Source: Balneolales bacterium (GTDB lineage Bacteria; Bacteroidota; Rhodothermia; Balneolales; Cyclonatronaceae). From it: DNA of 33,201 nucleotides. The position numbers were made by a program, and so were the translations under genes. This document shows, one piece after another, positions 1-33,201 of this stretch (within the stretch, counting starts at the first letter, position 1; every line of letters begins with the position of its first letter). Under the pieces are notes generated by a model. The model saw nothing but the letters and a program-made list of their open reading frames with translations. It was not told the origin of the DNA and did no database searches. Where the stretch lies: positions 1 through 33,201 of the forward strand of contig JAFIET010000042.1 in NCBI GenBank assembly GCA_020832405.1. Reading direction: 5' to 3'.

Positions 1-34
1 TAATATACGGATAATTTGGGGAAATAGTATGGGG

Positions 35-93
35 GGCTTTTGGCTTTTGGCTTTTGGCTTTTGGCTTTTAGCTTTTAGCTTTTAGCTTTTGGC
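35..93. repeat. 7-bp tandem repeat
   Basis: Five consecutive GGCTTTT units (35-69) are followed by three AGCTTTT units (70-90) and a partial GGC. The array is perfectly periodic at 7 bp apart from the G-to-A change in the first base of units 6-8. It lies in non-coding sequence and has no evident gene context inside the window. Such arrays can change length by replication slippage. Confidence 0.9.
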
Positions 94-153
94 GGGGGAA
101 GTTATCGTTTGTGTGGGCAGCCTGTCAAATTTGATCAATCCTCATTCTCTTAG

Positions 154-251
154 TGCACTTTGCGTAAACCTTCGCGCACTTTGCGTTTAAACACGAAAGC
201 TGGGTTTACCACGAAGTGCGCGAAGGGTGTCGCAAAGGGCGCAAAGGGTAT
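154..251. repeat. Interspersed inverted repeat
   Basis: A perfect 13-bp inverted repeat (CCTTCGCGCACTT at 169-181, AAGTGCGCGAAGG at 214-226) sits inside a longer imperfect symmetry. The flanking text repeats TTTGCG/CGCAAA at roughly regular spacing on both sides (for example 159-164, 181-185, 231-236, 241-245). Open frames across it are spurious. It resembles the periodic intergenic repeats scattered through many Gram-negative genomes. The style is similar to the repeat around the toxin-antitoxin locus near 20.35 and 21.1 kb, but the sequence is different. Confidence 0.6.
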
Positions 252-318
252 GGTGCCGAGGTTCGGCAATTCCCCGGTCTGCGGTCCGCGGTCCGCCGTC
301 TTCCATCTTCCATCCCAC

Positions 319-363
319 AAAAAAAGCCGGGAACCCGCACACTGTGCAGATTCCCGGCTTTCA
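319..363 (-). terminator. Rho-independent terminator of hppA
   Basis: Read on the minus strand, an 11-bp perfect stem (AAAGCCGGGAA at 323-333 pairing with TTCCCGGCTTT at 351-361) closes a 17-nt loop and is followed by a run of T residues. It begins about 25 nt after the hppA stop codon, as expected for an intrinsic terminator. The flanking A and T runs would also let it act in the other direction. Confidence 0.85.
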
Positions 364-387
364 AAAAGATACTACTGTTGCTGCTGC

Positions 388-2487
388 TTAGAGCAGGATG
401 CCGCCAACGGATGCAATCAGGCCGGCAAAGATCAGCGCAATGGTGTTGATTACCTTGATCAGCGGGTTGATGGACGGGCCGGCGGTGTCTTTGTAGGGGT
501 CACCAACGGTGTCACCAACTACGGCAGCAGCGTGGGCTTCGGAGCCTTTGCCGCCGTGGTTTCCGTCTTCGATGTACTTCTTGGCGTTATCCCAGGCACC
601 GCCACCATTGGACATCATCAGGGCCATCATCAGACCGGATGCAATCACACCGATGAGGAGTCCGCCGAGGGCAAGGGGGCCAAACAGGAAGCCGACAATC
701 AGCGGCGCGAAAACGGCGAGCAGACCGGGAATTACCATTTCCTTAAGGGCTGACTTGGTTACGATATCTACACAGGCACCGTAGTCGGGGCGGGTTTCAC
801 CTTTCATAATACCCGGCATTTCGCGGAACTGACGGCGTACTTCTTCGATAACGGCACCGGCAGCTTTACCTACAGATTCCATCAGGTAAGAAGAGAACAG
901 GAACGGCAGCATGGCACCGATAAACAGGCCGGTGAGCACGATAGGATCGTTCAGTGCAAAGGCATCCGTGTAACCGGCTTTTTCCAGATTCAGGATGTAG
1001 TCGGCAAAAAGTACGAGCGCGGCAAGAGCGGCTGAACCAATTGCGTAGCCTTTGGTTACGGCTTTTGTGGTGTTTCCGACTGCATCGAGGGCATCGGTGT
1101 TTTCGCGCACACTTTCCGGCAGGTTGCTCATTTCAGCGATACCACCGGCATTGTCGGTAATCGGTCCGTAGGTATCCATGGCGATAATCATACCGGTTAC
1201 GCTAAGCATGGCAACGGCTGCCACGGCAATACCATAAATACCGGCAAAGGTGAAGCTCAAGAACAGCGCAAGAACCAGCACGATGGTCGGGTAAAGCGTG
1301 CTTTCCATACCCACAGCAAGGCCGCTGATAATATTGGTAGCAGAACCTGTTTCAGACGATTTGGCAATCTTACGAACCGGGCTAAAACGGGTAGCGGTGT
1401 AGTATTCGGTGATGTGGATGAGACCAATTACAACCAGAATACCCACAAGGGTTGAATAAAACAGATCAAGCCAGTGCGTCGGGGCATTGGTGAGGTGTGC
1501 CATAGTTTCAAAACTGTAACCTCCAAAGATGGTGTGCGTGATCCACGCAAAACCGATAATAGAGATGGCGGCACTTGCATACATGCCTTTGTAAAGGGCG
1601 TTCATAATGTTGTTGTCTTTGCCCATTCGCACAAAGAAAACAGAAACGATACTTGCCATAAGGGCAAAGGCACCCAGGTAAAGCGGGTAGGTCACAAACG
1701 CCGTAACGACCTGCTCAGCAGGGAGCAGGTAACCGAGCAGCAGCGCACCGATTACGGTAACGGCATAAGTTTCAAAAAGGTCAGCGCCCATACCGGCACA
1801 GTCGCCTACGTTGTCGCCCACGTTATCAGCGATAACGGCAGGGTTGCGGGGGTCATCTTCAGGAATACCGGCTTCAACCTTACCAACAAGGTCAGCACCT
1901 ACGTCGGCAGCTTTGGTGTAAATACCACCGCCCACACGGGCAAAGAGAGAAATAAGGCAGGAGCCGAATGCAAAACCTACGAGCGGATTTACCGGATCGG
2001 CTAGACCGAGTACGCTGTCGAACAAATAGAAAAAGCCTGCAACGCCCAGAAGTGCAAGGCCGGCAACGGCAAGACCGGAAACTGCGCCGCCGTTAAAGGC
2101 GAGCTTAAGTGCGCCGGGAAGGCCTGATTTGGCAGCTTCAGCCACACGGATGTTGGAGCGAACCGCGATGCTCATACCGGCATACCCGCTAAGGGCAGAA
2201 AAAAGCGCACCAACCGCAAATCCGATGGTTGTCCACCACCAGGTAATTGCTGCATTGCCTTCCTGTGAGAAGGCGATAAGGGCAAAAACGGCAATAATTG
2301 CAACAGCTACGTAGGTAATGGTTGTGTACTGCCTGTTCATGTAGGCATTGGCACCCTCTTTTACGGCATCAGCGATGTCGTTCATTTTTGCATCCCCCGT
2401 TGGGGCACTCAGCACGCTTTTAGCCAGGATGAAGGCTGCTACAAGTGCAACTATTGCAGCCAAAGGTGTAAGAAATAAAAAGTCCAC
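388..2487 (-). CDS. hppA: K+-independent H+-translocating pyrophosphatase
   Basis: This is a membrane-bound inorganic pyrophosphatase that couples PPi hydrolysis to cation pumping across the inner membrane. At 699 aa it has the normal family length, with many hydrophobic helices. The substrate-binding signature is intact: [13 protein letters not shown] near residues 195-207 and the [12 protein letters not shown] segment near 221-232, which supply the Mg-PPi ligands. A second acidic cluster lies at 438-445 (DTYGPITD). The subtype marker GNTTKAVT (471-478) has Lys475 and Thr478. This is the combination known in K+-independent H+ pumps, where K+-dependent enzymes carry Ala. The start is GTG at 2487, with AGGAA about 8 nt upstream. 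It stands alone with its own terminator. Proton rather than sodium transport is inferred from the subtype. Confidence 0.96.
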
Positions 2488-2835
2488 GTGTATTCCTGTT
2501 TAAGTTACTATTTGAAGGTTTTCCTCAGTTGATACTATCAGGTACGCTTTGAGGACATGTGATTCATACAAGCCCGGTAAATTAAGGCCTAATGGTTTAT
2601 TTATCAATACAGGAAGTTCGTGTGCGGCAAGTTCTAAACGGTTACCGGCCCCGCTCTGCGGATTGATACATTTCACCCCTAAAGCAGAGGTCATCTTTTT
2701 TATCTCCTCATCGAATGGATGCGAATCGGTTGCAGTATTCCCCCTTATTTTTGACTCCGGCTGTTTTGCAGCAGCGCCATCCCCCGATGTAAACTAAGCC
2801 ACCCTGCCGTGTTCGCCTTAGCTGCTTTCAATTAA
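2488..2835. other. Intergenic region upstream of hppA
   Basis: These 348 bp separate hppA from the next minus-strand gene. They are less GC-rich than the neighbours and should contain the hppA promoter, but I see no good TTTG/TAnnTTTG pair. The only coding candidate is the weak 64-codon frame at 2500-2694, listed separately. No riboswitch-like structure was recognised. Confidence 0.5.
2500..2694 (-). CDS. Doubtful small ORF upstream of hppA
   Basis: This is a 64-codon frame ending 12 nt before the hppA start. Its ATG is preceded by GAGGAG at a 9-nt spacing, which is unusual in a window where Shine-Dalgarno motifs are rare. Against it, the predicted protein matches no family I recognise, has no signal peptide or membrane segment, and its codon choice is more AT-ended than that of neighbouring genes. 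It could be a leader peptide, a decayed gene or chance. Confidence 0.2.
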   Translation of the reverse strand: MTSALGVKCINPQSGAGNRLELAAHELPVLINKPLGLNLPGLYESHVLKAYLIVSTEENLQIVT

Positions 2836-3363
2836 TTAAAATGCAGCACGGTTATGGATGAGGCGATAGTGCGGCACTTCCCCCTCCTCTGCTACAAGCG
2901 GGTTTAGCCCGCCCTGTCCGTCAGCGCCGGTTACGATGTACCTGCCGTCTTCGGAAACAGGAAAAACCGAATAGGTTCCGGCTGGCAGCGGGATCTGGAA
3001 AAAGCCTTCGCCGTCGGACTGCACCGTTGCGATCAGCTTGGTATCAACCCGGGTGTAGTACTGACCAATTTCGCGGGAGGTTTGCGAGATGTGGGTGTAT
3101 TCAAAAATCTTGATGCGTTTGGGTACCGGGTACAGGATACAGGTGCTCTCCCCGGGACCGGGCCCCCGCATGCAGTCGCCTTCCCTTCGGAGCATGGTAC
3201 CCGAAAGGCCCTCCTCAATGGTAATTTTTTGCCGGTTATGTTCGAGCAGCTCAGCTTCTCTGTTTAGCCACGGGCTTTGTTCCTCTGCGTCCGTTATGCC
3301 GCCGCAGCCGGCTGCAAGGCAGGTCATCATCACCATAAAAAAAGCAAAATACTTACTTGTCAT
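2836..3363 (-). CDS. Putative lipoprotein, carboxypeptidase-regulatory-like
   Basis: This 175-aa protein is predicted to be lipidated. From ATG at 3363 the N-terminus is a short lipoprotein signal peptide with lipobox LAAGC and the modified cysteine at residue 20. The frame is open for 27 codons upstream, but those residues would bury the signal peptide, so the internal start was chosen. The C-terminal half has the pattern of a small beta-sandwich of the carboxypeptidase-regulatory/peptidase-associated type (GEGFFQIPLPAGTYSVFP near residues 121-138). It contains Cys pairs near 65 and 76 that could form a disulphide. Glycine follows the cysteine, so nothing signals inner-membrane retention. 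Function unknown. It lies downstream of floA but is separated from it by a terminator. Confidence 0.75.
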   Translation of the reverse strand: MTSKYFAFFMVMMTCLAAGCGGITDAEEQSPWLNREAELLEHNRQKITIEEGLSGTMLRREGDCMRGPGPGESTCILYPVPKRIKIFEYTHISQTSREIGQYYTRVDTKLIATVQSDGEGFFQIPLPAGTYSVFPVSEDGRYIVTGADGQGGLNPLVAEEGEVPHYRLIHNRAAF

Positions 3364-3509
3364 AACTTTCGCCGCAGTTGAATTCAGGGTTTGATCAGGC
3401 ATCCAAATCATCACCCTTAAAACTAAAGGATTTTCGAACGGCATGCAAACGCGGGATTTGCGCTGCGCCTCTGTACCTTTCGGGCTGTTTCTTCTGATTC
3501 AAACCGGAA

Positions 3510-3552
3510 ATAAAAAAGCCGGCTCCCAAACAGGAACCGGCTTTTTTTGATT
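3510..3552 (-). terminator. Terminator downstream of floA
   Basis: The hairpin is AAAAAGCCGG (about 3513-3522) pairing with CCGGCTTTTT (3537-3546), flanked by A and T runs. On the minus strand it sits about 25 nt after the floA stop codon at 3576. It is symmetrical and could work in both directions, but there is no plus-strand gene ending here. It separates nfeD-floA from the lipoprotein gene downstream. Confidence 0.8.
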
Positions 3553-3575
3553 TTTCGGATGATGCGTTTCGCGGC

Positions 3576-4580
3576 TTATTTCTTGCGGCGCGGCTCGTCA
3601 TCAATTTTGTCGGTTGCGTCGGTGCCTTTGGCGATGGACTGACGCATTTCGGTATCAGACATGATGTTCTTCATGTTGTAATAGTCCATGATACCCAGGT
3701 TTCCGCTTCTGAAGGCTTCTGCAATGGCTTTCGGTACTTCAGCCTCAGCTTCCACAACGCGGGCCTGCATTTCCTGAATCTTGGCTTTGTTTTCCTGCTC
3801 GGCAGCAACCGCCATCGCGCGGCGTTCTTCCGCTCTCGCGCGGGCTACTTTCAGATCGGCTTCAGCCTGATCAATCTGCAGCGCAGCACCGATGTTGTTA
3901 CCGACATCCACATCGGCGATATCGATAGAGAGAATTTCAAAAGCCGTTCCGCTGTCAAGACCGCGGTCGAGTACCACACGGGAAATCTGATCGGGGTTTT
4001 CAAGTACTTTTTTGTGATCGTCGGCAGAACCTACGGTGGTTACGATACCTTCACCTACACGGGCGAGAATGGTTTCTTCGGTAGCACCACCCACAAGCCT
4101 GTCGAGGTTGGCACGAACCGTTACCCGTGCATTTACCTTAACCTGAATACCATCTTTGGCAACAGCGGTGATGATCGGGGTCTGAATCACCTTGGGGTTT
4201 ACTGAAATCTGAACAGCTTCAAAAACGTCACGACCTGCAAGGTCAATGGCAGCCGCCCGTTCAAAAGTAAGCCCGAGATTTGCTTTATCAGCAGAAATAA
4301 GGGCCTGAATGACTTTGTTTACATTTCCTCCGGCAAGAAAGTGCGCCTCAAGTTTGGACACACTCAGGGGGAGGTCAGCTTTGTGGGCGGTAATCGCTGC
4401 TTTAACAATCGGAGCAGGCGGTACCTTACGCAGGCGCATGGCCACAAGATCTGAGAAGATGGCTACTTTTACACCTGAAAAGTAAGCCGTAATCCACAAA
4501 CCAAGCGGTACGTAATACAAAAAGATGAATACGAAGATGAGCGTACCACCGATAACAATTAGCGGCAAAATTTGATCCAT
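3576..4580 (-). CDS. floA: Flotillin-like protein FloA (SPFH family)
   Basis: FloA is a bacterial flotillin-like scaffold that forms membrane foci and affects membrane fluidity and assembly of membrane complexes. The 334-aa length is typical of the YqfA/FloA subfamily. A single N-terminal hydrophobic hairpin (residues about 5-35) anchors it. The SPFH/PHB domain follows (about 40-240), with diagnostic stretches such as [19 protein letters not shown] and a [20 protein letters not shown] transition. A charged Ala/Glu-rich coiled coil follows (about 235-290), then a short charged tail ending in RRKK. It is downstream of nfeD on the same strand (140 nt gap), matching the Bacillus yqeZ-yqfA order. 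No Shine-Dalgarno motif is seen before the ATG. Confidence 0.95.
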
Positions 4581-4720
4581 GTCTTAATAGTAGGTTAAGG
4601 TATCGTTGTTGGATGATTTATAAACCGCTGATTCGAAGCCGAACCGGCGGTTCATTTTTGTTGATAGTGTTACATTCGGTCAGGCCGTGTTTTTTACAGA
4701 ACCCGGCTTTCTGAAGTGAA

Positions 4721-6115
4721 TCAGGAGGTGAGCCGGCGAACCATTACCCGGCTTGAGCTGGTATTGGTAACCACAACCCGTGCGCCGTTTTCCACAAAGT
4801 CACCCTGAGAAACCACATCAATGCGTTCGCCGTCGATGAGGGCAATTCCTGACGGCCGGAGCGCCGTTACAGCCACACCTTCTTTACCCAGCAGGATATC
4901 TTTATTTTCGGAAGAAGTGTACCCCTTTTCCTTGCTGGTCGATTCAACTAAAATGAGTTTGCTAAACATACGGTTCTGTGGCAAATATTTTCCGAGAGAG
5001 AATAACATCAAAATACCTAAAATAAGGGTAACCGCCATGGTCCAAATGGCACGGCTCATATACTCCATCTCCGGGAAGCTGAAGCCTACGTTTCCGATCA
5101 TGGATACCACGAGGCTGAAGAACAGCAGCGTGACCCCGATGATGCCCGGTATGCCAAAACCGGGCAGGATAAATATTTCGACTACGATGAACAGCACCCC
5201 CACAAAGAAGAGGATGATCTCCCAGGGCTCGGCAAAGCCCATAATATAAAGGGGCGCAAAAAACAGAATCGCTCCGATGGAGGCCATCATCCCCGGAAAG
5301 CCAACTCCGGGCGACTGAAGCTCGAAGTACAGGCCGCCGAGCATCATCAGCATCAGCATGCTGCTCATCACAGGGTTGGCGAGAAAACGCAGTACCATTT
5401 CGTTGGCCGTTTCCTGCACGTAGATAACTTCCATTGCTTCCCAACCCTGCGAAGCGAGGGCTTCATACATGGTTCGCGCAGAGCCTTCAATCATTTCGAA
5501 CTCAAGCGCTTCGCTGGTACTCAGGGTAACAAGTACCCCTTCTTCGGTGATGCCTTCAATCACAATGCGCTCATCTACCATAGCTTCAGCAATGCGCGGG
5601 TTGCGGCCGGTTGCCTCTGCTGTTGCGCGCATCAGCCCGCGCATGTAGCTCTGCATCTTCTCACTGGCCTCAGTACCGCCGCCGTCCACAACCGTTGCCG
5701 CTCCGATAGAAGAACCCGGTGCCATATAAATGATGTCCGTTGCAAAAGCAATCAGGGCACCGGCAGAGGCTGCGTTTTTGTCGATAAAGGTGAAGGTCTT
5801 AATATCGGTGTCGAGCAGGTTCTTGCGGATTTTATCGGCCGCATCCACAAGTCCGCCAAAAGTATCCATATGAAGCACCAAAGCGACGGCTTCATTTTCC
5901 TCCGCCTGCCGGATACCACGCTCTATATAGCGGTGCAGGCCGTTATCAACAAGGCCCTCCACCTGAACTACATAAATAACGCCGCTTTGCGGCGACTGCA
6001 CCCTGGTTGTATCTGATGCTTCGCCCTGCGGCTCATCAAAATACAACATGGCGTTAAAGAGGATCAGCATCAGCAGCGATCCGGTAAAAAAGTATTTTCT
6101 TTGCTTGGCGTACAT
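4721..6115 (-). CDS. NfeD1b-type membrane serine protease (YqeZ-like)
   Basis: This 464-aa protein is the long NfeD form that partners flotillin-like proteins. After an N-terminal membrane segment or signal anchor (about 8-26) comes a ClpP/SppA-fold protease domain (about 46-230). The Ser-Lys dyad appears as Ser117 (KNAASAGA) and Lys153 (ASEKMQ), comparable to the archaeal stomatin-specific protease family. A cluster of hydrophobic helices spans about 250-385, and the C-terminal soluble NfeD OB-fold domain spans about 395-464 (LLGKEGVAVTALRPSG, DVVSQGDFVENGARVVV). Known family members cleave or organise stomatin/flotillin partners. Here floA lies immediately downstream, so the pair is probably one operon. 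The start is ATG at 6115, without a clear ribosome-binding site. Confidence 0.93.
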   Translation of the reverse strand: MYAKQRKYFFTGSLLMLILFNAMLYFDEPQGEASDTTRVQSPQSGVIYVVQVEGLVDNGLHRYIERGIRQAEENEAVALVLHMDTFGGLVDAADKIRKNLLDTDIKTFTFIDKNAASAGALIAFATDIIYMAPGSSIGAATVVDGGGTEASEKMQSYMRGLMRATAEATGRNPRIAEAMVDERIVIEGITEEGVLVTLSTSEALEFEMIEGSARTMYEALASQGWEAMEVIYVQETANEMVLRFLANPVMSSMLMLMMLGGLYFELQSPGVGFPGMMASIGAILFFAPLYIMGFAEPWEIILFFVGVLFIVVEIFILPGFGIPGIIGVTLLFFSLVVSMIGNVGFSFPEMEYMSRAIWTMAVTLILGILMLFSLGKYLPQNRMFSKLILVESTSKEKGYTSSENKDILLGKEGVAVTALRPSGIALIDGERIDVVSQGDFVENGARVVVTNTSSSRVMVRRLTS

Positions 6116-6490
6116 GGCAAAATTTTTAAAGTCAGTTCAGTGAAAGGAACATCGGCCGGTTTATTTCACAACGGTAAGGCCAATGTTTCTTTACACGAAG
6201 CTTTTTATCCTAAGTTAAGGCAATGAATCAGAAAAAACGAAGAAAAGCAACAGAGCGTTTGGCTTCGGCTTTTTTTGCAGATAAATCCCTTAGGCTACCA
6301 TTTCTGTGCGCAGCAGTTGTTTAGCTTTCTCAGCTTTCAAAATTCAGGAACAAGTGTGCGACCGAAACGTAAAAGATCGCTGTTTGATTATGGCTGAAGC
6401 CCTTCTCATCCCTCAGCTTCAGCACCTTTGCAGCATTGCGGTCTGACTATCCGCAGCACCATATTCTCATTTTCTTCTCTTACTTAATTA
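6116..6490. other. Divergent intergenic region nfeD / TonB receptor
   Basis: These 375 bp lie between the divergent nfeD (minus) and TonB receptor (plus) genes and must hold both promoters. I found no convincing -33/-7 pair of the Bacteroidota type, no riboswitch-like structure and no credible small gene. The last 40 nt before the receptor start are pyrimidine- and AT-rich, with TTAATTA directly before the ATG and no Shine-Dalgarno motif. Confidence 0.5.
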
Positions 6491-8815
6491 ATGAAGTTTA
6501 TTCAATCTTACCAGACAGCCTTTTTCCCGCATACCCGCTTACTGACCGGTATTCTTTTGTTTTTATGGGGGATGACGGCCTTCCATACAGTTCAGGCTTC
6601 CGCTTCGGATACCGGCAGTGTTCACTCAGATGAACTCAGTTTTGCCACCCTGAACGGCCTGGTCTCCGAAGCCCGCACCGGCGAAGCCATCTGGGGCGCC
6701 AACATCATCCTGGAAGGCACAAGCCTCGGCACTTCGAGCAACAGCGCCGGCTTCTACACCCTCACCCGCATCCCCGAGGGTACCTATACGGTCGTTATTT
6801 CCTTCATCGGATTCCGGGACATGCGGCGGGAAATCAGCGTCAGTGCGGGCGAAACCCTGCGGCTCGATGCCGAACTCACTGAAAGCGGGGTCGAACTTGA
6901 TGATGTTACCCTCACTTCCGAGTTCTTCGATCTCGAGCAGCGGCAGTCGGTTGGCGTCACCACCGTGAGTACGCAGCTGATCCGCGACACCCCGGCCGTT
7001 TTGCAGGCGGATGTGTTCCGGAGCATTCAGCTGCTGCCGGGCATTACGTCGGCCTCCGATTTTTCCTCGGGTCTGTACATCCGCGGGGGCACCCCCGATC
7101 AGACCCTGATTCTGCTCGATAACACCACCGTGTACAACCCGACCCACTTTTTTGGCTTCTTCTCGACCTTTAACCCCGATGCCATCCGGGATGTGCGCGT
7201 GTTCAAGGGCGGCTTCCCGGCGGAGTACGGCGGACGCATCGGCTCGGTGGTCGATATCTACAACAAAGACGGCAACCGGCGGCAGCGCTCCGGCACGGCT
7301 TCGGTCGGCCTGCTTTCCTCCCGGGCTTCGTTTGAAGGCCCCTTCGAGGGCGGCTCCTACATGTTCGCCCTCCGCCGCTCCACCCTTGAGCCCCTGCTCT
7401 GGGCCCTGCGCGGCTCTGTCGATAACATCCCGCGCAGCTTCTACTTTGTGGATGCCAACGCCAAAATAAATTACGACCTGGGTCAGCGCGACCGCCTCAG
7501 CCTTTCGTTCTACACCGGCCTGGATGATGTCGTTTTTCCGGCCTCCGACGACCTGCTGCTGAACCTGTTTTACGGCAACATCACCGGGAGCCTCACCTGG
7601 CGGCGGATTCTCTCCGGCAGCACTTTCGGCACGCTTACCTTCACCGGCTCCCGCTATTTCAACGAGCCGCGCTTCGAGTTCGGCGGCACCGTTTTTGAGC
7701 GCAAAAACACGGTCAACGATTTCTCGGTGAAAGCCGACATCGAATGGACGCCCGACGGCAATCACACCGTGAAATCCGGCTTGTGGGCCGGCACGCTGCT
7801 GTTCACGCTTCAGGACCGCTTCGACGGCAACGTCACGCAGTCGCCCGACCTCACCTCCGACTACTTCACTTTTTATATACAGGACCGCTGGCGCTTTGCC
7901 CCGCGCTGGACTTTCCTTGGCGGTGCGCGGGCAAGCTACTTCACGAGCGGCAACTTCTTCCGGGCCGAACCGCGGGCGCAGCTGGAGTACCGGCCTACCG
8001 AACAACTCCGGCTGCAGACCGCCGCCGGCCGCTACCATCAGTTCAAATCGCTGATCACCAACGAGGCTTTTTCCGGCTTTGATGTGTGGCTGCTCACCGA
8101 TGAGGGCGTCGCCCCGGCCTACGGCGATCAGTTCATGCTTGGTGCCAAATGGAACCCGAACAGCACCTGGTCGTTCGAGCTGGAAGGCTTCTACCGCAGC
8201 ATGCGGCAGCTGTTCGAATTCGATCCGCGCATCCCCGATACCGCCGGGCTGGAATACAGCGAGCTGTTCCGCTTCGGTGAGGGCTTCGCCTACGGGGTGG
8301 AAGTGCTGGCACAGCGCAACCGCGGCAAGCTCACCGGTTTCGTGGGCTACACCTGGGGAACGACCCGCCGCAAGTTCCCGGAATTCAACGACAACAACTT
8401 CTTCCCGCCCAAATTCGACCGCATTCACGACCTGAGCGTGGTGGCCAACTACCGCCTGAGCACCCGATGGATGAGCACCGTGGTGTTCGGCTACGCAACC
8501 GGGCAGACCTACACCGAGCCGCTGGGCCGTACGCAGATCAACAACCCCTTCGGCTCCGAGCCCGACAACCCCATCATCGTGGGCCGCGTGAACGCCTCCC
8601 GCCTGCCCGCCTACCACCGCCTTGATGTCGGCTTTACGCGCTACGGCCGTTTCTTCGACCTCGGCGACTCCGAGCTGCAGCTGCAAATTATCAACCTGTA
8701 CTCGCGCCGCAACGTGTGGTTCTATCAGTTCGATTTCGACGAAAACCCCGTGCAGCGCGTAACCGTGCAGATGCTGCCCATCCTCCCCTCCGTGACCTAC
8801 ACCGTCAATTTCTAA
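6491..8815 (+). CDS. TonB-dependent receptor with carboxypeptidase-like domain
   Basis: This is a 774-aa outer-membrane active transporter. The order of parts is a signal peptide (about 1-36, cleavage likely near VQA-SA), a carboxypeptidase-regulatory-like beta-sandwich (about 52-140), a plug domain (about 150-260, with GLYIRGGTPDQTLILLDN and RVFKGGFPAEYGGRIGSVVD), and then a barrel of alternating aromatic strands ending in Phe (YTVNF), the usual BAM recognition residue. A TonB-box-like stretch (LDDVTLTS) precedes the plug. There is no SusD partner. A DUF4249 lipoprotein follows 19 nt downstream, a pairing common in Bacteroidota. The substrate cannot be read from sequence. Metal chelates or peptides are possible, but that is a guess. 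The gene is GC-rich and complete. Confidence 0.93.
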   Translation: MKFIQSYQTAFFPHTRLLTGILLFLWGMTAFHTVQASASDTGSVHSDELSFATLNGLVSEARTGEAIWGANIILEGTSLGTSSNSAGFYTLTRIPEGTYTVVISFIGFRDMRREISVSAGETLRLDAELTESGVELDDVTLTSEFFDLEQRQSVGVTTVSTQLIRDTPAVLQADVFRSIQLLPGITSASDFSSGLYIRGGTPDQTLILLDNTTVYNPTHFFGFFSTFNPDAIRDVRVFKGGFPAEYGGRIGSVVDIYNKDGNRRQRSGTASVGLLSSRASFEGPFEGGSYMFALRRSTLEPLLWALRGSVDNIPRSFYFVDANAKINYDLGQRDRLSLSFYTGLDDVVFPASDDLLLNLFYGNITGSLTWRRILSGSTFGTLTFTGSRYFNEPRFEFGGTVFERKNTVNDFSVKADIEWTPDGNHTVKSGLWAGTLLFTLQDRFDGNVTQSPDLTSDYFTFYIQDRWRFAPRWTFLGGARASYFTSGNFFRAEPRAQLEYRPTEQLRLQTAAGRYHQFKSLITNEAFSGFDVWLLTDEGVAPAYGDQFMLGAKWNPNSTWSFELEGFYRSMRQLFEFDPRIPDTAGLEYSELFRFGEGFAYGVEVLAQRNRGKLTGFVGYTWGTTRRKFPEFNDNNFFPPKFDRIHDLSVVANYRLSTRWMSTVVFGYATGQTYTEPLGRTQINNPFGSEPDNPIIVGRVNASRLPAYHRLDVGFTRYGRFFDLGDSELQLQIINLYSRRNVWFYQFDFDENPVQRVTVQMLPILPSVTYTVNF

Positions 8816-8834
8816 CAGTTTTTTTGGTTTTTCT

Positions 8835-9785
8835 ATGATGATGAGCGCTTCCTTCCCCCAACCCCGGCGCCTTGCAGCCGGCCCGGGTTCCGCAGGTTTT
8901 CTTTTATTTTGGATGATGATGAGCGCCCTGCTCGTTTCCGGCTGCGATCCCTACAAACAGGATTCTTTTCAGGAGCAGATGGTGGTCGAGGCATTTCTGA
9001 CTGCCGGGGAGCCGCTGCCGGAAATCCGGCTGTCGCGCACCCTGCCCTTCGATGAATTTTACAGCTTTGAGGCAGCAGCGCTTTCCGGACTCGACCTGCG
9101 CGTGCTGCTCACCGACGATGCCGGCGCCGTTACCCAAACCTTCACCTACGCCGAGAGCGATCAGCGGGGTATTTACCTGCCGGAGGATGACACCACGCTC
9201 GTGCAGCCGGGCCGGGTTTACCGCCTCGAAGTGCGCGAAAACCCGGATGCCGCGCCCAAACTGCGCGCCCGCACCTTCGTACCCGGCGGCTTCGAACTCG
9301 TTTCGGACAACGGCGACACCTTCGTGTATCAGGGTCCTGTGCAGTACGAGCCGACCTTCACCATCAGCGTGTACCCCGGGCGGCAGAATTACTACATCGC
9401 CTCAACCCTGGCCCTGCAGCCCGACCCGGAGCTGCTCACGCCCTTCTACGCCGGCTTTTTCGAGGAAGAAAATCCGGATCAGTTTCTGCGGGTGTCTTCC
9501 CCTATCATCAACGAGGGCAACTACGAAATAAACGACGATAACACCATCACCCTCACCCTCCCCTGGATTTCCATCGCTTACTTCGGCCCGAATGAAGTCG
9601 CGTTCTACGCCCTCGACACCAACCTCTACGACTACGTGCGCACGCTCAGCCTGCAGGGCGGCGGCCCGAATCAGTCGCCCGGGCAGATCGACAACATCCT
9701 CTGGAACGTGGAAGGCGGCATTGGCATCTTCGGCAGCCGCACCGGTATCTCGAGCGTGATTACGGTAGTGCCGTTTGGCGGATGA
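8835..9785 (+). CDS. DUF4249 family lipoprotein
   Basis: This 316-aa protein is the predicted surface or periplasmic partner of the preceding TonB-dependent receptor. It starts with a long lipoprotein signal, and the lipobox LVSGC puts the modified cysteine at residue 37. The following residue is Asp, which in E. coli would mean inner-membrane retention. Bacteroidota do not strictly follow that rule, so location is open. The conserved DUF4249 opening is visible after the signal (QMVVEAFLTAGEPLPEIRLSRTLP), then beta-rich repeats with a PGRVYRLEV turn. The family is consistently linked to receptors of this type, but its biochemical role is not established. The two genes are 19 nt apart and surely co-transcribed. 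Confidence 0.9.
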   Translation: MMMSASFPQPRRLAAGPGSAGFLLFWMMMSALLVSGCDPYKQDSFQEQMVVEAFLTAGEPLPEIRLSRTLPFDEFYSFEAAALSGLDLRVLLTDDAGAVTQTFTYAESDQRGIYLPEDDTTLVQPGRVYRLEVRENPDAAPKLRARTFVPGGFELVSDNGDTFVYQGPVQYEPTFTISVYPGRQNYYIASTLALQPDPELLTPFYAGFFEEENPDQFLRVSSPIINEGNYEINDDNTITLTLPWISIAYFGPNEVAFYALDTNLYDYVRTLSLQGGGPNQSPGQIDNILWNVEGGIGIFGSRTGISSVITVVPFGG

Positions 9786-9919
9786 TTGTTCTATGGGTGA
9801 TTACGAAGTTTATAAACCCTAAATAACACCTCCTGTGCCCTTAGATTTGGGAATCAGCTGTGTTACTCCCGCACAGCCTGCTGCAGCCTGACCTGAACCG
9901 ACTCCGGAAACCACTGAGC

Positions 9920-9971
9920 ATAAAAAAAGCCTGAAACCGGTATTGAAGTACCGTTTCAGGCTTTTTTTTAT
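9920..9971. terminator. Bidirectional terminator (DUF4249 gene / purL)
   Basis: The hairpin has the stem GCCTGAAAC (about 9929-9937) pairing with GTTTCAGGC (about 9953-9961), an inner GGTA/TACC pairing, and A7 on the left with T8 on the right. It lies between the convergent ends of the DUF4249 gene (9785, plus) and purL (9994, minus) and can serve both. Confidence 0.9.
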
Positions 9972-9993
9972 TAGAAAACCTGTAGATCGAAAA

Positions 9994-12246
9994 TCAGACA
10001 GCTGCAGCAGTACTGTTCATTTTCGCAGGTATGGCTTCTTCATACACAAGCCCGATTGCTGAAACGGCTTTTGCGATCAGCTTATCTATCTTCAGTGCCT
10101 CCCCGCCGGTAAGGCCTAAGCGGATACAGGCAATGCCCGCATCTTCTGAGGCTTTAATGAGGGCTGTAAGCTTGTCTTCGGCTACGCTCACGACGGCGCC
10201 GCTTTGTGCCTCGCTGAACAGGCATTCGCGCACATCGCTTCCGGAGTAGGCCTGAAGGGCAGACAGATCGATTTCGGCGCCTATGCCGGAGAAAATGCTT
10301 TTCTCGGCGAGGCTTGTGGCCAAACCGCCGTCAGAGCAGTCGTGGGCCGACTGCAGCAGGCCGCCGCGGATGGCCTCAAGCAGGAAAGCCTGAAAGCGGG
10401 TTTCATAGCTGAGGTCGAATTCGGGGGCATCCCCTTCAGTGAGGCCGTGATTCCAGCTCAGGTATTCGGAGCCGCCAAGGCCGGTGCGTTTAGCACCGAG
10501 GTAGCAGACCACGTGGCCCGCAGCTTTGTAGCCGGGCGTCATGAGCTGCTTTTCGAGGTCGTCAATGAGGCCGAGCATGCCAATGGTCGGCGTCGGGAAG
10601 ACCGCGCCTTTCGGGTTTTCGTTGTAAAAGCTTACGTTGCCGCCGGTTACGGGCGTGCTCAGGGCAAGGCAGGCATCCCCCATGCCCCCTACCGCTTCTT
10701 TGAAAACCCAGTACACTTCGGGCTTGTAGGGGTTGCCGAAATTCAGGCAGTTGGTTACGGCCAGCGGTTTGGCACCGGAGCAAACAACGTTCCGCGCCGC
10801 TTCAGCAACGGCAATCTGACCGCCTTTGCGGGGATTGAGGTGCACATAGCGGCCGTTGCAGTCGGTTTTAACCACCAGCGCTTTTTTCGTGCCTTTGATG
10901 CGCACAACCCCTGCATCTGATGCACCGGGACCGAGTACGGTGTTGGTGCGCACCATGTGGTCGTACTGCTCGAAAATCCAGCGCTTGGAAGCAATGTTAG
11001 GCGAGCTGAGGAGCTTCAGCAGGGCAGCCTCGTAGTCGTTTTCTTCGGGAAGGCTGCTGAAATCGAAGCTGTGTTTGGCATCGAGGTAGTCCGGGCGTCT
11101 GGTTTCGCGCTCGTACACCGGTGCGCCCCCGCCCAGCACCAGGCTGTCGGCCGGGATGCGGGCCTTCAGCTCGTCGTGCATCCAGTATTCTACCTCACCG
11201 GTATCGGTCACTTCGCCAATTACGGCGGCGCTTACATCCCATTTTTCAAACACGTCCAGGATTTCCTGCTCGCGGCCTTTGTGGGCTACGATGAGCATGC
11301 GCTCCTGACTCTCGGAGAGCAGCATTTCGTAGGCGGTCATGCCGCTTTCGCGCTGCGGGGCGAGGTCGAGATTGATACGCATACCGGTGCGGCTTTTGGC
11401 CGACATCTCCGAGCTCGAACAGCTGATGCCCGCCGCGCCCATATCCTGAATGCCGGCAACGGCGCCGGTTTTGAGGGCTTCGAGGGTGGCTTCAAGCAGC
11501 AGTTTTTCCATAAAGGGATCGCCGACCTGCACGCTCGGGCGCTTGGACTCGCTTTCCTCACTGATTTCTTCCGAGGCGAAAGTCGCTCCGTGAATGCCGT
11601 CGCGGCCCGTGCTCGCGCCCACAATGATCACCGGGTTACCGGGGCCCGGCGCAATGGCGGAGGCCGTTTCGCCGGCCTTCACCAGCCCCACGCTCATGGC
11701 GTTGACCAGCGGATTGCCCTCATAGGCGGGATCAAAAAAGATGTCGCCGGCCACAGTCGGCACGCCGAAGGAGTTGCCGTAATCGGCAATGCCGTGCACC
11801 ACGCCGTCGAGCAGGAAGCGCACCCGCGGGTTGTCGAGCGAGCCGAACCGCAGCGAGTTGAGCGCCGCTACCGGCCTTGCGCCCATGGTAAAAATATCGC
11901 GATGGATGCCGCCCACGCCGGTCGCGGCCCCCTGATAAGGCTCTACCGCAGAAGGGTGGTTGTGGCTCTCAATCTTGAAGGCGCAGGCAAGCCCGTCGCC
12001 GATGTCCACGAGTCCGGCGTTTTCTTCGCCGGCGCCAACCAGCAGCTGCGGCCCTTTGTTGGGCAGGGTTTTGAGCACCTTGATGGAATTTTTGTACGAG
12101 CAGTGCTCGCTCCACATCACCGAATAAACCCCCAGCTCGGTGAAGGTCGGCACCCGGCCGAGGTAGCCTTTAATTTTTTCAAATTCATCAGCCGTGAGAC
12201 CGTGTTCGAGTGCAAGCGCGAGGGTTACTTCAGGTTCTTTGAGCAT
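9994..12246 (-). CDS. purL: Phosphoribosylformylglycinamidine synthase subunit PurL
   Basis: PurL is the synthetase subunit of step four of purine synthesis: FGAR + ATP + ammonia to FGAM. From ATG at 12246 it is 750 aa, the small-PurL size, so it needs separate PurQ (glutaminase) and PurS subunits. Neither is in this window. Diagnostic segments are SVMWSEHCSYKNS near residue 40, FKIESHNHPSAVEPYQGAATG near 90 (nucleotide/metal binding) and GGNVSFYNE in the second half. The two-fold AIRS-like architecture (ATP-binding N and C halves) is complete. The frame extends 19 codons to a TTG at 12303, but homologous PurLs begin at MLKEPEVTLALALEHGL, so the ATG is preferred. It shares the bidirectional terminator at its 3' end and follows a HAD phosphatase gene on the same strand. 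Confidence 0.96.
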   Translation of the reverse strand: MLKEPEVTLALALEHGLTADEFEKIKGYLGRVPTFTELGVYSVMWSEHCSYKNSIKVLKTLPNKGPQLLVGAGEENAGLVDIGDGLACAFKIESHNHPSAVEPYQGAATGVGGIHRDIFTMGARPVAALNSLRFGSLDNPRVRFLLDGVVHGIADYGNSFGVPTVAGDIFFDPAYEGNPLVNAMSVGLVKAGETASAIAPGPGNPVIIVGASTGRDGIHGATFASEEISEESESKRPSVQVGDPFMEKLLLEATLEALKTGAVAGIQDMGAAGISCSSSEMSAKSRTGMRINLDLAPQRESGMTAYEMLLSESQERMLIVAHKGREQEILDVFEKWDVSAAVIGEVTDTGEVEYWMHDELKARIPADSLVLGGGAPVYERETRRPDYLDAKHSFDFSSLPEENDYEAALLKLLSSPNIASKRWIFEQYDHMVRTNTVLGPGASDAGVVRIKGTKKALVVKTDCNGRYVHLNPRKGGQIAVAEAARNVVCSGAKPLAVTNCLNFGNPYKPEVYWVFKEAVGGMGDACLALSTPVTGGNVSFYNENPKGAVFPTPTIGMLGLIDDLEKQLMTPGYKAAGHVVCYLGAKRTGLGGSEYLSWNHGLTEGDAPEFDLSYETRFQAFLLEAIRGGLLQSAHDCSDGGLATSLAEKSIFSGIGAEIDLSALQAYSGSDVRECLFSEAQSGAVVSVAEDKLTALIKASEDAGIACIRLGLTGGEALKIDKLIAKAVSAIGLVYEEAIPAKMNSTAAAV

Positions 12247-12332
12247 GGGTGTGCTTTTTTTCAGGGTGATGGGGTTCCGGGGTCGGAAAATGGTTATTTG
12301 CAAAAAAGAGCGTTCACGGATGAATCGGGCGC

Positions 12333-13034
12333 TCAGCCGGACAGCAGCCGGGCCTGAAGCACCTCAAAATTCCGGAATACGAAACTGGCTTCGCCGTTTT
12401 CTTCGGCGGTGTGCTGCGGAGCGTACCAGGCCGTTTGCCAGCCGGCGGAGCGTCCGCCGCGGATATCGGAAACGAGATTGTCGCCCACATAGAGGATATC
12501 GCCCGCCCCCGCGCCTGACTGCGCTTCGGCGTAGGCAAAAATTTCGGGGCTGGGCTTCAGGTAGCCCACATCTTCAGAAATGATGACGGGCCCGGCCAGC
12601 GCTTCGAGGCCGAAATCGGCCACCTTTTTTTTCTGGGTTTCGGAGAAGCCATTGGTGATAAACCCAATCCTGAAACTTTGGCTGAGGGCTTTGAGGGCGG
12701 CTTTGGCGCCGGGAATCCAGCGCCAGTGCCGGCGGTAGGCCTGCATGTACTCGCGGCCAACGGCTTCGGGGCTGCTTACACCGAGGCCGAGTTCCGCGAA
12801 GGTATCTTCAAAACGATGCCGCTGCAGCGCATGCCGGTCGATCTGCCCGAGGCTGTAGGCGTGCCACAGCCGGTGATTGTGCTGCGCATATACGCGGCTG
12901 AGCTCCTCAAAAGAAGCCTGCTGAAGGGCGGGGTGCGCCTCACGAACATCCTGAAGGGCGGCCCGCTGCGCGCTGCTGTGATCGAGCAGGGTGTCATCAA
13001 TATCAAAATAAATAAAACCGGGCCTGCGCAGCAT
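12333..13034 (-). CDS. HAD-family hydrolase, YjjG type
   Basis: This 233-aa soluble phosphatase is of the haloacid-dehalogenase superfamily (subfamily IA). All four catalytic motifs are present: motif I DIDDTLLD with nucleophile Asp11 and Asp13, motif II ITNG (Thr127), motif III Lys160 (GYLKPSPEIF) and motif IV GDNLVSD (Asp185, Asp190). The cap domain is helical (about 20-100). The closest named relatives are YjjG-like 5'-nucleotidases that remove dUMP/dTMP and non-canonical nucleotides, which would suit its place 87 nt upstream of purL. The substrate is inferred, since HAD specificity cannot be read from motifs. Confidence 0.88.
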   Translation of the reverse strand: MLRRPGFIYFDIDDTLLDHSSAQRAALQDVREAHPALQQASFEELSRVYAQHNHRLWHAYSLGQIDRHALQRHRFEDTFAELGLGVSSPEAVGREYMQAYRRHWRWIPGAKAALKALSQSFRIGFITNGFSETQKKKVADFGLEALAGPVIISEDVGYLKPSPEIFAYAEAQSGAGAGDILYVGDNLVSDIRGGRSAGWQTAWYAPQHTAEENGEASFVFRNFEVLQARLLSG

Positions 13035-13097
13035 AAAAATTCAGGGTTTCAGGGGGGATAGGTTCGGGCGCCGAAAGATAAGAAAGTACGGCCTAAA

Positions 13098-13220
13098 CCT
13101 CAGCGGGAATCCCGCCGGGTTATGATTTTGACAGGTCAAGCCGTATTTTTGGCCGGCTTATGCAACGATTCGAAGCTGAGAGTGCTTACAACAACCAAAT
13201 TTCATTTATTCCCGCTGAGG
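13098..13220. promoter_or_regulatory. 13-bp inverted repeat in the ydbS-like leader
   Basis: CCTCAGCGGGAAT at 13098-13110 is the exact reverse complement of ATTCCCGCTGAGG at 13208-13220. The left arm is also part of a local palindrome (GCGGGA-A-TCCCGC, 13103-13115). Between the arms lies TATTTTTG (13144-13151), a perfect match to the Bacteroidota -7 element TAnnTTTG. The upstream TTTTG (13126-13130) is only 13 nt away, shorter than the usual 19 or so. The region lies between divergent genes and just before the start at 13241, so an operator or a long-range RNA stem is plausible. Confidence 0.4.
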
Positions 13221-13240
13221 GGTTCTTTCTTTCTTTTAAT

Positions 13241-13720
13241 ATGCGACCCGATCCTGAGCATAAAATTGATCCTAAAGCCATTCCGGCCTGGCGAATTTCC
13301 GGCGGACTTGGCTCCCTTTTTTGGTGGTTTATTCCGGTCATTTACGGTTTCATCGCGCTTGGCGGCGGTGTTGACCGCTGGATGATCCTGGCCGTAACGG
13401 CGCTTGTGGTGCTCAATACCGTGCTTCAGGCCACCATTATTCCGAAAATCCGCTGGCAGCGGTGGAGCTATCAGATCGATAAGCATGAGATTTATCTGAA
13501 GAGCGGCATTTTTGTGATCCGCCGCACCCTCATTCCGGTGAACCGCATTCAGCACGTGGATACGCGTCAGGGGCCGATTCTGCGCTCCTTCAGCCTTTCC
13601 ACGGTAACCATTACCACGGCCGCAACCACGCACGAAATTCCTGCCCTAAACGACGAAGTAGCCGATGAAGTCCGAAACCGAATCTCAGACCTTGCCCGAT
13701 CTGCCGATGAAGATGTCTGA
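13241..13720 (+). CDS. Bacterial PH-domain membrane protein (YdbS-like)
   Basis: This 159-aa protein has two adjacent membrane helices (about 25-70: GSLFWWFIPVIYGFIAL and MILAVTALVVLNTVL) followed by one bacterial PH2 (DUF304) domain (about 75-150). The domain carries the family core YQIDKHEIYLKSGIFVIRRTLIPVNRIQHVDTRQG. The frame is open back to 13160, but the ATG at 13241 starts just before the conserved part. The extra 27 residues look non-homologous and overlap the inverted repeat. It overlaps the next gene, another PH-domain protein, by 8-14 nt, so translational coupling is likely. Bacillus YdbS/YdbT form such a pair in the sigma-W regulon. The molecular function is unknown. Confidence 0.88.
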   Translation: MRPDPEHKIDPKAIPAWRISGGLGSLFWWFIPVIYGFIALGGGVDRWMILAVTALVVLNTVLQATIIPKIRWQRWSYQIDKHEIYLKSGIFVIRRTLIPVNRIQHVDTRQGPILRSFSLSTVTITTAATTHEIPALNDEVADEVRNRISDLARSADEDV

Positions 13721-15326
13721 GCCGAGGCGGCAGCATCCGGTTGCCGCCCTCACCAACGTGCTCAACACGCTTCGGGATCTGCTGGTGCCGCTCGTCATCA
13801 TCTTCTTTTTTGGCGGCGGCGGCGGAGGGAACGGCCTGTTCAGCAGCCCGTGGTACCTCGGCAGCTTCCTGATGTTTCTGCTCGTGCTGGGCGTTGCCCG
13901 ATGGATGCGCTTCACCTACCGCGTTGAGGACGACGAAATCCGCATCGAGTACGGCCTTTTTGTGCGCAAGCGCTCGTTCATTCCGCGGCACCGCATTCAG
14001 GTGATCGACATCAGCTCGGGCGTGCTGCAGCGGGCTTTCGGACTCGTGAGCCTGGAGGTGCAGACCGCAGGCGGCGGCGCTTCGGAGGCGAAAATAAACG
14101 CCCTCACGCTGGATGACGCCCTCTGGATCAAAGAAAACATGAGCCCGGAACACGAGGAAGAAGCCGGAAGCAACCCGGTAACCGGCGATGCTCACGGAAT
14201 TCCACCAAAAGAAAACGAGACCGGCGAAACCACGGAGGCCGCTGTCGGGCAACCGGCACAGCTTCGCAGGTCAGCGGCTGCGGCTACAACCGGGATGTCG
14301 GAGCCGGTTTACGCGCTGAGCTGGCGCAGGCTGCTTATTGCCGGCACCACCTCCGGCAGTTTCGGCATTGCGCTCTCCATTGTGGGCACCATTTTCGCGC
14401 AGATGAACACCGTAATCGACGACGATGCCGTAGTTGATTTTATTGAACTTGTATCTGCCAACGATACCGTGTTCTTCATTGGCGTTGCCGTGGCGCTGAT
14501 TTTTGTTGCCTGGGTGCTTTCAATTGTGGGCACCGTGCTTTCGTACGGTAATTTTGCGATTTACAAACGCAGGCGCGAAATGGTGATTTCACGCGGCATT
14601 CTGGAGAAAAAGCTCACTACGATTCCGTACAGCCGCATTCAGGGCATCCGGATTCAGGAGGGGGTGCTGCGGCAGCCGCTGGGCTTCTGCACGCTGTATG
14701 TGGACAGCGCCGGCTTTGGCGAACAGAGCGGGAAATCGACTACGCTGTTTCCGCTGCTGCGCCGCAGCGAGGCCGAGGAATTTATCCGGGTGATGGCGCC
14801 CGAATACGACCGGCAGCCCGAAACGGTGAGTCCGCCGCCGCGGGCCCTGCGCCGCTACATCATCCGCACGCTCATCCCCACCGGCATACTGATCGGCCTT
14901 TCGTACTGGCTGCTGCCGTTTGCGCATTTCATTCTGCCGATTATTCCGGTCGCCGTAGTGCTGGGCTACTACCGCTGGCGCGCCGCCGCTGCGGGAACCG
15001 ACACCGACACCCTGCTGATCCGCTACCGTAACCTGGCCAAAACCACGGTGCTGATGAAGCGCTACCGCATACAGTCGGCCACCGCCTGGGACAACTACTT
15101 CCAGCGCCGCCGCGGGCTGAAGAGCCTGACCGTGAACATTGCTTCGAGCGATACCGGCGCCTCGTTCAGCGCGCTCGACCTCGAAGCCGATGATGCCCTC
15201 GATTTTGTGGAGTGGGTTGAGCCGCACTACAACCGCAAGCAGGCTGCGGTTTCGGGTGAAACGGCGACTGAGACCGAGAAGAAAGAGGACCGGGATCAGG
15301 GCGGCTTTCTGGATATCGGGTATTGA
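13707..15326 (+). CDS. Triple bacterial PH-domain membrane protein (YdbT-like)
   Basis: This protein of about 539 aa has three PH2 (DUF304) repeats, each preceded by a pair of membrane helices. The cores are visible near residues 75-140 (IRIEYGLFVRKRSFIPRHRI), 285-355 (MVISRGILEKKLTTIPYSRI) and 425-500 (LLIRYRNLAKTTVLMKRYRI). A charged, Ala/Thr-rich linker separates the first and second units. A Gly6 run lies at the end of the first helix. Start choice is uncertain: ATG at 13665, 13707 or 13713 all overlap the ydbS-like gene, and the latter two give the short overlap typical of coupled genes. It is probably an inner-membrane partner of the preceding protein. No enzymatic motif is seen. Confidence 0.88.
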   Translation: MKMSEPRRQHPVAALTNVLNTLRDLLVPLVIIFFFGGGGGGNGLFSSPWYLGSFLMFLLVLGVARWMRFTYRVEDDEIRIEYGLFVRKRSFIPRHRIQVIDISSGVLQRAFGLVSLEVQTAGGGASEAKINALTLDDALWIKENMSPEHEEEAGSNPVTGDAHGIPPKENETGETTEAAVGQPAQLRRSAAAATTGMSEPVYALSWRRLLIAGTTSGSFGIALSIVGTIFAQMNTVIDDDAVVDFIELVSANDTVFFIGVAVALIFVAWVLSIVGTVLSYGNFAIYKRRREMVISRGILEKKLTTIPYSRIQGIRIQEGVLRQPLGFCTLYVDSAGFGEQSGKSTTLFPLLRRSEAEEFIRVMAPEYDRQPETVSPPPRALRRYIIRTLIPTGILIGLSYWLLPFAHFILPIIPVAVVLGYYRWRAAAAGTDTDTLLIRYRNLAKTTVLMKRYRIQSATAWDNYFQRRRGLKSLTVNIASSDTGASFSALDLEADDALDFVEWVEPHYNRKQAAVSGETATETEKKEDRDQGGFLDIGY

Positions 15327-15663
15327 GACAGCTGCCGGAAAACCCGCAAAACAGGCACACAGGCCAAAACGCAACGCTCCCGGCAAATCCGTCTTTGTTT
15401 TTTTTGGGGAGGGACTCCGTGCGCATCACGGTCAGCGGTGGCAGATCAGCGCTTCCAATCCAACGGAAAAGCCCGTGCTTTTTTGGATGCACCTTCAGCC
15501 ATGATTGCCCGAAAGCCAACGGAAAAAGCAAGGCGTTTGCCGCAGGTTTGGGGTTTCGGAACAAGAACGAAAGACCGTGATGCGCACGGGGTTTCCCCCA
15601 AAAAACAAATGCAGAACTGCCCTTAAAAATGGACTCCGGGCAGCGGCAGCTTTGCTTTTGCTG
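15327..15663. other. Intergenic region between convergent genes
   Basis: These 337 bp lie between the ends of the ydbT-like gene and the symporter gene. I see no credible protein gene. The stretch is almost filled by the inverted-repeat element described separately. No classical terminator hairpin followed by a T run was found, so the element itself may do this job for one or both genes. Confidence 0.5.
15397..15606. repeat. Non-coding element bounded by inverted repeats
   Basis: CCGTGCGCATCACGGTC at 15417-15433 is exactly repeated in inverse at 15573-15589. The symmetry extends outwards imperfectly through G/A-rich sequence to a T8 run (15398-15405) and an A6 run (15600-15605), giving ends of about 33 bp. 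Each arm contains its own hairpin (CCGTG-cgcat-CACGG). Inside are an 11-bp direct repeat CCAACGGAAAA (15460-15470, 15516-15526) and a CGGCAAA/TTTGCCG pair. It has no coding potential. It looks like a MITE-like or structured-RNA element of about 210 bp. Confidence 0.6.
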
Positions 15664-16833
15664 CTATGCTTCGGGGCCGGAATCCATCGAATCCACGATG
15701 AGCGCGATGGCGCCGTCGCCGGTTACGTTACAGGCCGTGCCGAAGCCGTCCTGCGCCATGTAGAGGGCGAACATGAGGCCGAGCTGCGCGTCGGTCATGC
15801 CGAGCACGGATGCCATCAGACCGATGGCCGCCACAACCGCGCCGCCGGGCACGCCGGGCGCGGCAATCATGGTGACCCCGAGCAGCAGGATGAACTGAAA
15901 GAACATGCCGAATTCCGGGGTGATGCCGTTCAGAATGAGCACAGCTACCGAGCAGGCCACAAGGGTGATGGTACTGCCGGCGAGGTGAATGGTGGCCGAT
16001 AGCGGCACGACAAACTCCGCGGTGCGGTCGCTTACACCGTTGCTCTTCACGCTCGCAAGCGTAACGGGGATGGTCGCGGCGCTCGACATGGTACCGAGCG
16101 CTGTGGTGTAGGCCGGCAGCATCTGCCTGATGGCTTTGAAGGGATTTACGCCGGTCCGAAGCGCAGCGATGGTGTATTGCGTGATGATCCAGAGCAGGTG
16201 CGTGCCGATAATGACGAGGAATACACGCGCGAAAACGGCCAGGGTCTGAAAGGCCTCACCGGAGGCGGCCATGTCCGCAAAGATACCGGCAATGTGCAGC
16301 GGCAGAAACGGGATGATGACTTTCGTGATCACCAGCACGATGATGCTCCGGAACTCATCCATCCAGTTAAAGAGCGCGGTGCGGTTTTCTTTTTGTTTGA
16401 GGTAGTTGATGCCCAGCCCGAAAACGAAAGCGGTAACAAGGGCGGTCATTACGCCGAAAATCGGCGGGGTGCTGATTTCCAGGAAAGGCGCGAGTCCGGA
16501 GGTGCTTTCGCCAACATCCCCGTGCTCGATGAAGCGCGGAATGATGCCCGTGCTCACAAAATAAGCCAGCACGCCCGCAAGTACCGTTGAGCCGTAGGCC
16601 AGCCCGGCCGTACCGGCCAGCAGCTTGCCGGCTTTTGCCCCAAGCTCCGCAATGCCCGCCGCGATGAAGCCAACGATAATCAGCGGCACCATGAACACCA
16701 GAAACTGCCCGAACAGATGCGTAAACGTGTACAGCAGCCGCCCGATCCACTCCGGGAGGAAGAGTCCGACAAGAATGCCGGCAATGATTCCGATGATGAG
16801 GCGGGGCAGCAGGCCAATGGTGAGGTTTTTCAT
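15664..16833 (-). CDS. Dicarboxylate/amino acid:cation symporter
   Basis: This 389-aa inner-membrane secondary transporter is of the DAACS (GltP/DctA) family and imports acidic amino acids or C4-dicarboxylates with Na+ or H+. The fold markers are clear: the HP1 serine-rich tip MSSAATIP (249-256), the TM7 segment TIHLAGST (281-288), the HP2 tip GVPGGAV (327-333) and the TM8 segment NVTGD (369-373). The TM7 motif, NMDGT in the classical glutamate transporters, lacks the Asp here, so coupling-ion or substrate details may differ. It is slightly shorter than GltP. It lies 148 nt downstream of the tricorn-like protease on the same strand, suggesting uptake of amino acids released by proteolysis, though this is inference. 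Confidence 0.88.
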   Translation of the reverse strand: MKNLTIGLLPRLIIGIIAGILVGLFLPEWIGRLLYTFTHLFGQFLVFMVPLIIVGFIAAGIAELGAKAGKLLAGTAGLAYGSTVLAGVLAYFVSTGIIPRFIEHGDVGESTSGLAPFLEISTPPIFGVMTALVTAFVFGLGINYLKQKENRTALFNWMDEFRSIIVLVITKVIIPFLPLHIAGIFADMAASGEAFQTLAVFARVFLVIIGTHLLWIITQYTIAALRTGVNPFKAIRQMLPAYTTALGTMSSAATIPVTLASVKSNGVSDRTAEFVVPLSATIHLAGSTITLVACSVAVLILNGITPEFGMFFQFILLLGVTMIAAPGVPGGAVVAAIGLMASVLGMTDAQLGLMFALYMAQDGFGTACNVTGDGAIALIVDSMDSGPEA

Positions 16834-16981
16834 AGTAAGCGGGGGTAAGAAATGGTTGGTTTTGGTTTCGGGGGATGTGCTTCCGGGCCTGAGATGAAGC
16901 CGGTGGCGGGAATCAGCCCGGGAAATTCAGGATTGCAGGAGAAGCGGGTTCCGGGCAACGGCAGCAGATGCGCCGCCGGAT

Positions 16982-19900
16982 TTAGTCGGGCATCTCCACA
17001 CCCTGTTCGCGCAGGTACTCAAAGGCGCGCTCAAGCTGCGGATCGCGCCCGTGCAGCAGGTCGTGGAAGGTGTTGCGGACTTCGATATGCGGCTCCACGC
17101 CGGTGAGCTCGAGGTTGTAGCCCTCAAAATCGAAGACGCCCCAGGCCGGCAGGCGGTGACTTGATCCGTCAACCAGGCCCATGGCCGTGGTGAAGATAAT
17201 CCAGCGGTAGGTTGGCATGCCGATAATAGTGCCGAGCCCAAGCTCGCGCAGGCCGGCGGTCGTCATTTCAGCATCGCTGAGGCTCTGCTCGTTGATGAGC
17301 ACCACAATCGGCTTGCCGGCCGGGGCAAAGTTCGGCTGACCGGCCATCGCGCCGCCGCGGAACTGCCAGTTGAGGTACGGCTGCCGGCTGAGGGCCTGAA
17401 TCACATCGTCATGCACGTTGCCTCCGCGGTTGTAGCGCAGATCGAGGATGAGGGCGTCGCGGTGCACAAACTGCCGCGCGAGCTCCTGCTGAAAGTGCTG
17501 CAGCGAGCCGCCGCCCATGTTGCGCATGTGGATGTAGGCCACGCGCTCGCCGGTCATTTCATCGACCTTGTGCTGACGGCTGCGCTCCCATTCGTCGTAA
17601 AACAGGTTCTGAAGCGAACCGGAGGTTTGGGTCTGAACCCGCACGGGGAATTCGGCCCGGCCGCGGGCAAATACGAGCTCAACTTCGCGGCTGCTTCCGG
17701 CATCGGCCACGCTGAAGTAGCGCTCGCGGTTGCCTTCGGTGTTCACGCGGGTGCCGTCAACGGCACGGAGCACATCACCCGGCTGAATCACGGCCTGCAA
17801 ACCTGCGAGGTCGGCATTGCTGCCGTGCAGGATGCGCTCCACCACGAAAGGATCGTCGTTGCGGAACAGGATGCCGGTTGCGAGGGTGCGCGCGTTGAGG
17901 AAGACATTTTCCTCATCGCCCCGGGAGTTGAAGCCCATGTGCGAGGAATTCAGCTCGCCGAGCATATCGTTGGTGAGGCGGCGCAGGTTGGCCCGGCTGT
18001 TGAGGTAGGGCAGAAACTGCGCGTAGTAGTCGCGTAGGGCGTGCCAGTCCTGACCATGAAAGCTTTCCTCATAAAAGTTCTCTTCGAGGTTGGCCCAGGT
18101 TTCGTGGAACATCTGCGCGAACTCGTCCATCAGGTTTCGGCTGAACCGGTGCTCGATGCGGATCCGCTCGGTGTTGTTCCGGTTGAGGTCGAGCTTGTGG
18201 ATGTTGCCGCTTACCAGCAGAAAATGACTGCCGCCTGCAGAGATGATGTCCGGCGCGGTGTTGCGGGTGCCTTCAATTTTGGTGGTTTCGGGCGATTTGA
18301 AAGGCTCGAGCACCGTCTTCCACAAATGGAAGCCCGTGCCGTCGTGGGCCGAGCCGTAAATGACGGTGTGCTTTTCGCCGTCAACCAGTACGAAGGGGCC
18401 GCTTTGGTTGCCGCTGTGCCGGGTGATCTGCTCCCAGCGCTCGTGCAGGCGCTCGGTTTGGATGCTCACCCGAACTTCGGTTTCATCGCTGCTGCTTTCG
18501 GTGAAGAGGGCGTCGAAGCGGTCGAGGCGCAGCGGCGGGTTCTGCGGACTGAGGGCCATGCGCCAGATATTGGCCGCGGTGTTGCCCCGGGGATAAACCG
18601 GCTGAATGCGGTCGGTCGAGAAGTAGATGAATTGGCCGTCGGCTGACCAAAAGGGCGTGTTCTCGGTTACGCCCGTGCGGGTGAGGTTCAGGGTTTCGCC
18701 GCTTTCCGGCTGATGCACGATGATGTCGCGCTCAAAGAAGCGGTAGGCGTTGAAGGCAATCCAGCGGCTGTCGGGCGACCAGCGGATGGTGCTGTTGCGG
18801 AAGGTCCAGAGCTCGTCTTCGAGCAGCAGCCGGCTGTCGTTGCGGGCCGGGTTGAAGAGCATCACTTCGGTTCGGCCGCGGAAGTAGGCGACACTTTGGG
18901 CATCGGGCGAAAGCCGCAGGTTGCGGTGATGCTGCGGCAGCTCGGTGAGCATCATCTCGGGGCCGTCGCCGGTCGCACGCATGCGGAACAGGTTGAAGTA
19001 GCCGCCCAGGGTTTGGGTGTAGAGCAGTTCGTCGTTGCTGAGCCAGATGACCTCGCCGGCCCGTTCGCCGCGAAGGGTGGGCATCTGCCGCACAAAGCGG
19101 CCTTCGGCATCTGACACAAAAAGCTCGCCCCGGGCAATGAAAGCCAGTTTTTTGCCGTCGGGCGACACATCGAAAGCGGTGATGTTGCCCGCGACCTCAA
19201 AAGAGACGGGCAGCCCGAGCGTAGGGGTACGGCCAAGCTGCACGGGAATGAGCCGGGCTTCCGCAGCGGCTACGTCGTAAGCCCACAGCTGATAATCCTT
19301 CTCGAACACCACAACACTGCCGTCGGCACTCACCTGCGGAAACCTGATCGAGCGGTCGAAATGGGTGAGCTGCTTCGGACCGTTTTCGGTGAGGCGGAAC
19401 AGGTTGTACTCGCCGTTGGCCTCGTCGGAGGTGTAGTACACCACGCCGTTCTGATCGATGGTCGGCCACATGTTTTTTCCGTCGTGCACGGTGTGCTCCG
19501 CGAAAACATCTGTTTCGGGATTGTAGGAGCGGATCACGGGATTGAAGGGGCCGCGGTAGCGCTTGCGCTCATAGAAGCGGAAACTCTCCCAGGTATCCGT
19601 AAAGAAGAAATCGCCGGTTTGGGGATGCTGCGCCACATCGTGCGGGAGGTTGAAAAAGTGGCTGTTCATGAGGCGGCGCGGGGTATCGCCGGTGATGCTG
19701 ACCTCCCAGGCGTCTATATAATTGTAGCGGTCGGATGAAAATCGGACCTGCCCGGAATCCCAGGACCAGGAATTGACGAGATTGGAGCCGTCGTGCCAGG
19801 TGAGGCGGCGCACATCACCGCCGGCTACGGGCTTCAGGTACACGCTTGTGTTGCCGTCGAGCTCGGCGGAGAAAGCAAGCCAACGGCCGTCAGGCGAAAA

Positions 19901-20239
19901 CCGGGGATGGGTTTCTTCGCCGGGCATGCCCGTGAGCCGGACCGCCATGCCGCCGCTCACCGGCACCTGCCACAGATCGCCCTCGAAACTGAACACCACG
20001 GTTTGTCCGTCAGGCGAGGGTGCGGGATGCGTGAGGAAAAAGACCTCCGGTGCCGCTGAGGGGCCGGGTTCAGGGGCGGTCATCAGGCCGGCGGGCAGCG
20101 CGACCGCAGGAGGCCCCGGAGCGGCACCGAGCACGACAGACGGCATCCCCCAACACAAAAAAACAAGGCCGGCCGCGAGCAGGCAGGCCGGTACTGAAAA
20201 ACGAAACCACTGATGGAGGTACAGAAAAGGCATCTTCAT
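16982..20239 (-). CDS. Tricorn-like S41 protease, secreted
   Basis: This 1085-aa protein resembles the tricorn protease core. A signal peptide or anchor (about 12-39) points to export, unlike the cytosolic archaeal enzyme. Next come WD40/TolB-like beta-propeller repeats (about 60-640) with recurrent PSPDGQ, FSPDGRWLAFS and SPDGKKLAF blades. A helical linker, a PDZ domain (about 800-880) and an S41 catalytic domain follow. Catalytic residues can be matched to tricorn: Ser766-His767 (LNSSHMGF), nucleophile Ser988 (SLSDAEMTTAGLRELGLG) and Glu1044 (ELTGV). It probably degrades peptides in the periplasm, with the symporter downstream. The stop codon is TAA and the gene is intact. Homologues in this phylum are common and multi-copy. 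Confidence 0.93.
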   Translation of the reverse strand: MKMPFLYLHQWFRFSVPACLLAAGLVFLCWGMPSVVLGAAPGPPAVALPAGLMTAPEPGPSAAPEVFFLTHPAPSPDGQTVVFSFEGDLWQVPVSGGMAVRLTGMPGEETHPRFSPDGRWLAFSAELDGNTSVYLKPVAGGDVRRLTWHDGSNLVNSWSWDSGQVRFSSDRYNYIDAWEVSITGDTPRRLMNSHFFNLPHDVAQHPQTGDFFFTDTWESFRFYERKRYRGPFNPVIRSYNPETDVFAEHTVHDGKNMWPTIDQNGVVYYTSDEANGEYNLFRLTENGPKQLTHFDRSIRFPQVSADGSVVVFEKDYQLWAYDVAAAEARLIPVQLGRTPTLGLPVSFEVAGNITAFDVSPDGKKLAFIARGELFVSDAEGRFVRQMPTLRGERAGEVIWLSNDELLYTQTLGGYFNLFRMRATGDGPEMMLTELPQHHRNLRLSPDAQSVAYFRGRTEVMLFNPARNDSRLLLEDELWTFRNSTIRWSPDSRWIAFNAYRFFERDIIVHQPESGETLNLTRTGVTENTPFWSADGQFIYFSTDRIQPVYPRGNTAANIWRMALSPQNPPLRLDRFDALFTESSSDETEVRVSIQTERLHERWEQITRHSGNQSGPFVLVDGEKHTVIYGSAHDGTGFHLWKTVLEPFKSPETTKIEGTRNTAPDIISAGGSHFLLVSGNIHKLDLNRNNTERIRIEHRFSRNLMDEFAQMFHETWANLEENFYEESFHGQDWHALRDYYAQFLPYLNSRANLRRLTNDMLGELNSSHMGFNSRGDEENVFLNARTLATGILFRNDDPFVVERILHGSNADLAGLQAVIQPGDVLRAVDGTRVNTEGNRERYFSVADAGSSREVELVFARGRAEFPVRVQTQTSGSLQNLFYDEWERSRQHKVDEMTGERVAYIHMRNMGGGSLQHFQQELARQFVHRDALILDLRYNRGGNVHDDVIQALSRQPYLNWQFRGGAMAGQPNFAPAGKPIVVLINEQSLSDAEMTTAGLRELGLGTIIGMPTYRWIIFTTAMGLVDGSSHRLPAWGVFDFEGYNLELTGVEPHIEVRNTFHDLLHGRDPQLERAFEYLREQGVEMPD

Positions 20240-20429
20240 GGCGGATCAGGTTTGGAATGATGAACAGGTTGCGGGTCGGAATTTGTAAAAGGAAGAGAAT
20301 AGGAAATTTCGGGCAGGAAAGGAACAGCCTTTCGGGGCAGGCGCGGGAGAATGGCACGCGGATGACGCGAATCTTCGAACGCGGATTTACGCGGTTTTTT
20401 TTGGGGTGATTATTTTGACACTCCGGATT

Positions 20430-20460
20430 CTTGCCCTCACTGCAAAAAAGTACTACTTTG
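20430..20460 (+). promoter_or_regulatory. Possible promoter of the toxin-antitoxin operon
   Basis: TTG at 20431-20433 is followed 19-20 nt later by TACTTTG (20454-20460), close to the Bacteroidota -7 element TAnnTTTG but one base short. The antitoxin ATG is at 20469, so the leader would be very short or absent. This is a weak match. Confidence 0.25.
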
Positions 20461-20468
20461 AAAGCACT

Positions 20469-20726
20469 ATGAAAACAGAAGTTGCTACATCACTCGAGCA
20501 TCAGGCAGCCAAACTCCTTAAAGAACTCAGGGAAGATAAAGTGCCTGTTCTGATAACCGAACACGGAAAACCATCCGCGTATCTGGTGGATGCGGAGCAT
20601 TTTGAAGACTTACAACAAAGGCTAAAGCTGCTCGAGGGTCTTGCAAGGGGTGAAAAAGCCATACTCGAAGACAGGGTTGTATCGCATGATGAAGCAAAAA
20701 AACGCATGTCCCGATGGCTGGGGTAA
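20469..20726 (+). CDS. Type II antitoxin, Phd/YefM family
   Basis: This 85-aa antitoxin is of the Phd/YefM type. The N-terminal DNA-binding half is recognisable as VATSLEHQAAKLLKELREDKVPVLITEHGKPSAYLVDAEHF, with the family's conserved 'vlIT..GkP.AyLv' core near residues 27-42. The C-terminal half is charged and helical, as expected for a toxin-wrapping tail. The frame is open back to 20406, but the ATG at 20469 matches the family N-terminus. It overlaps the toxin gene by 13 nt, the usual coupling in such operons, and presumably autoregulates it. Its base composition is more AT-rich than that of flanking genes and it sits between repeats, which suggests recent acquisition. Confidence 0.9.
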   Translation: MKTEVATSLEHQAAKLLKELREDKVPVLITEHGKPSAYLVDAEHFEDLQQRLKLLEGLARGEKAILEDRVVSHDEAKKRMSRWLG

Positions 20727-21016
20727 TCTGGACTGAACCAGCGCTTCAGGAGCTTGATGAAATAGCTGATTACATTTCGCTCGATAATCCGGACGCAGCT
20801 AAAAACCTCGTAAGGAACATTTTTAATCGTGTTGACTTACTGGAGATGTACCCATTGAGCGGAAAAATTCTTGTCGATTTTGAGACCTCTTTGTATCGGG
20901 AAATTGTGCTCCCACCCTGTCGCATTTTTTACCGGCCAACTGCTGAAAACGTATATATCATACATATAATCAGGGAAGAGCAACGGTTACATTTTGATAT
21001 TTTGGAATCAAGATAG
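20714..21016 (+). CDS. Type II toxin, RelE/ParE family
   Basis: This 100-aa protein of the RelE/ParE superfamily is paired with the preceding antitoxin. The N-terminus IWTEPALQELDEIADYISLDNPDAA is the ParE-like opening (first strand plus two helices). The C-terminal strands contain YREIVLPPCRIFYRP and VYIIHIIREEQ, the typical 'R-hyd-hyd-Y' and 'hyd-I-hyd-hyd-I-hR' core. Members poison either gyrase (ParE) or ribosome-bound mRNA (RelE). The sequence is nearer ParE-type in its opening, but the target cannot be fixed. It is complete, AT-richer than its neighbours, and ends 23 nt before the right copy of the 15-bp direct repeat. Confidence 0.9.
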   Translation: MAGVIWTEPALQELDEIADYISLDNPDAAKNLVRNIFNRVDLLEMYPLSGKILVDFETSLYREIVLPPCRIFYRPTAENVYIIHIIREEQRLHFDILESR

Positions 21017-21149
21017 AACTAAGGCACTCATCTCATACTTACGCGGTTTTTTTGAGTACCTTCTCTTTTTTGTCAGCAAAGAATAAAATCCGCGGGAATC
21101 CGGCAAAATCCGCCCGATCCGCGTGCCATCATCGCGGGCCATAAGCAAG

Positions 21150-22877
21150 CTACCGGAATGAGCGGTGGCCTTTTTGCGGAGTGCGGTCTGCGGTTAATTT
21201 TTCTTCGGCGAGGCGCTCCACATCGCGCAGGGTGCCGGCATCGGCGGGGCTCAGATCCCAGCGGATGGCCCTGAAGCGCGGGAACCGCAGCGTGTAGCCG
21301 GCCTTGGTGCGCCGGTTGACCTGTATGCCGTCGAATTCGAGCTCGACCACGATACCGGGTTTGAGGGAGTAGGTCGGGCCGAAGCGGTCGGCAATCAGCG
21401 GCTTCATGGCCTGATTGAGTTTTTTGAGCTCCTCATCGGTGTAGCCGCCGTAGGCTTTGCCGATGGGGATGAACTCTTCCTCGTAGCGCTCATCATCCCT
21501 TACAGAAACACCGAGGGTGAAATCGGAGTAGGTGCCGCCCCGTTTGCCGCTGCCCGCATGCGCATACATGATCACCGTATCGAGGGTGCCGCCGGGCTTC
21601 TTGACCTTCAGCCAGGACTTCCGGCGCTGCCCGTACTCATACGTGCTCTCCGGGTGCTTCAGCATCAGGCCTTCGTTGCCGTGCGCGAGGGCGCGGTCGA
21701 AGAAGCGCTCTACATCCCCCTCCTCCCCGATTTCAAACTGAATGCTGCGGCGGATGCCGTGCGCTTCGCACAGGGTTTCGAGCTGCTCGCGGCGCTGCTT
21801 CAGCGGCTCGCCAAAAAGCGGCTGTCCTTCCACAAAAAGCAGGTCGTAGGCAATGAACACGACAGGATGCTTTTTGAGGACGCCCGCGCCCGGCTTTTTC
21901 ACGCCCATGCGCTTTTGCAGCTCCTGAAACGGCTGAATGGTGTCGTCGCGGAACACGCAAAGCTCGCCGTCGAGCACGGCAGCGGGCATCATTTTGGCCG
22001 AAAAATCGGCCACGACCTCCGGAAAGCTTTCCGTGATTTCGTTGAGGTCGCGCGAAAACAGGGCGACCTTCCCTCCTTCGGCGTGCAGCTGACACCGCAT
22101 GCCGTCGAATTTCTCTTCGGCGAGGTAGGCGGTGAGGTCCTCTACCGCGCGGCTCTCAACCGGCGACGCCAGCATGAAGGCGATCGGCTGAAACAGGCGG
22201 AAGCGCGCCGAGCTCAGTTCATTGCGGCGGCACAAAACGGCGGTGCGGCCGAGGCTGCCGGTAATCATGCGGGCGTAGCGCACGTCTTCCGGGTCGTGGT
22301 CAAAAGCCGCGGCAAGGGCCGCGGTGATGCTGCGCGACTCAAAGCCGATCCGCAGACTGCCCTGCCCCATCACCCGGATAAAAAACTTGATTTCGGCGGG
22401 GGTCATTTGGGTCCAGGCTTCGGTGAGCAGCGCCTGCTTGCCCTCACGGCTGCGCTCTTTTTCCAGCCGCTGAAACAGGGCTTCGGTTTCGGTGAGGCTC
22501 AGCAGGGCCGGCTTGCGCTTTGCGATGGCGGCCGGGAGGTTTTCCATCAGCTTTTCGATGGCTTCGCTCGCGCTGCCGGTTGCGGTGCGGCAGGCGCGGA
22601 ACACGAGCTCGTAGTCGATGTCACAGAAACCCGCCGCGCAGACCGCTACGGTGCGGTGTCCGACCGAGGCCCGTTTGCCGGAAACCGACGAAAAGGCGCC
22701 TTCCCCGGCAAACTGCACGGCAAGGGCAACGTCTGCCTCATCGGGCAGGCTCCGCAGGTAATCCGCAAAAAGGCTGATTTTCCGGTTGTTGCCGCGGGTT
22801 TCGGCTATGCGCTGCATCACCTCACAAAAACGCCGGAAGGAAACGCCGTAGCTGCTTTGGAAGGCGGCATCAGTCAT
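21150..22877 (-). CDS. ATP-dependent DNA ligase (ligase-associated cluster type)
   Basis: This 575-aa ATP-dependent DNA ligase has an N-terminal DNA-binding domain (about 1-215), then adenylation and OB domains. The nucleotidyltransferase motifs are intact: motif I EKFDGMR with the adenylated Lys256, motif III VFIAYDLLF, motif IV EGLMLKHP and motif V WLKVKK. The start is decided by GGAGGG (22891-22886) placed 8 nt before the ATG at 22877, the only strong Shine-Dalgarno in this part of the window. That ATG overlaps the exonuclease stop by 8 nt (ATGACTGA), showing translational coupling. In many bacteria this ligase accompanies an MBL exonuclease, an Lhr-type DEXH helicase and a PdeM-like phosphoesterase. 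The last two are not in the window. Confidence 0.94.
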   Translation of the reverse strand: MTDAAFQSSYGVSFRRFCEVMQRIAETRGNNRKISLFADYLRSLPDEADVALAVQFAGEGAFSSVSGKRASVGHRTVAVCAAGFCDIDYELVFRACRTATGSASEAIEKLMENLPAAIAKRKPALLSLTETEALFQRLEKERSREGKQALLTEAWTQMTPAEIKFFIRVMGQGSLRIGFESRSITAALAAAFDHDPEDVRYARMITGSLGRTAVLCRRNELSSARFRLFQPIAFMLASPVESRAVEDLTAYLAEEKFDGMRCQLHAEGGKVALFSRDLNEITESFPEVVADFSAKMMPAAVLDGELCVFRDDTIQPFQELQKRMGVKKPGAGVLKKHPVVFIAYDLLFVEGQPLFGEPLKQRREQLETLCEAHGIRRSIQFEIGEEGDVERFFDRALAHGNEGLMLKHPESTYEYGQRRKSWLKVKKPGGTLDTVIMYAHAGSGKRGGTYSDFTLGVSVRDDERYEEEFIPIGKAYGGYTDEELKKLNQAMKPLIADRFGPTYSLKPGIVVELEFDGIQVNRRTKAGYTLRFPRFRAIRWDLSPADAGTLRDVERLAEEKLTADRTPQKGHRSFR

Positions 22878-23874
22878 CTTCATAGCCCTCCATCTCAAGC
22901 GGCTGACTCGCAATGCCGCGCTCCGCAAGGTAGTGCTGCACCACACGGGGGTTGGGGGTATGGGTGATGTACACCTTGCGCGGATTCAGCTTCTCGGTGA
23001 GCTCAAGCAGCTCGAAAAAGTCGATGTGGTCGGAGAGCGGGAAAAGCTTGTCGATGGTGAGCTGCACCCGGCGCGACTCATGCGTTGCCCAGCCCGAAAC
23101 GTAGGCCACGCGTTTGCGCCGGATGTTGCGCAGCATGGGCGCATCGAGCGAGGAAGAAGGCGTGATGAGGATGCGGCCGTCCTGCACGGTGGCGCGGTCG
23201 TACTTCTCCCAGTTACCGAGAGCTATGCCCGCCTCTTCGTACACCCTGCACAGCTCATAGCCCGCGCCGTGAATCTGCATCGGCACGCCCAGCGGCGCGA
23301 GTCCGTGCATGATTTCCTGCGCCTTGCCGAGGTTGTAGCCCAGAAAAACCGGCGTGTAGCCTTCCCCGAGGGCTTCGGAGGCGAAGCTGCGCATTTCGGC
23401 AAAAAGCTCCTCATGCGGCCGCCAGCGGTAAATCGGCAGCGGGAAGGTCGCCTCCGTGATAAAAAAATCAGTGGCCTCAGGGCAGGCGAAGCCTTCGGTT
23501 ACGGGCGAAGGCGGCGTTTTGTAGTCGCCGGTGTAGAGCACGCGGCCGGCATCGGTTTCGACCTCAATCATGGCCGAGCCGAGAATGTGGCCCGCCGGCC
23601 AGAGCGTTACCCGGCAGCGGTCGAATTCGACGGGCTGCCGAAATGCGAGCTCGGTGACATCCCCCTGAAAGCCGCGCACCCGCATGAGCCGGGCCGTTGC
23701 GGGGCTCGCGTACACGTGCATGTGCCGGTCGCGCGGCAGGTGATCGGCGTGCGCATGGCTCACAAAAATATGCCGGGCCACGTTCCCGGAAACATCCAGC
23801 CCGACCTCCGCATCCGGCAGGATGATGCCGTGCCCGCGCTCGAGCCGGTAATTCAGGTTGGTTTCTTTGCTCAT
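22870..23874 (-). CDS. Ligase-associated DNA exonuclease (MBL/beta-CASP fold)
   Basis: This 334-aa metallo-beta-lactamase-fold nuclease is of the type found beside ATP-dependent DNA ligases. The dinuclear metal site is visible as HAHADH (residues 40-45), the downstream AGHILGSAM histidine, Asp in YTGDYK and the late His in FPLSDHID. The beta-CASP insert occupies about 180-290, with the closing THTPN segment near 310. It is related to SNM1/Artemis-like DNA end-processing enzymes, so a role in DNA end trimming before ligation is likely, by family rather than by experiment. It is translationally coupled to the ligase gene downstream and starts 51 nt after the sugar transferase gene on the same strand. 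Confidence 0.93.
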   Translation of the reverse strand: MSKETNLNYRLERGHGIILPDAEVGLDVSGNVARHIFVSHAHADHLPRDRHMHVYASPATARLMRVRGFQGDVTELAFRQPVEFDRCRVTLWPAGHILGSAMIEVETDAGRVLYTGDYKTPPSPVTEGFACPEATDFFITEATFPLPIYRWRPHEELFAEMRSFASEALGEGYTPVFLGYNLGKAQEIMHGLAPLGVPMQIHGAGYELCRVYEEAGIALGNWEKYDRATVQDGRILITPSSSLDAPMLRNIRRKRVAYVSGWATHESRRVQLTIDKLFPLSDHIDFFELLELTEKLNPRKVYITHTPNPRVVQHYLAERGIASQPLEMEGYEDD

Positions 23875-23925
23875 GGCATGTGAAGGATGTGGGGGCGGGA
23901 AAGGTTCCCCGGGGGCAGGCAGGCG

Positions 23926-24546
23926 TCAGTTTTTGGACAGTTTCAGCACCGTCAGCACGGTTTTGAGGATGATGCCGAGGTCGTACCAAAAGCCGCAGCG
24001 CGCCACATACTGTTTATTGATGCGTACTTTTTCGGGCCAGATCACCTCATCGTTGTAGCGCACCGGGTCGGGCTTGGTGGTGAGGATTTCCTCTTCGTTG
24101 CGGAATTTCAGAGTCGCCGGGCCGGTAATGCCGGGCTTTACGTTCAGGATGATGCGCTCATCGCCCTCAAGGGCATCCATGTAGGCGGGCACATCGGGGC
24201 GGGGACCGACCAGGCTCATATCGCCTTTGAGCACATTCCAGAGCTGCGGCAGCTCGTCGATTTTGGTACGCCGCAGGAAGCGTCCGGCCGGTGTAAGGCT
24301 CCGGAGGTCTTCGGCGGTCGGCACGCCCTTCTCCGAAACGAAGGTCGTTTTCATGGTCCGGATTTTCAGAATCCGGAACCGCCGGCCGTGCTGACCCACG
24401 CGCTCATGCCTGAAAAAGCCGGGGAGGCCGGTACTCACGCGCGCAACGAGCGCGGCGAGGAGAATCAGCCAGCCGGTGAGCAACAGCCCGGTGAGGGCTG
24501 CAGCGAAATCAAACATTCTTTTGCCGTACGAAAGGTAGAAATTCAT
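23926..24546 (-). CDS. Sugar transferase (phosphoglycosyl transferase, PglC/WcaJ core)
   Basis: This 206-aa monotopic phosphoglycosyl transferase moves a sugar-1-phosphate from a nucleotide sugar onto undecaprenyl phosphate, the first step of many polysaccharide or glycoprotein pathways. It is the small form without the extra N-terminal membrane domain of WcaJ. A re-entrant hydrophobic segment spans about 12-36, followed by KIRTM (61-65), the catalytic Asp97-Glu98 dyad in [23 protein letters not shown], and a C-terminal amphipathic tail. The gene follows a glycosyltransferase gene by 48 nt on the same strand. No flippase or polymerase lies in the window. The sugar is unknown. Confidence 0.93.
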
Positions 24547-24594
24547 TCAAAGAAGGTAACAAAGGCCGCGCATCATAAGAAAACGCGAAGCGGC

Positions 24595-25386
24595 TCAGGG
24601 GCCGTAATATTTTTTAAATCCGTTAAAGGTGTAAACGAGCATCATCGCGGCCGCACGGAAAAAGCCGGCCGATTCCTGCTGCCGGTAAATGTGCCAGATG
24701 TAGCGCATGGAGCGCAGCTTGTTGGAAGAAACCGAGCCCTTCCTCATACGGTACACGGCCAGCACCTTCGGGTTACCGTGAACGGTACCTGCCCTGCGGA
24801 TGAGCTGCAGCCAGAGGGCGTAATCGTTGTTGACCGGCAGCAGCGGGAAGCGGACCGGCCCAAGCGCTTTGCGGTCCAGCACGGTGGTGAGCAGCGGTAT
24901 GGAGCAGGTTTGCAGCAGCTCTTTTCGGGTGATGGCCTCCGGCACGATGAACGGCTTCCGGAGCGGATTCAGGTTTTCATCTACCCGCTCATGCGAGGCG
25001 CAGGCGAAGCTGAAGCCGCCGGTTTCCATGAAGCTGAGCATCTCCCCGAGGAAGTCCGGGTACCAGAAATCGTCGCCGTCGAGGAAGGCCAGATACCGGC
25101 CGCGCGCCAGCTCAAGCGCCCGGTTCCGGGCAGCCGCAACGCCCCGGTTTTCGGAATTGCGAAGTACCCTCATCCGGTCATCCCGTGCGGCAAGTTCGGC
25201 CAGAATCCCCGGGGTTTTATCGGTTGAGGCATCATCAGTCACAAAAAACTCAAAGTCCGTAAACCGCTGTGCGAGTACCGATTCGGCGGCCTGCCTCACA
25301 AAAGCTTCCGCGTTAAACACCGCAGTGATGACTGTGAAAACCGGGGCCGGATTTGATTCCGTTTTTTTGGTGGGGAGCTTTTGCAA
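24595..25386 (-). CDS. Glycosyltransferase family 2
   Basis: This 263-aa GT-A fold inverting glycosyltransferase probably extends the lipid-linked sugar begun by the neighbouring sugar transferase. Diagnostic elements are VFTVITAVFNAEAFVRQAAESVL near the N-terminus, Asp51-Asp52 in TDDASTD (nucleotide binding), ENRGVAAARNRAL, and the metal-binding DGDD at 103-106. The C-terminus is hydrophobic and aromatic and may associate with the membrane. The start appears to be TTG at 25386. No in-frame ATG exists between it and the upstream stop codon. Donor and acceptor are unknown. Confidence 0.9.
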   Translation of the reverse strand: MQKLPTKKTESNPAPVFTVITAVFNAEAFVRQAAESVLAQRFTDFEFFVTDDASTDKTPGILAELAARDDRMRVLRNSENRGVAAARNRALELARGRYLAFLDGDDFWYPDFLGEMLSFMETGGFSFACASHERVDENLNPLRKPFIVPEAITRKELLQTCSIPLLTTVLDRKALGPVRFPLLPVNNDYALWLQLIRRAGTVHGNPKVLAVYRMRKGSVSSNKLRSMRYIWHIYRQQESAGFFRAAAMMLVYTFNGFKKYYGP

Positions 25387-25469
25387 GGGTGATGGATGCT
25401 TTGCCCGAATCCGTTTTCCGGGCTGTCAGAAATTCTGCTGGATGGTGTGATGTGTGTTGAAAATCAGGC

Positions 25470-25913
25470 TCAGGCGAAGCCGAACATGCTGAGGCGGTAC
25501 CAGGCCAGCAGCAGCAGAACGATGCCAACGCTGAACATCATATAGCCGCCCTTGCGGATTTGTCCGAGCACGGCCTGTGGACGTTCAAGAATCAGGTTTT
25601 TAAGCTGTTTCCAGCGCAGCAGGATGGAACCCAGGATAAAAAGGACGACCAGCGACCAGACCGAGAAGATCAGCTCAACCCATGAAAAGGGAATGAGGGC
25701 GAGCATCAGGGAGGCTCCGGAAAACAGCATCAGGTAGCGGATGGTTTTGATGAGCAGGGCCGGCCGCTCATCCCGGCGGGCGTGATCGCAGAGGTACTGC
25801 TGAAACGGTGCCGGGCGCGAAAACCAAATCAGGCCGTTCACCAGCAAAATGATGCCAAGCGTGAAATAATAAACCACAAACCAGTTCAGGCTAATCTGAT
25901 GAATGTAGGACAT
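25470..25913 (-). CDS. Hypothetical four-helix membrane protein
   Basis: This is a 147-aa inner-membrane protein with four predicted helices, near residues 10-32, 55-77, 79-101 and 121-142. Short basic loops separate them (RRDERPALLIK, LRWKQLKNLILERPQ). I do not recognise the family. The ATG at 25913 was chosen over an open extension of 15 residues that would add a polar, unrelated start. It lies 83 nt upstream of the glycosyltransferase gene on the same strand and could belong to the same transcript. Confidence 0.65.
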   Translation of the reverse strand: MSYIHQISLNWFVVYYFTLGIILLVNGLIWFSRPAPFQQYLCDHARRDERPALLIKTIRYLMLFSGASLMLALIPFSWVELIFSVWSLVVLFILGSILLRWKQLKNLILERPQAVLGQIRKGGYMMFSVGIVLLLLAWYRLSMFGFA

Positions 25914-26299
25914 AACAAAAATTTGGGAGGGTTTCGGAATGCTGCAAAGATACAGCATTCGGGCTAAATTGTCTTAACCGGTACAAGCAGCGATTTTGTC
26001 TGCGGCCTTACCTCCCTCCCGGGATTCATGCAGAAAGGATGACGCAAAACGCCTTAGCTAAGGGTTGTTTTTTTCAGGACCTGTCCGATCCCTTCAAAAA
26101 TGCGCGCTGCCTGTAAAAAATGCGCATCCCGCAGCGGCTTACAGGCGGTATTTGGTTATGTTTGGGCGCTTTCTAAAAGCTCCCCATTTGATCCTGCAGC
26201 GGCCTGATGATTCTTTTTCGGGCAGGTCAGCAGGCCCCTTTTTATTTCTTAGACCAGGTTGCTGTTACTCAAAATATTCAGCAATTCTCCTTCAATCGT
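25914..26299. other. Divergent intergenic region, membrane protein / DUF5916
   Basis: These 386 bp sit between divergent genes. TATGTTTG at 26157-26164 is a perfect Bacteroidota -7 element on the plus strand, but no TTTG is found at the expected -33 position. A weak CCTGTAA/TTACAGG pairing (26110-26116, 26139-26145) lies just upstream. No credible small gene was found. The open frame running into the DUF5916 gene from 26207 has no protein-like features before 26300. Confidence 0.4.
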
Positions 26300-28576
26300 A
26301 TGATTTTCAAACCGGTTATAACAGCCGCACTCCTGCTTAGCCTGTGCTTTGTATCGGGCACACTTCAGCCTGCACAGGCAGCAGCCGCTGGCTTCGAGGG
26401 TCCTGCCGAAGCAGCTTATCAGACCACCGATGCTGAGCATTCGGCTCGGGAGGCTTCCCCCTATGAAATCCGCGCATACCGGCTGCGGCCCGGCGAAACT
26501 TTCGTTTTGGACGGCATCCCCGACGAAGAATTTTGGAGCCGTGCGGAGCCTGCAACCCATTTTACCATGCAGGAACCGGAAGAAGGCGCAGTGCCCAGCC
26601 ACCGGACCGAAGTATTTGTCGCCTACGATGATGACTACCTGTATATCGCAGCCATGCTGTATGATGATAAGCCGGAGGGCATTCTGGCATTTCAAAAAAG
26701 GCGAAATGCTGCCCTCGGCACCGACGACCGCTTCATGTTTATTCTCGACACCTTCAACAGCCAGCGTACGGCCTACTTTTTTGAAACCAACCCCAACGGC
26801 CTGATGGGCGACGGGCTGCTGACCGTAGGGCAGGGCGTTTCCCTGAACAAATCCTGGAACGGGATCTGGGAAGTGAGAACCCATACCGGCGAGCAGGGCT
26901 GGAGCCTTGAAATCCGCATCCCGTTCAGGTCCCTCGATTTCGACCGGGATTCCGACAGCTGGGGGATTAACTTTCAGCGGACCGTACGCCGTAGCAATGA
27001 AGAAATTTTATGGGCGGGCTGGCAGCGAAATCAGGGCATCTTCCGGCCGGCTGCAGCCGGAAAGCTGACCGGGCTTACAAACCTTTCGCAGGGTCTTGGT
27101 CTGGAAGTGAAACCCTATGTCACCGGAAGCGGAACGCGGCTTAGCCCACAGGGCATGGCTCCGGAGCGCTCGGGAAGCACCGATGCCGGCTTCGACCTGA
27201 GCTACAGCATAACCCCGGGCATACGCGCTTCGCTGACCGTAAACACCGATTTCGCCGAAACAGAGGTGGATCAGCGGCGGATAAACCTCACCCGTTTTCC
27301 GCTGTTTTTCCCGGAGCAGCGGGATTTCTTTCTGGAGGGAGCCGGCATTTTCAGCTTTGCTTCAGCAAGCGGGGTTACGCCTTTTTTCAGCCGCAGGATT
27401 GGTCTGGCTGAAGGCAGGCCCGTACCGGTGAATGCGGGCCTGCGCGTACTCGGGCGCACCGAAAACTACACCCTCGGCCTGTATCAGATCCGCACGGGCG
27501 AAACCTCTGCGGTACCGACCGAAGACTTCACTGCTGCCCGCTACATCCAAAACTTTGGCTCACGAAGCAGCATCGGGCTCATCTACACCCGAAGAAACGC
27601 GCATGACGATCAGAACAGCGGCTTTCACACCTTAGGCGCTGATCTTGGCCTGAACACCTCCCGCTTCCTCACCGATAAAAACCTCGAGTTTGAATCTTTT
27701 TTTCTTTGGCACAATGATCCGCGTGAGGCGTCTGAATCTTCTGATACCGACCGGATGGCCTACGGGTTCAGGATCAACTTCCCGAACTTTCCTTTTTACG
27801 GACACCTGTCATACCGGCAGCTTGGTGAGGCCTACAACCCGGCCCTCGGCTTCACCTCAAGGAACGGATTCCGGCGGATCAATCCGAACATCGGCTATAC
27901 CCGTATTTTTGAGAACAGTGCGCTCGTAAGGTCTGCAAACGTAGCCCTTTCCTACACCTACCTGAGCAACCTGCAGGGCCGGACGGAGCAGTCTAACATT
28001 TGGTTTCAGTTTCTGAACCTTCGGCTGGAAAGCGGCGAGCAGTTTTGGGGGAATGTGGTTCATGAGTATGAATACCTGCCTTTCAGTTTCGATTTGCTGC
28101 GGGACGGCAGGTTCATTATTGAAGAAGGCGCCTATACCAAAAACAGGTTTTTTCTGGGGCTGAGCACGGCATCCTTCCGCAAGATTGTGGTTTATTCCGG
28201 CTTTGCCCGCGAAGACTTCTGGAACGGCACCCGCAATCAGTATGAAGCCTCCGTCACCCTGCGCCCTTACACCGGCATAAACGTGTCAGGCAGCTGGAAC
28301 CGGGACGACATCTCCCTGAAAGCAGGCAGCTTCCATACCGACCTGTTCCGCTTTACCGGAAATTTTGATTTCACCCCGTTCCTGGCCGTTACCTCCATCG
28401 TTCAGTACGACAACATGAGCAGTATGCTTGGCCTGTTCAACCGCCTCCGCTGGACGATACGGCCCGGATCAGACCTGTTTCTGGTGTACACCCGCAACTG
28501 GATTCAGCTCGATGACCGCTTCACCCCAACCGAAACGCAGGGTGCCGTAAAGCTCAACTACACCTACCGCATCTGA
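26300..28576 (+). CDS. CBM9-like / DUF5916 outer-membrane barrel protein
   Basis: This 758-aa exported protein has an N-terminal carbohydrate-binding family 9-like domain fused to a DUF5916 beta-barrel region. The signal peptide (1 to about 28, ending AQA-AAA) fixes the start at 26300. The CBM9-like part (about 55-240) shows LDGIPDEEFWSRAEPATHF, TEVFVAYDDDYLYIAAMLYDD and WSLEIRIPFRSLDF. The DUF5916 signature follows near 320-350 (NTDFAETEVDQRRINLTRF, then FPEQRDFFLEGAGIF). The remainder is aromatic-rich alternating strands ending in YRI. Proteins of this type are frequent in Bacteroidota and are thought to be outer-membrane, but the ligand and activity are unknown. The gene stands alone. Confidence 0.9.
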   Translation: MIFKPVITAALLLSLCFVSGTLQPAQAAAAGFEGPAEAAYQTTDAEHSAREASPYEIRAYRLRPGETFVLDGIPDEEFWSRAEPATHFTMQEPEEGAVPSHRTEVFVAYDDDYLYIAAMLYDDKPEGILAFQKRRNAALGTDDRFMFILDTFNSQRTAYFFETNPNGLMGDGLLTVGQGVSLNKSWNGIWEVRTHTGEQGWSLEIRIPFRSLDFDRDSDSWGINFQRTVRRSNEEILWAGWQRNQGIFRPAAAGKLTGLTNLSQGLGLEVKPYVTGSGTRLSPQGMAPERSGSTDAGFDLSYSITPGIRASLTVNTDFAETEVDQRRINLTRFPLFFPEQRDFFLEGAGIFSFASASGVTPFFSRRIGLAEGRPVPVNAGLRVLGRTENYTLGLYQIRTGETSAVPTEDFTAARYIQNFGSRSSIGLIYTRRNAHDDQNSGFHTLGADLGLNTSRFLTDKNLEFESFFLWHNDPREASESSDTDRMAYGFRINFPNFPFYGHLSYRQLGEAYNPALGFTSRNGFRRINPNIGYTRIFENSALVRSANVALSYTYLSNLQGRTEQSNIWFQFLNLRLESGEQFWGNVVHEYEYLPFSFDLLRDGRFIIEEGAYTKNRFFLGLSTASFRKIVVYSGFAREDFWNGTRNQYEASVTLRPYTGINVSGSWNRDDISLKAGSFHTDLFRFTGNFDFTPFLAVTSIVQYDNMSSMLGLFNRLRWTIRPGSDLFLVYTRNWIQLDDRFTPTETQGAVKLNYTYRI

Positions 28577-28918
28577 AGGGATAACGTACCGGGAGAAAGC
28601 AGTCCGCTCGTGATAAAGGGGGGGGGAATCGCACACAGAAACACAGGGTAATCAGCCGGGACCAAATCAGCTCTGATTTAGAACCGGTTTACATGAAGCT
28701 GATTCGGGAAGTACCTATATTAACACTACACGACTGTTTCAGGGTTTTGATGCTTTAAGATGCGGTGACCGGAAAAAGCCCGATCCCGGTATAATCCGCA
28801 GGCTTGATGCAAGCGAAATCATACAGCTTGTGCTTTTCCTGCCGCTGTACACAACCGGCGTAATTTGTGCTCAGTGGCCAAACAGACTGTTAATTCAATA
28901 CTGAAAAATTTTTCCATT
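28577..28918. other. Intergenic region before acylphosphatase
   Basis: These 342 bp have no credible gene. They include a run of nine G residues followed by AATCGC (28618-28632), which recurs at 29455-29464, and a small near-palindrome AAATCAG-ct-CTGATTT. No rho-independent terminator is recognised after the DUF5916 gene and no convincing promoter pair before the acylphosphatase gene. Confidence 0.45.
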
Positions 28919-29215
28919 ATGAACAAAGAGATCAGCTCAGCCACAGCTGCACGCGTGAAAGTTGAGGGGCGGGTTCAGGGTGTGGGTTTCCGGTACTTTG
29001 TGTACCGCTTTGCAAAACGTAACGACATCACCGGATGGGTGCGCAACCTCGACGACGGCTCAGTAGAGGCACACTTTGAGGGTCCGGAAAATAAGGTAAG
29101 CCAGCTCATTCAGCTTTGCCACGAAGGTCCGGTGGGCTCGAACGTCAAAAAAGTTACCATCAGTGAGGAGGAACCGGCCAACCGCTGGGACAGCTTCAAT
29201 TTCCGATACGAATAA
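28919..29215 (+). CDS. acyP: Acylphosphatase
   Basis: This 98-aa acylphosphatase hydrolyses carboxyl-phosphate bonds such as acetyl or glyceroyl phosphates. The alpha/beta sandwich signature VEGRVQGVGFRYFVYRFA holds the phosphate-binding loop with catalytic Arg25. GWVRNLDDGSVEAHFEG supplies catalytic Asn43. Length and both motifs are normal. The ATG at 28919 is chosen because the 18 upstream open codons add no homologous sequence. The start is preceded by an A/T-rich leader and no Shine-Dalgarno. A small membrane protein gene follows after 19 nt. Confidence 0.95.
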   Translation: MNKEISSATAARVKVEGRVQGVGFRYFVYRFAKRNDITGWVRNLDDGSVEAHFEGPENKVSQLIQLCHEGPVGSNVKKVTISEEEPANRWDSFNFRYE

Positions 29216-29234
29216 AAAATCTCAGGCCAGACTT

Positions 29235-29450
29235 ATGACCCGCAAAATCAAATTTTATATGATCCTGGCAACGGGCATCATTGTGCTGCTTGTTGGCATC
29301 ATCAGCTTTCTCACGAGTTACGGCGATACCAACTTCGGGGGCATTGTACAGCAGGTAACGGCCGTGATTGTGATCCTTGGCGGCATTGTGAACCTGCTCG
29401 TTGCCGCACACCTGAAGAAAGAAATGGAAATGAGCAAAAAGGAAGAGTAG
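29235..29450 (+). CDS. Small two-helix membrane protein
   Basis: This 71-aa protein has two hydrophobic segments (about residues 7-25 and 36-54), a basic start MTRKIK and a charged C-terminus KKEMEMSKKEE, suggesting both ends in the cytoplasm. It is 19 nt after the acylphosphatase stop and is probably co-transcribed. I do not recognise the family. The ATG at 29235 excludes 24 upstream residues that would overlap acyP. Confidence 0.7.
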   Translation: MTRKIKFYMILATGIIVLLVGIISFLTSYGDTNFGGIVQQVTAVIVILGGIVNLLVAAHLKKEMEMSKKEE

Positions 29451-29454
29451 GAAA

Positions 29455-29589
29455 GGGGAATCGCCGTTTTCAATCGGAGCCGAGCTCTACTATTGGCGGG
29501 TAACTACAACAACCCCGGGGATTGGCACCCTTTTTTGAAAGTTATCGAAAATCGGGATTTTACCGTTTATATCCCATACGCGATTCCCC
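29455..29589. repeat. GGGGAATCGC inverted pair
   Basis: GGGGAATCGC at 29455-29464 is the exact inverse of GCGATTCCCC at 29580-29589, and a third copy lies at 28623-28632 after the DUF5916 gene. The 115-nt interval has no coding potential. It could be a decayed repeat or a weak long-range stem. Confidence 0.4.
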
Positions 29590-29684
29590 CTCCCGCAGCG
29601 TTATCGCCGCTGTAAACCGGCCGTTTGCCTGAGGTTTCTTGCAGCTGCCGGAACTCCCCCTCACCTCATCTCCCAATCCACTTT

Positions 29685-30182
29685 ATGAAAGTTACCTTAC
29701 GATCTTTTTTGGTTGCCGCCTTCCTGCTGCTGTACGCTGGCGTTGAGCTGGCCGCTGCACAGTCATGGCTGCGCAGCCGCTACTCCGAAATCACCCCATC
29801 CGGACCCGTCGGCATTTCCATCTCCGTGAGCAGCAACCCCTACCTCGGGATGGATTTCTTCCTGAACGAGCGGTTCAGCCTGTCAGCCGCCGCACACTAC
29901 GCCGGCTTCTTTAACGAAGACAACGACGCCGTAAGCTACCGGGCAGGGCTACGGGGCTACAGCAATGTGAGTGCCGGTACCCAAACCTATCTCGGCATTC
30001 AGTACATCCGCGACAGCTTCGCAGATGCCGACGCCCGCGACAGCATCTCCCCGCTCATCGGCTTTCAGCAGCGCATGAGTCCGCGCTTCGAGATGTTCGG
30101 CGAGCTCGCCCTGCAGATCTCACTCAGCGATTCCTTCGTGAGCCTCGACCCGACCTCCGTGGGCGTACGCTACCGGTTCTAA
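29685..30182 (+). CDS. Putative outer-membrane beta-barrel protein
   Basis: This 165-aa protein has a clear signal peptide (MKVTLRSFLVAAFLLLYAGVELAAAQS, cut near residue 26). About 140 residues of alternating polar and hydrophobic strands follow, ending in VGVRYRF with C-terminal Phe, the usual outer-membrane barrel ending. Size and strand number fit a small eight-stranded barrel of the OmpA/OmpX-like type. No binding motif or OmpA-like peptidoglycan domain is present. The start at 29685 is placed at the signal peptide; 20 upstream open codons are Pro/Ser-rich and unlikely. The next gene begins 20 nt downstream. Confidence 0.75.
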   Translation: MKVTLRSFLVAAFLLLYAGVELAAAQSWLRSRYSEITPSGPVGISISVSSNPYLGMDFFLNERFSLSAAAHYAGFFNEDNDAVSYRAGLRGYSNVSAGTQTYLGIQYIRDSFADADARDSISPLIGFQQRMSPRFEMFGELALQISLSDSFVSLDPTSVGVRYRF

Positions 30183-30202
30183 TCCCGACCTGATTCCTGT
30201 TC

Positions 30203-31039
30203 ATGCCTAAACTCAGCGCCATTTACACCATCATCCTCACCCTCGGTGGGCTGTACGTGGCCCTTGCGCTGCTGCTGTTCCTGTTTCAGGAGCGGCTCAT
30301 TTTTCTGCCCTCAAGGCCGGTCCCCTTCACCCCGGAGGTGGCCGGCCTTTCTTATTCCGAACACTTCTTCCCCACCGAAAACGGCCTGATGCTGCATGGC
30401 TGGTGGGTTTATCACGAGGGGGATGACGCCCTGAGCCGGCCTGCCATCCTGTTTTGCCACGGCAATGCGGGCAATATCGCCAACCGCATCCCGCTGCTCG
30501 AAATCTTTCACGGGTTGGGCTACAACATTTTCATCTTCGACTATCAGGGCTACGGCAAAAGTGAGGGCCGCCCCGGCGAGCGTCAGATTCTGGCCGACGG
30601 TATAGCCGCCTTCGACTTCATGACCGGGGAGCTGGGCGTAGCCCGCGACCGCATCCTGCCGCTGGGCCGCAGCATGGGCGGACCGGTAGCTGCGTGGGTC
30701 GCCATCAACCGAAACACGACCGCACTTGCGCTGGAATCGACCTTTACCAGCATCCCCGACATCGCCCGAAAAACCTATCCCATCTTTCCGGTCGGGCTGC
30801 TGGCGCGGGTAAAGCTTCCCACCCGCGATTTCGTAAAGCAGTTCGAAGGCCCCGTGCTTGTGGCACACAGCCCCGGCGACATGCTCATCCCCTACGAAAT
30901 GGGGCGCATCATATATGAAACCGCCCCGGGCCAAAGCTACTGGCTCGAGCTTGCCGGCAACCACAACGACGGTCACATTGCGACGGGTCCGGCCTTCGGG
31001 CAGGGATATCAGGCCTTTATCGACCGGTACTTCCCCTGA
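30203..31039 (+). CDS. Membrane-anchored alpha/beta hydrolase
   Basis: This 278-aa serine hydrolase resembles the BEM46/ABHD13/YfhR group. An N-terminal membrane anchor (about 6-28) precedes the alpha/beta fold. The oxyanion loop is HGNAGN (86-91), the nucleophile elbow is GRSMGG with Ser157, and the acid and base are Asp226 (HSPGDMLIP) and His254 (AGNHND). All three catalytic residues are in the expected order. Substrate unknown; such proteins are usually esterases or lipases of membrane-near substrates. It follows the barrel protein gene by 20 nt and is likely co-transcribed. Confidence 0.9.
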   Translation: MPKLSAIYTIILTLGGLYVALALLLFLFQERLIFLPSRPVPFTPEVAGLSYSEHFFPTENGLMLHGWWVYHEGDDALSRPAILFCHGNAGNIANRIPLLEIFHGLGYNIFIFDYQGYGKSEGRPGERQILADGIAAFDFMTGELGVARDRILPLGRSMGGPVAAWVAINRNTTALALESTFTSIPDIARKTYPIFPVGLLARVKLPTRDFVKQFEGPVLVAHSPGDMLIPYEMGRIIYETAPGQSYWLELAGNHNDGHIATGPAFGQGYQAFIDRYFP

Positions 31040-31095
31040 ATCAGCTCCCGCTGCCAGTCTTTCCTATTTTTGACGCGGCAGTATTTTTTTGACTA

Positions 31096-31127
31096 TTTTG
31101 GGCACCCTTCAAAGAGTAGTATTTTTC
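31096..31127 (+). promoter_or_regulatory. Putative Bacteroidota-type promoter of the DUF3891 gene
   Basis: TTTTG (31096-31100) is followed after 19 nt by TATTTTTC (31120-31127), matching TTTG-N19-TAnnTTTG except for the last base. The ATG at 31152 would then have a leader of about 18-20 nt. This supports that start over the open frame that begins at 31089, inside the promoter. Confidence 0.4.
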
Positions 31128-31151
31128 AAAAAACCATCCGAAATCTTTAGC

Positions 31152-31922
31152 ATGATTGTCCGCAATTCCGCCGCAGAAACGGCCCTTTGCATCACACAGC
31201 TGCACCACAGCAACATGACCGGAGCACTTGCTCAGGCCTGGAAAGGCGGGAACGGCATCCCGGAGGTGCCGGAGCCGCGGCATCTTGTTGTACAGGCGGC
31301 CATGTTGCACGACCTCGGATGGCTCGACTGGGAAGGTCAGCCGGACACCGGTACCGAAGGGCATCCCCATGATTTTCTGGACATGCCGAAAGAGCACCAC
31401 CTCAGTATCTGGAAAAGCGGCTTTGATGACGCGCGGAATTTTCATCCGCTGGCGGGCTTGCTCGTACTACGGCACAACACGACCCTTGCCCGAAGCGGCA
31501 GCAGCGCCGGCGACTCGCCCGAGCTTGCCGCTTTTTTCAGCTGGGTGAAGCGGCAGGACAAACGGCTCGAAGCAAAACTGCTGGCCGATCATGCCTTACC
31601 CGGCCTCAGCCCGGAAGTCCTGCGGGACATGAACACCTTCATCCTGCTCACCGATTACATCAGCCTGCGCATGTGCATGGGCCCCGAAAAGGAAAGTCCG
31701 TTTGGTCCGCCGCCCGCTTACCGCGACCTAAGGCTCAGCATGGAGCCGGACCCGAAGCTGCCCGAAACCTTTCGCATCCACCCCTGGCCCTTTAGCGGCG
31801 ACCGTTTCAGCTGGCAGGCCGGCGCGTGGCGGCATCCCCGAAACATCCCCTTCGGAGAGCTTGGCCCCGAACACAAATTGCAAATCGACATGCAGCTGCT
31901 GCCGGCAGAGCAGCAGCACTAA
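31152..31922 (+). CDS. DUF3891 family protein with HD-like residue pattern
   Basis: This 256-aa soluble protein is of the DUF3891 family, starting in the usual way with MIVRNS. Function is not established. Conserved-looking polar residues fall in the order QLHHSN (His18-His19), MLHDLGW (His53-Asp54), FHPLAG (His98), LRHN (His108) and LLTDYIS (Asp168). This is the H...HD...D spacing of HD-superfamily metal-dependent phosphohydrolases, so a metal-dependent hydrolase is plausible, though inferred from pattern only. A C-terminal region rich in Pro and Trp (FRIHPWPFSGDRFSWQAG) follows. The frame is open 21 codons upstream, but the promoter and family start favour 31152. Confidence 0.8.
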   Translation: MIVRNSAAETALCITQLHHSNMTGALAQAWKGGNGIPEVPEPRHLVVQAAMLHDLGWLDWEGQPDTGTEGHPHDFLDMPKEHHLSIWKSGFDDARNFHPLAGLLVLRHNTTLARSGSSAGDSPELAAFFSWVKRQDKRLEAKLLADHALPGLSPEVLRDMNTFILLTDYISLRMCMGPEKESPFGPPPAYRDLRLSMEPDPKLPETFRIHPWPFSGDRFSWQAGAWRHPRNIPFGELGPEHKLQIDMQLLPAEQQH

Positions 31923-31992
31923 TTTTATTTTTAGGGTGATGTGTCCCCTGCCCTAACCCGCTTTTTCCCATTCCAAACCCCGGACCGAACAC

Positions 31993-32736
31993 ATGAACCA
32001 TTTTATCATTACCGGCGCCTCACGCGGTATCGGACGCTCCCTTGCCGTTGCCCTTGCCGGCCCCGGCACAACGCTACATCTTACCGCAAGAGGGGACCTC
32101 GGCGAACTGCTCGAGACCGTTTCCAAACGAGGCGCTGCGGCACACGCCTGGCAATTTGACCTCGCCCGCACCGACGGCATCACCCTGCTCACAGAGGAAA
32201 TTTTTGCCAACATCAATAAGGATGAAGCCGGCCTCATCGCCCTGGTGAACAATGCCGGCATGCTGCAGCCGATTGGCCCCATAGGCAAGCACGATACAGA
32301 CCAATACCGGCAAAATCTCGAGGTCAATTTCGTAGCTCCTGCCCTGCTCATGCACGAATTTGTGAAACGCACCGCAAATTTCAGCGGTGAGCTTCGGGTG
32401 CTGAATGTTTCAAGCGGCGCCTCAAAAAATGCCTATCACGGCTGGAGCCACTACTGCAGCACCAAAGCTGGCCTCGATATGCTCACCGACTGCCTGCATC
32501 TCGAGCACAGGGCGCGCATCAAAACCTTCGGCTTCAACCCCGGCCGCACCGACACAAAGATGCAGGATGAAATCAGAGAGCAGTCGCCCGAAGATTTTCA
32601 GTACGTGCAAAGCTTCATCGACGCCAAGACACAAGGCAAACTCAACAGCCCCGAAACCATTGCCGAAATGATGAAAATTGTACTGCTCGAAGACCGCTTC
32701 GAGCCGGGACGGATGGTGAGCACGCGGGATTTTTGA
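31993..32736 (+). CDS. Short-chain dehydrogenase, sepiapterin/benzil reductase-like
   Basis: This 247-aa NAD(P)-dependent oxidoreductase of the classical SDR family has cofactor loop TGASRGIG (7-14), the NNAG motif at 86-89 and an active site of Ser140/141 with Tyr154 and Lys158 (GWSHYCSTKAG). The 'WS.YC.TKAGLDM' context is typical of the sepiapterin-reductase/YueD (benzil reductase) branch, which reduces bulky dicarbonyls with NADPH. Arg11 after the glycine loop fits NADPH preference. The physiological substrate is unknown. It follows the DUF3891 gene by 70 nt and is the last gene of the plus-strand block. Confidence 0.92.
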   Translation: MNHFIITGASRGIGRSLAVALAGPGTTLHLTARGDLGELLETVSKRGAAAHAWQFDLARTDGITLLTEEIFANINKDEAGLIALVNNAGMLQPIGPIGKHDTDQYRQNLEVNFVAPALLMHEFVKRTANFSGELRVLNVSSGASKNAYHGWSHYCSTKAGLDMLTDCLHLEHRARIKTFGFNPGRTDTKMQDEIREQSPEDFQYVQSFIDAKTQGKLNSPETIAEMMKIVLLEDRFEPGRMVSTRDF

Positions 32737-32785
32737 AGAGGGGGGGGAATAGAACATTCGATTCTTAGATTGATTTATAAATAAT

Positions 32786-33106
32786 CTATCTAATTACTTT
32801 GACTACTTTCCAGCCCCACCTCTCTTTTTTGGAATCATAACTTGCGATAACTACTGAACTTATCACCTGTCCATTTTCCAATCCTTCTTTTTGAATTAAT
32901 GATGCATCAATAAATGCATTAGATTTATCATCGCCTCTTAAAAAACCAAAACTCTGACCTTCATTAATACTTATGCTTCCAGATACCAATCTCAGAATTT
33001 CATTATGAGGTGTCTTTGTTGTTTTTTGAAGTTGAAATAGCTTGTGCGGAGCTTTGCCGTCTACGGGTTTTTGTAGTTTTACACTAAGGGTATCACCAAC
33101 TTCCAA
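32786..33106 (-). CDS. Hypothetical protein, AT-rich, probably truncated or frameshifted
   Basis: This 106-codon frame has no family I recognise. It reads as a charged, beta-rich protein (MEVGDTLSVKLQKPVDGK at the start, SFGFLRGDDKSNAFIDASLI in the middle, WGWKVVKVIR at the end). The only start-like codon is TTG at 33106, and sensible residues continue upstream in the same frame until TAG at 33158-33160. That stop lies in a six-G run, and moving one base restores an open frame to the window edge. The true gene is therefore probably longer and interrupted, or the assembly is one G short. Its AT-rich composition contrasts with the GC-rich block to its left, suggesting foreign origin. Confidence 0.5.
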   Translation of the reverse strand: MEVGDTLSVKLQKPVDGKAPHKLFQLQKTTKTPHNEILRLVSGSISINEGQSFGFLRGDDKSNAFIDASLIQKEGLENGQVISSVVIASYDSKKERWGWKVVKVIR

Positions 33107-33201
33107 CTTTATTGATTTAGAAAACTTTGAGTACCCGGTTTCTTTTTTGTATCCCCCCTACCAACCGCATCTTTACCTGTGGTGTATTTTGGGGTTAGCT
33201 T

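What the first reader, a model, noticed from the sequence alone, without database searches (positions are those of the whole stretch)
15397..15606. 210-bp element with long imperfect terminal inverted repeats and internal hairpins
The perfect 17-bp inverted core (15417 and 15573), outward extension to T8/A6 ends, a hairpin within each arm and internal direct repeats are too ordered for chance. It fills the gap between convergent genes. It may be a MITE-like element, a double terminator or a structured RNA.
Basis: seen in the sequence. Interest (0 to 1): 0.5.

Follow-up and report, generated by a model that had tools for sequence, protein, structure and literature searches.

The report
Two copies of gene-end repeat family
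The apparent 210-base palindrome is two back-to-back copies of a short DNA repeat scattered about a hundred times through this genome, mostly just past the ends of genes; in a sister species a jumping gene, probably RNA-guided, uses the same repeat as its landing site.

Summary
The inverted repeat is real, but it is not one element. Window 15400-15484 and 15523-15605 are two members of a dispersed extragenic repeat of about 84 nt (about 120 nt with an upstream block). The model gives 95 matches in this draft genome and at least 150 in one sister species (about 330 by extrapolation); the other 126 of 128 genomes searched in the order gave none. Each unit's T-run end mostly faces a gene's 3' end (41 of 49 here, 68 of 98 in the sister), so convergent genes give inverted pairs. 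In the sister the two flanking genes lie about 100 kb apart: the transporter keeps a unit, split by an IS110-family insertion; the PH-domain gene has none. The unit lacks covarying stems and terminal inverted repeats, and does not replace terminators. The RAYT transposase is absent here. In the sister all six copies of one IS110 element sit inside units at the conserved CATCA core, and its leader is predicted to fold with a loop matching that target. Best reading: a lineage-specific REP-like repeat, copied by unknown means, with its core constrained after insertion. Host function is unproven.

The parts
15400..15484 (+). Unit A of the repeat, given on the strand that reads T-run first (sense strand of the PH-domain gene); the models R1/R2 are built on the opposite strand and report it as '-'
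   Evidence: R1 70.2 bits, E 4.3e-21; 75 nt after the stop of 13665-15326 +
15523..15605 (-). Unit B of the repeat, given on the strand that reads T-run first (sense strand of the symporter gene); reported as '+' by R1/R2
   Evidence: R1 82.3 bits, E 6.8e-25; 59 nt after the stop of 15664-16833 -
15424..15428 (+). CATCA core of unit A, among the most conserved stretches of the family and the point where an IS110 element is inserted in sister-species units
   Evidence: column frequencies; IS junctions
15578..15582 (-). CATCA core of unit B
   Evidence: as for unit A
15485..15522 (.). Spacer between the two units; over the 8 close inverted pairs of the first 51 copies the gap between matched stretches runs from 41 (this one) to 196 nt
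15617..15643 (-). CTGCCC...GGGCAG hairpin between the symporter stop codon and unit B, a possible terminator of that gene; not followed directly by a T-run
   Evidence: read
13665..15326 (+). PH-domain (bPH_2) protein gene whose 3' end faces unit A
   Evidence: Pfam PF03703, E 3.6e-42
15664..16833 (-). Sodium:dicarboxylate symporter gene whose 3' end faces unit B
   Evidence: Pfam PF00375, E 3.8e-89; the sister-species ortholog also has a unit, interrupted by an IS110-family element

Best explanation
The feature is two separate members of a lineage-specific, dispersed, oriented extragenic repeat. One unit reads, on the strand of the gene it follows, T6-7 GGGGGAAACTCCGTGnnCATCAcggtctttcGtG - about 12 variable nt - CCCAAAnC - about 10 variable nt - CCCTTGCTTTTT, in a part of the copies with a block like CCTGAACCCGGC 33-38 nt further upstream. 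Shown: units lie almost entirely between genes, their T-run end mostly faces a gene's 3' end, and convergent genes that each have one give the inverted pair seen here. Shown: in the sister lineage copies have multiplied since the split (subfamilies found there and not here), and the conserved columns stay conserved at orthologous sites where the variable columns are randomised. Inferred: units spread by a copying process acting in trans (no responsible enzyme was found among the few families searched) that favours, or whose products survive mainly at, the DNA just past transcription end; once in place they work like REP-class repeats, as DNA-level sites that something recognises and that tolerate insertions. 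Shown in the sister species: one thing that acts on them is an IS110-family element, inserted in all six copies at CATCA, whose leader RNA is predicted to carry a matching guide loop.
For: 76 BLAST matches in the own genome (a unit can match twice, so this is not a copy count); 51 aligned copies of one unit; model R1: 95 matches in G000, 150 in G005 (150 was the number of candidates scored, so a lower bound), 0 in G001-G004 (150 candidates scored each); model R2: 2 of 128 genomes of the order (35 candidates scored each, stricter filters). The T-run side is a gene 3' end for 37 of 45 units with both neighbours called (6 of 51 at stretch edges), and with new gene calls for 41 of 49 in G000 and 68 of 98 in G005, against 342 of 706 gap sides (48%) in G005 gaps of 150 nt or more; 1 of 54 and 2 of 101 units overlap an ORF by more than 40 nt. 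8 of 8 close inverted pairs have the T-runs outward, 7 of 8 of them between convergent genes. Ortholog test on 114 gene pairs: unit at both 9, G000 only 4, G005 only 5, neither 96. Convergent partners are separated in the sister: the L020 genes lie about 120 kb apart and each keeps a unit; the window's two genes lie about 100 kb apart. Nine orthologous unit pairs: 89% identity in conserved columns, 36% in variable columns, the latter as with shuffled partners (35%). G005 subfamilies: 9, 11 and 35 of 95 units against 0, 0 and 1 of 53 in G000. IS110 junctions 6 of 6 on the left, 5 of 6 on the right, read by eye.
Against: No agent that copies the units was found: RAYT (Y1) is absent from G000, reverse transcriptase from both species; few other enzyme families were searched. 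The orientation bias is weaker in G005 (68 of 98) than in G000 (41 of 49). One of the 8 inverted pairs (L045) is not between convergent genes. In the sister the PH-domain gene has no unit, so only one of the window's two sites is shared. Alignments of occupied against unoccupied orthologous sites were too diverged to define element ends or a target duplication. Orthologous units are no more alike than random cross-species pairs, which also fits repeated insertion at the same gene ends. No expression data were available.
Confidence: 0.75

Rival explanations
1. A host-maintained DNA site at gene ends: each unit is bound by a sequence-specific protein that acts in a polar way just past the terminator, for example stopping read-through transcription or insulating convergent genes. 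The family arose by copying in the ancestor of the two species and is now kept by selection.
For: Sequence, not pairing, is conserved. Conservation is uneven, with CATCA at 99% per column beside spacers at about 35-60%. Units persist at orthologous ends where variable columns are saturated. G000 scores are sharply two-peaked: in 400 kb, 29 units at 60 bits or more, 1 at 40-50, 1 at 10-20. Fixed orientation.
Against: Not detected in four congeners. 8 or 9 of 114 ends differ between two species at about 87% protein identity (one of the 9 is an interrupted unit). 30 of 98 G005 units have their T-run facing a gene start. The 400 kb of G000 were blocks chosen around known units; the unselected 800 kb of G005 do show a low-score tail.
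Confidence: 0.3
2. A purely selfish non-autonomous element that inserts into T-tracts downstream of terminators and does nothing for the host.
For: T5-7 at both ends of the unit, position after gene ends and often past a terminator, subfamily expansion in G005.
Against: Few decayed copies in the G000 blocks (blocks chosen around units); conserved columns held at orthologous sites while variable columns are randomised; no parent element or enzyme found.
Confidence: 0.35
3. A structured RNA or 3'-UTR element transcribed with the upstream gene.
For: Strong fold of the pair; a possible TTTTGGG/CCCAAA outer stem with an inner hairpin, 88% and 84% of cells paired, above the slid controls.
Against: Breaks far outnumber compensations: 116 against 8 and 107 against 1. 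No Rfam match at gathering or relaxed threshold. The strong fold belongs to the pair, which is an accident of convergent genes.
Confidence: 0.1
4. A terminator, one unit per gene.
For: Position and orientation after genes; a hairpin ends within 3 nt of the unit T-run in 31 of 146 units.
Against: Genes with units have separate terminators in 14 of 35 (G000) and 30 of 58 (G005), against 33 of 85 and 37 of 140 convergent genes without units (threshold -8 kcal/mol). The hairpin tested before the unit's final T-run pairs in only 59% of cells.
Confidence: 0.1
5. A single 210-bp MITE with long terminal inverted repeats.
For: Inverted arms at 83%.
Against: 35 of the first 51 copies are not in a close inverted pair; pair gaps range from 41 to 196 nt; the genes of a pair are separated in the sister.
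Confidence: 0.03

Closest known systems
REP / BIME repetitive extragenic palindromes (with RAYT transposases)
   Same: High-copy, short, extragenic, sometimes in inverted pairs, and targets of insertion sequences (REPs as IS targets: abstract of PMC1525189).
   Different: About 84-120 nt, without a palindrome kept by compensatory change. No Y1/RAYT in G000, and Y1 presence does not track the family: G005 5, G001 3, G002 3 matches (one below the cut-off), G003 1, G000 0, G004 0. Around one Y1 gene of G005 a different CCCGAAGGG-type repeat is seen, next to a truncated unit (L141).
IS621 (IS110 family, bridge RNA) inserting into E. coli REP elements
   Same: The G005 element has a DEDD transposase domain (PF01548), a 281-nt leader predicted to fold into a stem with an internal loop carrying GAGCATCAC and GCCAGG, and an apparent CT core at the insertion point (the core is my inference). 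The target-binding-loop layout and CT core are described in PMC11208160 (passages seen); that IS621 targets REP is recalled.
   Different: The repeat itself is not a REP by the tests made, and the guide match (9 nt, reached in 3.2% of shuffled leaders) is moderate evidence on its own.
MITEs
   Same: Short, non-coding, dispersed, with subfamilies.
   Different: No terminal inverted repeat in a unit, no demonstrated target duplication, no parent element found.
Group IIC introns and other elements that insert after terminator hairpins (recalled)
   Same: Oriented placement after gene ends.
   Different: No reverse transcriptase match in G000 or G005 and far too short.

Membership tests
REP/REPIN with RAYT | Short extragenic repeat in many copies | tested here: met
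   95 and at least 150 matches; 1 of 54 and 2 of 101 units overlap an ORF by more than 40 nt
REP/REPIN with RAYT | Conserved palindromic stem in each unit | tested here: not met
   Inner hairpin cells broken 116, compensated 8, of 740; 84% paired
REP/REPIN with RAYT | Cognate Y1 (RAYT) transposase in the genome | tested here: not met
   PF01797: 0 in G000, while 5 of 14 control genomes ring
MITE | Terminal inverted repeats of one element | tested here: not met
   Single units lack them; the inverted arms are two units
MITE | Target-site duplication | tested here: inconclusive
   T-runs at both ends of the unit; orthologous sites too diverged to align as empty sites
Structured RNA family | Compensatory base changes or an Rfam match | tested here: not met
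Intrinsic terminator | GC hairpin followed directly by a T-run, taking the place of other terminators | tested here: not met
IS110 family (G005 element IS_A) | DEDD transposase domain | tested here: met
   PF01548 93.9 bits in six copies
IS110 family (G005 element IS_A) | Bridge RNA with a target-binding loop matching its target | tested here: inconclusive
   GAGCATCAC in the leader of all six copies; fold predicted on one of them; no expression or recombination test
Retroelement or group II intron derivative | Reverse transcriptase available in the genome | tested here: not met
   PF00078: 0 in G000 and G005

The most novel reading that the evidence does not exclude
The units are a new class of polar DNA element marking the ends of genes: bound by a dedicated protein, kept by selection at many gene ends, and renewed by exchange of half-units at the CATCA core, the same point where a probably RNA-guided IS110 recombinase acts. 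In G005, 10 units share near-identical right parts joined to left parts at background similarity, with the step exactly at CATCA, which would suit exchange by an IS110-type recombinase. Against it: that is one cluster, other close pairs are alike over the whole unit, and left and right similarity are partly linked over all G005 units (correlation 0.32, shuffled 0.00 with sd 0.05).
Probability: 0.15. Interest if true: 0.8.

Novelty: new variant of a known kind. Interest (0 to 1): 0.5.

Why it matters
It adds a high-copy, gene-end-oriented repeat family, without a kept palindrome and without RAYT in this genome, to the known bacterial extragenic repeats. It was detected in only two sister species, so its birth and spread can be dated and traced. 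It also offers a natural case of an IS110 element whose predicted guide matches a genomic repeat that is not a REP, and a set of units whose halves may have been exchanged at the recombinase target, which can be tested directly.

Tried and rejected
Rfam at gathering and relaxed thresholds: nothing. RAYT as the mover: absent from G000. Reverse transcriptase as the mover: no match in G000 and G005. Wider distribution: an exact core pattern in genome contigs gave one hit, in a Spirochaetales MAG; only 32 model positions of the core match (24.5 bits), and I take it as chance; viral contigs gave none. Mutual information: the top pairs are mostly neighbouring or unpaired positions. Terminator replacement: not supported (the control stretch of 110 nt is shorter than the stretch searched for some unit genes, which favours the unit genes). 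Vertical descent of unit sequence: orthologous units are no more alike than random cross-species pairs (63.5% against 65.1%; partner shuffling), so saturation, replacement and re-insertion cannot be told apart. Half-unit copying rests on one G005 cluster of 10 units, is absent from G000, and other close G005 pairs are alike over the whole unit. In the profile scan of the IS_A flanks (E up to 10, model built from G000 units) only L170, L168 and L174 right parts and the joined sites of L170 and L168 were reported, no left part; the rest is read by eye, and the left part beside the symporter ortholog is reported in another scan (E 0.00055). Of the ten IS110 matches of G005 one (L175) was not examined, and the right end of L178 was an estimate. 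A weak 15.5-bit match at window 14178-14214 is treated as chance. Literature: four searches listed no description of this family; this is a limited open-access library.

Full report
Observation. The inverted arrangement is present as described: perfect 17-bp arms at 15417-15433 and 15573-15589, 36-nt arms at 83%, fold z-score -6.7. Searching the own genome (G000, 3.96 Mb, 188 contigs; the window is contig C144) with 15380-15620 gave 76 matches. The matches cover either half of the query, because each half is a copy of one repeat unit in opposite orientation.

The unit. I fetched 37 stretches holding matches and extracted 51 units including the two in the window. Aligned, they show an 81-84-nt unit. 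On the strand of the gene it follows, over 148 units from two species (53 from G000, 95 from G005), the columns read TTTTTTTGGGGGAAACTCCGTGnnCATCA, then a moderately conserved CGGTCTTTCGTG, a variable spacer, CCCAAAnC, a second variable stretch and CCCTTGCTTTTT. CATCA is at 99% per column. A further block resembling CCTGAACCCGGC lies upstream of the T-run in part of the copies: CCTGA occurs in the stretch 18-62 nt upstream in 15 of 51 and 33 of 95 units, against 2.0 and 4.2 in shuffled stretches; 37 of 54 occurrences lie at 33-38 nt; motif likelihood 366 against 84 in shuffled flanks. The window units are 15400-15484 and 15523-15605; neither has a clear CCTGA block.

Placement. With gene calls by codon usage, the T-run end faces a gene's 3' end in 37 of 45 units, 6 of 51 being at edges. 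In a second pass this was 41 of 49 in G000 and 68 of 98 in the sister species G005, against 342 of 706 gap sides (48%) in G005. The median distance from stop codon to T-run is 88 and 86 nt. Units are intergenic: 1 of 54 and 2 of 101 overlap an ORF by more than 40 nt. All 8 close inverted pairs among the first 51 units have the T-runs outward, and 7 of 8 lie between convergent genes, L045 being the exception. This is as expected if each unit belongs to its own gene.

Distribution. Model R1 gives 95 matches in G000 and 150 in G005, where 150 was the number of candidates scored, and none in four other genomes of the same genus. The mixed model R2 finds 2 of 128 genomes of the order, with 35 candidates scored per genome under stricter filters. 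Two unselected 400-kb blocks of G005 hold 61 units, which extrapolates to about 330. G000 and G005 are the closest pair: the window's symporter is 91% identical in G005 but 74-75% in G002 and G004, and the best match in G001 and G003 is only 27-28%.

Two units, two genes. The symporter and PH-domain genes adjoin in G000 but lie about 100 kb apart in G005. Beyond the symporter stop G005 has the left part of a unit, interrupted by an IS110-family element; beyond the PH-domain gene no unit was found in 500 nt. Another convergent pair of G000, in locus L020, is likewise split in G005, about 120 kb apart, and there each gene keeps a unit. Of 114 ortholog pairs, 9 have units in both species, 4 only in G000 (one is the symporter, whose G005 unit is interrupted), 5 only in G005, 96 in neither.

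Constraint and turnover. Nine orthologous unit pairs are no more alike than random cross-species pairs (63.5% against 65.1%). Split by column, conserved columns are 89% identical (92% over all cross pairs) and variable ones 36%, against 35% with shuffled partners. So the variable positions are saturated, or units have been replaced, while the core is held. Within G000 the scores are two-peaked: in 400 kb chosen around known units, 29 at 60 bits or more, 1 at 40-50, 1 at 10-20 and 4 below 10, with nothing above 10 in the reversed control. In 800 unselected kb of G005 there is a low tail of 16 matches between 10 and 50 bits, against 1 in the reversed control. G005 has its own subfamilies: three end-module types in 9, 11 and 35 of 95 units, and in 0, 0 and 1 of 53 in G000. 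In 20 pairs among 10 G005 units the part from CATCA rightwards is at least 94% identical while the left part is at background (0.81 against 0.78), with the step exactly at CATCA. This is one cluster, so it is suggestive only. G000 shows no such pairs, other close G005 pairs are alike over the whole unit, and left and right similarity are partly linked over all G005 units (correlation 0.32; -0.05 in G000).

What it is not. Stems are not kept by compensation: inner hairpin 116 broken against 8 compensated cells of 740, outer stem 107 against 1 of 885; both pair more often than slid versions, as conserved sequence would. Terminators are as common or commoner upstream of units than at convergent genes without units (14 of 35 against 33 of 85 in G000; 30 of 58 against 37 of 140 in G005). 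RAYT is absent from G000, and its presence elsewhere in the genus does not track the units. No reverse transcriptase matched in either species.

An IS110 element homes on the unit. G005 has 10 matches to PF01548, G002 one, G000 none. Six in G005 are near-identical copies of one element, 97-99%. All six have a unit's left part ending in CATCAC at the left junction, and five of six continue into the second part of a unit at the right end; the sixth has lost that end (read by eye, the profile scan recognised only some of the parts). The 281-nt leader folds as a stem with an internal loop carrying GAGCATCAC on one strand and GCCAGG on the other (predicted on one copy; the 9-mer is in all six). This is the layout described for the target-binding loop of bridge RNAs (PMC11208160, passages), and it fits a target CATCA-CT-GGC, the core being my inference. 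A 9-nt match is reached in 3.2% of shuffled leaders, so the guide assignment rests on the fold and the junctions together. Three copies of another IS110 type gave no unit match at their flanks; one right end was an estimate. REPs as insertion-sequence targets are known (PMC1525189, abstract).

Verdict. The feature is real and is explained as two members of a lineage-specific REP-like extragenic repeat that is neither a REP nor a MITE by the tests made. Whether the host uses it is open; how it is copied is unknown.

Noticed in passing
L168, L170-L174 (G005 positions 58927, 229447, 1717390, 1794118, 2875142, 2961839): Six near-identical IS110-family elements, all inserted inside units of the repeat at the same point and orientation, with a leader that is predicted to fold like a bridge RNA carrying a matching guide.
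   Followed up: yes
G004:C66:5387-5478 and G002:C153:2065-2155: A different repeat of about 92 nt lies downstream of the symporter ortholog in two congeners in which the unit was not detected; 3 matches in G004 and 8 in G002.
   Followed up: partly
L141:12100-13250 (G005 about 1.712-1.713 Mb): A Y1 (RAYT-type) transposase gene is surrounded by short CCCGAAGGG/CCCCTTCGGGG repeats, a REP-like family distinct from the unit; one of these repeats lies next to the broken end of a truncated unit.
   Followed up: partly
G005 units such as L133:2155, L149:15333, L130:6720, L131:14688: Units with 96-100% identical right halves but left halves at background similarity; the step lies at the CATCA core.
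   Followed up: partly
window 14178-14214: A weak 15.5-bit match to the unit core inside the coding sequence of the PH-domain gene, probably chance.
   Followed up: no

What the first reader, a model, noticed from the sequence alone, without database searches (positions are those of the whole stretch)
20351..21129. Toxin-antitoxin operon nested in a palindromic repeat with a duplicated junction
The Phd/YefM-RelE/ParE pair is bracketed by a 15-bp direct repeat (TTACGCGGTTTTTTT at 20387 and 21039). It lies inside a larger inverted repeat whose outer ends (ATGGCACGCGGAT / ATCCGCGTGCCAT) match perfectly. The genes are AT-richer than the flanks. Joining the two direct-repeat copies would regenerate a plain palindromic intergenic repeat, so the operon looks like cargo of, or an insertion into, a repeat family without its own transposase. 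The arrangement is read directly from sequence; mobility is inference.
Basis: partly seen in the sequence, partly recalled or inferred. Interest (0 to 1): 0.65.

Follow-up and report, generated by a model that had tools for sequence, protein, structure and literature searches.

The report
Toxin-antitoxin operon between inverted genome repeats
An ordinary two-gene toxin-antitoxin operon sits between two oppositely facing copies of a short repeat that occurs about 94 times in this genome, and repeats of the same design flank small nuclease genes (the GxxExxY family) across bacteria and archaea, so the operon occupies the slot that such a nuclease gene usually fills.

Summary
In detail: exact 15-bp direct repeats at 20387 and 21039, perfect 13-bp outer inverted ends, AT-rich Phd/YefM-ParE operon (44% GC against about 60%). 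The 'palindrome' is really two complete copies of an oriented, non-palindromic repeat of about 50 bp facing inward: left subtype B, right subtype A. The genome holds 94 copies of its outer end against 3 control matches. Only two close pairs face inward: this one, and one enclosing a single GxxExxY (PD-(D/E)XK) nuclease gene on another contig. A gene-less compact palindrome also exists, and a Fic gene lies between two same-direction copies. Following the lead, most GxxExxY genes sampled from many phyla sit inside inverted repeats of like design (52 of 80; control regions 0 of 66; ligase and ParE genes 0). ParE operons almost never do. Best reading: the repeats are arms and relics of GxxExxY-type elements, and the operon most likely lodged between two independent copies. 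True cargo remains possible. The 15-bp repeat is real (0 of 1000 shuffles) but its origin is unresolved.

The parts
20351..20401 (+). Left repeat copy, subtype B (51 bp: ATGGCACGCGGAT..CTTCGAACGCGGATTTACGCGGTTTTTTT)
   Evidence: profile match 38.9 bits, E=1.1e-10; alignment with other copies
20387..20401 (+). 15-bp direct repeat, left copy; it is the inner end of the left repeat
20469..20726 (+). Antitoxin, Phd/YefM family, 85 aa
   Evidence: PF02604 E=3.8e-13; TIGR01552 E=2.2e-11
20714..21016 (+). Toxin, ParE family, 100 aa; overlaps the antitoxin gene by 13 bp
   Evidence: PF05016 E=1e-15
21039..21053 (+). 15-bp direct repeat, right copy; not part of a recognisable full repeat copy
21083..21129 (-). 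Right repeat copy, subtype A (47 bp), just past the ligase stop codon, with the outer extension (CATCATCGCGGGC) seen at other A copies
   Evidence: profile match 50.3 bits, E=2.9e-14
16982..20239 (-). Neighbouring gene, tricorn-like protease; 87% identical and syntenic in G005
21150..22946 (-). Neighbouring gene, ATP-dependent DNA ligase; 83% identical and syntenic in G005

Best explanation
The repeats are copies of a short oriented repeat (four CGGAT-like words about one helical turn apart) of the class that forms the inverted arms of GxxExxY nuclease elements; in this genome one such element survives (contig C117) together with about 90 scattered, mostly single or tandem arms. The Phd/YefM-ParE operon is an ordinary horizontally moving toxin-antitoxin module that came to lie in a repeat-rich intergenic gap, between a B copy and an oppositely oriented A copy. 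It most likely became bracketed passively (arms and operon accumulating in the same tolerant gap) rather than being moved by the repeats. Shown: the repeats, their number, their orientation statistics, the GxxExxY association. Inferred: that GxxExxY acts on the arms, and that the bracketing here is passive.
For: 94 copies of the outer end in 3.96 Mb, 3 in the reversed control. Close neighbouring copies (within 1.2 kb): 19 tandem, 2 inward, 0 outward; about 0.44 inward pairs within 800 bp are expected by chance. The two arms here are of different subtypes, whereas the C117 GxxExxY pair is B and B. GxxExxY genes lie in inverted repeats of like design: 52 of 80 loci reach 25 bits, 0 of 66 control regions; a second set 22 of 27, third set 8 of 12; DNA ligase 0 of 28, ParE 0 of 22 and 0 of 27. 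Two GxxExxY copies in one genome are 91% identical and the identity stops at the outer arm ends. Closest ParE relatives (62-72%) have no such repeats. Of about 90 ParE loci in GxxExxY-bearing genomes one lies between such repeats, and there between two separate compact palindromes.
Against: Only two inward pairs exist and both hold a small gene with nearly symmetric spacing (67 and 66 bp here), which looks like an element. The exact 15-bp direct repeat is not explained by passive bracketing. The GxxExxY-arm link is statistical; no activity is shown.
Confidence: 0.55

Rival explanations
1. The operon is true cargo: the two arms are the ends of one mobilisable cassette in which the toxin-antitoxin genes replaced the GxxExxY gene, moved in trans by the GxxExxY nuclease or its partners.
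For: Geometry equals that of the C117 GxxExxY unit (inward arms, one small AT-rich transcription unit, about 67 bp from each arm); one of only two inward pairs; another gene family, PF05635, also sits in inverted repeats of periodic design (17 of 24), so the slot is not exclusive to GxxExxY.
Against: The arms are of different subtypes; no second copy; other ParE operons are almost never framed so.
Confidence: 0.25
2. The operon inserted into the inner end of a pre-existing repeat (or into a compact palindrome such as the one at C41:14230) and duplicated 15 bp of target.
For: Exact 15-bp direct repeat beyond chance; a compact gene-less palindrome exists in the same genome.
Against: What follows the left 15-mer and the right 15-mer cannot be told apart as native or foreign; no transposase or integrase lies between; half of the 15-mer is a T run; the G005 locus gives no empty allele.
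Confidence: 0.15
3. The second 15-mer is the remnant of a third, tandem arm left by an internal deletion, so the operon is bracketed by direct copies as Fic is in C141.
For: Tandem same-direction copies are the rule in this genome (19 of 21 close pairs); C141 shows a gene between two same-direction B copies.
Against: No arm similarity remains beside the right 15-mer (score 5.0 against a shuffled mean of 5.3).
Confidence: 0.15

Closest known systems
REPIN/RAYT system (PLoS Genet 2011, PMC3116915)
   Same: Short extragenic repeats in high copy, as singles and as inverted pairs, with a small nuclease-type gene carrying the same repeats beside it
   Different: The partner gene is a PD-(D/E)XK (Cas4/RecB-like) GxxExxY protein, not a HUH tyrosine transposase; the repeat unit is a helically phased word array, not a short palindrome; GxxExxY occurs in up to 12 copies per genome, whereas RAYTs are described as single copy
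[quoted passage not shown]
   Same: Non-autonomous inverted-repeat units; compact gene-less palindromes occur (C41:14230)
   Different: No parent transposon with a known transposase; no target-site duplication seen at GxxExxY unit ends; most copies here are single arms
23S rRNA intervening sequences with S23/four-helix-bundle ORF (e.g. PMC4990558)
   Same: Small ORF inside terminal inverted repeats; PF05635 genes also sit in inverted repeats in the genomes sampled
   Different: The present locus is intergenic, not in rRNA, and codes Phd/YefM-ParE
Phd/YefM-ParE type II toxin-antitoxin operons
   Same: Both proteins match the curated families; overlapping two-gene operon
   Different: Only the genomic setting is unusual

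Membership tests
Type II toxin-antitoxin, Phd/YefM with ParE | antitoxin and toxin match curated families and are adjacent or overlapping | tested here: met
   PF02604 E=3.8e-13, PF05016 E=1e-15, 13-bp overlap
Type II toxin-antitoxin, Phd/YefM with ParE | toxin inhibits growth and antitoxin neutralises it | not testable with these tools
   needs expression assay
MITE | terminal inverted repeats | tested here: met
   inward arms, 13-bp perfect outer ends, but of two subtypes
MITE | several copies of the same unit with sharp ends | tested here: not met
   the operon between arms occurs once; only arms are multicopy
MITE | target-site duplication outside the arms | tested here: not met
   none visible outside 20351 and 21129; the 15-bp repeat lies inside
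REPIN/RAYT | high-copy extragenic repeat occurring mainly as inverted pairs | tested here: not met
   high copy yes (94), but close pairs are tandem 19, inward 2, one compact palindrome
REPIN/RAYT | associated RAYT (HUH tyrosine transposase) gene | not tested
   no RAYT search was made; the gene found between arms is GxxExxY
GxxExxY-type inverted-repeat unit | GxxExxY gene between inward arms | tested here: not met
   in the window the enclosed genes are Phd/YefM and ParE; C117 of the same genome meets it
GxxExxY-type inverted-repeat unit | arms made of RCNGAT-like words at about 10-11 bp spacing | tested here: met

The most novel reading that the evidence does not exclude
GxxExxY PD-(D/E)XK proteins are the enzymes of a widespread class of tiny inverted-repeat elements, whose arms populate genomes as dispersed repeats, and whose gene slot can take other small genes, here a toxin-antitoxin operon that rides as a passenger and may stabilise the element.
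Probability: 0.2. Interest if true: 0.8.

Novelty: new variant of a known kind. Interest (0 to 1): 0.5.

Why it matters
Short periodic repeats of this sort litter many bacterial genomes with no known origin. The finding ties one family in this genome, and like families across phyla, to one conserved uncharacterised nuclease family, which makes the question of what spreads them directly testable. The toxin-antitoxin operon would be a case of a passenger in such a unit, if it is one.

Tried and rejected
Orthologous empty site: only G005 keeps ligase and tricorn protease together; its 3.4-kb gap holds a different ParE operon, a DUF2335 gene and other repeats, so it is uninformative; in G001, G002 and G004 other genes follow the ligase. 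Repeat query in eight relatives: one chance match inside what looks like a coding region. Exact repeat pattern in 394 genomes of the phylum: 28 copies in G000, 6 in five others, at least one of them apparently inside a coding region. Native-continuation test of the two 15-mers and search for a third arm beside the right 15-mer: inconclusive or negative. ParE operons in 50 GxxExxY genomes as recurrent cargo: one case in about 90, between two separate palindromes. Sequence search of GxxExxY in the PDB: none. Literature on GxxExxY or PF13366 in the held library: incidental mentions only.

Full report
Check of the observation. The 15-bp direct repeat, the perfect 13-bp outer ends and the two genes are at the stated places. 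None of 1000 dinucleotide shuffles of the 779-bp segment contains an exact direct repeat as long. The genes are 43.8% GC against 60-61% around.

What the repeats are. A search of the window's own genome (G000, 3.96 Mb, 188 contigs) with the segment returned dozens of matches to its ends and one to its genes. Aligned, both ends are whole copies of an oriented repeat: ATGGCACGCGGAT-nnn-GCGGAT-...-CGGATTT-n-CGCGGATTTTTTT, four CGGAT words about 11 bp apart. There are two subtypes: A, 47 bp, and B, 51 bp with CTTCGAA or TTTCAAA. The left end is B, the right end is A. The outer 13-mer with up to one mismatch occurs 94 times, the reversed control pattern 3 times.

Pairs and cargo in this genome. Among neighbouring copies within 1.2 kb, 19 pairs are tandem, 2 face inward, none outward. 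The second inward pair, on C117, is B and B and encloses exactly one gene, a GxxExxY protein (TIGR04256, E=1.5e-38; PF13366, E=7.9e-40). On C41 a forward copy is followed after about 11 bp by an inverted one, a compact palindrome without a gene. On C141 a Fic gene lies between two same-direction B copies. Random placement of 94 copies would give about 0.44 inward pairs within 800 bp, so the window pair alone does not prove an element.

The GxxExxY association. Eighty GxxExxY relatives were fetched from Bacteroidota, Chloroflexota, Ignavibacteria, Planctomycetota, WOR-3, Desulfobacterota, ANME-1 archaea and others. Within 200 bp on each side, 52 of 80 show an inverted repeat of 25 bits or more, 0 of 66 regions 1 kb further out. 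Two more sets gave 22 of 27 and 8 of 12; DNA ligase genes 0 of 28, ParE genes 0 of 22 and 0 of 27. The arms are commonly of the form ATAGAACACGGATGACACGGATTTGACTGATAAACACTGAT, that is, RCNGAT words at 10-11 bp; other copies use other periodic words (CACGAAGGACACGAAG, CCACGAATGAACACGAAT). In one genome two copies are 91% identical over 465 bp and the identity stops at the outer arm ends..TGGACGCAGAT and ATCTGCGTCC.., which is how a duplicated mobile unit looks. The protein keeps D68, E78, K80 and a QxxxY motif; the AlphaFold2 model (pLDDT 91) best matches SSO0001 in the PDB (E=7e-4), which I know from memory as a Cas4-type nuclease. Genes of PF05635 (four-helix bundle, known from 23S rRNA intervening sequences, PMC4990558) also sit in inverted repeats (17 of 24).

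Does the toxin-antitoxin operon belong? In 50 GxxExxY-bearing genomes about 90 ParE loci were examined; one, in a Caldilineaceae genome, lies between repeats of this class, and there each side is a complete compact palindrome, so the operon is between two elements, not inside one. The closest relatives of the window toxin have no such repeats. With the different subtypes of the two arms this favours passive bracketing, at about 0.55. True cargo is kept at 0.25, insertion with a 15-bp target duplication and a truncated tandem arm at 0.15 each; the last two concern the origin of the 15-mer and overlap with the first two.

No empty site. The relative G005 has the same neighbours (ligase 83%, tricorn 87% identical) but 3.4 kb of other material between them: a different ParE operon, a DUF2335 gene, other repeats and a diverged ATGGAACGCGGAT end. 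It shows that the gap is a tolerant place for insertions, not that the operon jumped in.

Novelty. The operon is ordinary. The link between a conserved nuclease family and dispersed periodic repeats resembles the REPIN/RAYT pair (PMC3116915) with another enzyme class; I found no description of it in the held papers, which is not proof that none exists.

Noticed in passing
L097:1850-2404 (G000:C117:39850-40403): GxxExxY gene alone between two inward B-type repeats, the only complete GxxExxY gene of this genome; a fragment lies at G000:C86:49861-50004.
   Followed up: yes
L105-L184, L357-L386, L417-L428: GxxExxY genes across phyla sit inside inverted repeats built of short words at helical spacing; several different word families are used within one genome.
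   Followed up: partly
L387-L416: Four-helix-bundle genes (PF05635) also lie within inverted repeats of periodic words (17 of 24 at 25 bits or more), e.g. AGTCTGGAGTCTGGAGTCTGGAGTCC in L402.
   Followed up: partly
L066, L067, L068, L073, L074: Relatives of the window ParE operon in other genomes of the order are flanked by GTTAG/CTAAC-type sequences that look like integron attC sites; they may travel as integron cassettes.
   Followed up: no
L288:1372-2103: Toxin-first ParE operon in a Caldilineaceae genome between two complete compact palindromes of the GxxExxY arm class.
   Followed up: partly
L095:5890-6561 (G000:C87): Three tandem 303-bp units, each with a B-type repeat, running into the contig end; such repeats probably break the assembly (also C34 and C117 ends).
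   Followed up: no
L093:5780-9195 (G005): Ligase-tricorn gap of the relative holds a different ParE operon, a DUF2335 gene and roughly 350-bp tandem units with ATCCTGTCCATCCTGTAATCC repeats.
   Followed up: partly
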